Below, in pieces: positions 1 to 64,000 of a stretch of DNA of 64,000 nucleotides. Where the stretch lies: contig JAHLKI010000011.1 of the NCBI GenBank assembly GCA_025602905.1, positions 186,001 to 250,000 on the forward strand. Direction: 5' to 3'. The notes under the pieces are model-generated. The model was given only the letters and a program-made list of their open reading frames with translations. It was not told where the DNA came from and searched no databases. The stretch comes from Phlyctochytrium arcticum. Its lineage: Eukaryota; Chytridiomycota; Chytridiomycetes; Chytridiales; Chytridiaceae. Each line of letters starts with the position of its first letter. Position 1 is the stretch's first letter. The position numbers and the translations under genes are program-made.

Positions 1-1048
1 CACTGTCTGAAGACGAGGAGCGCGCGGCCTCCGTCTCGGTGCTTGGCTGCTGTTCCAATTTCTTGATTTCCTTTTCAGTTTCTTTAACCTCGGGCTTGTC
101 TGCAACTTTTTTGGGGGATTGACCAACGTTGCGTTGCACACCGTTGCTCTCCTTCTTTCCGGTCTTGTCAGACGCGTCGGCAAGCTTCTCGTTACTGGCG
201 CCAATCTTTTTGGCCCTCACGCCAGCGGGGCTGCTCCCTCGCACTCCGGCAGGACTACTGCCTCGGACGCCAGGAGGACTGTTGGCCCTACGTACTGCGG
301 CAGGGCTGCCACTTCGCGCAGCGGGAGGACTGTTAGCCCTTCGTGCTGCGGCAGGGCTTTGGGTTTTTTCAACTGCTGCTTTATCAGTCGTCTTTTTGGC
401 ATCCTTTTTGCCACTCTTTGCTGCCCTGTCAAGCGTGTCGGTAGATTTGGAAGCGTCTTGGATGTCAGACTTTTCGGTTTCCTTGACAATTTCCTTCTTT
501 TCCTGCTTTGCGGCCGGTAAGACAGATGGTACTAACTCGCTCTCCGACACCTCGCTCTTCGGGGTATCAAGCGGTAACGCTTGGGAGAATGTCTGGTCCG
601 GAGTATTGTCTTCAGTGACTGCTACTTTCTCCGCGAATGTTGCGGCGGTTACTGGCTCACGCTTCGCGGGACGCTTCTTGCCACCAGATGCATTCTTGAT
701 TACAGAAGAGTCTAAGGCCTTTGATACAGATCTGTTAGCCCCTTTAGTGGTCTTCTTGGTAGGGGAAGACTTTGGTTCATCAGCTCCAGATCCATTGGCA
801 GAAGAGGCCACATCCTTTGATGCATCCTCGGCCGGATCCATTTTGCTCATGGGAGGGGTATCGGGAATCAAGACCTCGGTAAAGGTTTCGGCGGGTGTAT
901 TGTCGGGCGTTTCTGCTACGGCCGCTGCGTAGGAAAAGCCGGGGTCGGGGGTCTCCTGCGCGACAGAGGCCGGGACGGAAACATTTTCCTTCTGCTTCTG
1001 CTGCTGAGCGCCCTGAGTCTTTTTGGTTTGGTTCTTTCGTCCGGCCAT
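1..1048 (-). CDS. Ser/Pro/Ala-rich low-complexity protein (3' end beyond left edge)
   Basis: An uninterrupted minus-strand frame runs from an ATG at 1048-1046 to the window edge without a stop, so this is a 5'-complete, 3'-truncated gene of at least 349 codons. The protein is hydrophilic, rich in Lys, Ser, Ala, Pro and Glu. It carries an N-terminal FSYAAAVA motif followed by a PDNTPAETF segment that recurs later in related form (DNTPDQTF). A central stretch (about residues 255-300) is a tandem series of SPAAVRR/NSPPGVR/SSPAGVR units, typical of phosphorylatable disordered regions. There is no signal peptide or membrane segment. I do not recognise a family. The repeats produce long plus-strand open frames over the same DNA, which I treat as shadows. 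Function unknown; probably a disordered or scaffold protein. Confidence 0.7.
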   Translation of the reverse strand, partial: MAGRKNQTKKTQGAQQQKQKENVSVPASVAQETPDPGFSYAAAVAETPDNTPAETFTEVLIPDTPPMSKMDPAEDASKDVASSANGSGADEPKSSPTKKTTKGANRSVSKALDSSVIKNASGGKKRPAKREPVTAATFAEKVAVTEDNTPDQTFSQALPLDTPKSEVSESELVPSVLPAAKQEKKEIVKETEKSDIQDASKSTDTLDRAAKSGKKDAKKTTDKAAVEKTQSPAAARRANSPPAARSGSPAAVRRANSPPGVRGSSPAGVRGSSPAGVRAKKIGASNEKLADASDKTGKKESNGVQRNVGQSPKKVADKPEVKETEKEIKKLEQQPSTETEAARSSSSDS

Positions 1049-1619
1049 CTTGTTTAATGTATGTTTCGCGTGAGAGTCAGAGAACGGATGCTGTCAGTGA
1101 GGGCAAACGTAGACAGTGCGTTGTGTGCGTGAATCTGCTCAATCTGAAGGTAGGGAAAAAAGAAAAGTCGGAGAGTTTCTAAGGATAGCGAGAGTGTATA
1201 TGTGGTCGTCAGCTTGAGGGAAAACACTGGAATATATGGGGGTAAAAAGTTGGAAAAGGAAACTGACCCTTGCGAGGAGCTTTTCCAGCGATTTGAGGGC
1301 CAAGCGCGTCACACCTTTTGTTTGTACTGGCCTCCGCGCACATGCCAGCGGTGGGGAATTATGATCGCTTTGGGTTTTCTGATTTTGCATTCATTCTGAA
1401 CTTTTGAATTGAACGAGTATTAAGATGAACGAGTATTACTATGATATTGGTAGAATATTAGAATATTGGAGGGGGATCTATATATATAAGGGGGGATCTA
1501 TGTGCTTGAAGATCGCTAGATGTGGACGCAGGTTATGAGGGAGAGCCCGGAGAGGCTGATGATAGATACATGAGATGGATATAAAAAAGATGGAGCAGGG
1601 AAAAGTAACAGAGGAGAGC
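1049..1619. other. Intergenic region without a recognisable gene
   Basis: This holds the upstream region of the left-edge gene and the downstream region of the peroxidase. A short direct repeat, GGGGGATCTATATATATAAG followed at once by a second GGGGGATCTATG unit, sits near 1470-1502. No ORF here resembles a protein. Confidence 0.5.
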
Positions 1620-2363
1620 TTAAACGGCAATGTTCTGGATCTTCTTGAGGGCAATGCCGACTTCTAGGATAGTCACCCCGAAAGAGCGGGGGCTCCATCC
1701 TTCCTGGATGGGCAGGCGCTCGTCGACAAACAGGGCATCGGCAACCGGCTTGGACAGAGCATTGCCACCGTCAGGTGCCTTGTCCTTGCCGAACACACTG
1801 GTGATGAGAGCAGCTTCTCCGTACGCCTTGATGCGGTAGTTGGTGCCAGAGTCCGCGTTGGGGTTGCGGGCAAGGCTTTGGGCATCGCGCTGCTTGCGGA
1901 CCTTGGCAAAGGATGTCTCGTCGAGAAGGCTACTGTCGGGGTTGGCGTGGGTCAAGAACTGCTTGTAAAGCGTAGAGTTGAAGCGCCAGTTGTCGCCGTC
2001 AATGTCGTCGCCGCGGGTGATGGATCCATCGTGTTCAATGGCACCGTGCTTGCGCAGATCGTCCAGACCGTACGAAGGAATGATGCCGTCCCAGCGGGCA
2101 GGGACTCCGGTTGCTGGAGCCCCAAAGGCCAGGGTGTTGGCCAGATCGACGGCAACACCGATACTTTTCAGCGCCTCGACATACGTAGGAGCAGGAATGT
2201 CTTTGCCGTTGCGGGGTAGGACGTCGTGGTTGGCGAGAGCATTGAGGACGGGGCAAGGGCTGCGGACTTCGTCGCCCGATGGGGCTTTCCAGGTGCCAAC
2301 GGCGGCTCCTTGGGCAGATGCCACTAGCAGGGCGGCGGTGGATGCAATGACGGCAAAGTGCAT
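1620..2363 (-). CDS. Secreted heme-thiolate peroxidase (chloroperoxidase/unspecific peroxygenase family)
   Basis: Single-exon 247-residue protein. Residues 1-19 form a hydrophobic signal peptide ending at a typical Ala-x-Gly-Ala site. Next comes the family hallmark PCPVLNALANH (about residues 36-46), whose Cys is the axial thiolate ligand of heme, and then LPRNGKDI. An EHDGSITRGDD motif near residue 128 matches the acid-base/Mg-binding EHD signature of short family members. Length is normal for short fungal members (about 230-260). These enzymes use H2O2 to oxygenate or halogenate small aromatic and aliphatic substrates outside the cell. The ATG directly precedes the signal peptide. A TATAAAA box lies about 115 bp upstream. 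Family assignment is solid; substrate unknown. Confidence 0.88.
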   Translation of the reverse strand: MHFAVIASTAALLVASAQGAAVGTWKAPSGDEVRSPCPVLNALANHDVLPRNGKDIPAPTYVEALKSIGVAVDLANTLAFGAPATGVPARWDGIIPSYGLDDLRKHGAIEHDGSITRGDDIDGDNWRFNSTLYKQFLTHANPDSSLLDETSFAKVRKQRDAQSLARNPNADSGTNYRIKAYGEAALITSVFGKDKAPDGGNALSKPVADALFVDERLPIQEGWSPRSFGVTILEVGIALKKIQNIAV

Positions 2364-2452
2364 GACTGTGTAAGATCTATGGGGTCTATCAAAGAGTAAG
2401 AGCGTCTAGGAGAGTGTCTATGTCTGGCAGAAGCTGGAGGCCGGCGACCCCA

Positions 2453-2473
2453 CCCCCCCCCCCCCCCCCCCCC
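2453..2473. repeat. 21-base C homopolymer
   Basis: An uninterrupted run of C (G on the gene's strand), preceded by CCCCA, sits between the TATA box and the peroxidase start, roughly where transcription should begin. Confidence 0.9.
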
Positions 2474-2476
2474 AGC

Positions 2477-2483
2477 TTTTATA
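2477..2483 (-). promoter_or_regulatory. TATA box of the heme-thiolate peroxidase gene
   Basis: Reading the minus strand, TATAAAA lies 114-120 bp upstream of the ATG and is followed 4 bases later by a run of 21 G. The distance suits a TATA element with a leader of about 80-90 nt. Confidence 0.5.
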
Positions 2484-3032
2484 ACATTTTCTCTTCTTCA
2501 ACCCAGATAGCCCAGACTGATACCTATCTTTGCGTACGATATGATGTAAGATTCCCTGGCTGCTTTTTTTAGCGCCTGTAGGTCCGGTAGATCTTTTATT
2601 CCGCCGTCTTTTCACCTACTTGCAAGTGCCGGCCCCCGCACGAATACCATATTGTTCTCCTACGACGGAAACTTGTCGCTTCAAGTGCGCTGTCTTTGAA
2701 GGGGTTGCGGTGTGGAAGAGTGGATTAAACCGGGCCTGCAACGGCGAGCAAAATGCCGCGGTTTGTACAGTCGACCTAAAAAGTTGCTCTGCTACGACGA
2801 CTCCCGACGCGTCGCGCGTGTTTTCACCTGTTTTCGGCTTCGTCGCAACCCGTTCCACGCTCAGCCATGTTCTTACGACATTTGTGCGCCAGCTTTGCCG
2901 CTGCTTTCGGAGCCTCCCCCATCACAATCACTCACCATCGCAAATCTGCCAGGGCGGCCTCATAAAATTTGACATTGTTCGGGTATGATACATTCCACCT
3001 TTCGGGAAAAAAAATATGCTCTACTTGTAACT

Positions 3033-4525
3033 TTACGTATATGCGAGAGGGGACGGGGAACCGCTGTGCTCATGCAGATATTTTGCATGATTGAACTTTA
3101 GGACTTCGTTACCCCACGATGTCCATCCCGGCATCAAATTGCGTGCAAACATTTCCAATTTCTTGGGGTTGGTCGGCGGCAGATACGGTTGGAGAATTGC
3201 TAGATGGACATTTTGGGATCAGTAAAGCGCAAGAAACCACGAGGCGAGAGGTACATACTATCCAGTAGCGGTTTTCGTGAATGATGGAGACTAGGAACAC
3301 TACAAATAATCCGTTTCGCGGGTAGTTCTTTCATATCGGGTTTGCCTTCAACGCGTCCAATGTACAAAATCTCGAAAGGTTTACGATGTTGGCTAGAAGT
3401 TGAAAATGGCATCAAGACTCTCTCTCTCTCTCTTTCTATTACACGGACGAATGACATTACCTTCGCAAATCAAGTACCAACTGCCCACGGGTCGTAACCT
3501 TTACCCAAGTCCATTCTGCTACAAGCTGAAGCCCCCACCCAGGGAACAACTTTTGCTTGACAAAATGCTGATATCGTGACTTGTTTGTCACCCATACTGC
3601 GACCAGAGAGCCAGGGCCAATGAGGGATTTGACAGGAAGCTTGAATAAATCATAAATGTCCATCTCCTGATAGCGGCTTCCCCGGCGTACGCTTTTGTTG
3701 GGCCATGGTGGATCCAGCAGGACGAGATCGTATTGTGTCTCCTTTTCTAGAATGATAGTTGAGTTTAGGGGAATGGCTGTAGCGAGCAGGCTTATCGTAC
3801 CATACAGCAGCTGCCGGGTATTGGACAGGTCGGAGATCAGGAAGCGAGAGTACGGGGGTATGAGGAACGTTTGCCCCAAAATGTCCAAGTTGTACGTCGT
3901 GGCAGCTTCATTGGATATCAAACCCTGGAAAACGGGGCTTATATCCGCTTTGGCATCTACATCTAAATCATTCGCAAGATGTGAGTAAAAGGCATGTATG
4001 CCCGGGTCTAAAGATCTTACCCTCAACCAATGTTATCGTCGGAATAATCTCGTCAAGGTTGCGGGGAACAAGATCACACAATTCTCTCCATTTCACAAAG
4101 TCAACCTCTTCTACGCCGTCAGGTGAATCAGAAGCTTTCTTCCCAAATGCATCGTCCTCCGTTGGGAACGAGGGTTCGTCCAAATTTTTCCCAAATACTT
4201 TGGAATCACCAATGATTTTGGACACGGCTGTTTCCAACCAGGACAAATACTCGAGGACCTCTGGTGGATCTTCAATTTTGACTTTCTTAATGGATCGTTT
4301 GCGTTTCTTGGAGTTGGGTTCTGAGCATTCTGCGCCAGTACTCTTGACGGTCGCTTGTTCCGTCGATAACTGAGTTACCGGCTTTGATATGGGTATTTTT
4401 GAACCGTAGGGAGCAACGACTTGATAGTCGGATAGTCTCCATGTCGTTCCATTGCCGACATCGTACTTCCAAGGCGCCACGACCCAACCCTCTTCCGAAT
4501 CGTAGAGAATGTCAGACATGCGCAC
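3033..4525 (-). CDS. METTL4-like MT-A70 family adenine N6-methyltransferase, four exons
   Basis: Model: exons 4525-4021, 3962-3461, 3392-3259, 3199-3033; introns of 58, 68 and 59 bp all start GTAAG, GTAATG or GTATGT and end TAG. The frame closes exactly to 435 residues. The MT-A70 domain starts around residue 220. It carries the catalytic DPPW in LLDPPWPNKSVRR, a signature of the METTL4 branch, then KPFEILYIGR, SVPSLHHSRKP and, in exon 4, the terminal MFARNLMPGWTSWGNEV motif. METTL4 proteins methylate adenine N6 in U2 snRNA or DNA. Early-diverging fungi are known for abundant 6mA, so a DNA role is plausible but not shown. The N-terminal half carries a basic KKRKRSIKKVK stretch resembling a nuclear localisation signal. 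A MITE lies about 70 bp upstream of the start. Confidence 0.88.
3417..3435. repeat. (CT)n microsatellite inside an intron of the METTL4-like gene
   Basis: A CT dinucleotide run lies inside the second intron (3393-3460) and lengthens its polypyrimidine/purine tract. Confidence 0.8.
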
Positions 4526-4593
4526 GCACTCCGGCGAGTGGGAAATGTTTTATTTATTTTCGAACTTTGGCAAATGTGCAAAAAATGAAGGAG

Positions 4594-4984
4594 ATTGTTA
4601 ACGGCACCCCCCTGAAAGTGTTAACGGCACCCCCCTGCAGCCGGATTACCTTAGAAATACATCTGTTACCTAACCACTTAAGTGTCAGATCCTTTCCTTT
4701 GTAGAAATGAATAGGTGCCAAAGGGCAGCAGCTATGGCCGCCCGCCCGCCCACCTGGCCAGTCTCACTCCCGAGTAATCAAGTGCTCAATTGTGAAGAAG
4801 CTCTGATGGAAAACGGCCTGAGGAGACCTATGGCAGCAACAGCACACATGGTTTGAAGCACAGAGACAACCAATTTCTCCCACAAACAGATGGCATTTGA
4901 ATCTGTATGAAACAGATGTATGTCAATGGTAATCCACCTGCAGGGGGGTGCCGTTAACACTTTTAGGGGGGTGCCGTTAACAAT
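4594..4984. mobile_element. Non-autonomous MITE with duplicated-unit terminal inverted repeats
   Basis: About 75 bp at 4594-4670 recur as the reverse complement at about 4905-4984. Each arm contains two copies of the unit TGTTAACGGCACCCCCCT separated by a few bases, then a shared GGATTACC and ACATCTGTT. The interior, about 235 bp, codes for nothing recognisable. AAAATGAAGGAG (4582-4593) and AAAATGAAAGAG (4989-5000) flank the element with one mismatch, a possible target duplication of 9-12 bp of the length MULE transposases make; four extra bases sit between the right arm and its flank. Confidence 0.85.
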
Positions 4985-5191
4985 TCCCAAAATGAAAGAG
5001 TCAAAAAATGATCATTGGATGTAAATTCACATAAATAAAGGCAGGTACATATTGTCCGCATATAGAGAGTAAAACGAGGAAAAAGCACAATATACACATA
5101 AGACGGTAAGTAGAACTAAGTAAAGGGATAAGAGATATGTGGCATCCTGGGTTGTTGCTTTTTACAAGATCTGAGTCGAGTCAAGGTCGTT

Positions 5192-7687
5192 TTACTGTTG
5201 ACCCCAGCCGAAGGTGGGCTCACTTGGGCACCAGACGTTGACTTGGGGTTGAGAAAATTCCAAGTCCTCCGTAAGGTCCGTTCCGAACGGCCACTCGACC
5301 GTTAGATCAAAGAAGCGGGGAGATGGGTCGTTAAGGAGCCATGGCGCAAAGTAGTAAGAAGGAGCGGCGTTGAGCAAGTAGAAGGGGTTGCCGGGTGCAC
5401 CAAAGAATCCGGCAGCTGGAGAGACGCCGCTAATCTGGGTAATGTACTGTTCGGAGCGGCAGAAGCGGACCGACGCGACGAAACCAAATCGGACGACATC
5501 GAGGTTGGTGACGCTGACGCGGTAGCTGAGACGGGAGACGGCACTGTTGCTCTGGAAGGAGCCGGGGATGACTGCGACGGTAGAGTTGCAAAGGTTGACT
5601 CGGTTGGCAGGGACTTCGAGGCGAGCGAGGCAGATGGGGGTGGGCTCAACGGTTGCGGTGGTGGTAGTGGGTGAGCTGGTGGTCGTCGTGGGTGGCTCAA
5701 CCGTGGTAGATGGGGCGGCCGTAGTTGCGGGCTCGGTGGTGGTTGTTGGCTCGACAGTAGTCGTTGGGGTAGCAGTGCGAGTTGCTCCGGTGCTGCCTGC
5801 ATTGCCGCCAGGAATGGTGATGGTACGCGTAACGTCGTCGGTGGTGGTGGTTTCAGCAACGGTGGTGGTCTCGGCGACGGTGGTAGTTGCTGGGGGAACA
5901 ACAGTGGTCGTCTCGTCGACGGTGGTGGTAGTCGCAGGTACTGCGGTGGTAGTAGTCTCCTCAACAGTAGTAGTGGGGGTTGCCGTGCGAGTAGCTCCAG
6001 TGCTGCCAGCGTTGCCGCCGGGGATGGTGATGGTACGCGTACTGCCGCCGTCTTCAGTGGTGGTGGTGGTAACTTCTTCCGTAGTGGTCTCGGCAACAGT
6101 GGTGGTGGTGACGGGGGTGGTGGTGGCGGGTGGAGCGGTGGTAGTCTCGTCAATGATGGTGGAGATGGTGGCGGGAGGGACACGGGTTGTGGTCGTCTCC
6201 GCGACAGTGGTGGTAGTCTCCTCAATCGTAGTAGTGGGGGTTGCCGTGCGAGTAGCTCCAGTGCTGCCAGCATTGCCTCCGGGAATGGTGATGGTACGCG
6301 TACTGCCGCCCTCTTCAGTGGTGGTGGTGATAACCTCTTCGGTGGTGGTCTCGGCAACCGTAGTTGTGGTAGTGACCGGGACGGTAGCGGTGGTGGTCTC
6401 TGCGACAGTGGTGGTGGTCTCCTCAACCGTAGTGGTAGGGGTTGCCGTGCGAGTAGCTCCAGTGCTGCCGGCATTGCCCCCGGGAATTGTGATAGTACGC
6501 GTACTAACGGTCTCGGTGGTCGTGGTTTCGTCGGCAACAGTGGTGGTAGTGGTCGGGACGGCCGTGGTGGTGGTCTCTGCGACAGTTGTGGTGGTCTCCT
6601 CAACAGTAGTGGTGGGGGTTGCCGTGCGAGTAGCTCCAGTGCTGCCAGCGTTACCCCCGGGGATGGTAATGGTACGAGTACTGCCACCGTCTTCGGTTGT
6701 GGTTGTCTCTTCAACAGTGGTGGTCGTGCTTGCCGGTGTGGTAGTGGGAACGGCTGTGGTGGTGGGTGCGGGTGTAGTGATGGTAGTAAGAGTTTCAACT
6801 TCACTGGTGGTGGTAGTAGAAATGATGGTGGTGGTGGTGGTCGCTGCAACGGTGGTGGTAGGGGTGGCCGTACGTGTAGCTCCAGTACTGCCTGCATTAC
6901 CGCCGGGGATGGTGATGGTACGCGTGCTAACAGTTTCGGTGGTCGTTTCCTCAACGGTAGTAGTGGGTACAGATGTGCTCACTGCCGTGGTGGTAGCGAT
7001 GACTGTGGTGGTGGTGGTCGCGGCGGTCGTAGAGGTAGCACTTGGGAGACACGTTTCGGTGGCCTGAATAAAGATGCGAAGTGTTTCGAAAGACGAGGGG
7101 GTAGGTGTTTGTTGACGACGGAAGAGGGGTGGAAATTCTCCGTTGCGAGAGTGGAATGCTTCGACAATCTGATCAACATTCAAGTCGGCGTAAATGTACT
7201 CTACGGTAGGCGACGTGGCTTGATCCCGCTGAACCAGTTGTTGCTTGAGGGCAGATGTCTTTTCGGCGCCTTGTTCTTCGGTGCAGGCCACCTCGTCCCA
7301 CTTGAGATGTGCTGAAGAGCTTGGAGGCAGACCTAAAACTTCCAGGGCATCGTTGGAAACGACGAGGCGTCCCCGAGGGATCTTGTTGGTGACATCCACC
7401 AGACGGACGACAATGTTTTTGCCGGTTGCTGTTGAAGAGACGCGTAGGCATCGGCCACAAACACTGGAATCCATCGAGGAAGGGTCGGCCCCAAAAGCAG
7501 CGAGGGGAACTGTTCGCATCCAGCCGACGTTGGGGCAAGCATCGGGTCCGATAAGGCGGGTGATGGAGAATGGGTAGTCGCCTCCCGACATGCCGCGGCC
7601 ATGAAGGCGAACAGCGGCCGCGGGAGATGCGAGAGCGGCAATAAACCACAGCGTAGAGAGCATGCTGCTGACGGTCATGATGGTCAT
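5192..7687 (-). CDS. Secreted double-psi beta-barrel protein with Thr-rich mucin-like repeats
   Basis: 831 residues, single exon. Residues 1-25 form a signal peptide (two candidate ATGs, 7687 and 7678). Residues about 40-135 resemble a double-psi beta barrel (expansin/RlpA/barwin fold) with Cys pairs and the segment VCGRCLRVSS..VRLVDVTNKIP. Residues about 215-680 are a Thr-rich stalk with six copies of RTITIPGGNAGSTGATR separated by TTTVEETTTT-like spacers, expected to be heavily O-glycosylated. A Cys-containing C-terminal domain of about 150 residues follows. This architecture suits a cell-wall or extracellular carbohydrate-associated protein. The repeat GC skew creates a long plus-strand frame (5547-7067) of Val-rich nonsense, which is a shadow. 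Exact ligand unknown. Confidence 0.82.
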   Translation of the reverse strand: MTIMTVSSMLSTLWFIAALASPAAAVRLHGRGMSGGDYPFSITRLIGPDACPNVGWMRTVPLAAFGADPSSMDSSVCGRCLRVSSTATGKNIVVRLVDVTNKIPRGRLVVSNDALEVLGLPPSSSAHLKWDEVACTEEQGAEKTSALKQQLVQRDQATSPTVEYIYADLNVDQIVEAFHSRNGEFPPLFRRQQTPTPSSFETLRIFIQATETCLPSATSTTAATTTTTVIATTTAVSTSVPTTTVEETTTETVSTRTITIPGGNAGSTGATRTATPTTTVAATTTTTIISTTTTSEVETLTTITTPAPTTTAVPTTTPASTTTTVEETTTTEDGGSTRTITIPGGNAGSTGATRTATPTTTVEETTTTVAETTTTAVPTTTTTVADETTTTETVSTRTITIPGGNAGSTGATRTATPTTTVEETTTTVAETTTATVPVTTTTTVAETTTEEVITTTTEEGGSTRTITIPGGNAGSTGATRTATPTTTIEETTTTVAETTTTRVPPATISTIIDETTTAPPATTTPVTTTTVAETTTEEVTTTTTEDGGSTRTITIPGGNAGSTGATRTATPTTTVEETTTTAVPATTTTVDETTTVVPPATTTVAETTTVAETTTTDDVTRTITIPGGNAGSTGATRTATPTTTVEPTTTTEPATTAAPSTTVEPPTTTTSSPTTTTATVEPTPICLARLEVPANRVNLCNSTVAVIPGSFQSNSAVSRLSYRVSVTNLDVVRFGFVASVRFCRSEQYITQISGVSPAAGFFGAPGNPFYLLNAAPSYYFAPWLLNDPSPRFFDLTVEWPFGTDLTEDLEFSQPQVNVWCPSEPTFGWGQQ
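5750..6990 (-). repeat. Six-unit coding minisatellite in the mucin-like stalk
   Basis: Near-identical blocks encoding RTITIPGGNAGSTGATR recur six times, separated by variable ACC/ACT-rich spacers. The DNA of the core blocks is strongly conserved (TGCCGTGCGAGTAGCTCCAG on the plus strand is repeated), which points to recent unequal exchange or conversion. Confidence 0.85.
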
Positions 7688-7784
7688 GGTGGTGTGAGAT
7701 GGGTTGTCGTAAGGCCTTGGCGAGCCGAAAGTCGTTTCGCGTTCGGCAGAGACAAGTTTGCGGGGAAAGGTTTCCCGATCGCGA

Positions 7785-7797
7785 GCCCTTTATATAG
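7785..7797 (-). promoter_or_regulatory. TATA box of the mucin-like gene
   Basis: The minus strand reads GGGCTATATAAAGGGC about 105 bp upstream of the ATG at 7687. Confidence 0.5.
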
Positions 7798-8231
7798 CCC
7801 GCCATATCAGAAACCCCTCCGAAGGACATGTTCCATCAATGTGTGCGGCGACCTAGGCAACTCTGATGCTGAGGTCGATTTCGAAGGCGGGTCGGGAAAC
7901 GCGTCGAACGAGCTTCTGCGCGCCAAACTTGCTGACGTACGCGCTTGACGCGCAGCTTCTATGGAGCAAGATCTTGCTGATCTGGTCTTTTACTTCAACC
8001 ACTTGATTACGTGTCCTTTCAAATTCTTTTGAGAATCAAGCGGTGAGTACAGGTAAGCTTACTGTATGGTGTTTGAGTATGTGGTTTCTTTGAAGCCACA
8101 TCTGATGTTTGAACCTACTCAGCACCGACGTTTGTTGCTGGCTTTAGCTCCAAACAGAAAAGTGTTGATCTGATTCCAGAACTGATTCATTGGATTCAAT
8201 CTGACCCCCAGCCACTATACCTTATATCGGT

Positions 8232-8276
8232 AAGGTTGCTGCAGAGTGGGCGCACCTGCGGCTCTGCAGCAACCTT
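8232..8276. repeat. Perfect 15-bp inverted repeat (hairpin)
   Basis: AAGGTTGCTGCAGAG at 8232-8246 pairs without mismatch with CTCTGCAGCAACCTT at 8262-8276 across a 15-base loop. It stands alone about 50 bp left of the larger tRNA-His inverted repeat. No gene end is close enough to call it a terminator. Confidence 0.85.
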
Positions 8277-8322
8277 CTCCTTGTAACTGTCATCTACGTC
8301 CAGTGGTCCACAGATTCGATGG

Positions 8323-8591
8323 ACTTCCAAATCTATGCGCGTAATTGACCAGCAGTGTGTTAGTATAAGAGTGGCGGAACAAGCAACATTTCATCGAAGA
8401 AAACGCCAAGCTAGTATAGTGGCAGTACGCCGCGTTGTGGCCGCGATGACCCCGGTTCGATTCCGGGGCTTGGCAATCTTTTTTGGCTTTTATTTTTGGT
8501 TGGCTGGATCGTCGTAGCGTTCGCGTTCGCGTTCCGCCACTCTTATATATACTAACACACTGCTGGTCAATACGCGTACCATTTGGAAAGT
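8323..8591. repeat. Inverted repeat with ~58-bp arms enclosing tRNA-His
   Basis: Left arm 8323-8380 and right arm 8531-8591 are reverse complements with only small indels. Shared blocks include TTCCAAAT, GCGTA, GACCAGCAGTGTGTTAGTAT and AGAGTGGCGGAAC. The spacer of 150 bp holds one complete tRNA-His gene and little else. Confidence 0.9.
8405..8475 (+). tRNA. tRNA-His (anticodon GTG), no intron
   Basis: 71 bases with a perfect 7-bp acceptor stem (GCCAAGC/GCTTGGC), the eukaryotic tRNA-His A-box region TAGTATAGTGG, anticodon loop CGTTGTGGCCG and a T-arm with GGTTCGATTCC. The discriminator base is A, as expected for eukaryotic tRNA-His, where G-1 is added after transcription. CTTTTTT a few bases downstream can serve as the RNA polymerase III terminator. 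Confidence 0.95.
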
Positions 8592-9530
8592 AGTCAACTC
8601 ATTTTAGTATGGCCGTAGATGACACTTTCATAAATATGTTCAGGTGCAAGATGTAATGGCTGGGTGTTCAGTTTGGATGACCATGAAAACTGTTCATTAG
8701 GGGTGACATACACTGTAGTTTCTGGCATGGCAAGGCTATCCTATATCTCTTGATAGTAGAAATGATGGAGACCGGGTACCGGCATACGGCAAGTGTGAAA
8801 ATTGACGATTGAAACAATGAAGGTAGGATTTTTTTTGTCTCTACTCGGAAGAGCTGCTGCATCGGAGTTCATGTCCTCCTGATCTATGACAACACTTGCG
8901 CAGTCATCCTGGCACAGACTTTATACATTTGCAGTGAGAGAGGGGTGGTATTCGAACAGGGCATGACACTTTTGTCTACCATCTGTCATAAGCCAGGATA
9001 TAAAACCCCCACTCTTTCTCATTCGATGCTTTGATAATGATACCAAAAGGCAAATTCGGGTTTCCAGGTGTGTTGTGGTGAGGGGTATAATACTCTTATT
9101 CGACACGGGTGGTTGCCATGAATCGATTGCGTTTATCGGCTTCATGGATGGCGGTTCCTGCAGCCCGGAGTGTTACTACACCGGGAAAAGAAATGCCGAC
9201 GGCGGTTTATATAAAAAATGGAATATTCTGGGTATGAAGGGAAAGTAGGATATGCTGCAGCCTGAAATCAATCATGTGAAAGATAACATGTGAGGTCTTT
9301 TAAGTAAACACACGTACGACTGAGTCGGAAAATCCCCGGTCTGCGAAACTCAGAAACTCTCACGGTCGAACGCGTTCAGACCTACATAAAAAAATACCGG
9401 CAGAGACCAAACCGCTGATATTCTCATGTGATTCACTGTACTCTCATCAAAAACGGTGTCAATATCGGCGTTCATTTTGTCAAATGCTGTACAATCTTCG
9501 ACCGAAAAATTCAAAAAAAATGGTGGGAAA

Positions 9531-9602
9531 TTACGCCGCCCGAGGTCGAACTCGGAAGATATAATAACATCGACAAAGTTGGAGTTGATATTCCCACGGC
9601 AC
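9531..9602 (-). repeat. tRNA-like dispersed repeat, copy 1
   Basis: On the minus strand it begins with a GTGCCGTGGG..ATATC 5' block and ends with GAGTTCGACCTCGGGCGGCGT. The two ends can form a 7-bp acceptor-like stem and a T-arm-like hairpin with a B-box-like GTTCGA. The middle is variable. The similarity to copy 2 continues outside the tRNA-like part, giving a unit of several hundred bp. Confidence 0.65.
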
Positions 9603-10041
9603 TCCGCATAGAAAGAGGGAATCTTTCTTCGTTGATGACCGTTCTGAGTATGAGGGGAAGTCACAGCCTTCATGGGGAGCGAGGTGAATGCGTCGACACA
9701 CCTAGACACCCAAAAAGTACAAAGAAGAAGATGAACTGCCCGAGATCAACGTTTTATGGTTGAGGCAAATAGACACAGACTCAAAGTCGTTGGCTGCAAT
9801 CATCATCTTTAGGGATGAGGTTGTTTAGGAACTACTATGAGTATCGGGGACCCACCTACGAGATGCACGCATCGACCGCGTTAGGAGGATGAGCAGCAAT
9901 GGCGGTAAAAGTTCAAATCTCCGAGTTCATTGCCCTCTCATCAAAAATATATCAATGTCTGCTCTAATCTGAGCCTAATCATTTGGTAAAATGCCATGTC
10001 CACGCATGGACCGAAAAATGCAAAAAGAAGATGGTGGGAAA

Positions 10042-10124
10042 TTGCGCCGCCCGAGATCGAACTCGGGATATCGAGGTGCTTTTCAATGTCTTCGTTGAAG
10101 AGATTATTGATATGCCCACGGCGC
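10042..10124 (-). repeat. tRNA-like dispersed repeat, copy 2 (best preserved)
   Basis: 5' GCGCCGT pairs with 3' GCGGCGC over seven positions (one G-T), followed by A. The T-arm-like segment CCCGAG TTCGAT CTCGGG has a six-base loop instead of seven. The D-arm/A-box is poor and the anticodon region is not readable. It is a SINE-like or pseudo-tRNA unit rather than a functional tRNA. Flanking similarity with copy 1 includes GACCGAAAAAT upstream and TGAGTATGAGGGGAAGT downstream. Confidence 0.65.
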
Positions 10125-10485
10125 TTGCTTGATTTCCAGGGAATTTTTTTCATAAGTATACATTCTGAGTATGAGGGGAAGTTACTGTTTCCATTCGAGC
10201 GCGTTGAACGACGCGTCGAGACACTCAGAGGCAGATGCGAGCGGGTCTACAAATTTGACACTGGTGCTGATTTAACCACTACTATAGGTGCAAACAATAC
10301 ATTTTCGATTGTCAAGCCGCCATTTTAGAACCACTGTCTTCGAGATGCACCCATCGTCGAACGCGTTAGTGGAGGGTCGGATATCTATAACTATCTTCGA
10401 CAGGCTCGGCTGTCAATTTGACCGAGTGTCACTTGCTGCTTACTGGTTCCAACTTGATATGGGATCAAAGTTGCAAGAGCGACGC

Positions 10486-10512
10486 TAGATATCTCCCACG
10501 GCGGAACATCCC
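10486..10512 (-). repeat. Fragment of the tRNA-like repeat
   Basis: Only the 5' block is seen (CCGCCGTGGGAGATATC on the minus strand), matching the starts of the complete copies. Too short for more than a tentative assignment. Confidence 0.35.
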
Positions 10513-12030
10513 AAAACTGAAACGACATACTGAATCCAGTCCGAATGAGTCCAAGCACTTTACCATAGTGCATTCATCACAATTTTATATACATCGGAAG
10601 CAACACCAAAATGTACTCGACATTGTGTACGGGGAACCTGCGGCAAGTAGATCTGTCTTGCTGATTGTTGGCGTTGACTGATTAGCGAGCACAAGCAAGC
10701 AAGGACGGGCAACGGTGCCATAGATGTGCGGAGACAGCCTGAATACACTCATATACATGAAGTATCACGTCTTATTAAAACAGGCACGCGAGTTTCTATC
10801 CTATGCATTCTTTTTTGCACAAGAGTATCAAATTCATTCCCTAGATAAAGGTTTACGATTACCAAATGGTTCGGATAGCGGATAGCATCTTGAAAAACAT
10901 ACAGCCACCAGACTGCGCAGCCAGATCTGGCTTTTAATATATCAAGCACTCAAGCACTGTCATCGCGGCATCCATCTACGATTATAAGGAATTCCGTATC
11001 TTACTGCATCGCAAAAGCTCATAGGCCAACAATGCTTTTATTGCCTCTGTACCCAGGATCTTTGCTTGATCAGTTGGACAGCAATTGAGATGAGCCCCAT
11101 GGTCCCAAAAGAATCTTGGTTAGTCCGACAATACCAGGGCTAAAACATGTCCCAACCAAACCCCATTGATTTTCTTCTGATGTGACTCTTAAAGCTACAT
11201 GAATTTCTGCGCCCAGAACAGAGAGTGCCGTTTGCGAAATCTAAGACGCGGTTTGTCACATCAGGGTTGCTACCGGATTTTGTTCAGCAAAATCTCGTAA
11301 TGGCCTCTAAGGAGCGGCACTGAAGATAACTCCTAGAGTCTTCAACTTTGGTGATCTTTGGTCGTAGCGTCTCCCGCGGGAATGTCATATCTCGATGCCG
11401 CTAGCGCACAGCTTAGGCCAGCCGGCGGTTGTTTGCAAGGACAAACTCAGCTTTGAAGTACTCGGCTACGAAGAGAAGGTCATACAAAGGCCCAACGTAG
11501 AATACCTCTTGCTCGACAGTTCAGCACATTGTGCCAAGGTCTTCGTCGTCGTCCTCACTTTGTATTTGCACTTTTGAGACTTTGCGACTGACCTAACGCA
11601 GGCAGGCCAATCAGAGCGCCAAAGACTGAAACCATCCTACTCGCTCCCGAAAACATATTCCGAGATCGTCGCCGTCCCCTCCACCACTCCACGCAATACA
11701 CTTTGCCCATCCTGCTCATCGAGTTTTACCGATCTGAGCCGCGCAGATATTACCGCCGACCTACCGAAAGTACTTCCAACAAACGAAAGGCGCCATAAGG
11801 ACGATTCAACCAAAGCAACAGACACATTGTCTTTGAGGGCAACAACTGCAAGAAGGACGCGGTTTCCTTCAAGACCATGGCACATTCATAAATGGCAAGA
11901 TCCCTAGGACAAGAATAACGTACCCCAACCCCATACGAACGCGTCGACTGCTTACGCACGACATCAAGGGGAAATTCTAGGACCCAAAGCCATACAAACA
12001 GAGATGACCCAGCATCCATCACACACGCCA

Positions 12031-12090
12031 CAGCCAATCACAGCGCCACGGAGAAAAAAAAGCTTACCCAAGCCCACACTATAAAAAGGC
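12031..12090 (+). promoter_or_regulatory. CCAAT plus TATA promoter-like region without a clear gene
   Basis: AGCCAATCACAGCGCCACGG (12032-12051) is followed by CTATAAAAAGGCTCCC (TATA at 12080-12087). A similar block, GGCCAATCAGAGCGCCAAAG, lies at about 11604. A CAATAAAAATC polyadenylation-like motif occurs near 12337, so a short transcript of about 250 nt is possible. No convincing ORF is present in it. Confidence 0.4.
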
Positions 12091-12690
12091 TCCCTGCACC
12101 CGCTCCCCCCTCTTCTTTTCTCTTCACGGAACCGCCTCTTGTAGGTGAAAGGACTGCCGCAAGCGATACTAAGTGGTCGGGGCTTGCCGCCTTCGCCCGG
12201 TCTGCGACCTGGTCCAGGACACATGCCTTCTCGAACCTTGTCACCTGCATCCGGACCCACACCGGGAGGGCCTTTAATAAGTGCATGTAATACAACTTGA
12301 CTGCTGTAGACTGAACATAATGTGCATACATAGTTACAATAAAAATCATAATCTAAAAAGCCCTATTGGATTGATATGACTTGTCGTGTTCTCACGGCCG
12401 TTGACTTCGATTCTGTTGGGTGTAGCTGCTAGCAATCGGATCTTGTGCCCCATGGTCCAAAGAAACGTTTACATTATCAGAAGTTCTTGAGAATCCCAAC
12501 ATGAGTGATTTTTCCTCGATGCCGTCAAGCAGCTCAAGTAAACGGGCTGAACTTTGGGCATACACGATTGAGCTAAACGCGTAGGAATCCGTATATGAAC
12601 CACGTCAAAGACTTCATGAGGTTTGCTGATTTGATTTGAAGACCTCACTCGAATCCGATGATGAGACTATAAGAAAAGGAAGCCGGAGGA

Positions 12691-12769
12691 TTACGCCGCC
12701 CAAGGTCGAATTCGGAGTACCTGGGTGCCAAACTAAAGGTTCGGAAAGTTTCGAATATGCCCATGGCCT
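12691..12769 (-). repeat. tRNA-like dispersed repeat, copy 3
   Basis: Minus strand: GGCCATGGGCATATTCG at the 5' side and TACTCCGAATTCGACC then TTGGGCGGCGTAA at the 3' side, with a divergent centre. Same architecture as copies 1, 2 and 4. Confidence 0.6.
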
Positions 12770-13007
12770 CTGTCGAAGAGAAAGGATGTTTATCTTCTTG
12801 ATGACACTTGCGGACGATGTAGTTTGCTGCCAAAAAGTCACATATACGATGGAGTGGAATTGGAACTTTGCATTGCGAGCGCGCAGTAATGCTCCATGGT
12901 TATACGTGCTGTATTACCGTTACGCATTTCAGTCAATCAAAGGTCCCACTGAAGCATCAGGGCTTTAACTACAGGTTGTGAAATGTGAGAAAAAAAAATA
13001 TTGGGAT

Positions 13008-13098
13008 TTACGCCGCCCGAGGTCAAATTAGGAGTACCAGGGTTCTTTCAAATTCAACATTGAATGGGTTGTACGGCTGGTGATATGCCCACGGCGCC
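13008..13098 (-). repeat. tRNA-like dispersed repeat, copy 4
   Basis: Minus strand: GGCGCCGTGGGCATATCA at the 5' side and CTCGGGCGGCGTAA at the 3' side. Downstream similarity to copies 1 and 2 (ATGAGGGGA..GTCAC, then a GCGTTTGAAC-like block and GCGTCGAG) shows the repeat unit is larger than the tRNA-like core. Confidence 0.6.
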
Positions 13099-15087
13099 TG
13101 TTGAAAATAAATGGCATTTTTCTCCTTGATGAAACTTTTATGCATGAGGGGACGTCACCGAGTTTATGTGAAGGCGTTTGAACAATGCGTCGAGTGCAAA
13201 AGAGTATGCGCAGTAACGAGTTCATCTTTCTGTTGGGAAGCGGTTATGAGAAGCACCGGTCGAGGAATATAACAGGCAATGATAGGTCCTTGTACCTTCC
13301 CAAACTTAAATCCAGGCCAACCTCACCTATGACAGTCCAGTATGGAATTGGAAAATAACGTTTATAAGTCCACAGCGAAAAGTTGTTTGAGCGAATGAGG
13401 GCATTTGATAGAGGATGTCATATAGCGTTGCTGATCAAGAAGTCTACCTGATTCACTGCAATGACTGCACAAGTCATCCCATCCGTTCTGGATACGTGGA
13501 TGCATCCCACTCTGCTTCCTTATTGTAAATATAGACGATCTTTTCGGCTGATGATGTACGGAATGCTCGCCTTAGATGAAAGATTGTTCTCCACGTCTAC
13601 GGCCCCACGAACGGGGTCATGCGTTACAGAAGTTCGGTTGACGGAAATAATCAGTCTAGTGGATGCCAGTCACCGTGCCCGACCGTGGGAATCCACATGA
13701 CTTGGCACTTATACAGGCAGGGAAGGACTACTTGTATCGTAGTTAATAGAATTACATGAGCGCCCACAACCGCAAAAAAGACCTTTCGCAATTAAGGAAG
13801 ATCCTGGTAGGGGTGAGGACGGCACCTTTAAGGAGCTGGCGGTTTCATGGGGGAATTGAATATGACTATTCTAGCCAAACTAGGAAATCCCGAACAAAAC
13901 CCGCTGGAGGAGATCACCAAGGATTAACGTCCTGGTGTAGTAGCTCAATGATCCTTGTGATACCTTTGTAAGGACGAATTGGGGATCATGGCATTGTCAT
14001 CCTTCCGCCCCCCGAAAATCAGGCAGGAATAGATCTAGAACTTTAGCGCTGTAACGATGTTGTTGCCGCACCCATATATTGACGCTATTGGTCAATGCGT
14101 GTAAGGTTGGGAAGTCAACCCAAGGGAATAGATCTGGGCATAAATGACGGTAATGAAAATGTATAAGAGTTATTGTCATTGAATTGTAAAGAATAATGAC
14201 AAGAGGTTGACTCCAGTCATTGCTCATCCTCCTTAGCAAAGGAACCCCCATTTTATCAGGATGTTCACTTGCCACTGCCGCTTGGCGACGGAGCCCCACC
14301 GGGTAATACGCAACGTTTCCCTAAGCGCTCCATCATACCAATGCCTTCCTGCACAAGGCCTTCCATGAGAGAGTGAGAGAAAGAACTACCAGCGATCACC
14401 TCACCACTATATTACATCAGAACTGTCATCCGATACAATTCCATTTGATGTTCAGGGTCGTCTTCAAGCCAACGGTGTCATACTGGATAGAGCATGTGTT
14501 GTGGCCAACATGATTGCTCATGTCGCCATTAGAGTATCCTAGTCCACTCAGATATTATGTGTGCAAATATCACCAGATAGGTTGTGTGCTGTGATATGGC
14601 AATTTCACAGCCCACCGAAATCTGGACGTGCAGGGAAAGGGGGCTTCCGTATCATCTTGCTCATGCAGGCTATTGTACGAGTAGCGCTCCTCATTATCCT
14701 TTGCGGGACACGAATCGTGAGTCTCCCCAAAGGACCCGCGCTGCAGCACATGCATGTTGCCTATTGAGCGTCGCACCGTAAACGGTTTCGATCGTCAGGC
14801 AGAGCTTCATCCGTAAAGTTTCCTACTGGTGCTCTCGATGCAACCGAAAATAAGGTGACTATTTACCTGCACCCCCCAGGTCTCACGGTCCATCATCATG
14901 TACCCGCGTACAGTACCCCAGTATTGCCAAATGTTGACTGAATTTTGACAGGTATAATCACGTAGGAAGTCTGAGGGCCTTGAGATTCTTCAATTTTTGA
15001 GAAGCAGTACTCGTGCGGGTCATATCGATTCACCCCCCGAAGATCGGTTTGTACTGACGCTTCTGGTGTCTTTGCATTGTGTGTAAG

Positions 15088-16420
15088 CTTGGATTTTGGA
15101 AGTGATCGAGATTTTTCCGCATCGTCCGTTCTACGTCTACCAAGTAAGCCCCGTCAACTGTCCTGCTTTTGTGAGATATCTGCTATCAACCTGTCTGGGA
15201 ATGCTGCTGCTCTTGCCAGTTCTGGTTGGTTGGCTTGGATGGATGCGTGCGGCCTGAATTGCGGCCAAGCGGTGCGTATGAAGCGGTGTTTGAAAACGTG
15301 GTGACACGCTTGACATGACGCTTCGGGAATTTTTGGATATGAAACCTGGCAGACCTTTGGCCCCAGAAATCATCAAAACTGGCATTCGTACGTCGCTCCA
15401 ACTCTGGCCCGTTCACAGGTGCCGGAGCTCCCATCAATATTGTATGTACTGATAGTCTTCAATTACTGGCAACCGTAGATCACTAACGTTTTCTCTTCGT
15501 AGTCAAGTGACAGCGAGTATGATGTGATGTCCTCAGTAGTGAAAGACTTGCATAACTGACATGAAGACATTAGACCGCTCAATGGAGCGGCATGGACGTC
15601 GTCGTCAGGGAGAGGGGGCAGCCGACGCCTGCAAGCTCGTGAGCTGCTCAACAGCTTTGCCAATCGGATACTGCATTCGAACTTTTGGAAGGCCTTCTAC
15701 TTTATGATGGCATTTACCAGCGCTGCCTTACTTGCCGTGGTATGTTCCCTTACATATCAATCAAGAGCATGCACTGATTTGGCTTTACCTTTCCTCGTAG
15801 ACGGTAACACAGAAATGGTAATATAATCCATGGTTGCCGTTGCCGTCAGAATGAAAATTAACTCTTTGCAAAGCCCCTCAAGATGGTTCTACGTTCTAGA
15901 ATGGATACTGAACGGATCGATGCTTCTTGAGGTAGCAATACGTTTTTTGGCTTTGGGCAAAGTAAGTTCTGCTGGTGCAGCAACCGATAATCTTCCCAGA
16001 CTGATTCCCTTATCCAGCTGTTTTGGACCTCTTATTGGAACGTGGTAGATGTATGCCTCGTACCCTTGTGCTTGTTGACCTTATTCCTGCTATCGTCCAC
16101 AAATTGTGATTCTACCGCTCGGAGAGAGGCAGAGATGGAGGAAATTCTCCTCATATTGCGTAATGTAGTCATGCTGGGCAGATTGATCATGGTGGTAAAA
16201 AAGTATGTCCTCTCTTTTGAGTACCACTGATCCCCCAAGCTGACACAACCGATCTAGAAATCACAAGCAGTTATCTGCGCGAACCGCAGCCATCGACTTT
16301 TCGGCAGTTTCAACCGGTAAAACTCTCGATGGGATGGGTGACATTATTCCGCATGACTTTGCCTTACCTATGTACGGCAATGGACAACATCATTGGGATG
16401 GGGAAGATGACTTTATATGA
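15088..16420 (+). CDS. Voltage-sensor-like (ion transport fold) membrane protein; 5' part and one splice junction unresolved
   Basis: Open segments with plausible splice borders are 15088-15143, 15220-15300, 15367-15441, a short piece at 15503, 15574-15739, about 15850-15961, 16018-16202 and 16258-16420. Read together they give hydrophobic helices NFWKAFYFMMAFTSAALLAV, RWFYVLEWILNGSMLLEVAI and FWTSYWNVVDVCLVPLCLLT, then a segment ILLILRNVVMLGRLIMVVKK resembling an S4-type helix. This pattern (E in helix 2, D in helix 3, Arg/Lys-bearing helix 4) is that of a voltage-sensor/ion-transport domain with no pore seen. The stop is at 16418-16420, 103 bp from the convergent Doa10 gene. The junction between 15740 and 15850 does not close in any frame I tried, so it is either misread or damaged. 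The true start lies further left. Confidence 0.5.
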
Positions 16421-16523
16421 CTGTAAAGCATTGAACCAACCAGCGAATGATTTATGTATTTACAATTGTACAAAATGACACATCAAAGAAACAGCGATAG
16501 ATATAGAAATAGCTGTGATCTCG

Positions 16524-19500
16524 TTACACATTTGGCTGCACGGGTTCAGGAGGAGCTCCTGCAGGTTCAGCAGCGGGATTCGCGAAAGCAACATCTGCTG
16601 GTGGCTGTCCCGTCGTCGTCGTCGTCGTCGTTGTCGGTTCCGCCGTTGGAGTAGGCTCTGTATTGGAAGCGTCTAGATTGTGCAGCTTTCGGCCGACCAA
16701 AAATTCTTCTTCCCGCACGTGGTCCATCCACTTTCTGAGCAGAGTAAAGAGCATACCAACCGAAATTGTAATGATGGTCAGCAGTAACAAGCCAGGGAAG
16801 AGCCAACGAGAGACGGTAGCTTTGGGCAAAACAAAGGCAAGAACGCCTGGTCCACCGAGTAATCCCAAACAGACGGTAATCAGCGGCGACAATATAGCAG
16901 TCCATATTGGAGCCACGCGGACGCGCCAAGGTCCTCGTCGAGCAAATTCTGTGAGAATTCGCCTCACTTCTGTGTCAGGCCCGACAATAATGAGCGCCCA
17001 CGCGATTTTCATGTAAACAGCTCCCAATGCCCAGTCTTGCAGAATGGCATGCACAACAGCTCGTGATAAGCTTCGTACCACTTTCTGATCCGTAGCGAGA
17101 TCCGTGGCTGCCACCCTGTTTGCGTTTTTGAATCCAAAAGGTTTAATGAGGTACAGATCAAAGACGAGTCCTATAAGGAGTGGACAAACGATGCAAATCA
17201 TAAAAATGAGAAATGTCACTTTGATCGATCGCGCCGTCTTCCGCAGCCCTGACCGCAGCAATTTCTTGGATTCTGCAACCCAGGATCGTTTCGGCCTTTG
17301 GTGGATAGTTTCGACAGCGGCAAGGGACGATGAGCCACGGAAGGGAGCCACATCTGGAATGGAACGGTGCCGTCGGCCCGAGCTACTGCGTTTCGTGACT
17401 TTTCGAAGTCGTTGAATGAAGGCAGACAGCTTTAGAACGAAAAAGACGGTAACCAGCACAAGGAGAACTCCTGTGCCATACGAGTACACGTCATGGATGG
17501 GCAAGTCTTTGCGAACGGTGAGCTCCATGGCGGCCATAGTTCGGTTGTTGGCCGGGTTGACCAAGTCCCATTCAGTTAGACGGCGAGTGATTTGAGTTGA
17601 ACAAATCCGGCCAATTACAACTATTCAAGAGTTTCGGTCAACTTCTGTACAACTGATGACAGTGGAATGAGCACACTTACGAGGTACAGCAATTAACAGT
17701 GACACCAAAAATATCCCGCAAATCCATTGGCAAAGCAGCAGACCGATAAGCTTAAAAGGGGGAAGCAGATGAGCATGAGATTGATTTGTACTTATGCGAA
17801 GGACACCAAGTACATACCCGAGCCTTGAACCGATCTGGGACATAAACCCGGGTCCAGTTGGCCTTGACCTCCTCTTCAGTTTCTCCCTCCCGTCCAAAAA
17901 CTTCCTCATCATAACGCATTGGTATGAGCATCTTCAAGCCTGGCTTCACTTCGACATGATCATGATTGGGGACACGCATGAAACGAACCGCTCGCCGTGG
18001 TATCCGTCGCTTTCGCGGCTCTGAACCAATGACATCGTAGGATTTTCGAGAACTATTCAAAAGAATAATCTCCTCATCCTCCCACTCGTCGTCCCCATCC
18101 TCGCCATGATCCTCCACAATCTTGGCAACATCTTCAGTGGTGCCATTCAAGGGTTCGGGAGCAGCGCTGGGCGCATCTACAATCTCCATGTCGTACTTAT
18201 CACCCACGTTGAGGAACATGTCCTCTGTCCCCTCACTGACATCTATCTCAATCTCGTCATCACTTTCTTCATCTTTGTGGTTTCCACCAAACATAAAACT
18301 GCTTAGTCGCAAGCGGTGAGCAGCCCAACGAAACCAAATTTCGAGCAATTTTGCCAGAAGCTTCTTTGGTTTCACAGTGGCGATGGTCCAGGGTATTATA
18401 AAGTGAAAGACGAGTAAATCGAGTGGGAACTCCGAAATTGGGATGCTGCAGAACGTTTGTCAGTTGGTGAGCCAACCCAAGCAACCGATCGATCGACAAA
18501 CCTTAGATCCCACTGCAGAGGAAATATCTTGGCCGGTCCAGCATTACCAGCAAGCCAATCCCAGCATGAGATGATTCCAATAGTTCCACCAACACCGCCA
18601 AGAACCATAATAGCGTACTGCAATGTCCCAACGGCCAGCTTCTTGAGTTGCAAAAGAATGGGACGCTCCAATATATCATTCATCGGGTGAAATTGGGGAT
18701 CATTGGGATCACGGATACACCACATGACGCCGGGTCGAACAATTTTGCGTATTGTAGAGACATACAATGCAAATTGGAACATAAAAGTGGTTCCGGCCAA
18801 CCAGTGAAGGAATCCAGACGTCCATCTGTGCGAATCTTGAAATTTCAAACGCGATGCCACCGTCGCCCTTGGACCAAATACAGACAGCGTGCATAAATCT
18901 ATGAGCACTCCGCAGAAGAATGGGAAAATTCCAAGCTCGATCGTCAGTAAGAATGAGAACTGCAGGAACTGTCAGTAAAGCCGCTTTTGAAACGAAAAGC
19001 AAAACATTACCTTGATTGCCAACAAGGTGTATTGAGTCCATTTGGTGATGATGAGTCGAACAGTTCGCATGTACGGGTGTTCGAGAAGACCCGTTCTTCG
19101 CTAAAGACACAAGAACGTCAGATTCGCCAAAGCCGATGGAGTAAATGCACACAATCGGCCTTACCGCATAGTCAAGCAGGAACACAAAGTGGGTAACATA
19201 TCCGACCAAGGTATAAAAAATGGTATCTGGGATGCCCATTATCCTTTTCCCCTTCCACGCGTCCGAGATAAATGTTCTTCGCTCTCGAGAATGATAGCTG
19301 GGATGTGCCAGCTGACTCTTTGAGTCTTGGTCGAAAAATGAAAATACTGCATCACCGCTAGGTATGCTCAGGCCAGTCAAGCTGTTCTCGTAGTAACCAT
19401 GGAGCGAGCATACGTTTACAGTTTCTGATTCATTGGGGGCACTGAGTGCGCTGCTCAATAATGCTCCAGCGTTTCCTAACTTGGAGAGGTTGGCGCTTAT

Positions 19501-21705
19501 CAAACTTGAGGGCAAGATGTGCTTAGCCAGGTGAGCTCCAGCCGTAGCAGAGTGGTTAGAGGCGGATAAGCTCACAAGTCCAATTAATTTTGCTCCAAAA
19601 AGTGTGGCATCCACCACTGGATCCAGAATTGGATCTGTCAGTCGTTGAAGTTGACGAAGACTCCACTCTACGGAGGGCTGATACAGCTCATGAAGGATCC
19701 ACATAACGAAACGACCAGTAGTGTATGGCCACAAACACCCAATTGAAAGCGCAACCACAATGACCAGCAACACCATGGTCACATTCTGGGCCAGGTTTTC
19801 AAGAGGACCGTGAATTCCAACGAGTTCCAGGAAGGCATTTACATCATTGTTGTTGTTATTATTCTCGGGAAGTTCTTCCGCACCTTCCCATGCAAGAGCT
19901 TGGCCCAGTCGATTAGCCGCTAGTACATTTGGCTGCTGTGGAACATTGTGTGGTATTACTGGTTCATTCTGCGGCATCCACGCATTCCTATCCGGTGCGT
20001 CCGCATGAATTCCCACGTGCACCCTGTCTTCTGGAGGTGGAGGTCCGAGTTGACTTGATCCTAGTCCGCTTCGCCATTCTGGTGGAGGTCCGACATTCGG
20101 CTCATCTGAAAGCGATCCAAATTCTTGCACGAGACGCGACATGTCGGCAATCCGGGCAGCAGGTGGTATTCCCGTTAGCCCACCTTCACCTGCTGTAGTC
20201 ACCGAGCCCGGTGTGTGACTAGAATCCTCAACGTGTCGAGCTTCGTCCGTAGAATGTAAAGGGGCCTTACCCTTACGCGAACTGCTTGTTGATGAGGATG
20301 GCTCAAAGTGATACGTTGCGTCATCAGAGTCCGCGTCAGTAGCTCCATGAGTCCACTCTTCTTTAAAATCATCGGATGTAGAGAAACTCTGATCAACAGG
20401 GGGATGTGAAACTTGTTGCGGATTGAGCGATGATGGTCCCTCAGAGCTGCAAAATTGTAAAAAATCATCGGGGTCCGGGGATCTTTCATTCCATGCTGGC
20501 GGCGCAAATAATTCTGGTTGACCAAACAAAGGGCGATCTTCATTGGAGTGACTGTTGTTGGCGCTCCCTTGCGTTGTCTCTGGCCCGGCCGTAGTTAGTG
20601 TCTTTTCAGCCTTGTCATAGTAATGGGCGTGAGTGGTATTGATGGAGGAAGTGCTGGATGCGGGGATGAATTCATCTGAAGGAGGTGGTGGAATTATTGC
20701 CAAGTTATCATCTTGGATATCATTATATCCCGCGGCGACATTTGGAACAAATGCAGGAACATCATCAAGAGCGACGGCCTGCTGCTCTGGAACATCAATG
20801 TGGTTCGCCTGTGCCTCTAGCACAGTGTTCATGACCACATATTCCTTTAGACAGAGGAATGCAAGACATATTGCGACTGCTATGGAAGCAATGATCTGCC
20901 CTTCAAAAACATCTCCAAGAAAAACCCTTAATACCATGCGGGGTTAGAATAAGTGGCATTTGTAACTCAAAACGCACACACTTACGATGTCAGCCTTCGA
21001 TATTCGGCGGTCCGTAAGGCCAAACTTTGCATGAAGGCAGAATCATCAGCGCCGAAGTACGAAAGGCTGGCAAAACCGTCCGCATATGTTCTCCATGACA
21101 GCAATCTTGATGAAAATGATACCAACTGCAGCAATGCTGAGCTTCCAGCGCTCAGAGGTAGCAGAATGGCGCGGGGATTGAAAAATAATCGCCATACCCA
21201 GACCGTGACATAAGGTACGAACACAAGCCAAACTATTATCGCAAACACGCCACGGACATACAGGCGGGAAAGTGCCAAAAGTCGGCGCCATAGGACACTG
21301 AGAAAGAAGCGGACGGATATTCGTTCGGGAGCCCGCTCAGAATAAACTATTAACAGAAATGAGTTTGTAAATCTATCAAATTTTCGTTGAGAGCACTTAC
21401 TGGGAGTGAATGCAAAGGAGTAATTACAAATTTCGCACTGACGTTTTCGACTATGCCGTAACCATTCCTCCAAACTAAACCGTTACGAGTGAATGGGAAT
21501 GTCTCAAATCAGTTTCGATCGGAACGTACCAGTCCTGATGCACATATCTCATACTCCCCGAACATTTGCACGGAAAAAATAATGGCTGATCTGGCGTAGA
21601 CGGGCTACGACATACTCGACATATTTCTAGCTCAAAAGTCAGTCATCTTGGCCGTTGTCATTCTGTATTTCAAATGGTCTCACCGTCTTCGTCCTCCCCT
21701 CCCAT
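16524..21705 (-). CDS. Doa10/MARCH6-type RING-CH ER ubiquitin ligase, ten exons
   Basis: Exons: 21705-21684, 21626-21530, 21474-21401, 21346-20986, 20926-19165, 19100-19011, 18968-18502, 18445-17818, 17750-17681, 17620-16524; every phase closes, giving 1555 residues. The N-terminal RING-CH finger is assembled across three exons: [44 protein letters not shown], with Cys/His in C4HC3 order. Many hydrophobic helices follow, including the conserved region around [18 protein letters not shown] and the ER-membrane block before KLIGLL. An acidic, Ser/Pro-rich cytosolic insert occupies about residues 230-560. Doa10 marks ER and nuclear-envelope proteins for proteasomal degradation (ERAD-C) with Ubc6/Ubc7 and also controls sterol enzymes. 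Intron 6 is only 42 bp. Identification is very secure. Confidence 0.95.
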
Positions 21706-23034
21706 GATTACAATCGTTCTACACTGTAGGTCCCCCACCGACGCTGCTCTCTGCTCCCAAATTTGCCGTTCAGACTAAACCAGTCTTAGCAAAGACTATA
21801 CAGCAATAGCTAGACGCAGATATGACGGAATGCACGCCTAAATGCTCCACCAAGCAGTCAAATAGATATTTCTCGACTTTTCCAGTTGCAGGACCGTCCT
21901 CCTGTCAGCTTCTTGGTGCCGATCTTCGATGTACCGATATTTCCTATGGTAACTGTGTTTCCTAGTGGTTCTAATGCTGATGTTGAAAGTCGCATTGGCG
22001 CTCGCAGCTTTTGCGGCGTGAGAGTTTTTCCGTGATGCAACTACTAAGCCACTGCTGACCGCTCGCGTTTGTTTATACTCGTCCCGGAAGATCGTCGCGT
22101 TTATAGTTGAACTCGAGCATGCGAATGTGCTTCAAACAGATCCAGACAGATCCGATGAATTTTTATATGCAACATGCAAGTCAACAGCTATAGAGCGTGG
22201 CCGTCGTGAGATCCGAACGATCTATGCCGACTGCCACTTGATCTATGGTGAATGCAATTGTGCTGAACTTTGATTGCGGACATTCACTTCCCAAAACCCG
22301 TTTTTAAAGTTCTTTGACATGCCTTTTGGAAAGTGTGCATATAGATCGCGGCCTTTCTGTTGGCATCTGCATGATACGTTGTATATATGGGTGCGATGGG
22401 TCGATAGGATATATACAGGGGGAGGGCCAAGGAGGGCCCTGGGCCTCCCGCGGCCTGATTCTGCCCCTGGCGCAGAACTGTACTTAGTGTACCATATGGT
22501 TGAGATGATGTATCGTGCTGGCAACCGGCGGTGGTACTAATAGAGCCCTGCATATAAGACAGGCCGTCGTTTCGTCGTTCTTTCTTCCTCCTGCTTCTTG
22601 CCAATCTCGCCTTCCATCTCCTACTCATCTTGAACATAAGTTGAACGCGTGGTCAGTAACGCGCCTTCGTCATAACATAGCACCTGCGCGTACAGTAGCT
22701 CCTTTTTCCATACTGCCAAGTGAGCCCCCAGGTGTCCGAACCCCAGACTTCGTTCTCCCGTCGACTTTCAGCTTTTTCCAGTCTTTGGTACATTCATTCT
22801 CCTGGTTCTGTGCGCCAAGCAAGCGTTAATCGCTGTCGGTTCTCTAGTATCTGCGTTCTCTGCGGGCCTTCTGCGCTGTCGACACTTGTTCGGCAGCCTT
22901 TGTTTATTGCTTCCGATCGCATCGTAGACACATCGGGGTTACTCTTCCATCCTCCCCAAGCTGAGGCGGAGAGCAGCATCTAAACCTACGAGTGCTTCTA
23001 CCAAGCTAAACCCGCCGCTGCATCATCATAATCC
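21706..23034. other. Divergent intergenic region (Doa10 / methyltransferase-ligase fusion)
   Basis: About 1.3 kb between two divergent starts. TGCATATAAGACAGG at about 22549 is a plausible TATA element for the plus-strand gene, which would leave a leader of about 450 nt rich in short pyrimidine tracts. No protein-like ORF found. Confidence 0.5.
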
Positions 23035-25504
23035 ATGCCTCAAGCTGCTACTACCCTCAGTGCTCCTCAAGCCGAGCCGGCCTGGAAAGCCGATTTGGAC
23101 AGCTTGAGAAAGTCATCAAAGTCTCTTTTTAAACCAATCAATGGTGTCGCTGCACATCCCCTGAAATCAACCAAGGAGTATACCACATCCACTGGCGCGA
23201 TCTGTCATGGAAGAGTCGCCAATTTAGAATCCATGGTGCCCGCCGCGTGGTGGCAAACCGTATTCGCTGATGCCATGTACCTTAAAACCGACGGGGATGT
23301 TGTAGAAGATCCAGATATTACAAAAGAGGAAGTGGGTCTTTTGGAAGCTGACCCAGAAATCAAAAAGATCTTGATGCGTGGAGCCACCAACGGCACCCAA
23401 GGTAAGATTTCACATCATTCTGCTTTCACCAAACAGGAGAACGTTGCTAACACTACGTTTGCATCTCGCAGATGGACAAGGCCCCGCAGCCCAAATCCTC
23501 GACTTATGCTGTGGTCAAGGGCGCCACGTGCTACATTTGGCTCAAGAATACCCGCATCTTGGCTTGCATGGACATGATCAATCCTCCTATCTGATTAGCT
23601 TGGCCAAAGAACGCGCATCCCTTCAATCAGGGTGCAAACCTGCATTCACGGTTGGCGACTGTCGCCAGATTCCCTATGCTGACCACATATTTGACTTGGT
23701 CATGGTGATGGGAAACTCTTTTGGCTATTTTTCCGATGAAAACGGTGACAAAGTAGTTCTGGAAGAAATTCTCCGCGTTTTGGCGCCAGGTGGGCGGTTG
23801 ATCCTGGATCTGACTGATGGTGACTATATGCGCGATAACTTTGCCGAGCGGAGTTGGGAATGGATAGACGATATTACGTTTGTCTGCCGCGAGCGCCAGC
23901 TGAGCAAGGACGGCCTGCGTCTGAGCTCGCGTGAAGTTGTTTCGCTGACCACCAAAGGTGTAGTGCGCGATCAGTTCTACCAGGAAAGACTTTATGGAAG
24001 GACAGAAGTTGAAGCTTTGGTCCAAGATATGGGATTTGATCTTATCCGGGATGTAAACAAGGCCGATCCCATTACCCTGGGCAAAGACCTGAGCAAGCGA
24101 AAGGAGGACCTTGGTATGATGGAACAGCGCGTTTTGATCAACGCGCTCAAGCCCCCTCGTTCTGTCAATGGTGTCCACAGCGCCAAGGGCTTCAATGGCA
24201 TTAATGGTGTTGCGGCACATGCTAATGGCACCGCTAAGCTCTCCAACGGACTTGGATCTATGGTAACGAATGGGACTTATCACCCTGAGTCATTAAACGG
24301 AGAGGAAGAGAATGGGAGCCTTCTGACTACCGAAACTGACACTGCCGAAAAGTCGCAAATCACAGTCAAGGCACCACCCTTTGAGCGAATAACGGTACTG
24401 TTGGGTGACCCTAGCCGTCCCTGTGTCGGAAAACTCAACAATACATGGAATCCAGAAGATTTGGAAACGCGTCAAAAGCTCATTGCAGTATTGCACGAGC
24501 TCGGCTATTCTCCGGAGGCCATTGATGTCCTTGACAGCCATGAATCTTACATGTCGCTTCTCAAGACAAACTCGCCAGAGTTTGTATTCAACTTGTGTGA
24601 CGAGGGCTTTGACAATGATGCGCTGCAAGAATTGCATGTCCCAGCATTGCTTGACATGCTCCACATTCCGTATTCTGGAGCGGGACCAAACTGCTTGGCC
24701 CATTGCTACGACAAGGGGTTGGTGAACCGGACCGCAGCGTCCATCGGGGTACCCACTCCCCGCGAAACATTTTACTTTGCCGACACTGCAACACCGGCTG
24801 TCCAAGACATTGCCAAGCTCCACGCCGTGATCTCGCAAGACATTGGTTACCCAGCATTCATCAAACCGGTCAAAGGCGACAATTCACTGGGTATTACTTG
24901 CCGGTCAATTGTCAACAACGAACAAGAACTCGACACGTACGTGACTGAGCTACAGACTATGGGTATCCGGGACATGATTGTGCAAGAATACCTGGACGGA
25001 CCAGAGTATGGTGTTGGCATGATTGGCAACCGTGAAAGCGGGTTTCACTTTTTCCCGATTTTGGAAGTCGACTATACCCAGATTACCGCGCAGTCTCTTC
25101 CACCCATTTTAGGATACGAGAGCAAGTGGGACCCCACTTCGCCCTACTGGACGGACATCGGCTACAAAGCCGCCACGGGCCTGTCGCCGTCCACCATTGC
25201 GGATCTCAAGACTTGGTGTATCGCCCTTTGGGACAGATTTGGCTGCCGCGATTATGCCCGCTTCGACTTTCGCTCCGACAGAGCCAACAATACCATCAAG
25301 CTACTTGAAGTCAACCCAAATCCGGGATGGTGCTGGGACGGCAAGTTTGTATATATGGGCAAACTCGAGGGATTGACCTACGGAGATGTGATTGGCATGA
25401 TTTTGAATGCTGCCTGGGATCGGTTGCATGGGCAGAAAACGCAGGGTGGGCGCAAGACTGTTACAGAAAATGGAACGTCCATAAAGGTGACTCGGGGACA
25501 GTAG
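23035..25504 (+). CDS. Fusion of a SAM-dependent methyltransferase and a D-Ala-D-Ala-ligase-like ATP-grasp enzyme
   Basis: Two exons, 23035-23401 and 23472-25504 (intron 70 bp), give 799 residues. Residues about 60-120 form a lead-in region. A class I methyltransferase follows at about 125-380: motif I ILDLCCGQGRHVLHLA, GHDQS, GDCRQIPYADHIFDLVMVMG, then LAPGGRLILDL. After a low-complexity Asn/Gly-rich linker (about 385-450), a D-alanine-D-alanine-ligase-like unit runs to the C-terminus: pre-ATP-grasp HELGYSPEAIDVLD, FNLCDEGFDNDALQ, PYSGAGPNCLAHCYDKGL, the ATP-binding YPAFIKPVKGDNSLGI, VQEYLDGPEYGVGMIGN, and the Mg site YARFDFR..KLLEVNPNPGW. Catalytic residues look complete in both halves. Probably ligates an amino acid or peptide and methylates the substrate or product; the pathway is unknown. 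Confidence 0.88.
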
Positions 25505-26180
25505 TAGACTAAGGACTTTTTTTCTATACCATTGTATTTTGTCCCTATGTATTTTTTAAGGAAACATGTACATTGTCGCTGAAAGCTCAGTTTTCCCATG
25601 TACTTTGGGCACAACTCTGGCACAATTGTCTCACAAATATATACAGCTGTGATGATGTCGGCAGCAAGCCAACACAACTGACTCTTGCTGTACCCGAGGC
25701 CATCATAAATAAGGCGCTGTTTTCTTGGCAGGCATCTCAGCAGAGCACTGCCTTTCAGCGTTTGACTTGCATTGATAGTCGAGCCATCGAGGCAGTGCGG
25801 ACAGACGTGGGGTTGCGAGTGCTGCGCCACGATCTTGGCTTACGCGGGGCAAAGTCCGCTCCCGTTGCGTTTTAGGCCCCGGAGGAACTTGACGCTGGGC
25901 TCGCCCAATTTCCATCGCCATTTATCCAGGGCATAGCGAGAGGCGCATATATTCTGGTCCATGCACAACGAAAACGAACGTATGGAGTCCGTGAGTCACT
26001 TTTTACCACGAGTGTAAGCGTATATATTGGCGGGCTTGGTTGGGGGAAAGCACGAGCAGAACCCAACCGATGCGCATCGATGGCCCCGCAAGAGCAATAA
26101 TCATGGCGGTGCACAACGCTCCGGATCCGTACTTTTTGGCGGAAATCTCGCACTGCCCGTGCCGGGATGGTTGGTCGGCT

Positions 26181-26188
26181 TGACGTCA
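26181..26188. promoter_or_regulatory. Palindromic CRE/ATF site TGACGTCA
   Basis: A perfect TGACGTCA lies about 145 bp upstream of the TATA box and about 250 bp upstream of the ATG of the Thr-rich gene. bZIP factors of the ATF/CREB type bind this sequence in fungi. Confidence 0.5.
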
Positions 26189-26325
26189 CATATATATAGA
26201 TTGCGCTCGGAAATGGGAGAAAAAAAGCGACTGTGATAGCAGATGGCCCAAGGTGAGCCTTTTTTCCGATGGTGTTTTCTTGGCATTCGGGAATTTCTGA
26301 AGCAAAAAAAAGGGAACAGAAACAG

Positions 26326-26332
26326 TATAAAA
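26326..26332 (+). promoter_or_regulatory. TATA box of the Thr-rich secreted protein
   Basis: TATAAAA in the context ACAGTATAAAAGGAGC, 107-113 bp before the ATG, with a C/A-rich leader ending CAACAACCATG. Confidence 0.6.
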
Positions 26333-26438
26333 GGAGCACTGCATTCCTCCCCCCGCTCCCTTGATCTTTCGGAACATCTCACTCAACATCTGCATCAACA
26401 AACACACATCTAAACAAAGCATCCATTTTTCAACAACC

Positions 26439-27602
26439 ATGAAGACTCAACTGCTCGTTCTCGCCTGTGCCTACAGCGCCCTGGCGCAAGTCACCCTCTT
26501 TGATCCATTGGTCGGCCCTGAAACCATCACTACCGATGTGACTGTCACCGTCACCGAAACTGGAACGGAAACGGCCACCGCCACGGGGACCGACACTGCC
26601 GATCCTTGGACAGTCATTGATGATCCCATCTTTCCTGGTCTTGTGCCTGATGACTTCTGGGGAACTACTGAAGATAGCACCGAAACCGCAACAGAGACTT
26701 CTGATACCGCACCTGTCGAACCCGCAATCATCGAGACTCCCATCATCCCAAGTAAACGGATGGTCCGTCGTCACTTTCGTCGCCAACAGAGTTCCCCAAC
26801 CGTCCTCCCCCGCCCATTGATTCCCATTACCCGTCGTCCTTTGCTCACTACCCGCACATTTAAGCCCGTCACCATCACAGTCACTGCAACCGTCTCCGCA
26901 ACCGGTACGGCCACTGGAACAGCTACGGCTACTGGAACGGCTACTGGAACAGCTACTATCACATCCCGTGCTCCAGCGACATTACCCCCTCCCCCAGCTA
27001 CTCCCGCCTTGCCCACCATCGTTCGCTCTGTCCTCTCGGCCATCATTCCCACCCGGACTCCCTCCGCAATCCCAACTCCGGCTCCCCCAGTTGTCCCCAT
27101 CCCCATTCGCCGACAAGCTGAAGTGGATGATAATGACGACGACACTGACATTGACATTGATGATGATTTTGACGATGTCGATGATGATGTTGATGACGAT
27201 GACCGCTGGACGTGGTGGTCTACGTCGGCCACTGCTACCGCAACTGAAACTGCTACCGCAACTGCCACCACGGAAACCGAACCCGAAGTCATTCCAGAAA
27301 CACTCGCCCTACCTGACCTGGAGACTCCTCCCCCTGTGCTTCAGCTGATTCCCCCCGGCATCTTTGATCTGGGAGATGACACAACTACTGGCACCGCAAC
27401 CGTAACAGCGACCGAAACTGCCATTGCTACCGAAACCGAAACTCCAGCTCCTGGTGAAGCTACTCTGATCTCAACAACCATTGAGACTGCCACTCCAACC
27501 ACCGAGGACGATAACGAGTGGTGGAACAGCATTTTCGGCCCTATTGAGAGCAACTTGGCCCATTTGTCCAGCATCGCGGCAAGTCTTCCCACCGGCGTCT
27601 GA
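26439..27602 (+). CDS. Secreted Thr/Pro-rich protein with an acidic Asp tract
   Basis: 387 residues from the ATG at 26439, which begins directly with a signal peptide (MKTQLLVLACAYSALAQ). An upstream in-frame ATG at 26361 would put 26 residues before the signal and overlaps the leader, so I reject it. Thr/Glu/Ala-rich low-complexity stretches (TVTETGTETATATGT, ATGTATATGTATGTA) alternate with Pro-rich segments. Two basic sites, KRMVRRHFRRQQ and IRRQAEVD, look like Kex2-type processing sites. Between them and the C-terminus lies an Asp-rich stretch of about 40 residues. No catalytic domain is visible; probably a cell-wall or matrix glycoprotein, perhaps proteolytically processed. Confidence 0.72.
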   Translation: MKTQLLVLACAYSALAQVTLFDPLVGPETITTDVTVTVTETGTETATATGTDTADPWTVIDDPIFPGLVPDDFWGTTEDSTETATETSDTAPVEPAIIETPIIPSKRMVRRHFRRQQSSPTVLPRPLIPITRRPLLTTRTFKPVTITVTATVSATGTATGTATATGTATGTATITSRAPATLPPPPATPALPTIVRSVLSAIIPTRTPSAIPTPAPPVVPIPIRRQAEVDDNDDDTDIDIDDDFDDVDDDVDDDDRWTWWSTSATATATETATATATTETEPEVIPETLALPDLETPPPVLQLIPPGIFDLGDDTTTGTATVTATETAIATETETPAPGEATLISTTIETATPTTEDDNEWWNSIFGPIESNLAHLSSIAASLPTGV

Positions 27603-27853
27603 GGGCCAACCACTTGCATCATTTTCCCATATATAACCTTCTCCCCTGTACATTTTACGAAGCTATACCTTTTGCTTTCTTTTAATTGTATCATATCAAC
27701 TCTCTGCTTGATATTCAATCAATAATGGATTTGCGTGCAAGACTTGCTTAAATATTTTGATGCCAAACGTGCAGTGCAATCTACAGAAATAAAAAAAAGG
27801 ATACAAGCATGTATATACAGAGACGTTGCAGGCCGGAAAGTGACTTGCCGGCA

Positions 27854-29639
27854 CTACTTTCGTCGTCGAAGCTCGCTCGCGCCCTTCCCTTTGATGGCGT
27901 TCGAGAAACCAGTGGCCTTGATCTCAGGTGCACTTGCAGAGGGACCAACGCTTGCCGGCCGGCTGCTGCCAGAAATCCTAATCATAGTGGCCAAGATAAA
28001 CATGGCTGTGGCGGCAATCAAGTAAGCCCTGACGCTTCCCAATACCCAATAGGTACTACATCCAAATAATGGACCCAAACTCCTGCCTAGTTGCCCGATG
28101 CTGCGGAATGTGCCCAGTATCCGCCCGCGATCTCCCACGTCGTGGCGCTGGCTGGATTCTGACGAACCGTTGGCGGCCGTTGCGGCTGCGGCTTTGATAA
28201 CCTGTTGCTGCTGCTGAGTCTCATAACTCGCAAGCGCAGTCAGACTCGTAACGACTGTTCCACTCGTAAAAGCCAGGAAGGTCGCTCCAACAAAGAGCCA
28301 TTTGGTGTTCCACGCAAACAGGCCTTGCGTAGCCAAGCCAATCCCACACGCCGTGATACCTTGTATGGCAATAGTTCGCTCCGACACGCGCTTGCCGGCC
28401 ATCCGCCGGGTATATCCCCCTTGTACCAGTGCGGAAATGACGCCCATGTAGCCCAGTAAAGCGCCCTGTTGTGCGTGGGAAAACTGAAATCGGTCATGGG
28501 TGAGAAAAGTAAGGGTGAATTCCATTCCGGAAAAGAAGAAGAGAAAGGCGAAATGCATCATGTTGAGCAGTCGCAGATTGGATTGACGGCGGGCAATCAC
28601 CGCCGCACTAGCGGCCGCATCACTCGTTGCCTGTGGGGCCCCGATGACCTTTTCTTGCTGCTCGGAACGCGACTCATTCTCTCCCTTGCCAGCTGGACTG
28701 GAGGTGACCTCCCCCTTGAATTGCGATGTTTCTGGCAATGCGGCAGCAAGATACAGGCTTTCCACGACAATCAAAACAAATGCAAATAGCGCTGGACTAG
28801 AATAGGTATTGATGTCCCAATCAACCGTTACGGGAAACACCTTTGCCAGATCGATCGTTGTGAGGTAAGCTCCCAATGGAGGTCCAACCGTGAATCCCAG
28901 CGAAAAAGCAATCCCAACCAATGCCTGTAAAAGTAAAAGAAGTTAATCGGATGTCGCAACGCAGGCCAAGGTTTGCACAGTACTGACCAATCCGCGCGAT
29001 CTGGTTTGGGGTGTTGTGATGTCTGATATCATGGCAATTGACATTTGCACATTGCCCTCACTCAACCCTCCAATAACTCTGGACCAGATAAACATCCCAA
29101 AAGACTTTGAGAAGATCCATAAGAGCATCGACGCTGCATTCCCAATCTAATCAAAGGGACATCAGTCATCATTCCACCCAAAATTTTGGGACCTGTCAGA
29201 ACGGACATACCATGCTCAACAATAGAACATTCCGCCGACCATATCGGTCACTCAAGAACCCAATCACTGGCGAACTGATGAATTGGAGGAAGGAGAATAA
29301 CGACCCCAAAATGCCGCCATAGAGCACGATATCCAAACGTCCTTCGGGCAGACCCAGGAATATACGAAAGCCCTGGACCACTTCTTTTATTCGGCTATAT
29401 GTTGAGAGCTGGCAGGAGGTTTATACTCAGTCTCGGTGCCTTGAATGACTTCAAACATTTCTGGTACTCACCGGATCATGACCGTCTGTTTTGTCATAAT
29501 GTTCCAAAATTCGAGGAAAGAGTGGGAGAATGATGGTAAAGGCAAGAATGTCGATCAGGAGCGCACAAAAGACGGTCTTCAAAGTCTTCCGCACAAAGCG
29601 GTTCTGTGCTGCTTCAGGCAGTTGTCTATCTTGTAACAT
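27854..29639 (-). CDS. MFSD10-like major facilitator transporter, four exons
   Basis: Exons 29639-29472, 29408-29211, 29146-28988, 28924-27854; introns of 63, 64 and 63 bp; all phases close to 531 residues. The family signature is strong: ILPLFPRILEHYDKTDGHDP at the N-terminus, LFSFLQFISSPVIGFLSDRYGRR (the inter-TM2/3 motif), SRVIGGLSEGNVQMS, GIAFSLGFTVGPPLGAYL and LFFFSGMEFTLTFLTHDRFQFS. These match animal MFSD10 (organic anion/drug transporter-like) position by position as far as I can recall. Twelve transmembrane helices are expected. A Gln/Ala-rich cytosolic insert precedes the last four helices. Likely an intracellular or plasma-membrane exporter; substrate unknown. Confidence 0.85.
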
Positions 29640-29894
29640 GCCGAAATCAAGACAGGGTATGGATTGTGTTTGTCACCTTCGAGATTTTGGTGACGGCAAA
29701 CGCCGCGGTGAAACCCAGCGAAATTGACTCGGGTTTGCCACCGCACAAGTTTTACAACATTGAGAATTCCAATTCGGCCAAGCATCAGTGCTCCCGGCAT
29801 CGCATCAGCAGAAAGGTATTCAGGCTCAGTGAACAATTTCGAGAAGAAGAATATTTAAAAAATACATATTCAAGAGTACAATTCAAGCAGCAGA

Positions 29895-31318
29895 CTAGTG
29901 ACCGACAGTGTCTTCGCGGGTGAAGGGGACAGCGGCGGGAGCAGTAGCCGGGTTCAATGGCTTCCTGACGAGGAAAAAGAACATGGGGGTGAAGATCTTT
30001 TGCTCACCAGCCTTGACCAAAGAGTCGGCGGCAAGGTTGAGCAAACTTGAGACTTTGCGGGTGCCAGATGGAGCAACGCGAAGGGTTTCCAGGGTAAGAA
30101 CCATCTTGTCGGTCATCCTACAAAAATGTATTATTAGCCACGATTCAAACTTTGTTATGCCAAATCCACTTACCATCGTCCAAAGGGGGTCATGCGCCAG
30201 CGGTGAAGCTGTTCGAGGTTGAGGCTGTAGCTACCTTGAAGAGGCAAGTACCATGGGTTCTGGGCCTCCATCAGGGGGGCGGTGTCGGCAGCAAGATCGC
30301 AGTGCTCGACAATCTCAAATCCAAGGTTTTTCAGGACCTCAAGAGTTTGAACAATGGTGTAGAGTTTGGAAATGGAGTTTCCTTCCTAATGTCGAATTGC
30401 GAGGGTCAGCCAAGTGATCAGCAGAGCTATGGGATGACTAAAAATTTACCTCAACATCGTGGATGATTTGCTTTTGTGCGGGGTCCGTCTCGTCGTAGGT
30501 GTCAGTCGTCAACCACTCGTAGCAAGCAAACATGCCTCCTGGCTTCAGGACGCGGAACACTTCTCCGTACACAGTCTCTAAGCGGGAGGCGTGACAGCAA
30601 GCCTCAATGGCGTAAGCAGCGTCGAGGGAGTTGGAAGGGATGGGCATGTTTTGGAAGTCTCCCTTGACGGCCTTGCACAGAGAAGAGAGGCCGAGCTCAG
30701 CGGCAAGGTGACGGCAACGGTCAACTTGGTAAGAGTTGTTGTTCAGACCAGTGACAAAGGCACCACTGAACTTGGCAATCTCTCGTAATGGACCACCTAA
30801 TGAAGTAAGAACGCATGAAATGACCGTTGGCATACTAGAAGTAACACAGGAACTTACCGACACCACAGCCTACATCAATACACTCCATGCCGGGCTTCAA
30901 GCCGAGCTTCAGAGCGAGGTAGTGCTCGTGCTGAGCAATAGCTTGCTGGAATGTGGAACTTTTGAACATACGGGCAAAGTGGAACGACGTTCCCCAACCT
31001 TTATTATCAGTCAGAAATTAGTCTTGATTTGCAATACAAAGCAGCACCCAACTTACCGTATTCGTAAAAGTCGGTAACAAGATCGTAAAAGTGATTTGTG
31101 AGCTTGTCCGAGTTGGATCGACGCTCGGCAACAGAGTCATCGGTGTTTGTGAGGTTTTTGCGATCAGAGTCCCAGTATTGGTAGTAAGAGTCGACGGTCA
31201 GCTTGTGCGAGCTGGTGTCAGTGTTCTTTTTGCGGAGACGCAGCAGGAACGAGCTCAGCTCGGGGTCCTGGACCGGCGTTGGGAGGCCATTGGTAGTGGC
31301 GACGGTAGTTCGGGTCAT
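29895..31318 (-). CDS. ERG6: Sterol 24-C-methyltransferase (ergosterol pathway), five exons
   Basis: Exons 31318-31057, 30998-30858, 30796-30450, 30385-30174, 30117-29895; introns 56-64 bp; 394 residues. Motifs: [15 protein letters not shown], the SAM site [16 protein letters not shown] across two exons, [10 protein letters not shown] (substrate/sterol region), FRVLKPGG and YEWLTTD, then the C-terminal sterol methyltransferase domain ending near [10 protein letters not shown]. The enzyme transfers methyl from SAM to C-24 of zymosterol, usually at ER or lipid droplets. An in-frame ATG 17 codons upstream exists (31369), but the start at 31318 gives the usual length. A TATATAAAA element lies about 110 bp upstream. 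Confidence 0.95.
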
Positions 31319-31420
31319 GACAGCTGGTGGTTGGGAGAAATGATTGAGGGTTAATACGGGGGGTGTCAAGTGCCAAAGCTACGTTGGTGTGGAGGGGGGA
31401 AAGGATCATTGTCGTTGACC

Positions 31421-31432
31421 TTTTATATATGC
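31421..31432 (-). promoter_or_regulatory. TATA box of ERG6
   Basis: Minus strand reads GGCATATATAAAAGG, about 105-115 bp upstream of the preferred start. Confidence 0.5.
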
Positions 31433-32212
31433 CAGCCGGGAAGGGGTTTGGCAGAGTAACCCCCTTCCTTTTTCTGCCGGCCCCGCCCGCCCATTGGGCT
31501 CAGGGGAATTGAGATCTCCAGATCCAGCAGCACACCCGGGCGATGGCAACAACGACGGCGGAAAAGATAGTCGACGGCAGGTAGCCGGCTACATACAGCG
31601 AGAAGGACTTACCTGGGTGGTGGGCAGATTGCACGGATGGAGATGGGGGGAGGGATGGTGGAGGGAGAGAGAGAAAACGGCCAGGGGTGTGAAATAGTAC
31701 ACTGTTAGGGACTGACTAATTGCGCGTTCCGGACACTGGCGGCCCGAAAGCCGAGTCGTTTTCGGACAAAAATCATCCCACAAATTCCCCACACTTGTCG
31801 GACATCCGCCGTGCGCTGAGCTGATGTTGAGAACCCTGCGACTAATTCGCTGCTCTCATTGTTCTTCCGAGCCTCGGAGTCGACCACCACCCGCCGTATT
31901 CGTAGGAAGAATTGTTTTTGACAGGCCAGGACAAGATTTTTTAGATCGTGGTTGCGCAGCACTCAGGGGATGGGCCCACTGGTCGCGCGACATACATTTC
32001 GGCATGACTTGCCGGCCTTGGAAAACCGACCATTCTCTGAGCGCAGTAACACATCGTATACTCGAGTATAATAATTTCAGGGATCCACACGATTCCACAG
32101 GGATTCCATGTGTCAATTCGAATCTTGAGATTTTATCGAATTCTGCTTAGGTAAGGACCAAGCTCCGATGGTCCCTGAAAGCGGCTGAAGGCATTAATTA
32201 TACCATTGGAAA
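31433..32212. other. Intergenic region, no gene seen
   Basis: About 780 bp between the divergent ERG6 and IQANK1-like genes. GC-rich near ERG6, with short ORFs that show no domain or splice support. Confidence 0.5.
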
Positions 32213-33118
32213 ATGTATGCACCGGTGAAATCAAAGGTCAAGGTCGCTCCAGATGCGTCCATCCTAGCCCCCCATTCCCGGGCCATCCCAATCCTAAAAC
32301 CCGCGCGACTCCCACCACTTGGTAAAAAACCTGTCAAACGCTCGCAGCCGGCGGCATCATCACAACCTGCGAAAGTGGCTGCACAGAGGCCAGTCGTCCA
32401 GAAACAGACTGCAGCAGCGGTGAACGTGGATGAGGACACCATTGGAAAGCAGCATGGCACTGTCGCCATCGTTGAGCAGCAAGAGCAGCGGCAGTCATTA
32501 CCCGAGGATGATGAAAATCTTATTGTTGTTGTTCCTCCACTTAGTCAATCATTGCAGAGGATTCATATTCAGCAACTCGTCCAGGTCTTGACTCCCATCG
32601 TTGATCATCCAGTGTGCCCATTTACCCCCCTGATTCTCGATCGAAGCAAGCGGGTAGAACTCTTTTTTCGCTACTCCAGCGATTTCAGCGCCTTGTTCAT
32701 TTATGCCAAGAAACATCTGCTCGAGACCATCGTTCACAAAAAGTGCACCATGCCGGAAACTCTAGAAGCTCTTCGATGCACTTTGGTTAACGCCATGCGC
32801 TATGGACGCACGCTGGTCATCGACATGGCCGACACGGCCACAGATTTCTTGCACAAGTTCACCAGCCCCACTGAATTTCCAGCAGCCACGGTCATGGCTA
32901 AAGCTGGCAGAGACTTGTATCTTGCGGATAATTGGAGTAAAGTCGTGCGGGAAGACGACAAGGAAAACGGAATTTTCGTCGTGCGCGAGGGTTTCCGCGT
33001 CATCATCACTTCAGTCTTTACGTTAGAAGACTACGAAGAATTCTTAAAGGATGCCATTCCAATGGAGGAGACTCTTCCTGTCTATATCGAGCCGGAAAAG
33101 GATCACGATTCCGGATAA
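32213..33118 (+). CDS. IQANK1-like domain protein
   Basis: 301 residues, single exon. The first 110 residues are Pro/Ala/Gln-rich and disordered. The rest is folded: FFRYSSDFSALFIYAKKHLLETIVHKK, then TLEALRCTLVNAMRYGRTLVIDMADT, and a C-terminal VVREGFRVIITSVFTLEDYEEFLKD. The ALRYGK/LVIDM pattern resembles the C-terminal (AAA-lid/P-loop-like) region of IQ motif and ankyrin repeat protein 1, but no IQ motif or ankyrin repeat is present. Role unknown; the resemblance is from memory and tentative. Convergent with the next gene. Confidence 0.6.
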   Translation: MYAPVKSKVKVAPDASILAPHSRAIPILKPARLPPLGKKPVKRSQPAASSQPAKVAAQRPVVQKQTAAAVNVDEDTIGKQHGTVAIVEQQEQRQSLPEDDENLIVVVPPLSQSLQRIHIQQLVQVLTPIVDHPVCPFTPLILDRSKRVELFFRYSSDFSALFIYAKKHLLETIVHKKCTMPETLEALRCTLVNAMRYGRTLVIDMADTATDFLHKFTSPTEFPAATVMAKAGRDLYLADNWSKVVREDDKENGIFVVREGFRVIITSVFTLEDYEEFLKDAIPMEETLPVYIEPEKDHDSG

Positions 33119-33290
33119 GTTTACTCGTATGAGCCCGCAAAAATGACCAAATGTGACTAGATACAAGTAATACTACTCTAGATCTAGTCTAGCCTAACCT
33201 TCCTATATACGCTAGCGAATGTAGGTCGATAGGATGTAGGGCATGGCTGTCCTGTGCAGAGTAGTTGTAGCTCTGGTGCTAATACTAGGC

Positions 33291-34388
33291 TTATTCTTCC
33301 AAAAGTTCGGGAGGCGGAAAATGTGGGCGAACACTCGCCAACAGCATACGCATCATCTCGGCCGATATAGAGGAAAGCGGTCGTCGAGGTAAAATTGTTG
33401 TTGGTTCGCTCCCAATCAATCGCGACGGGATCCAATCGTGGTCTTCCATTCGGCGCCGCCGTAAAGCTGCCCAACGAAGTATCGGGACAGGCACAAACAG
33501 GGAATACTTTTGCGACTCCAACGTCACCCAATACAGTAAACTTCGCTGTGATGAATCCAAAACCATGCTCATGAATGGGTCGTCGAAATTGGGAATCTGT
33601 TTGCTCTCTGTGGTACACGATGCGACGAAGGGGGCCGCGTATATGACTATTTCTTGCGAAAGGTTTGTCACTTGGCGAATATCAGTCCCGATGGTACATA
33701 AGGTGGCATCGACGGGACACATGCGCAAGTATTCCTTGCTGCGCTCATCATATAAAACATTAGGAGTTGGAGGCTGAATGAGCGGCAGCGTTTTGTCGGG
33801 CTGACGACGTACTCGGGGTCCCCATGGACGCGTTGTCACGTATAATGTGCCAGGAACGCGTATGCTGGCTGGCGTATCGTCCGCACCGCTGCTCGCGATC
33901 GAGTCCAATGAACTCATTTCGCATTCATCATCATCATCATCACTGCCGTCAGCACTGCTATCGCCGTCCACTGCATCCGAACTTGACGCGTCGCGTTCGG
34001 CCGCGATGGCAATGTTGATGTTCCAATCCAGATTTCGACGTATAGAGGGCAATTCTGAGGAGCACGCACCCGATTCGACCAAGCCAGTCCGCGATTTGGT
34101 TTGTCGGCTCGACCCAGCTACTAACGAATCTGATGGCGGAACTTCATATCTCCGTGGGGGTATCAGTCGCCGTCGAAACCGGGCTCGAGCGCCTAATGAA
34201 GCTTCCCCACTGGCAGGTGAGTGGGGCACCAGAGCCGGCGACACTGACTGCGGTTCTATGATTCCATTAACAATTCGGTTGGAGGAATATATTGTAGCAC
34301 TTGATGGGCGAAAGGCATCTATGCTAGGTAAGGTGACAACTTGTGATGTCCGAGAGGTCCTAATGGTTTCTTCGCTTCCGCTGCGCAT
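33291..34388 (-). CDS. Uncharacterised protein, single exon
   Basis: 365 residues from the first ATG (34388). The first half is disordered, with Ser/Arg-rich and acidic tracts (SSADGSDDDDDE). From about residue 180 the sequence looks folded: VPGTLYVTTRPWGPRVRR, YDERSKEYLRMCPVDATLC, NFDDPFMSMVLDSSQRSLLYWVTLE, and ARRPLSS-like C-terminal helices ending MMRMLLASVRPHFPPPELLEE. I do not recognise a family. No transmembrane segment. Confidence 0.6.
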   Translation of the reverse strand: MRSGSEETIRTSRTSQVVTLPSIDAFRPSSATIYSSNRIVNGIIEPQSVSPALVPHSPASGEASLGARARFRRRLIPPRRYEVPPSDSLVAGSSRQTKSRTGLVESGACSSELPSIRRNLDWNINIAIAAERDASSSDAVDGDSSADGSDDDDDECEMSSLDSIASSGADDTPASIRVPGTLYVTTRPWGPRVRRQPDKTLPLIQPPTPNVLYDERSKEYLRMCPVDATLCTIGTDIRQVTNLSQEIVIYAAPFVASCTTESKQIPNFDDPFMSMVLDSSQRSLLYWVTLESQKYSLFVPVPILRWAALRRRRMEDHDWIPSRLIGSEPTTILPRRPLSSISAEMMRMLLASVRPHFPPPELLEE

Positions 34389-35487
34389 TACACTTTTTAG
34401 CAACCCCCCTCTGCTTTATATGCTGCCCCCGCCAAATGCAAAATGGGCACTGACTGAACAAATGTTCTTTTCGCGGGCGCATTGTAGCAGAGGGTCAGGG
34501 TAAAGCTCTAATTCATTTAGAGTTAAAACCGATAAGCGTGCGCCAATATCAAAACGTCACCCGATCGTGGAATATGAGACGATCTTACCCAAAATACTCA
34601 AAAATCTTTGAAATTCAAGTACCGTATGTCAATACCTCGGCTGTTCTTATGTAATGGATACCTTCAGAATGCTCTGGTTTTCGGCGATATACATGACCGA
34701 TTTCATTCGGCGCGAGCTTGATGTGTCAATGCGCCTAACGCCTCTAACGCCTGTGTTAATGATGATGGACGATCGAATGGAGCGCATGGAGCGGAATCAG
34801 TGGAAACAGATTTTGACCCAACTCAGGAAATAGCGCCCATAAACACAGAGAAGCTGGAGGACAGCTGGTTTGACAACCTTGTCCGTAGAGGCGAAATCAG
34901 AGAGAGATGCACACTTCATCGCCTTCCACTGTACCGGGCAATCTCAATGAGGCATTTTGGATGGTATTTGGGCTCGGTCAAGTTTGATGCTGCAAAACAC
35001 CCCAAAAATAGCAATGTCAAATACAGCGCAGATTTGCAGAGGGTCAAGTCTGGTATTTTGCGAGCCTTCCTGACGGCCGCATCCTGAATATGGTTGCTGG
35101 TAAGTCATGGAAAATGTTGTTGGGCTCATGACTTTCCACGCAAATCATCGTCTTTGAGCTATGAGGTCTCCGACGGCCTGGTCCAAAGTTCTTCACTCCA
35201 TTGATGTCCTCTACTCCCAAGGGAAGCAGACCGGTTTCGTAGGAACTTTAATGAGAATCAGACATGTATAACAAGCAGATCCTGGGGAGACCCGCCTCTC
35301 CCGCTTTGACGGTGGTCATGACCTCCTTTTGATATCGCCGATACTCGAGTGGTTACCAGTGGTGGAAATTTCAGTAATCGGCTGAGTTCGGGGCGCACCA
35401 AGCGGAGGAAGCACCTCGTGACCTGTGAGTTTGAATTAAAGAAGGTCGACCAACATTCCAACGCCAACACGGCGATAAGCATCCAAA
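34389..35487. other. Intergenic region between two genes
   Basis: About 1.1 kb. Two small plus-strand ORFs occur (about 34652-34831, 59 codons, and 34800-35087, 95 codons). Neither shows a known domain and they overlap in different frames, so they could be remnants of one broken small gene or chance ORFs. I do not call them genes. Confidence 0.4.
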
Positions 35488-38400
35488 ATGGACTTTAAAA
35501 CGCTCGCCATGCGAGGACTGTCGAAGAAAGGGTTTTTTCGGAGTCTACGCACGGTATGATAGATATTCCAGATCGGATCTGGACCAGATGCTGACGTCGA
35601 TTTCAACAGGATCAGTTGCGACTTCACTCAACCGGCCCGGCTGTTGCAGCTGCAAAGGTCCCCCTCCATCCGGAATGGTCAGAACTTGTCAAGAAAGAGA
35701 TCAAGGGAAAGGATGCAGAGGAAACGCTTACATGGAAAACATCCGAGGTAATTTTGACATTTGTGCCTGAACGAGTTTCAACGGGCAAATAGTCTGACAA
35801 TTTCGATCTAGGGCATTGCTGTAAAACCTGTCTATACCAAAGCCGATACAGCAGATCTTGCAGATGAAATTCCCGGAAAGTTTCCATTCACACGAGGTAC
35901 TCACATCCGTTTGTTTATCTTGGCTATGATTAACTTATTTCAAAGGTCCATATGCATCTATGTATACATTCCGCCCGTGGACGATCCGGCAGGTATTCAT
36001 TTATTCGGGTGGCATTTCGTTTCAAGTTAGTCTGATCTTCATGGCTCGATTAGTATGCTGGTTTCAGTACTGTGGAGGAGAGTAACGCATTCTACAAGAA
36101 GAATCTTGCTGCTGGACAGCAGGGTCTGAGTGTTGCTTTTGATTTAGCTACTCATCGGGGGTGGGAAACATAATCTGATGGAGACGTGAATTTCTATTGA
36201 CCCATAAACTTTCGCCAATAGTTATGACAGTGATCACCCACGAGTAACAGGAGATGTGGGAATGGCTGGTGTCGCCATTGACTCCGTCGAGGATATGAAG
36301 GTACATCTTAACGGGCATATGGTCAGATCCTCCGTAGAGCCTTGTTCTAATCAGAATGTAGCGTTTATTTGAAGGCATTCCATTGAACAAGATGTCTGTC
36401 TCTATGACCATGAACGGGGCAGTTCTACCCATTTTGGCTATGTACATCGTCGCTGGTGAAGAGCAGGTAACACGCGAATTCGAGCAATATTGATGAAGCC
36501 GCTTTTGACTGACTGGGTAACTGAATTAGGGTGCATCACAAAAAGAACTCGCTGGAACTGTTCAGAATGATATTCTGAAGGAGTTCATGGTCCGGAATAC
36601 CTTCATTTATCCCCCTGAGCCTTCAATGAAGTTGATCGGAGATATCTTCGAATACACCGCCAAGGTCAGGGTCGTTTCCCACCAAAATCAGATTACTTGA
36701 ACGCGCTTGTACTCATCCGTCTTCCAGAACATGCCAAAGTACAACTCCATATCTATTTCCGGATACCACATTCAGGAAGCTGGTGCAGACAATGCTTTGG
36801 AGCTGGCATTTACCATTGCAGATGGATTAGAGTAAGTTGCACGCTGCTGCTAGAGTTCGACCCCACATCGCAAGTAGCTAATAGATTGTGTCAGATATGT
36901 TCGAACGGGTTAGAAACTATCGTTGGCGGGTTTATAAGAAATGGTCTGCTAAATCATTGAGAAGGACTCAAAGCCGGCATGACAGTAGATGAATTTGCTC
37001 CGCGATTGTCATTCTTCTTCGGTAATGTATCCGGTGTTGACGTTTACTACCTTAATAGATTACTGATCGAGACTAAAAGGAATCGGAATGAACTTCTACA
37101 TGGTTGGAGCTTCCCACCCGCTTTGCGGTCGGCTTTACTAATGCGTAAGCAGGAAATTGCCAAATTGCGGGCGGCTAGACGCCTTTGGGCGATAATGGTG
37201 AAAGAAAAGTTCGAACCCAAGAACAAGAAATCGCTACTCTTACGAACGCATTGTCAAACCTCAGGATGGTCTCTAACAGAGCAGGTGAATGGCGCTCCAG
37301 TTCACGTGTCCACAATCGCCCCGTCCCTAAACCATCTATCAGGATCCATACAATAACGTGATCAGAACTACCATTGAAGCCATGGCAGCTACGCTGGGCG
37401 GAACTCAGTCATTGCACACCAACGCTTTGGATGAAGCCATTGGACTGCCTACTGAATTTAGTGCCCGTATCGCCCGAAACACGCAGTTGATCCTCCAGAG
37501 TGAGGCCTTCATTCCAAAGGTACTCTCTCACATGCCCCCAACATCCCTCGGATTTTCTTGGGACTGATGCGCATTGGGACAGGTGGCGGATCCTTGGGGT
37601 GGTAGTTACTTCATGGAGTCTCTGACGAATGAGCTGTTTGATTCTGCAAAAAAGCTGATTGACGAGGTGGAAGAAATGGGCGGAATGGCAAAGGCAGTTG
37701 CCACTGGCATGCCAAAACTGCGCATAGAGGAATCAGCTGCCAAGCGTCAAGCCAGGATTGATTCAGCCCAAGGTTTGTACTATTTGATGGCCCGCCCGAA
37801 ATTTTACTTACATACTATATAGAGGTTATTGTGGGTGTGAACAAATACCGGGTTGAGAAGGATGACAATGCGGTCGAAGTGCTTGCCATTGAGAATTCCA
37901 CAGTTCGTAATGCTCAGGTATTTTGAAACAGGTCATTTGAACAATGGAACAACTAGCTTATCACCGCATCTTCCAGATTGCTAAAATCAAGAAGTTGAAG
38001 GCTAATCGCGATGAGACGCGGGTACGTGAGCGCTTTGGTACTTGTGCCACTTGAAACACAGCTGATTATCATCTCAGGCGACTAAATCATTGGAAGCGCT
38101 GACCAAATGCGCTGAAACGGGCAATGGAAATACGCTAGCTCTTGCCATTGAGGTATTACTGTATAAACATATACCTTCTTAGTCAGTCGTTGACTCAGGA
38201 TCGCAGGCGTCGCGTGCCCGTTGCACGGTCGGAGAGATTACATCTGCTTTGGAAAAAGTACGAGCTTGCCTCCGAGTTGAATGAGTGTGATTTTTTGTTT
38301 ATACCTATTACAGGTATGGGGTCGCCACAATCCCATAGTCCGTGTTGTTAGCGGCGCCTACAAGTCAGAATATGGCGACAGTGATGATATTTCAAATACC

Positions 38401-39050
38401 CTGAAGGCAGTTGAAGTGAGTGATAGTGGCGCAAAATGCAAGAATTTCTTTCTTACAATTGCCATTAGGAATTTATGGGGCGTCACGGTCGTCGTCCGCG
38501 TATCCTGGTCGGTAAGATGGGACAAGACGGACATGATCGGGGTGCCAAGGTCATTGCTAGTGGATTTGCCGATCTTGGATTTGACGTGGACATAGGGCCT
38601 CTTTTCCAGGTTCGATCGCCCTTTGGTCGGGAACAATGTCATTGGGTATCTTACTAGATTATCAGACCCCTGCAGAAGTCGCTCGACAAGCCGTTGATGC
38701 CGATGTTCACGTTGTGGGCGTCAGCTCGCAGGCAGCTGGTCACAAAACACTTGTACCCCAACTTATTGATGAGTACGTTTCTTGGTTGGCGGCAAAATTT
38801 TGTCATCGCTAACCGAATCAAATAGGTTGAAGAAAATGGGTGCCGGTGACAAGCTGGTGGTAGTAGGAGGTGTTATCCCCCAGCAAGATTATCAATTTCT
38901 CTTTGATCATGGAGTGAGCTGCGTCTTTGGACCTGGTATGTCTGCAATCGCGTTGTTGCGCGAGTTTAGCTGCTCTTGCTGATATCGGAGTTGTCCTCAG
39001 GTACGAAAATTCCTATTGCAGCGCAAGAAGTTATTCAAAAGATCGGTTAG
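35488..39050 (+). CDS. Methylmalonyl-CoA mutase, mitochondrial, B12-dependent; 24 exons
   Basis: A 24-exon model closes in frame at 744 residues, close to the about 750 of animal enzymes. Exon starts and ends include 35488-35553, 35610-35747, 35812-35896, 35946-35992, 36054-36160, 36222-36300, 36362-36466, 36530-36664, 36728-36831, 36895-36908 (14 nt), 36965-37021, 37080-37102 (23 nt), 37153-37284, 37343-37519, 37583-37772 and so on to 39001-39050. The N-terminus is basic and suits mitochondrial import. The TIM-barrel substrate domain shows [46 protein letters not shown] and [10 protein letters not shown]. The C-terminal cobalamin domain has the base-off B12 motif [15 protein letters not shown] and [13 protein letters not shown]. 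It converts (R)-methylmalonyl-CoA to succinyl-CoA in propionate catabolism. Confidence 0.95.
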
Positions 39051-39299
39051 ATCTTGGAAGCGTCGGACAGCACTTGGGATTTGGATAGATTGTTCTGAAG
39101 CGCACTATATCGGGAAATTATCAATACATTATACATGACTGGATATCATTTTATCAGGTTACGCTGATGGCGGAAGTGTCGCGTCAGTTGTTGGCGGTGT
39201 CTATATACAATCAGCTTTTGATATGATAAATGCTGCCACAGAAGGCTCACATAACCTATCTAGTTTCTACCCTAAACTAAGGTAAGTCTGTCACAATAG
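39051..39299. other. Short intergenic stretch with an exon-like segment
   Basis: 39172-39281 is open in one frame and bounded by TTTATCAG and AAG/GTAAGT, as an exon would be. It is not part of the mutase, whose stop is at 39048-39050, and I cannot tie it to a gene. Confidence 0.3.
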
Positions 39300-41531
39300 T
39301 TACCGCGTAACAGCTTTGCTGTTCTTTCGGGATCGTCGTTTCCTTTCCGGATGCCCTCCATTCCCAATCAGTCGCCAACCCCACCAATCACTACCCAGGC
39401 TTTTGGTTTTCAACTGTCGATGGACTAAGTCGGTAACGCTACGACTGGGTTCCGGACAAAGCTCAAGTAGGCGCTGCGCAATTTTCAGGTCACCGTCTTC
39501 TGCTGAGTTGCGACTTTTCTCAACAAGTTTCCAAATATCTTTAAATTGGATAGGACGTAAATAGTTGACTCCTCGAAAACTTTGTGAACTTTCAATGATT
39601 GCCAAAGCAGAACTTAGTCGGTCGATGCTAAACTCTCCATTTAGACGGGACTCCATCCGGATGGCCTATATTCGACTTACCGAGTCAGTCCATTTATCAT
39701 TAAGATGCGATTTCGTAACATGACCTGACTTCCTCTCCCTTGACGTATACGGCACACCTCCTTTTCTCGCTCCAGCATTCGGCCTTGGCCAAGCTTGCCA
39801 TGCTCAGCATTCATTTCAGTTTCCATGGATTGGTCCCAAGCCACCAGGTCATTCCAGTACTTTGTCCCTTGATTAGCCATAGCAGCTTTATTTTTCGTGA
39901 TGGCAGAAAGGAGCAAAGAACAAGGTCTGCCCATGGGGGTCAACTGGAACTGCTTATACCCGGTTTCAAAGAAAGCGGTGGCCTTTGCAATGGTGGATTG
40001 GGAAGTGGCCCCAGCACATAAGGCTGCAAAATACTGATCAACCATCGCGCGTATTGGAGCCTCCTTGTAGATCTGAACAAGGTCCCCATTGCTCGAGTCT
40101 CCTTCCGGGCGGTGCCGCAAGTGCTGGAGAAAGTTTTGCCATAATCGATCTGCCGCCTGTTTCAAGTCAAGCAATGAATTTGTTGATTCTGGTAATGACA
40201 GTGTATGGACGTGAGCGACGACCTCCTTGGCACATTCAGACGTTGCGCTGTCTGCGTCGGCGGCCGAGTTTGGTAGATCATTTGAGCGAGGCTGAGTGGG
40301 GACCGGTTGTCTTTTCGCTCGGCTGATCCCCATAGTCAAAGCCTCCAGCATTGAGGTAAACGCCTCTACTGATGGACCTCGGTGGTCATTCTGGTTCGAG
40401 AACGTAATCAGTCCATTCCATACGGTGCGTGCTCGAGTAACATCGCCGTGCGCCGCAGCTCCCTTCAGTAAAACAAGGTAGAGTCGCTCGTCCGGTTCCA
40501 AACCCTCCTCCACCAAATTATTGAGCAAGCCAAACGCTTCTGTATAGTACGAAGTGCTGCTAACGAGTGCCTGAAAAAGAGCTGTGTATGTGACCGTGGA
40601 GATAGATAGCCCCTTCTCTCGCATTTCACGGAAAAGGGACATGGCTCGCTCCGCCTCACCCGTGAGAGAACATGCATGTATCATCAAAGTATACGTCTTC
40701 AAATCTGGCACACATATTTCACTTTTCAAATGATCGAAAGTTGCCCAAGCCCGTTTTATATCGTTTGTCCGAAGGCAGCCTTGGATTAAGTTGGTGAAAA
40801 TAGCTTCCGAAGGTACGATTCCAGCCTTTTTCATTTCCTGGTATAACGAAAAAGCAGTATGAAGTTCTTTCTTGTTGATAGCTCCCTTGATCATGGTGCC
40901 GTAAGTCACAACGTCACGTTCCACGCCGCTCTCACTCATTTGTAGCAACAAGCTATCCGCCTCCTCATAACGACCAGCGTTCACGTAGGCGTCCAAAAGA
41001 AGATTGAATGCCACATCGTCAGCTTGCAAGCCATTCTTTTGAATCAAATCGAAAGCCTTCCGCGCGGTGTCGGGATCTCCAGCAAGTGAGTTAAGTTTGA
41101 TGACCTTCCCGTAGTGGCTAATACTGAGAGATCCGTCTTCTATATCTGCCGGATGGGCAAGTTGTGGCAGGCCAGCATTTTTGGTTTTGGATGAGCTGTG
41201 TGATGAAAGCTGCGCCATTTTATCGGCCTCTTCCGGTAGAGCCGAGTCGAATGCCTTGCGGGGTCGACTGACTGGCCGCCGCAAAACACTTTGTAAGTCT
41301 TCAAGATCCCCCTTCTTGGGGTGAGAAACACATAGACCTCAATAAAAAGGTAGAGCTTACCTGGCCTTCTGAGGGGTGTAGAGTTGCTTGTATCGTGGCT
41401 GTGCTAAGAGCAGACTTGCGTATGCCCCTATTGAGTTTGACGCTGCATCCGGTGCATATTTTCGATAACAGAGGCAGGTATCCAAAGGTTGCCGCCTTTC
41501 GAGAAAGAACTTTGCGCTGGACAGAGTTCAT
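39300..41531 (-). CDS. Pentatricopeptide repeat (PPR) protein, three exons, probably mitochondrial
   Basis: Exons 41531-41361, 41314-39681, 39627-39300; introns of 46 and 53 bp; 710 residues. The N-terminus is Arg/Lys/Ser-rich, as in a mitochondrial presequence. From about residue 105 at least seven PPR units follow, with typical cores: DDVAFNLLLDAYVNAGRYEEA, RDVVTYGTMIKGAINKKELHTA, SEAIFTNLIQGCLRTNDIKRA, DLKTYTLMIHACSLTGEAERA, STVTYTALFQALVSST, DERLYLVLLKGAAAHGD. A less repetitive helical region completes it. PPR proteins bind single-stranded RNA, one base per repeat, mostly in organelles. A frame extension upstream to 41906 would overlap the divergent PPR gene, so the start at 41531 is preferred. 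Confidence 0.9.
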
Positions 41532-41877
41532 GGTATCTTCTGATATTGATGAACCTCTCAAAGTAGAAGACCAGAAGCTGCCCACAAAATGTACAGAAAT
41601 ATCGTAACGAACGAGTCGGAAGTTGGGTTTGAGTTGGGCCAGGTCGGCAGGTCGAAAGCGGGGTCGAAAGGTCGTTAAAATCTTGCCAACCGCGCCACAC
41701 ATTAGCCCCGAAATGGTGTCATTGCGCATATTTGGAGTTGCAGCGAAAATCCTACAGCAGCAAGCGGGGCAAGAATCAAGAACTGAGATCGTTTCTTTCC
41801 ACAACTCCCAGAAGGTGTAGCCAATGACCGTCCGTTCCGAGGAACGGATGCTGAGAGAAGTCGTGTGACGAAACGGA

Positions 41878-43491
41878 ATGAAATTTTCCTGTCTCGGACT
41901 TGTCAAACGTTATTTCAGTTACAATAATATCAAGAACAGAAAAATTGAAATCCCGTCAGCAAGAAGACTTACACAGAGGCACTTTGTCGGAGCAGTAAAA
42001 CCAGCAAGTAATCAAGCAACCAATGCCAGTGCCTATGCTCACGCGAAAGACCGATCAAGCGCAATTCCACTCAACGATGCGAAGAATACCGCCGCAACTG
42101 GTAGCCAGATTATCTTGCAGTATATACAACAGGGGAAACTCTCGTCCGCTCTTACCAAGCTAGACAAAGTTGTCAGCTCCGGAGAGACGCCATCTTTGAA
42201 ATCGCTCACATTGCTGGTCAAGGCATACCAAGATTTAGGCATCGAAAGTACTGCGGCCTCTCTGGAACGACTGGTTTTAGTCATACATGCGAAACTCGAT
42301 ATTCAATTTTGTGGTGCAATCGTTCACCATGCCGCAAAACGTGGAGATATTGCCAAGGTGGATACCTACCTCGAACGTATTGCGGATCAAAAACTTCGAC
42401 CCAGTAAACGATTCACAGATGGACTATTATCTGGCCTCGCGACCTGGGCTCCCCCTGACACAATAATACCGCTGATTGACCGGCTTATCGAGCAAGGATT
42501 TCCAGTCGGAAATTGGACTCTGAATGTCATCTTACGTTCGTACCAGTCTCAGCGGGACCTAAATGGTGCCCTCAGCGTATTGCGCGGCTGGATTCAGGAT
42601 GGACGATCTTGCCATGTAAATGACTTTAATGTCGTGATCAATCTCAGCGCGGAATTACTGGGGGTGGAGCATGCTCTTTCCCTTATCGAAGTATTACAGC
42701 AGGTGGATGGATTTGTCGCAAACACTCGCACCATGAATATCCTGATCAAGCATGCACTCGTGCTTCCCGGAGCTACTGAAGCATGCCGTAAGATATTTTC
42801 ATTCATGAAAGATCATGGGATTGTTTCGGATCTTGTAACATGGAATACCCTGCTTGCTTTGGACGGCGGATGCGACGCAAACTCATTTCTTTCCGGGCTG
42901 AACGACAACGGATTACACGCGGACGTTTTCACTTTGTTAATCCTGATGAAGAGATATTCTCGCAATGGAGACCTGGACAAAGTGGGGCAGTTGTTCAAAT
43001 TACTGCAAGGATCTACCTCAGGAAAAGACGCCCTTCGCGCTTGGACCATACTCATTGATGCGCATTGTCGAGCTGGCTCTTTGTCAGAGGCACTGTCCCT
43101 TTTCGAAAAGCTCAAGGCTACTGGCTATCAGCCAGACACGGTATTATATACTTGTCTTATAAGTGCCTATGTTCGAGCTGATCGAGTGGAAATGGCTCAT
43201 GCTTTGTGGGAGCAGCTGATCCAAAGTGGATGTGTGCCGTCCTGTCAAACATACACGTCCCTGGTGAACGCGTACGCAATAAGGGGAGACGCCATCGCTA
43301 TTCAAGCTCTTTTAGCTGACATTGAAGCTCGAGACCTATTACCCGATCATCTACTTTATAGCCGGCTCCTCAAGTTTGCTGATGAGACTTACAACAGCAT
43401 TCTGAAAGAAAAGATTTTAACGTATCAAAGATGTCACCCCTCGAAAACGGCACCAAAACCGGGCCCGTTACCGGCGTGTAAATATAGATAG
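41878..43491 (+). CDS. Pentatricopeptide repeat (PPR) protein, probably mitochondrial
   Basis: 537 residues, single exon. The N-terminus (residues 1-45) is basic without acidic residues until about 22, fitting a presequence. About ten PPR-type helical pairs follow, the clearest near the C-terminus: DVFTLLILMKRYSRNGDLDKV, RAWTILIDAHCRAGSLSEA, DTVLYTCLISAYVRADRVEMA, SCQTYTSLVNAYAIRGDAIA. It is divergent from the other PPR gene, with 346 bp between the starts, so they may share a bidirectional promoter. RNA target unknown. Confidence 0.9.
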   Translation: MKFSCLGLVKRYFSYNNIKNRKIEIPSARRLTQRHFVGAVKPASNQATNASAYAHAKDRSSAIPLNDAKNTAATGSQIILQYIQQGKLSSALTKLDKVVSSGETPSLKSLTLLVKAYQDLGIESTAASLERLVLVIHAKLDIQFCGAIVHHAAKRGDIAKVDTYLERIADQKLRPSKRFTDGLLSGLATWAPPDTIIPLIDRLIEQGFPVGNWTLNVILRSYQSQRDLNGALSVLRGWIQDGRSCHVNDFNVVINLSAELLGVEHALSLIEVLQQVDGFVANTRTMNILIKHALVLPGATEACRKIFSFMKDHGIVSDLVTWNTLLALDGGCDANSFLSGLNDNGLHADVFTLLILMKRYSRNGDLDKVGQLFKLLQGSTSGKDALRAWTILIDAHCRAGSLSEALSLFEKLKATGYQPDTVLYTCLISAYVRADRVEMAHALWEQLIQSGCVPSCQTYTSLVNAYAIRGDAIAIQALLADIEARDLLPDHLLYSRLLKFADETYNSILKEKILTYQRCHPSKTAPKPGPLPACKYR

Positions 43492-43953
43492 AAAGTCGTT
43501 TTCTGTAGCATACCCATATTTAATTGTTTCGCTAATGTACATTTGTATTGGCCAAGAGTCGCTCACTCACCGTTGACTTACCACGCGTGTACCCTGGACG
43601 GACTGACATACCTAAACTCGCCAACTACTGCCGCACAGTCCTGGTCTTGAGTATGACGAATATTCGGTGATCTTTACAGGATTTCCATCATGTTACAGAG
43701 TCTATTCATTAACTTTGCCTTTGGCCCAAGGTCCTGCTGTTCCCAGTATCATGTAGTTCACCGTGCTGTACGTGTACGTGGTGTGTAAGTTCTCTGAATC
43801 GAGCCCAAGAATGTGAGCATATTTGAAGCCGAACATTCTTATCGCACAAAGACTTACTTTCGTTCATGTTCTCCTGCTCTCAGACATAAATTTCCGCATG
43901 TCAATCGTTTCACTACAGATGTAACCACTACCTACCTGAGAAAAATATCAAGA

Positions 43954-44026
43954 GCCTCTATAGCTCAGTTGGGAGAGCGTTAGACTGAAGATCTAAAGGT
44001 CACCCGTTCAATCCGGGTTGGGGGCA
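43954..44026 (+). tRNA. tRNA-Phe (anticodon GAA), no intron
   Basis: 73 bases: acceptor GCCTCTA paired with TGGGGGC (three G-T pairs), A-box TAGCTCAGTTGGGAG, anticodon loop ACTGAAGAT giving GAA, variable loop AGGTC and T-arm GTTCAATCC. A discriminator follows, then a long T run (GATTTTTTGTTTTTTTTT) as a pol III terminator. Confidence 0.95.
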
Positions 44027-47000
44027 TCTGATTTTTTGTTTTTTTTTGGACCAATTCATTGCAGGGTATCCCCAGACCCAGATGTAGCTAATTGCATAGT
44101 TGGACAAGTTCGCACATCCCTTGAATACGAAAACATTTCTACCATACAACGTATCCACCAACCAAAAATTGTTGAGCAGCTGCGACAACTCAACTCTAAA
44201 GAAAACACCAGGGTAGACAATGTTGAGCTGGAAAGCCCATATTTGTACAGGAACTTGTACTGCAGATAACATGGAGAATTTTAAGCGTTTTTGGCAATGA
44301 ATTTGATATTCTATTCACTCCAATTGCGTGCAAGTTGACCTGGGGAAAACCACTTATGACTGGATCAAGTACTTGGAAAGAATGTTGTTCAGATCTAGCA
44401 AGGATCGAATAACTTAGAGCATACATTATCAAGTCAAAAACCAGTCCAATTCAGAATGTACAGATGAAACAAATTTGCTTTGACAGCAACCCTATAGTTA
44501 CCATACTTGTGCTCAAGAACTGGTGGCTCCTTGGGCATGATTAGAAGACGAGACAAAATGGAGCCAAACAAGATAGGAACCAGCAGCCATCTTCTCATAA
44601 ACATTTGCTTTTATGTACTAATTTTTCCTGGTGTTTTTTTTGGGTCTATGCCTACTTATTGTGACTGCATACACGCTATGCTAATGTTGGCCACCAGCAC
44701 AATGGATCACTTGGAATGTCAAATACCAGCCAAAGTCCATCCATACTGATTGCCTCTATTCATCAACTCCAGAAATGATACGGGGAAGTCTGTAATAACA
44801 CTACTCCTCCATTTGTTTTTAAATCTATCACCAGCGTTTTTCTTCTGATCATAGACAGCAATCAAGACAAGTGTATGGGGGTAGCTGAAAGGAGGCTTTT
44901 GATGCAAGCAATTGTTCTTGGCCAAGTCAAGTTTTCATTTAAGAATCATCCAGATACATACATCCAAACATTTCATCAGTTGTTTACAACGCATCAGAAT
45001 CTGAGATATACAGCAAAATCATTAAAAGAATCACTATATTAAAAGTACAGGTGCCAACCAAAACACCAGATGTGAGGGAAATGTTTTTCATCTTGACAAT
45101 ATATCAGTACACACATAATTGTAGGTCAGTCTGGCAGCTTGCTGGCTGTCTTTTATCTGACTGTATTTGTTGTGGTCCAGGAAATGTTTTTCAAGGGCGT
45201 CTGCTCTTACAGATATCCGTGAAATTACCTGGTCCCAGTAATGTTGTTATATTGCAGAAAACGGGTGAGAATATAGTTGTGAGTGTTGATCATTGTAATA
45301 TGTTGTTTGTTAGAACTAGTAGTCAAAATATGGTTGTCAGTCAATATGTCTGTTCGTTCTTCAATAATTTGATGATAAAACTCCCACGCTCAGATCTGAA
45401 TGATTTGGGGTTGATGATCCTAATAACTGATTCAGATAAAAATGGCCCCCAAAAACAGTGGACTTTGAGCAAATTGGTAGCGTGTTCCCAAGCTTTCCCC
45501 ACAGCCAGATTCTCAACAATTGGCAGCTGATTCCTTCATGTCCTTCTGCCTGGTGGTATGTTTGACACCATATTTGTGTTTTCTGGAGATTATAGTTTGG
45601 TGGTTCCTGGAAGTCCCTTGGTTTCCCTGTTGAGGTTGCAAGTGTTGTTGGATCAAGCATGTCATCAAAGATTTTTGGTGCTTGTTGGGGTTCGCCTTCC
45701 ACCATGGCTGATATCATGGTCTGTGTATTGGGTGCCTAGTAGACAGGTAGATCACCGTCAAGTTTTTTGGGACAATTGACTGTACTTTGACCTTCTGAGC
45801 CACAGGTGGGCAACCTCCAACCCTAAACTAAGAAGCGAGTATAAGTAGGAGCTACTTGCAGGAGGGGCAACCAGATTCACTGATGTGTCCAGTTAAACAA
45901 ATTTTTAGTAGAATCTTTCAGGAAACATTGAGTTTTCAATCTTATATGGAAGAAGATCCTTCATGGCCATGGATATCAGAATCCCCCTAACGCAACACAA
46001 CGCAAAGAGAGGCAGCATTTGACTGAAAATCAATTGAAAAACATTTTGAATGAAATGGACAAATGCCCAATAGGTTGTTCTGTCACCCTCTGTGCAACCT
46101 GCCAATGCAGCATCTGTTCCTGGTAATGTATATTTTAGCAAGTGGGATGGACACGGAAGCAGGAAGCAAAGCAAAACTCCCAAGGGCCATAAGGGCCATA
46201 GAGAGTTACGTTCAAAGCAATTGCAACCATTGCCGGGACAAGAGGGGAAAGCTTCTGAAAGCAACAACTGTGTCAAATTGGTGGGGCCTGATGTAACTTT
46301 GCAAAGCACCCAAAGGAGAGACTTCTAGGTTTGGAGTAGCTCATATGTACATACATACAAGAAGCATTTATGGTTCCCCTGGCAAATCCAGGATTGAGTG
46401 CCCCATAGTGCATGGGTGGGCGAGAGCTCTGCTTTAAGGAGTAGTCACCAGCTTACTGGTTAAAAAAGCGGTTTTTTTCCCAACACGGGCTCACTGTTTA
46501 ACTTGCATGGCACAACATCCACACTTTGCAAATATTTGGATAAACAAAATGCAACACTTTGCTATGTGGATGGTCATCAATTGTTGCAGAGTATTGATGG
46601 ACGGACTGCTATGGGGCCATCCTCCCTCATCTAACATAGATTTCCTAGTCTATGCTGGCATTTGTTGAGCAAGGTATCATGCTTACTGCTTGCGCTTGAC
46701 TTTGGCTTGTGCATTGTTGCAATGATTGTGTAGTACACATTGGTGCCCAGTCTGATGCTAACAAGAAATTAGGGGGTTTCAAAGTTGCGTCCGCGCCAAA
46801 ATGAAATAAACCACTTTTTTGGTTTATTTCGCCTGGCGGTTGGGTGAAATGTGCAGTTAGCAACAGGTTGGTGATGCTTTGGATGACTTGCAAACATATA
46901 CAACTGTAGAATAGTTTGGAGTTTTGGAAACTCATTTGCAATCTTGTCACTCGACTTGCTTTTTGTATATATATCTCTGACCTTGTCTGCATCACTTTAG

Positions 47001-47471
47001 TGGGTTGCTTGACTGGACGTTCTTTCAATAGGTTGAGTGGCAACCATATTGACGGCATCCTGGAGGGATTGGTGATACGCTCTTTGGAGATGGTTTTATC
47101 ATCAAAATAAATCTCTACTTCATTTACTGCTCTTTGATGGTCGTGGAGGTCCTGCTGCTCCTCTTTTGTCAAAACTTCATTTGAATTGCCAAAATGCCCT
47201 GATGAGACATAGGCATCTCAGCGCAACCCGACTTTTACTATAGGGAGGCACAGTCATTGTGGCATTAAGTAAGCAGATCCGACCTCGCCGTTTTACTGTA
47301 CGTTATTGCAAAACATTTGTTCACCATCTGTCCATTTCCACGCGATCTTTTCAACTATACACCTCCAGTAAACTTTCAAACCTCACCTCAGCCGGTATTA
47401 GAAGGAGGCTGTGTGACTTTATCTGAACCTCTCTCACAGGATCTTTAGAATTACGACGCGCAAGTGACTGG
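44027..47471. other. Unassigned region, probably decayed accessory DNA
   Basis: About 3.4 kb of lower-GC DNA, unlike the genic block on its left. Several ORFs of 60-175 codons occur; the longest, 46645-47172 minus, begins with a hydrophilic segment TKEEQQDLHDHQRAV and then becomes unstructured. None matches a family I know, and there are no convincing splice sites. It starts at tRNA-Phe and ends at the first transposase-like gene, so it may be a decayed mobile element. Confidence 0.5.
46803..46831. repeat. Hairpin
   Basis: GAAATAAACCA and TGGTTTATTTC flank a short T-rich loop. An AT-rich 11-bp perfect stem in otherwise unassigned DNA. Confidence 0.6.
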
Positions 47472-50237
47472 ATGCCGCCCAAAAGAAAGGTGAGATGGGC
47501 ATCTTCATGATCTCGAAAACAAGCCTTTATCCGGCTGTAGGAGCCAGTTCACTCATTCTTTTACTTCTTCTTATTACAACCATTATAGCGCCAGGTCTCA
47601 GACGGACTTAGCTGGTACGATCAGGTACCCGGTAAGAGGGGTAACAAATATGGCTATAACCCTGGATGCATTGGCTGCAGGACCAAGAACTCAACCCGAT
47701 TTCACAAGTTCATTTGGGCTGAACTTGACAGCCTTCGGGCGGCACGTTTGAGGCCCCAGGTTGGACCAGGAGCTGCTGATCCGTATGCTTGCAATGCGTG
47801 TCGAAACCGCTGGTACAAAGCAGGGATCATTCGACAGCCCGCCGTCAGGCCCATCATCCCTGCTCAACCCAATGAGGTTGCGGCCATTCAGGAAGCCAGC
47901 ATCAGTACCGACAATGTGGTGGATGCAGCAGTGAACGCTCAAGTCAGTGACGACAACGTTGTCGATGCGGTTGCGAATGGCAGTGTCATCTTGATGACGG
48001 ACTTCGAGCTTCCGGAACCTTAAGGCAATGATGTTGATATTTCTGAAACATCAGGACCATCTCCTGCAACTCTTGCTGATTTTCACCAAGAAATGCGCAA
48101 CTTCATTGCTCATCCGTTCGTCGAGATGGATGAATTTGTCGCTCAGTATCCCCGCCTATATGAGCTCAAGTCACTCATGGTCGGACATGACGAAAGCCGG
48201 TATTCTGTTCTCTACAACGATCGAATGAAGCGGCACTTGATCTTTGCCATATGCTATGAGGGACAGTGTATGGACCGGAAGACTGATTACGTCAAACGAT
48301 ATATCGGATCTGTCTTCATCAGGGGATCCCACACAGACCAACGGCTTCTTTCACGGGTGAATCTGGGCTATCATCCGTCAAAATCGATTACGCGGATGAA
48401 CAACATGATCATGACGGCCCACGAGCGCGTTGTGAAAGATATTTTGGAGAATGACCCACTCTTGGTCGTCACCATTGATGACTTCCATTGGTGTCAAGTC
48501 CGCCCTGTACCAGATGCCGCAAACGCACCCGGAAAGTTTACGAGTGCGAGGACCACCGCCAACTATGCGGTAAAGCTTCACAGGGAACTGCCACCTCTTC
48601 CTCCTGCAATCACCGATGTTCTAGCTTCTGTGTTGCAGGACACCACATGGATTCCCTCAGTCCTGTGTGCTCCCGCAACGCAGACGTATGCAGAACTACG
48701 TAACGGTGAAGTTTTGTCCAAAAAAATGTACGCCTACAGTATGGCTACCAAGGCCGGATCGCAAGAGGATTTCCACATTATCGGCAGCGACAACAACCCT
48801 ATGAAGTCCGCTCTCGATTTGGAACCAGTGATGGACAATATCGAGACATTCTTGGCAAAAGTCAACTATCCTGACAAAGACGGTTCATTTAGTAAGTCTG
48901 TGGTTTTGGCCGGCGATTACTATGTTTGGATGTACGCGAGCAAATTGCTGCGATCAGCCAAGTATAGTAATCTCAGGCCTCACGTCCTACCGGTCCCGGA
49001 CAATATGCATATAGCCCTGAACATACAGGAGGCAGTCCTTGTCCATGGTTGGACAATCATACACCGGCTGTGGGTTGCCGGGTATCCGGACGTGGAAAAC
49101 ACAGCTCCCATCAACATGCGGCCAAAGCGCAGGACGGCAATGTTGGCCCTCTCTATGACCGCTTGGCAAGAGTGCCGTAAGGAAGTCTTGCGTTCCTGCA
49201 AGGCGGCGGCATCCAGCAGTATAAAGGCAACACCTGTCCGCAAGGCGATGGTGGATTCGATCATCTCGCTTTTCGAAGATCACATTCCTCTTGCGGTGGA
49301 TTGTCCGTATTTACTGTCTAGTGGGGATCTCGAACAGATCAAGATGTGCCTCAAGCGGCTGTTCCCGTTGTTCACTCTTTTGGGAAAGAAAAACCACGTG
49401 AACATTGTCCTCTACCAGCTTGGTCTCTTAGAAAAGCTTCCCTCCCACCTACCAAAAGATGTTGCAATGGCTTTCCTTTTCTCCACTTTCTCAAGTGAGG
49501 ATTTGGAAGTATTTCACTCCATCCTCCGGGCCGCCATCCGCTTTCAAGATACTAATGCGCAGGTCTCAAGAAAGGCAATGTTGATAACCGCCATGAGGGG
49601 TGAGTCTGCCATCAAGCAGCTTGCGGCTATGACAGAAAGGGAGTTGGCGCTACGTGGACAACCAGTTTTGCCAATCAAAGTCGAGCCAGGTACCTCTGGT
49701 CCGGCCCGTACTCCCGCCCTATCCCCGCTAGAAAAGGCAGCCGATGATGTTGTCCCGAGGATGGTTGCGTATCTCAAGGACCTGTTCTCCACCCTTTCTC
49801 AGTTCACTTTTGACGTCGTTGGACAACATGATAAGATTCCATATGCGTCTGCTCTGCCGCATTACAACCTGCTTCTCCGCCCTCCAGCTCCAGCCCCACC
49901 CGTCACCAACCCTGTACTCTCTTCCAGGTCAGCTACAACCAACAAAGAGAACACTACGGTAAACCTCCCTCCAGCCAGCGCAGAAGAGATCCCTGTGGTA
50001 GTCTTAGCTACCATCCGGGAGTCACTTCTGCCTTTGCCGCTGCGCCGTCAACCCTTCGTAAATCTCAGCAACCACATCGATGTTGAAGGGCTTCAAAGTG
50101 TTCCAATGCCGGTCGCGAAGACCCCTCTTGCTGACATTACGAATGGGCCATCTCCCGGTAAGGCCAAAAAAGTCACAGTGCAAGATTTCTTAAAATCAGA
50201 CTCGCTGAAGCAAGATCTGACCGCTGCGGTTGCGTGA
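47472..50237 (+). pseudogene. Transposase-like gene (DUF6589/KDZ-like), interrupted by one stop codon
   Basis: Exon 1 is 47472-47489 (MPPKRK), with a 99-bp intron to 47588. From 47589 one frame stays open to 50237 except for a single TAA at 48021-48023. The first part has two CxxC pairs (CIGCRTK and CNACRNRWYK), a likely zinc-binding domain. The long part contains VVTIDDFHWCQVRP, VVLAGDYYVWMYASKLLR and VLPVPDNMHIALNIQEAV, an order (GD.., then P.P..MH) that recalls the RNase H-like DUF6589/KDZ proteins of fungal mobile elements. This family link is a weak pattern match. The tail is Pro-rich and disordered. If the TAA is real, the protein is split after the zinc domain; if it is a sequencing error, this is an intact 888-residue protein. 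Confidence 0.55.
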
Positions 50238-51049
50238 TCTTCAACTGCCAATGTACAGCAATGTACCAGTGGATTGCAACCAAGTCCCTGAAGCATTTTT
50301 CAAACAACATTGACAAGGAACTTGTGCGTGATGATGAAGGTAATTAAGCCAGAGGTACCGCTCAGTGTCTCGCGAGTTGCGTCCTTTTCCCGGCTATGAG
50401 TGATTAACAACCTTCTTTCAAACACTATTTAGAATCATCAGTTTCAACATCAACTCAGTAGCTCGTGTATCTCACCATGCTTACGCATTTCACGTACCCC
50501 ATCAAATTCTTAGATGCGCTTAGACTGTTGGTTTTTCGGGTCAAACTCTATCCTTTATATAGTCTGAGGTAGCAGCCACGTTTTCCTTAGCTTCTTAGAT
50601 ATGTTTCCTTCATTCTCGTTTACTCGGTTTCGTTATTTTATATAAAGTTTGGGTGAAATTGGGTCACTTTCAGGTATCCCTTCATTCTTGCGGAAATGGT
50701 TCGGGCTGTCGGACATTGCTTATGTAAATTTTTGGCGCCAAAATCTTGGGTTGCGCTGAGATAAGCATTTGGCTTTCTTCGGCCGTGACTAGGAATCGTA
50801 CAGTCGGGCTAGCAATCGTACAGTCGCACAGCCACCTGAAATATCGACTGTCTCTGCGTTGCTTGAATCTCCGCTCCAGATCCAGCTCGAGATCTCTAGA
50901 TTCTCGACGCACAGCGCCCTCGTGAGGATCTACCTGCACATACACACTTTCCAAACGCATCACTAAAAGTAAGAACCCCAGTTTACGTCTTTCCGCCGAT
51001 GGCGACGCATTAAACAGGATGGGTTTCCTTCCGTTTGTTGTAGCTCACC
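50238..51049. other. Intergenic region between two transposase relics
   Basis: About 800 bp without a recognisable gene. The short repeat AATCGTACAGTCGGGCT / AATCGTACAGTCGCACA lies at about 50793-50829. No clear terminal inverted repeat was found for either neighbour. Confidence 0.5.
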
Positions 51050-53025
51050 ATGATCGCTGGACCGTCCACAGATTCTGCGACTGCAGAAACTGGTGCGGCA
51101 GCTAATGCGATTGCTTTCAATTCTCTTGACGAGCTTCTCGAGTATTCCAAGGCTAAAGCCAAAGCAAATGGAATTGCACTCACAAGAACTAGCAACAACG
51201 AGAAGTTCTATCTTCGTTGCTCTCGTTGGGGATCTGTCCGCGAGAAGTAGGAAACCACCGTAGACTCAGAGGATCAGAAGAAGCGCAACCGGGGAAGCCT
51301 GCGATGCGGGTGCAAATTCCAGCAGTATGTCGCGCAGGACAAGAGAGGTTTAAAGGGTCCCAAGAATAAGCGGTACAGTACCTGCACCAATCCTCCAATG
51401 AGCACAACCACGGGAATTCCGCAACCGTTGCATTTGCCGCATATCGGCAATTCAATGATGAGCACAAGGATTATCTGAGGCAGCATGCCAGAACAACGGT
51501 GAAAGAGCTTGTTCTGTCATTCCGCAGGACCTTTCCGAATCAACCAGTCATTGACAAGGATATCCGCAACTTTCGCACCCTGGAGCAAATGGAAGCAGCA
51601 AAGGGCAGATCTGCCATAGAGTGCTTGTTGGACGGGCTGAATCAACCTAAGTCCAAATATACGGTTAGCTACCAAACCAGCGATGATGGTGCTCTAACGC
51701 ACTTATTTTTTGCGCATGAAAAGAGCATCGCTAAATTGCAACAATACCCGGACGTACTGATCTTAGATTGTACATACAAAACCAACAAGTGGCAGATGCC
51801 GCTTTTCAACATCCTTGGTGTGGACGGCACTGGAAAGTCTTTTACCGTAGGTTACGCGTTTTTGCGAGGCGAAACTGCGGAGGATTACACTTGGGCGTTG
51901 AACAATATAGCTGGTCTTTTGGCAGGCAGCCGCGGAATCAAAACTGCGTTTGTGGATTGTGCCCCTGCTTTGATGAATGCCTTGGAGTCGATCTTTCCAG
52001 GTATCTTTTCAGCTTAAACGAGGCTTATTTGTGCTGGGTTATTTACTTTCTTATCAGGAATTAGTGTCCTGCTTTGTATCTTTCATATTGTGGAGAACGT
52101 CGGAGCCCAGCTCGTGCGCAAATACCCTGATGTTACGGACGAAAGCAAGCAAAGTATTATCACACTTTGGAACTCAGTCGTCTATGCTGCAACCCTTGAG
52201 GACTATGCGGCCGCTGTTCAAGCACTTTGGGACGAACTTGATGACGATTTCCCAATGATACGCATGTATCTAGAGGATACATGGCTCGTCCATCATAAGC
52301 GGTTTGTGAAGTTTTGGACAAGTCAGGTTCTAACGCTGGGAATTAGGGCTACATCCCGAGTTGAAGGGTCGCATCGCTGCCTTAAAGACTGGCTTCACAA
52401 TGGGGTCGGCGACTTTATGACCATATTTGCCGCTATGGATACCTTTATTGACAAGCAGCTCACCGACATCCAGAACGCATTCGACGTCGAAAAAGACCGT
52501 TTGAGTACGAAGATGCGCGAAATCTTGAATGAGACCCATCAGATTCGGGAACATGTCTCGCGCGTTACTTTCAATGACCACCTCTATGACAGTATTATCC
52601 AAGCTCGCACGGAGGGTCCTCTGCAACAGTGCAATCACCAGTACGCCGTCACAATGGGTTTACCTTGCGCCGACCAAATTCGCTACGAGTACAACCTGAC
52701 GATCCCACTGTCAGCCATCCATCCGGCTTGGCGATATTATCCTAGCGATACCAATATTGATCCATACTGTCCATTCGATGCGACAATGGATCCCTATGAG
52801 CGACTAGAAATTGAGCTGGCTGCTGTACGAAAGCGGTTTGATACCTTGCAAACGGCATCCCAACGGCAGCGTGCCCTGCAACAACTCACCCAGGTTGGAA
52901 TCATCAGCGGATCCGTCTTGGTCCCGGTACGGAACAAGCGTGCCGACACTATGGCCCAGCATCACGCTTCCTGTCACAGTGAGTCTAGGGGTGCCTTCAC
53001 TTTGAGCCTTATGGTTACTAATTAA
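51050..53025 (+). pseudogene. Mutator-like (MULE) transposase, decayed
   Basis: The FAR1/zinc-type N-terminal domain (FNSLDELLEYSKAKAKANG, then LRCGCKFQQYV) is broken by a TAG at 51247-51249 and a one-base frameshift near 51370. Beyond the shift the frame reads VQYLHQSSNEHNHGN and joins the MULE DDE domain: LILDCTYKTNKWQMPLFNIL, VGYAFLRGETAEDYTWALN, VDCAPALMNALESIFPG. A 57-bp intron (52001-52057, GTATCT..TCAG) keeps frame into the second exon, which opens with CIFHIVENVGAQLVRKY. The C-terminus includes TSRVEGSHRCLKDWL. The catalytic half is intact but the DNA-binding half is not, so this copy cannot make a full transposase from the sequence as given. It could still recognise small elements if expressed in part. 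Confidence 0.82.
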
Positions 53026-53709
53026 GTTTCCGGGATTCGAACCTATTCGGCTGGATCCAGCGAGTTGTCTCGTGACAAACGGCTCATTTGTGGGGCCACG
53101 TGGACTGAATTTCGAGGATGCTCGGCTGAATTCAGCGAGTCACCCTCAGAGTCGCATCCAGAATTCCATCCAAAGTTCCATCCAAAGTGGCATCCAGAGT
53201 TCCATCCAAAGTCGCCTTGAAGGTCATCCCCGTCGCCTTGAAGGTCAATAAAGGTCACCCTAAAGGTCACCCCCTAAAGGACCCAGTTGCACCGTCGCGT
53301 AGCAAGTCGCATCCAGAGTTCCATCCAGTTGCAAACGTGCAAGCGGTTGTTGCAGACGAGCAGCGTCGCTGTAGCGAACGCCGTTGCGTAGCAAGTCGCA
53401 TTAGAGCGAACCACCCCACCGTCGTCGCATCCAGAGTTCCATCCAGAGTTGCATCCAGTTGCAAACGACGTAGTCCCACCGTCGCATAGCAAGTTACATT
53501 TATGATTCAAACCCGCAGGGCCGTCGTCGTCGCGTAGTCAGTTGCATTATAAGTGGCATTATAATGGTGTCGACGGTTGTCGCTAGCATTATCCGTGGCT
53601 CCCGCAGGGCGACGGTGGTCGCGTAGTAAGTCGCATTATGTTGTCTCCGTGGTGCGTAGTGGTAAGAATAAGAAGTTATATATTTATATATAAGATACAT
53701 CAAATGTGC
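53026..53709. repeat. Complex tandem-repeat array at the left border of the viral element
   Basis: Units recur in irregular order. CGTCGCGTAGCAAGTCGCAT-like units occur about five times (near 53292, 53385, 53480, 53530, 53610). GCATCCAGAGTTCCATCC-like units occur about six times (53155-53330, 53425-53460). TCGGCTG(G/A)ATTCAGCGAGT-like units occur twice (53048 and 53131). Polinton-like elements often carry such arrays inside their terminal repeats, so this is the likely left end. The exact end is not determined because the right terminus is outside the window. Confidence 0.7.
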
Positions 53710-56700
53710 TTAAAAGAAACTACGCTTGTCCTTCTTGCTTCTATTCTCCTCAATTTTGAGTGGTTGCAGATTGGAGTAGTGATTATAGACTTCCTCATCG
53801 CAAACTCCTTCTTTCCGGAATGCCTCAATTGGTTTCTTGTGGTCGATCTCGAAATCGAGACCATAGCCTTCCCACGTACAGCCTTTAGGAAGCTCTGCCT
53901 GATCAATGAACTCCTTCCAGGTGGATCCGTAGAGATTGCCAACATTTCGCTTCAGTCGAGCCACTAAGGCCTGCTCATCAACAGCTGTGTCGGGCCATTG
54001 AATAATGTTGATATCGCTCATATCCTTGCACCGGGAAAGGGCCGTGTACAGTTGATGCTTCTCAAATTTCTTAGGGTTGAGAATGGTGTAACTGCCAGTC
54101 ATAGTGCAACCTTGTAGAATGTTTGCGGTGAGAGCGTAAGCCGGGCAAAATAATTGTTGGAATTCTGGAAGCGGGATGTCAACTATGGTTGTGAAGTCCA
54201 GTTGATCTGTCTCATAATCCCATCCAACCAATGCTACCGCCGTATCCGGCATTGGCGACTTCCTCTTGCCACGTTTGATAGGTCGTTTCGCTCGCGGAAC
54301 ACGAATGCCTTTCCAGGCTCCCATTCGGTTCCAAGATAGAACCTTGTAAGTTGCATTCCTGTTATCAATGCCATAGTGAGGATGCTTTTCGAAAGAAACC
54401 ACAGGGAGGCCAACTGTGAGATATAAGTCCTGTAGCTTGTACCACGAGCCAGGTTTGCGAAAGAGCCACTCTCCAGCTAAGTTCTTCTCAACCTGTCGTT
54501 CTTCAAGTTTTTGCATTCGGAGGAGATTGACACGTTTGCGATCCGAATGCGTGCATACCAGCGTCCGTGTGGCCAAGTTGCGTTCGAACTTGAAATCTCG
54601 CGTCAAGCTTGATGGTTTCTCCCAGAAGCTATCCAGCATTCGTTCAGTTTCCGGGCCGTACCGGTAATTCTTCTCAATGGTGATCCACACCGGTGACCCT
54701 CCAAGAAGTTCCTCGATGATTTTGCTGTTCTCGTAATCGTAGTTGCCCTCCTCGACCGGTTTGCACTGCCTGTAATCGCCAAAGAGGTAGAAAACGGTAT
54801 CAGGATCTTTTCGCTTGTAATCCAACAGATACCTCCATAAGTCAGCATTCAACATCGCAGCCTCATCAACGATAACATATTTGACTTGGCCAAACCCGCG
54901 TCGACCAAGGCTCATATGAATAGTCTTCCCGTCAAGTCGGTCTGCTACTCGGTTCAGAAAGGCAGATACAACGTACGAGTCACCGTTTTGCTCCAGGTGC
55001 TTGACCAGACGCTTGATGACAGCTGTTTTCCCAACGCCAGGTTTTCCGTCAATGAAAGCACCGCTTTGGTGGCTGAGAATGAACTCAGGAGTGCAGTCTT
55101 CGTTGTCGTAAACAATGATCCTTTGTTTCTCTACGTTCCGTATCGACAATAAGTTACTTGAGTTTCGCATCCGTGGGAATTTGAGTGCTTTGAAGTCTTG
55201 AATCTTCCAATCTGGTTCTGCTGCAAGCATGCTATCAACTCGTCGCTTGGTCTCAATATCAGGGAACAGGAACGTCATTGCGTCGGTGCGAATTTGAATC
55301 AACTCGATCGAGGAATCCCATTCCTGTACCTTTCTCCACATATCATAGAGTCTGACATATGTGTACTGAACAATCTTTGCGTTGATCGGACGATTATCCG
55401 TGGTACGTTGGGTTTCAAGTCTTGCGTGAATAGTGTAGCCTCCAGCGTGCTCGTTATGCGTTACAAGTACGTTCCCACACTTTTTTTTTTCTTGGTAAAA
55501 TCGCAAAGCGGACCAGTAGAGATACGACATCATTTCCCGGTCGTATGTGGTACAGGTAGCCGTATCGTGGAAGTTGCGTTTGGTCCCTAAGCATCCAATG
55601 GTACATACTGCAATGATCTTGTACAGCTTCCTTAGTTCTGCGTCCTCCGCTGGAAAAATCTCCTGTAGTTTCGTTAAGAAGGGTTGAAAAAAATCCTTGG
55701 GTAGCGCCTTATTCTTTGCTCGTAATCGGTGGGTAATTTTGAACGGATATTTGTACTTTCGAGCAACTTTGACAACTTCAATGTCATAGAATCCGTTTCC
55801 GTGCCAGAATGGTTTAACGCGATTGTTGTTCCCCCAAGCGCTGGTCACGCAAAAGAAGAAGGAGGGCTCGTCGTCTGTTATTTTTTTGGTACTTTCCATT
55901 TCTTCTTCTGATATATGCCACTCCTCAATGTCGTCTCCTGTTGAGAAAATGGGAAACTTTGACTGCATATTGAACATATTGCTTGGGTAATTGTTGTTGA
56001 TGTCGATCGTTGTCATCAACAATGGATCAAGTTCCCCCTCGTGGTGCTTTCCACTTGGGAGCAAAAGTCGTTTGGTAGGGTGATGACCCTCTGACCAGCT
56101 CACCCCCATTAGGAAACAACCAGGTACGGAACATTCGCAGATCCTTTGTGGGGCAATGTTGACTTGACTTCGAAGGAAATGTCCGCCGCCAATGATGGAG
56201 CGTAAATGATTGGTATACTGACTCTCTTCTATAGTACCCGAAACATTCTTGAGGAAGTTCATACCGAGAGAAGTGAGGGTCTGACCAGTATAAGGAATGT
56301 TCATGAGTTTTGCGGCTTGGGTCGCTTCAGATACTTGATCGCACAATTTGACAATGACAAACTCGTTTCTGATTGTGCGGATTCCATCTCCGATTATTTC
56401 CACCAAGGGGTGCACTCCAGTCACGTCCAACATTATCCTGTAATAATCTTCCATAGTGGTGTCCTCGGTAATGATCACGATCCCTTTCACTTTGCGACTA
56501 ATCAAATGTCGAAAGTCTTCTTCCTCAGTATCAATCCCAATGACTTCCCCTTCTACCTTTTGTCTTGCTGCACCCAATTTGCCGTCGGTTTGGTTGGTGA
56601 GAGACGCCCTGACGCCCCTATCAAGGATCGGGAATACGTGTTCGTCTTTGATCCAAAACATCAAGGTCTCTGTGTTCCGCTCCTTGCTTCGTTTCTTCTC

Positions 56701-57585
56701 AGAGTCTTCCACATCGTCTTTGACACGGTAATCTATAACTTTGCAGTTCCAGCCGTCATATGCATAGAGATTGAACTTGAAGGCTTTGCAGAAGTCGAGT
56801 ACCATTTCAGCCGAAACGCCATCACTTGGCGAATCCATCTTGAACCATTTCGCCATTGAGAGAACATTTCTTGGGTAGTCTCGTTTCCAGCCTCTGGTTT
56901 GTCCAGCTTTGTTCTTGATTTTGTTGGCCAAAGCGCTTCCAAAGTCGACGAGATACTGTAGAACGCAGACATTCTGCAATGTGATAGCTTCGCCCACGGA
57001 ACAATGAACAGTTTCTTCTTTCGACTTGCGCATACGCACATTTCTGGCGTACGTAAGCTCTTCGGGTGATATTTCCGTGATATTGACTTCTTGCGGGCCC
57101 TTGACTTCATGAAGTAGACCAAACGAATCCGCTAAAAGGTTCTGTTCTCCAGATTCCACCTTGCGGGCCCACTCCTCCGTCTCTGCGCTGACGTAAGCAG
57201 ACGCCTGTTCACGTGAGGAAAATAGTTTTCGATACGGTCCCATAAGGCCAGTCTTGCCCGTCTTGTAATCTTCAGGTGCGTCTTTGGGACCAAAGAGATA
57301 TGCTATTTTGAAGCTGATCTGATACAGTCTCGGAATAGACAGTGGCGGATAGTCTGTGGGCTGGTTGTTGCGAGAATCAACACGCACGTCGTGTAGCAAC
57401 ATATTCTTGTCGGCGTGATGTTGGGCTGCATACTTCCGTAAGAATTTGTGAATGGACAACAGGTTCGGATGGCGTAACTTTTTGCTGAACTGCTGTCTTA
57501 CTGTCCTCACACCGTTTCCTGTTTCAAAGGACCACACAGCGTCGAACACCGTGGTTGTTTTGGCCGGCTTCTGAGTAGTCATCAT
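53710..57585 (-). CDS. DNA polymerase B - SF1 helicase - HNH nuclease fusion
   Basis: 1291 residues, one exon, ATG at 57585 (second ATG next to it). Residues about 1-400 are an N-terminal region; GIDTEEEDF near 365 could be an Exo I-type motif, but this is unsure. The polymerase B core follows: motif A IDINNNYPSNM (about 527), motif B KLYKIIAVCTIGCLG (about 660) and motif C IRTDAMTFLF (about 767). From about 840 a superfamily 1 (Pif1/RecD-like) helicase runs: Walker A GKPGVGKT, Walker B VIVDEAAML, LFGDYRQCKPV (motif III), NYRYG, ALTANILQGCTM and LYTALSRCKD. The last 60 residues look like an HNH nuclease: FEIDHKKPIEAF..YNHYSNLQPL..NRSKKDK. Expected role: replication of the viral DNA. Active-site residues look intact. 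Opposite strand to the F-box gene, with TATA elements between them. Confidence 0.82.
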   Translation of the reverse strand: MMTTQKPAKTTTVFDAVWSFETGNGVRTVRQQFSKKLRHPNLLSIHKFLRKYAAQHHADKNMLLHDVRVDSRNNQPTDYPPLSIPRLYQISFKIAYLFGPKDAPEDYKTGKTGLMGPYRKLFSSREQASAYVSAETEEWARKVESGEQNLLADSFGLLHEVKGPQEVNITEISPEELTYARNVRMRKSKEETVHCSVGEAITLQNVCVLQYLVDFGSALANKIKNKAGQTRGWKRDYPRNVLSMAKWFKMDSPSDGVSAEMVLDFCKAFKFNLYAYDGWNCKVIDYRVKDDVEDSEKKRSKERNTETLMFWIKDEHVFPILDRGVRASLTNQTDGKLGAARQKVEGEVIGIDTEEEDFRHLISRKVKGIVIITEDTTMEDYYRIMLDVTGVHPLVEIIGDGIRTIRNEFVIVKLCDQVSEATQAAKLMNIPYTGQTLTSLGMNFLKNVSGTIEESQYTNHLRSIIGGGHFLRSQVNIAPQRICECSVPGCFLMGVSWSEGHHPTKRLLLPSGKHHEGELDPLLMTTIDINNNYPSNMFNMQSKFPIFSTGDDIEEWHISEEEMESTKKITDDEPSFFFCVTSAWGNNNRVKPFWHGNGFYDIEVVKVARKYKYPFKITHRLRAKNKALPKDFFQPFLTKLQEIFPAEDAELRKLYKIIAVCTIGCLGTKRNFHDTATCTTYDREMMSYLYWSALRFYQEKKKCGNVLVTHNEHAGGYTIHARLETQRTTDNRPINAKIVQYTYVRLYDMWRKVQEWDSSIELIQIRTDAMTFLFPDIETKRRVDSMLAAEPDWKIQDFKALKFPRMRNSSNLLSIRNVEKQRIIVYDNEDCTPEFILSHQSGAFIDGKPGVGKTAVIKRLVKHLEQNGDSYVVSAFLNRVADRLDGKTIHMSLGRRGFGQVKYVIVDEAAMLNADLWRYLLDYKRKDPDTVFYLFGDYRQCKPVEEGNYDYENSKIIEELLGGSPVWITIEKNYRYGPETERMLDSFWEKPSSLTRDFKFERNLATRTLVCTHSDRKRVNLLRMQKLEERQVEKNLAGEWLFRKPGSWYKLQDLYLTVGLPVVSFEKHPHYGIDNRNATYKVLSWNRMGAWKGIRVPRAKRPIKRGKRKSPMPDTAVALVGWDYETDQLDFTTIVDIPLPEFQQLFCPAYALTANILQGCTMTGSYTILNPKKFEKHQLYTALSRCKDMSDINIIQWPDTAVDEQALVARLKRNVGNLYGSTWKEFIDQAELPKGCTWEGYGLDFEIDHKKPIEAFRKEGVCDEEVYNHYSNLQPLKIEENRSKKDKRSFF

Positions 57586-57631
57586 TTGGTGTGTGTTCTG
57601 AAGATGTCGAGGAGAAAATAAATTTGGTCGC

Positions 57632-57644
57632 CTTTATATATGGT
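57632..57644 (-). promoter_or_regulatory. TATA box of the polymerase-helicase fusion
   Basis: Minus strand CCATATATAAAGGCG about 50-60 bp upstream of the start. Confidence 0.5.
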
Positions 57645-57679
57645 TTTCGCTGCACGTCACGGTCACCGCAGTGGAATAT

Positions 57680-57712
57680 AAAGTAAACAAAAGACGCCAT
57701 ATAAAAGGCCCT
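57680..57712 (+). promoter_or_regulatory. Viral composite promoter box, copy 1
   Basis: AAAGTAAACAAAAGA, four to six variable bases, then TATAAAAGGC. The same arrangement recurs at 58711-58742. It lies about 45 bp before the ATG of the F-box gene, followed by a CT-rich leader. Confidence 0.65.
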
Positions 57713-57750
57713 CCTCTCCTCTCTCACCCGTCCGCACTCGCTCAATTACA

Positions 57751-58713
57751 ATGACCAACCTGACCGACCAGCTCAACGAACCTATTCAAGCCGAGAGGAA
57801 ATTTATTCAAGCCGAGTATAGGAGAGAGCGCGATGAGTTGTTAGCTGAGAAAAAGATACTTCAGATGTCAGTAGAGCGACTTCAGGATGAGCTGTATGCT
57901 GAGCAACGCAAACGCCTTGTCGAAAATTGCAAACTTGAGTTGTTAGTTGAGCGACTTCGCGAGGAGTTGTCAGTTGAGCGACTCAAAGCGACACACGGCT
58001 TGGATTCCTATTACCGAAATCTAGCCGAGCGGCTGCAATCCGATACGAGCCGCAATTGTACCGACGACAACCTCAGCTTACCGCTCGATATCTTTGTTAT
58101 GCGTGTTCTTCCCCATTGCGATATTCGTACTAGGATGAGGATCGGAGCAACCAGCCGCCGCTGTAACAAGATCTATAAGGAAACCCTGACCAAACAAGAG
58201 AAATTTATGCTGACATTGGTCCGCAAGCAGCACGACCACAAAAAGAGTTTGCGGGAGCAATTGATCAGCGGAGTCAACTACATTGTAGAGGAAATGCTTG
58301 ACCGAGCTGCCAGCTCTGACAGAGACCAGATGACCCAAATCCTCGACAAGTGGGATGACTTTGAACGCATAATCACCGAAGATCCCGAAGTTTGCGCTGA
58401 ATGCAAAATTTGCAACTGTTCCGAATGCCGAAAGTGGTTCTCAAAAGAGGGTGACGGTTGCGCAGATCAGAGCGTGGAGTATCATCAATGCGAGAAGTGT
58501 TCGAAAGAATATCTATGGCACGGGGACGTCTATGTGGATTGCGGTTTTGCTATATTTCGACGTTACTATGATCCCGATGAAATTGAGAACTTCGATATGA
58601 ATTACTTGTTGGCGACTTCGTCGAATTATTTCTTCAATAATAGCTTTGAAATTGGATCCCAGGGCCTTCATGTCACATTAGTTAGTGCTGATGTCATAGA
58701 ATTTAACAAATAA
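57751..58713 (+). CDS. F-box-like protein with coiled coil and Cys-rich zinc motif (viral)
   Basis: 320 residues. Residues 1-90 are a charged coiled coil with repeated ERL..EL heptads. At about 108-145 lies an F-box-like segment, LPLDIFVMRVLPHCDIRTRMRIG followed by SRRCNKIYKE, the Skp1-binding motif of SCF ubiquitin ligases. After a helical region there is a Cys cluster at about 210-260 (VCAECKICNCSECRKW, then HQCEKCSKEY and a later Cys), a probable zinc site. The C-terminus has no known domain. Plausible role: recruiting a host or viral protein to the host SCF ligase. The F-box call is by pattern and needs a profile search. Confidence 0.65.
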   Translation: MTNLTDQLNEPIQAERKFIQAEYRRERDELLAEKKILQMSVERLQDELYAEQRKRLVENCKLELLVERLREELSVERLKATHGLDSYYRNLAERLQSDTSRNCTDDNLSLPLDIFVMRVLPHCDIRTRMRIGATSRRCNKIYKETLTKQEKFMLTLVRKQHDHKKSLREQLISGVNYIVEEMLDRAASSDRDQMTQILDKWDDFERIITEDPEVCAECKICNCSECRKWFSKEGDGCADQSVEYHQCEKCSKEYLWHGDVYVDCGFAIFRRYYDPDEIENFDMNYLLATSSNYFFNNSFEIGSQGLHVTLVSADVIEFNK

Positions 58714-58742
58714 AGTAAACAAAAGAACTCTATAAAAGGCGG
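58711..58742 (+). promoter_or_regulatory. Viral composite promoter box, copy 2
   Basis: AAAGTAAACAAAAGA, then CTCTATAAAAGGCGG, aligned with the box at 57680. Both are followed by a C/T-rich leader. It overlaps the stop codon region of the F-box gene. Confidence 0.65.
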
Positions 58743-58822
58743 TCCCTCTTGCCCCCCCGCTGGACTCCGCGCGAAGTCCAATCAGCAAGCTTTTCAATCG
58801 GCCTAGTCCACGCAAGCGCACA

Positions 58823-58966
58823 ATGGGGGCCACCAGCGATCAGATCATTGATCAGACATTTTGCAAGTCCTGTACTAAGAACGGGATCGAGCCGACCGCG
58901 AAAACCTTCCATCGAACAAGAGCTTCAAAGAAGTGCCCCCTCAACAAAGGTTGTTTAGAATTATAA
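58823..58966 (+). CDS. Small Cys protein (47 residues) in the viral element
   Basis: First ATG after the second composite promoter. The protein has FCKSC near residue 14 and KKCPLNKGC near 37, a C2C2 pattern that could bind one zinc. A GTTGTT..TTGTAG stretch after it could be an intron joining it to the next gene, but that join is out of frame, so I keep it separate. Moderate to low confidence because it is short. Confidence 0.4.
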   Translation: MGATSDQIIDQTFCKSCTKNGIEPTAKTFHRTRASKKCPLNKGCLEL

Positions 58967-59133
58967 TTCTTCCCCAAGCTTGGTCTCATCTATGGTTCTT
59001 GTAGAGAACGCTTATCGTGAAGATATCGCTTCCAAAGAATTTAGCAATTGACACTCCGGACACGATCCAAGACTCCGACCCGGAGGCCTTGTGGGTTGAC
59101 AAGGCAGCTCAGGATGAGGACGGCGCGACGTCT

Positions 59134-60183
59134 ATGGTAGAGACGGCCGAGGATGTTCAAATGGACGACGACTTTATCATACTGCTAGACCAGGCCGCGG
59201 GAATGCACTCCGCCAAATTGTCAGACTACACACAACTTGCCATGGCAATGCTGAAATCTGAGCACGCCCTCTACTTGTCACGTTCTCTGCTGAGAGCATT
59301 GGTCCAGACCGGGAGAAATCGCTTTGACGAAGACTTCTCCGAGTGGTTCTATCCCCCGCCACCGTACGAAGCAAGCCGAGAAGCAACCCCAGAAGCAACC
59401 CGAGAAGCAAACCGAGAAGCAAACCCAGAAGCTACCCGAGAAGCAAACCCTCAAGCTACCAGAGAAGCAAACCCAGAAGCTACCCGAGAAGCAACCCGCG
59501 AAGCAACCCCAGAAGCAGCCTCAGAAGCAACCCCAGAAGGTTACGTATCTGAGGGTGACGTATCTGATGGCGCAGAGGCACCGTCGAGGAAGAGGAAGAG
59601 GGTCAAGACAAGTCGCGCCGCACCTCATCGATTGTTGCTGGATACTTTGGGGTATACCGACGGAGAAGGTCTCGTCGAATACTTCCCCTGGACCAGGGAG
59701 CTTAGTCGGAATTTTCAGCAACAACACCGCAATAATGATATGGACTTGTTATTGCGCTATGACAAGGCAGGAACAGTAGTCCCCGGAGTTGGCTTCGAAG
59801 AACATTTGCGGTATATTCTTCGCGGGCGTCATCTGGAAAAGCGCTCTCATCTTGTAGTAAGAGAGGAAAACAAAACGGACAGGAATTACTTATTCAACCA
59901 AGGACTGGGCAAGTCCTGCGACGACAAGTGTGTCAAGAAGGCACTGAAAAACTTCAACCACAAATGCACCAAGGCGTGGGAGTGTGTCAAGCTGTTGGGT
60001 TGGGGGATCTTGGTATCCCGGCAACATATCACCAAGGCCGGTGGGAACATCTACAAGCTAATGTCTGAAGATGAGCTTTCGAGCGCGGCACAATTACTGG
60101 AGGCGAAGGAACTACCCACACGAAAGTATGACTCACAGATGGAACATTTTGTAGAGCAGAAAATCTTGAATTATGTAACATAG
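59134..60183 (+). CDS. Viral protein with EATREANP tandem repeats
   Basis: 349 residues from the first in-frame ATG (59134); the frame is open upstream to 59005 but holds no ATG there. The N-terminus is acidic, then hydrophobic/helical (ALYLSRSLLRALVQTG). Residues about 80-145 are a Pro/Glu/Ala/Arg repeat (EATREANPEATREA) of 15-30-nt DNA units. A KRKRVK basic motif resembles a nuclear localisation signal. The C-terminal 180 residues look folded, with SCDDKCVKKALKNFNHKC and GWGILVSRQHITKAGG. I do not recognise a family. Overlaps nothing and ends 5 bp before the packaging-ATPase 3' end is reached on the other strand. Confidence 0.6.
   Translation: MVETAEDVQMDDDFIILLDQAAGMHSAKLSDYTQLAMAMLKSEHALYLSRSLLRALVQTGRNRFDEDFSEWFYPPPPYEASREATPEATREANREANPEATREANPQATREANPEATREATREATPEAASEATPEGYVSEGDVSDGAEAPSRKRKRVKTSRAAPHRLLLDTLGYTDGEGLVEYFPWTRELSRNFQQQHRNNDMDLLLRYDKAGTVVPGVGFEEHLRYILRGRHLEKRSHLVVREENKTDRNYLFNQGLGKSCDDKCVKKALKNFNHKCTKAWECVKLLGWGILVSRQHITKAGGNIYKLMSEDELSSAAQLLEAKELPTRKYDSQMEHFVEQKILNYVT
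59366..59545 (+). repeat. Coding tandem repeat (GAAGCAACCCGA-like units)
   Basis: Twelve- to fifteen-base units GAAGCAACCCGA, GAAGCAAACCCA and GAAGCTACCCGA repeat about fifteen times and encode the EATREANP region. It generates open frames in all phases. Confidence 0.85.
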
Positions 60184-60863
60184 TCTTCCTCAAACTTTCT
60201 GTGAAATCGCTTTTTGTCAATATAAACATAGCTATATTTTTTTTTGGTGTTGTTAATGAAGAACTCGGTCAATGCTTTCTTCCTAAAGGTCACAGTGGCA
60301 AGCTTACTTGCGAGGATTTCAAATGTCTCTGGGTCCCAATTGAATATACACCATTGAGTGCTATTGGTAAACTGGATCCCATCCAACTGACGCCGGTCCT
60401 GAAAAACACACAACAGGCTCAACGAGTAGTGACGGCCGGTGGTATAGATTTTGTTAAGAGTTTTACGAAGCTCTTTACTTTTAGCTATATTTCCACAGTC
60501 GTCTAGCACCAGTAAAAGGCTTTTTTTAGGGTCTTCTTCGGCTCTCAGCTTTTGAATGTCCAAAATGTTTTGGAGCGACTCGTTATCAATGCTGTCTCGA
60601 AAGCTTACATTCTCGTACTTGGCTAATGACTTGGGGGCATCATCAAAGAACACAGTGGGACTAACCCATATTATTTGATTGATTACCTTGTGGTAAACAG
60701 CGTGAATGAGTCCAGCGATGAGAGAGGTCTTGCCCGACTCCCGTGCGGCCAGCCAGGACCAACAGAATTCTTGTTTGAGCAATCCAGAGGGTAACGGAGC
60801 GGGAACTCTCCGATCTTGCTTGACCTTCCTAGCTTTTGCAATGTAAGGTTCAATGAACACCAT
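60171..60863 (-). CDS. Packaging ATPase (FtsK/HerA, A32-like) of the viral element
   Basis: 230 residues from the ATG at 60863; an earlier GTG at 60917 is not used. Walker A is AARESGKTSLIAG (about residue 38), Walker B LLLVLDDCGNI (about residue 115), and a sensor-like SLLCVFQDRRQL follows. Size and motif spacing fit the A32-type genome-packaging ATPases of Polinton-like viruses, virophages and poxvirus-like relatives. The DDC in Walker B is typical of this group. Divergent from the minor capsid gene with 56 bp of AT-rich DNA between starts, so they probably share a promoter. Confidence 0.85.
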   Translation of the reverse strand: MVFIEPYIAKARKVKQDRRVPAPLPSGLLKQEFCWSWLAARESGKTSLIAGLIHAVYHKVINQIIWVSPTVFFDDAPKSLAKYENVSFRDSIDNESLQNILDIQKLRAEEDPKKSLLLVLDDCGNIAKSKELRKTLNKIYTTGRHYSLSLLCVFQDRRQLDGIQFTNSTQWCIFNWDPETFEILASKLATVTFRKKALTEFFINNTKKKYSYVYIDKKRFHRKFEEDYVT

Positions 60864-60919
60864 TTCCTTTATTTTTCTTGTTGAGCATATAGATATCAAT
60901 AGAATTTTTACTTGCACAA
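60864..60919. promoter_or_regulatory. Shared promoter between packaging ATPase and minor capsid gene
   Basis: 56 bp of AT-rich DNA with AGATATCAATAGA between two divergent ATGs. No room for two separate promoters. Confidence 0.4.
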
Positions 60920-61657
60920 ATGGTGTATCATGAACTGTATGCTAGCTCTGACTGTGGGAATCTAACCGGGAGGCTAAGTGAGCCCGAATGGTTCGTTGGA
61001 CAGGCTGTTGACCGCTTCAAGATCTTACGGATGAGTATCCCTATGTCCTTCCATAGCGTCAACTCAAGTAACAACACGATACTATTCTCCGACAAGGAAG
61101 ACGACTCTGCTATCAAGAAGGCTGTTTTACCTCCAAGTGATTATAATATCACCAATATTGAGGAAGAGTTGGGGGCGGCAATGAATCGATCAGGCAACCA
61201 GAACTATACAGTCTCATATGATATTGACAGAAAGCAGATAACAGTTACTGCACCACAGCCGTTTCGAATTCTCAGTATTGCGGATGGATCGTCAGCCTCC
61301 TGGCTTGGGATCGCACGAAGCTTAATGCCTGGTTTGGCCACGTCTGTTACTTTCCCAAATCTAGCAGATTTTTCCATTGGGACAAGCATTCTGTTGGTCA
61401 GCCGGTCTCTGCCCGCCAAGAACGCAACCTGGTTGGGAAATCAAGCAATCAAGGTCATTGGACATATTGATTGTTCAGCTCCTGGCTCAGTACTTGATTG
61501 GGAAAATAACGGTAGTTGGTTGCAAAGTAATGGCGATATGATCTCCACGTTAGATATATCCCTTTTAGATAGCAAGACGTTATTTCGGATACAATTGACA
61601 CAACCTTTCACAATGACAATGGGAATACTGACAGACGTTGACGACCCCGAGCCTTAA
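60920..61657 (+). CDS. Penton-like minor capsid protein (single jelly roll)
   Basis: 245 residues. Pattern: an N-terminal strand region, then KILRMSIPMSFHSVN, LPPSDYNITNIEEELGAAMN, VSYDIDRKQITVTAPQPF, ASWLGIARSL and a second strand-rich half (TSILLVSRSLPAKN, TLDISLLDSKTLFRIQL). The G/PSDYNITNIEEEL and LGI blocks recur in penton proteins of Polintons and Polinton-like viruses (positions recalled, not aligned). It would fill the icosahedral vertices of the capsid. Complete. Confidence 0.78.
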   Translation: MVYHELYASSDCGNLTGRLSEPEWFVGQAVDRFKILRMSIPMSFHSVNSSNNTILFSDKEDDSAIKKAVLPPSDYNITNIEEELGAAMNRSGNQNYTVSYDIDRKQITVTAPQPFRILSIADGSSASWLGIARSLMPGLATSVTFPNLADFSIGTSILLVSRSLPAKNATWLGNQAIKVIGHIDCSAPGSVLDWENNGSWLQSNGDMISTLDISLLDSKTLFRIQLTQPFTMTMGILTDVDDPEP

Positions 61658-61968
61658 TCCGCTGCTGGTTGACTTATTGTATCCGGGATCGAGCTTCGCC
61701 ACGACGAGTCTATGTCGATTCCTTTTGTTGCAAGGTAAGCGACGAGGGTGTCATAACCGTGATCGTGATGCAAACAAGTTGCCGATAGCTTATGGCGATC
61801 ACTGCGTTGATCACATTCCATCAAGCTTTTCATACCAGAAAGCGTAGCTGCAACGTCCTTGCTTATAGCCTTGACGAAATGCCACTGGATCAGATACGAT
61901 CCTGCTCGCACCTCATTTGGCTCATAAACCGCCGTATGATACGCAAACTGACAAACAATGTATTCCAT
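61654..61968 (-). CDS. Small minus-strand protein of the viral element
   Basis: 104 residues, ATG at 61968, ending four bases inside the convergent minor capsid gene. It fills the otherwise empty gap between the capsid genes. Features: a Cys/His cluster CLHHDHGYDTLV and the tail YLATKGIDIDSSW. Minus-strand GTATCATATAC lies about 20 bp upstream as a possible TATA-like element. No recognised family; may be a real small viral gene. Confidence 0.45.
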   Translation of the reverse strand: MEYIVCQFAYHTAVYEPNEVRAGSYLIQWHFVKAISKDVAATLSGMKSLMECDQRSDRHKLSATCLHHDHGYDTLVAYLATKGIDIDSSWRSSIPDTISQPAAD

Positions 61969-62023
61969 ATTCTTATCTATTTTGTATATGATACAATTTT
62001 TTTTTCTTCAGAGTACGTTAAAT

Positions 62024-62452
62024 ATGTCGGACTCTGAAGAATCAAATCAAGTCACTCAAGCAAGTCCTTCCGAATTTTCAGCTCCTAGGAAGGTTTCTGA
62101 CAAAAAACTCGAAGCTTTGGCAAAAGCCAGAGCAAAGAAGCAAGAAGTGGTGAAACGCGCCCGCGTCGAGAAGCGAGAAGGTATGCTGAAAAACATTTCA
62201 GATGACTACAAGCACGAAGTCGATCATCTTGTCAATGAACGAATGGCCATTGAGCGTCAGAAGCTCGACACAGAGTTTGCACAATGGAAAGTGGCGTTCT
62301 ATGAACAGCAAGGGCAAGGGCAAGATGCAAAGCTTCGAAAGCAACCGAAGAAAATTGTAAGGAAACGGCCGAGCTCTGCTCAACCTCAACCTCAACCTCA
62401 ATTTGATCAACCATTGCCTCTCAGACGTTTCCCAACTATTGTTGGATTTTGA
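62024..62452 (+). CDS. Basic coiled-coil protein of the viral element
   Basis: 142 residues from the ATG at 62024 (an earlier in-frame ATG at 61958 precedes a hydrophobic stretch and I prefer the later one). It is rich in Lys, Glu and Ala, with a long helix around KLEALAKARAKKQEVVKRAR and VDHLVNERMAIERQKLDTE. A basic KKIVRKRPSS and PQPQPQ tail closes it. It lies directly before the major capsid gene. Possibly a DNA-binding or scaffold/core protein, by position only. Confidence 0.55.
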   Translation: MSDSEESNQVTQASPSEFSAPRKVSDKKLEALAKARAKKQEVVKRARVEKREGMLKNISDDYKHEVDHLVNERMAIERQKLDTEFAQWKVAFYEQQGQGQDAKLRKQPKKIVRKRPSSAQPQPQPQFDQPLPLRRFPTIVGF

Positions 62453-62486
62453 GAGACTGCGTTTTTTTTTCTGCGTTATGGTAGAT

Positions 62487-62500
62487 ATATATATATATAG
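62487..62500 (+). promoter_or_regulatory. TATA-like element before the major capsid gene
   Basis: ATATATATATATATAG about 15-25 bp before the ATG of the major capsid gene. The run is very regular and short of the ATG, so it is only a suggestion. Confidence 0.35.
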
Positions 62501-62512
62501 AACAACTCAAAT

Positions 62513-63694
62513 ATGACGACTCTTATGAATGAGCACAATTTCCAGTTCCCTCCGACAAATCTGTTAAGTGCTGGCAACAACATTCGTTGGAGATCGATCA
62601 AGCCAAGCAGCGGGCTCGCTATGTTGTCGGATCAAAGCGCTGCACTGACATTTACAATTCAGTCATCAAGCGCTGCCCTTGTAAGTAATACTTTATATAT
62701 AAAGGCAACATATGTGCTTGTTGATGAGGTCGGTTCCAATATTGGCCCAAACACGTATGAGCACACGGAGCTTGGACTGGCTGCTTTGATTGAAAGCGAC
62801 AATATGAGTTGGTCAGGTGTCGAGACGAAAATGTCGCAAACAAAGGACTATCCAGCTCTCCTCTCGACGTGGTATACTGGTGACACTTTGGGCACAAAAC
62901 AATGGAAAAAGCAGCTCGAAGGATTCGGAACTAAGGACCGTTTACAGACGGATGGAAGTGGTGTTCTTATTCATCATCCTTTCAATTGCACGTTCGCTAC
63001 ACCGCAGCATATTCTGCTTCCAGCCATCACTGGAGGTGTGAATGTGTCCTTCAATATTGGAAGAATAGAAGATTTCATACCAAATCTCGCAACCGGCACT
63101 TCAACCAGTGGACGAAAACCTGCCCGTGTTCTGCTTCAGGATATTTCCTGCAATTACGCGGAATTGGAGTTGGATAATGAATATATTCAACAGATTGTGT
63201 CCGACCTTGCAGCTGGTGGAAAATTATGGCACGCAACTGTGGATATGGAGCAGCAAGTCGTTCCCGCCGTAGAGGGCAATATGCAACAGATAGTCGTAAA
63301 TACCAGACGTGCTAAGTCAGTCCAATCGTGGAGGCTGCAGTGGCGAAAGCCTGCCAACATTGCGGATAAGACTAGGGACAGAGCATTAATCAACTCTCAT
63401 TGCGATCTATCGAGCTTTGATGTGGAAATTGCTGGTCAACGTATCTCTCCAAAGGGACGAAAATGGCAGCTCAACTTAGCATCTAACAAGAGCGGAACTA
63501 TCAAAGATCCAGAAGCTTGGTATTTGCAGTACCTCACCGCGGCTGGTGGTTATGGCTCTGAACTCAACGATGTGGTCTTTAATCCCGCTGCTGGACTATT
63601 TTCCGTTGGAACTAATTTTGCCGCCTCATCGGATCAAAGCAATGTTTGGGGGGACGGAATGGATTGTTCCAATTCCGATGGAAAATGTACATAA
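62513..63694 (+). CDS. Major capsid protein, double-jelly-roll fold (Polinton-like)
   Basis: 393 residues. N-terminal FQFPPTNLLSAGNNIRWRS, then an alternating strand pattern with two jelly-roll-like halves: the first contains FTIQSSSAALVSNTLYIKA, the second HILLPAITGGVNVSFNIGRI and ARVLLQDISCNYAELELDNE. It closes with DPEAWYLQYLTAAGGYGSEL and a WGDGMDC tail. Length is at the short end for double-jelly-roll capsids of Polinton-like viruses. It forms the trimeric capsomer of an icosahedral virion. The frame is intact. Confidence 0.78.
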   Translation: MTTLMNEHNFQFPPTNLLSAGNNIRWRSIKPSSGLAMLSDQSAALTFTIQSSSAALVSNTLYIKATYVLVDEVGSNIGPNTYEHTELGLAALIESDNMSWSGVETKMSQTKDYPALLSTWYTGDTLGTKQWKKQLEGFGTKDRLQTDGSGVLIHHPFNCTFATPQHILLPAITGGVNVSFNIGRIEDFIPNLATGTSTSGRKPARVLLQDISCNYAELELDNEYIQQIVSDLAAGGKLWHATVDMEQQVVPAVEGNMQQIVVNTRRAKSVQSWRLQWRKPANIADKTRDRALINSHCDLSSFDVEIAGQRISPKGRKWQLNLASNKSGTIKDPEAWYLQYLTAAGGYGSELNDVVFNPAAGLFSVGTNFAASSDQSNVWGDGMDCSNSDGKCT

Positions 63695-64000
63695 CAACAG
63701 AGCACCGAAGCTCAGTTCCGGTGATGACCCAACAACTTGTAACCTTGGCCATTGACTGTCTCATTTGTGTGACAACCAACAAGATCAGTGTTGTCTATGT
63801 CTGGTAAGGCGGCTAGGTTCATTATGTGATATATGTGAAATGATACGAGTACTGAAAAAAAGGACTCGTGTAATTTCTGCTCAGGAAGCAAAAGTGCTCT
63901 CTGTCTTCGCGCGAAGATCCGGTCCTTTTTGGTCAGCGACGTGGCTTTCTTGCGCGTGGCGTCTTAGGTCGATTCTGTTTCTTAAGTAGCCGCCCCGCCT
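63695..64000. other. Right edge of window inside the viral element
   Basis: A 74-codon plus-strand frame (63765-63989) with CCLCLVRRLGSLCDIC begins here, but no family is visible and the DNA continues past the edge. I do not call a gene. Confidence 0.3.

Follow-up and report, generated by a model that had tools for sequence, protein, structure and literature searches.

The window analysed here, a 64,000-nucleotide stretch of a 900-kb contig of Phlyctochytrium arcticum, carries at positions 52978-64000 the left-hand portion of a Polinton-like provirus. This copy lacks its right part and its capsid frame is broken, so that what survives is a remnant and not an intact or live element. An initial sequence-only reading, which proposed an intact capsid and replication set and either a recent insertion or a live virus, does not hold for this truncated and frame-broken copy. 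Its broader proposal of an endogenous Polinton-like element in a fungus is upheld by inverted terminal repeats, 6-bp target duplications and integrase (rve) domains in sister copies, and by Zn_clus and Radial_spoke matches in the host genome. We consider it highly probable that a Polinton-like virus of a zoosporic fungus integrated here and that its left side is what remains in the window, with the mechanism set out below. What is new is another member of a known, Polinton-like, kind in a heavily invaded fungus. The features are as follows (window coordinates; copies elsewhere in the genome are named by contig, the window lying on C11).

51499-53025, + strand, MULE-type transposase gene remnants (Pfam MULE, E 1.8e-17 for 51499-52014)
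52978-64000, + strand, element remnant (homology with sister copies runs to C11:250008, window 64008, 8 bases outside the window)
52978-53140, + strand, left terminal repeat (homology among copies over 163 bases; border common to the C1 and C3 copies)
53138-53639, no strand assigned, subterminal degenerate short repeats, with a 12-base unit in part
53710-57585, - strand, 1291-residue replication-type protein (Pfam AAA_30, E 3.5e-13)
57751-58713, + strand, 320-residue protein (partial relative in the C1 copy)
59017-60183, + strand, 388-residue protein (C1 and C52 copies carry relatives)
60171-60917, - strand, A32-type packaging ATPase, 248 residues from GTG (Pfam Pox_A32)
60920-61657, + strand, penton-position protein, 245 residues (family and position beside the ATPase gene, divergent)
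61958-62452, + strand, 164-residue charged protein between the penton and capsid genes (in relatives the start lies near 62024)
62513-63694, + strand, capsid-position protein, 393 residues, truncated by a frame shift (431 residues in the C1 and C52 copies)

Borders, insertion site and truncation

The left end, at first placed at 53026, was corrected to 52978 by the border common to the C1 and C3 copies; the subterminal stretch at 53138-53639 could not be aligned to either. The element appears to have inserted into the MULE-type transposase gene remnants, the second frame of which (linked to MULE by eye) overlaps it by 48 bases. Ordinary cellular genes with Pfam matches lie to the left and zinc-finger-, citrate-synthase- and WD-repeat-like frames, recognised by eye, to the right, in agreement with the host genes first reported alongside. 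The genome has 16 Zn_clus and 7 Radial_spoke matches and, because it encodes both Zn2Cys6 and radial-spoke proteins, the host appears from its gene content to be a zoosporic fungus that produces swimming spores.

On the right, nothing of the element is present past the capsid gene, and a complete gene set with open frames between two terminal repeats was not found in the window copy. Of the 11 kb of open frames originally described, long frames do occupy 53710-63694, but that of the capsid-position gene shifts about 40 codons ahead of the family's stop. It is very unlikely that this copy is nevertheless an intact, recent or live provirus, with assembly errors accounting for the lost right side and the broken frame. 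Most of its frames are open, and the tail encoded past the capsid frame break, identical to the C1 copy at 36/36 residues, is as expected from a recent mutation or an assembly error; however, homology ends sharply at C11:250008, where the C1 and C3 copies continue, and near the element on C11 there is neither a fibre relative (0 of 76 rows) nor an rve domain among the best 150 of 222 candidates. No matching right terminal repeat was found for the window copy, and the right-junction DNA matched just itself and one nearby tandem copy. The sole other identical terminal repeat, at C11:394013, was considered as the element's other end after an inversion and rejected: its flank has just 1 base in common with that of the window end, and no fibre row (of 76) falls there.

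The capsid module and accessory frames

The packaging ATPase claimed at the outset is confirmed (Pox_A32, E 2e-8; 34.4 bits against a cut-off of 22.8). Its relatives begin at internal Met 19 in an alignment of 13, and it has 54 matches in the genome; a search against solved structures was unproductive. At 52 of those 54 matches the divergent neighbour is the penton-position gene. The penton-like and capsid genes of the first reading are partly borne out: both occupy the expected positions and have 63 and 14 genome matches, respectively (each including itself), but the best Pfam match of the penton-position protein, DUF5901 at E 0.016, is under the cut-off, and its provisional name is taken from position and family only. 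For the capsid-position protein, neither fold nor sequence profile revealed the double jelly roll of the first reading: no relative was found by sequence in the PDB and no Pfam Capsid_N match in the window protein, while three of four related capsids match Capsid_N weakly (best E 0.002); a single-sequence fold model gave a pLDDT of 30.8, too low for the fold to be judged. Other clades carry a similar-sized charged protein between penton and capsid, the homology of which to the 164-residue protein is not significant. The gene for the 388-residue protein contains a 12-base tandem repeat at 59368-59539. No protease family was detected by Pfam among the seven window element frames, and for a maturation protease the right parts of the C3 and C1 copies were read only in part.

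The replication-type protein

The 1291-residue protein contains an SF1 helicase at about residues 838-948 and an endonuclease-VII-like C terminus, its PHROG matches being a Dda-like helicase (3.1e-14) and endonuclease VII (0.0021). The N-terminal two thirds have no profile match but show, by eye, polymerase-like motifs; aspartates in these motif-like stretches are retained in distant copies. Residues 1-835 gave no Pfam polymerase match at E up to 10, the protein did not align with the genome's own PolB proteins (shallow profiles), and PF03175 was found at 14 places in the genome, none on C11; in a search of solved structures the best matches were helicases, and weak (E 0.05). The polymerase B assignment has accordingly been dropped as a proven label; what favours it is the set of motif-like stretches.

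Sister copies and the genome-wide census

The C1 and C3 sister copies, spanning 21.1 and 16.1 kb, have the terminal repeat inverted at both ends. The search for matching terminal repeats, suggested in the first reading, succeeded for inverted pairs at C3:108065/124162, C1:389919/411004 and C33:215967/243230, but not for the window copy itself. These pairs are flanked by the 6-bp target duplications CTCAAT, TCCAGC and CCCGTC at C3, C1 and C33, respectively (3/3 complete pairs tested), whereas among the nine repeat ends no more than 2 bases are shared in any of the remaining 33 pairings. An rve integrase domain lies ~1 kb from the right repeat in both sister copies (C1:391069-391344 and C3:122735-123010; both E 2.6e-13, above cut-off). 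Since rve was also matched in 7 of 14 control genomes, and since the integrase of another clade as query did not find those of C1 and C3, only placement ties rve to the element. Both copies carry a fibre-like gene, that of C3 matching Av_adeno_fibre above cut-off (5.6e-6) and Adeno_shaft below it (0.01).

Further copies, which the first reading proposed to look for, are present, relatives of the element's genes lying at dozens of other sites in the genome. Of the 73 clusters in the 31.5-Mb genome, 44 contain relatives of both the ATPase and the penton, with duplicates counted and with rows <12 kb apart merged, such that one cluster may contain several elements. The census took in every ATPase (54), penton (63) and capsid (14) row, together with 45/76 fibre, 44/85 integrase, 12/14 PolB, 9/11 polymerase-helicase and 15/17 repeat rows; those left out were mostly short or second pieces, some of them strong (e.g. 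integrase pieces to E 1.6e-71). In the genome searches only the best candidates were scored, and duplicated copies were counted separately. Scans of viral contigs, one genome-contig scan and a phage search gave no relatives. That the window is an assembly chimera of a contaminating virus and host DNA, raised in the first reading as a possible refutation, is scarcely credible given 48 multi-module clusters on many contigs, the target duplications at three elements and the cellular genes on both sides of the window copy, those on the right recognised by eye.

Between copies of the window subfamily, dN/dS was 0.060, 0.091 and 0.067 for the ATPase, 0.056 for the penton, 0.084, 0.038 and 0.035 for the capsid and 0.146 for the replication protein, with several dS values near saturation and some comparisons being single pairs. 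Because the range for ATPase, penton and capsid is 0.035-0.091, the coding sequences suggest that the copy lineages diverged with working capsid genes. The copies show block-wise identity and unequal dS. We regard as improbable the alternative of a capsid-coding transposon that moves only within cells with particles uninvolved; it would accommodate the copies at many chromosomal sites, many of them damaged, and a 3-kb repeat pair on C16, but the low dN/dS and the fibre-like gene in the sister copies are hard to explain without particles.

Comparison with known systems

Polintons are characterised by target duplications of 5-6 bp, a double-jelly-roll capsid, a single-jelly-roll penton and an A32/FtsK-type ATPase and, in the strict sense, by a protein-primed family B DNA polymerase and a maturation protease. 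Like Polintons/Mavericks and Polinton-like viruses, the present family has inverted terminal repeats, 6-bp duplications, rve, an A32-type ATPase and genes at the penton and capsid positions; the repeats, duplications and rve are found in the sister copies, the window copy keeping the left repeat and the ATPase and being without rve. It differs from both in having no recognisable protein-primed PolB, in combining helicase and nuclease-like end within one 1291-residue protein, in the lack of a protease among the window frames searched and in the fibre-like gene of the C3 and C1 copies.

Other Polinton-like clades in this genome, such as C17, C23 and C4, share the divergent ATPase/penton pair, followed by the gene of a small charged protein and then that of the capsid; however, their capsids are 19-21% identical to that of the window, and rve directly follows the capsid gene, in contrast to its place close to the right repeat in C1 and C3. 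Adenoviruses are proposed relatives of Polintons. The likeness here, for which only the fibre was compared, consists of shaft-type repeats in that of the C3 copy; the present system differs in being an integrating element with rve, in a fungus.

Proposed mechanism and implications

In the favoured account of an integrated virus, particles would be built with the capsid module and replication would proceed via the 1291-residue protein, with the integrase joining the virus to host DNA at its repeats. At the present site, entry into the MULE transposase gene would have been followed by loss of the right side. The lineages behind the copies would have retained functional capsid genes and swapped segments before or between insertions. 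A more far-reaching proposal, which we advance tentatively, is that a lineage of zoosporic-fungus viruses, equipped with a fibre of adenovirus type and a polymerase-helicase-nuclease fusion, repeatedly invades this fungus as particles and swaps segments with its relatives, the dozens of proviruses and the small derivatives with only an integrase being what it has left behind.

Invasion by capsid-coding integrating viruses on this scale has been described mainly from protists, and a fungal genome with 44 clusters that contain both ATPase and penton relatives could serve the study of viral entry, recombination and decay in fungi. The adenovirus-type shaft repeats in the fibre-like gene bear on the proposed link between Polintons and adenoviruses. 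As a separate observation, the 3-kb repeat pair on C16 surrounds an integrase domain and resembles a transposon derivative.

Gene content and truncation of the window element

The element is a provirus from a family of Polinton-like viruses, truncated rather than intact. An intact capsid and replication set, as proposed in the sequence-only reading, is contradicted by three observations: homology to the sister copies on contigs C1 and C3 stops at C11:250008 (C11, whose bases 186001-250000 form the window, is a 900-kb contig of a genome of 31.5 Mb in 91 contigs), the capsid frame is broken, and neither fibre relatives (0 of 76 rows) nor an integrase (0 of 85 rows with a query from another Polinton-like clade of this genome; 0 of 150 scored with rve) lies nearby. 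Between C1 and C3, 4.2 kb that take in sequence past this endpoint agree at 99.5% identity, and in the C3 copy further frames follow, including a fibre-like protein. Just past the broken side, at C11:250068-251676, is a tandem duplication of ~800 bases, 88% identical.

Each of the five copies examined (C11, C1, C3, C52 and C33) carries a defect. In the window copy the capsid frame stops after 393 residues, where C1 and C52 have 431; the tail typical of the family continues in another frame and agrees with C1 at 36/36 residues. The C3 copy gave no ATPase or penton match, and its capsid gene carries a stop; the replication genes are broken in C1 and C52, the C52 penton gene matches only in pieces, and at C33 just part of the ATPase matches, interrupted by a stop.

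The window copy retains a run of long frames (window 53710-63694), in which the packaging ATPase is present and open, as the sequence-only reading had it:

60171-60917, A32-type packaging ATPase, 248 aa (Pox_A32, 2e-8)

It forms a divergent pair with a 245-aa penton-position gene (so named from place and family); next come a charged protein of 164 aa and the capsid-position protein of 393 aa. The opposite flank carries two unknown proteins, 388 and 320 aa long, and one of 1291 aa. Within the 388-aa frame, a 12-base repeat in 14 tandem copies (window 59368-59539) encodes a repetitive charged stretch. By eye, the frames at window 57751-58713 and at 2-361 of stretch L013 both contain an F-box-like stretch; Pfam at E up to 10 gave no F-box in the former's protein.

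The replication-type and capsid-position proteins

The 1291-aa protein contains an SF1 helicase (Pfam AAA_30, 3.5e-13); a RecD2 match (1.9e-7) is far under that model's cut-off, and the C-terminal end is endonuclease-VII-like (E 0.0021), a type labelled 'HNH'. Its polymerase B label is plausible and unproven. Profiles lend no support: residues 1-835 match no polymerase in Pfam at E up to 10, PF03175 is absent from C11 while matching 14 places genome-wide, and comparison with the genome's PolB proteins, using shallow profiles, was unsuccessful. By eye, there are stretches that resemble PolB motifs A and C, and the distant C8 and C25 copies retain one aspartate in each of them. A distant relative at C8:484814-489435 is about 35-44% identical, its last frame continuing beyond the helicase into unrelated repeat-like sequence.

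The window capsid-position protein retrieves ten other capsid-position matches (E 1.6e-5 to 5.3e-4), and Capsid_N is weak in 3/4 members of clades among them (best E 0.002, under cut-off). The window protein itself matched neither Capsid_N nor, by sequence, any solved structure, and its single-sequence model (pLDDT 30.8) was useless; its putative double jelly roll rests on context.

Termini and integrase

The left border, at window 52978, is common to the window, C1 and C3 copies. With the 163 terminal bases as query, the genome yielded 17 matches, including three inverted pairs:

C3:108065/124162, inverted repeats 16.1 kb apart
C1:389919/411004, inverted repeats 21.1 kb apart
C33:215967/243230, inverted repeats 27.3 kb apart

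All three are flanked by 6-bp direct duplications (CTCAAT, TCCAGC and CCCGTC, respectively); among the nine ends, no other pairing (33 in all) has more than 2 bases in common. Both C1 and C3 also carry, ~1 kb in from the right repeat, an rve integrase domain that passes the cut-off (E 2.6e-13 in each case). Because rve also rang in 7/14 control genomes, and 150 of 222 candidates were scored, it is the placement of these domains that counts. Neither is among the matches of the integrase query from another clade.

A second, partial terminal repeat (74 bases) lies just inside the right ends (C1:390150-390223; C3:123858-123931). At C16:622993-625978, inverted terminal repeats ~3 kb apart enclose an rve domain, which looks like an integrase-only derivative. 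The inverted arms of the C33 element (C33:215967-243230) barely differ, with 99.8% identity over 2.5 kb, and C8:996736-1000092, near a contig end, is identical to the right end of this element over 3,357 bases; we read these stretches as a fold-back element plus duplicated or unmerged contig ends.

Spread, host and selection

Genome-wide there are 54 ATPase, 63 penton, 76 fibre and 85 other-clade integrase matches, a divergent penton match adjoining 52 of the 54 ATPases. Clustering, which took all ATPase and penton rows but 45/76 fibre and 44/85 integrase rows, gave 73 clusters, 48 with at least two module kinds. The sequence-only reading had suggested a search for further copies; 44 clusters hold ATPase and penton (duplicates such as the C8/C33 stretch included), 32 of them with an integrase row, 28 with a fibre row, 22 with both and 12 with a capsid row.

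Radial_spoke marks flagella and Zn_clus marks fungi. Their matches (7, 6 over cut-off, and 16, all over cut-off, respectively), absent from 14 control genomes, therefore point to a zoosporic fungus, in agreement with the fungal host originally proposed.

dN/dS between window-subfamily copies (Nei-Gojobori; rough, many dS values being near saturation)
ATPase: C11-C1 0.060; C11-C52 0.091; C1-C52 0.067
Penton: C11-C1 0.056
Capsid: C11-C1 0.084; C11-C52 0.038; C1-C52 0.035
Replication protein: C11-C3 0.146 (1118 codons)

Within other clades the ratios are 0.091-0.132 (ATPase) and 0.112-0.146 (capsid); between-clade comparisons were saturated, the sole ratio obtained being 0.414 at dS 2.7. Given the low ratios between copies, these seem to have diverged with these genes in working order, rather than decaying in place. 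C11-C1 dS is 0.15 for capsid versus 0.94 for ATPase and 1.22 for penton, and identity between copies runs in blocks; the copies therefore look mosaic.

A fibre-like gene

The window copy by itself is less interesting than the invasion across the genome and the fibre. The fibre-like protein of the C3 copy, 99% identical to one in C1, matches Av_adeno_fibre at 5.6e-6, which passes the cut-off when repeats are summed, and, under cut-off, Adeno_shaft (0.01):

L076 435-2174 (stretch C3:116801-119300), ORF for the fibre-like protein, with shaft matches of adenovirus type

At other places in the genome, open frames of up to 1976 aa contain its relatives.
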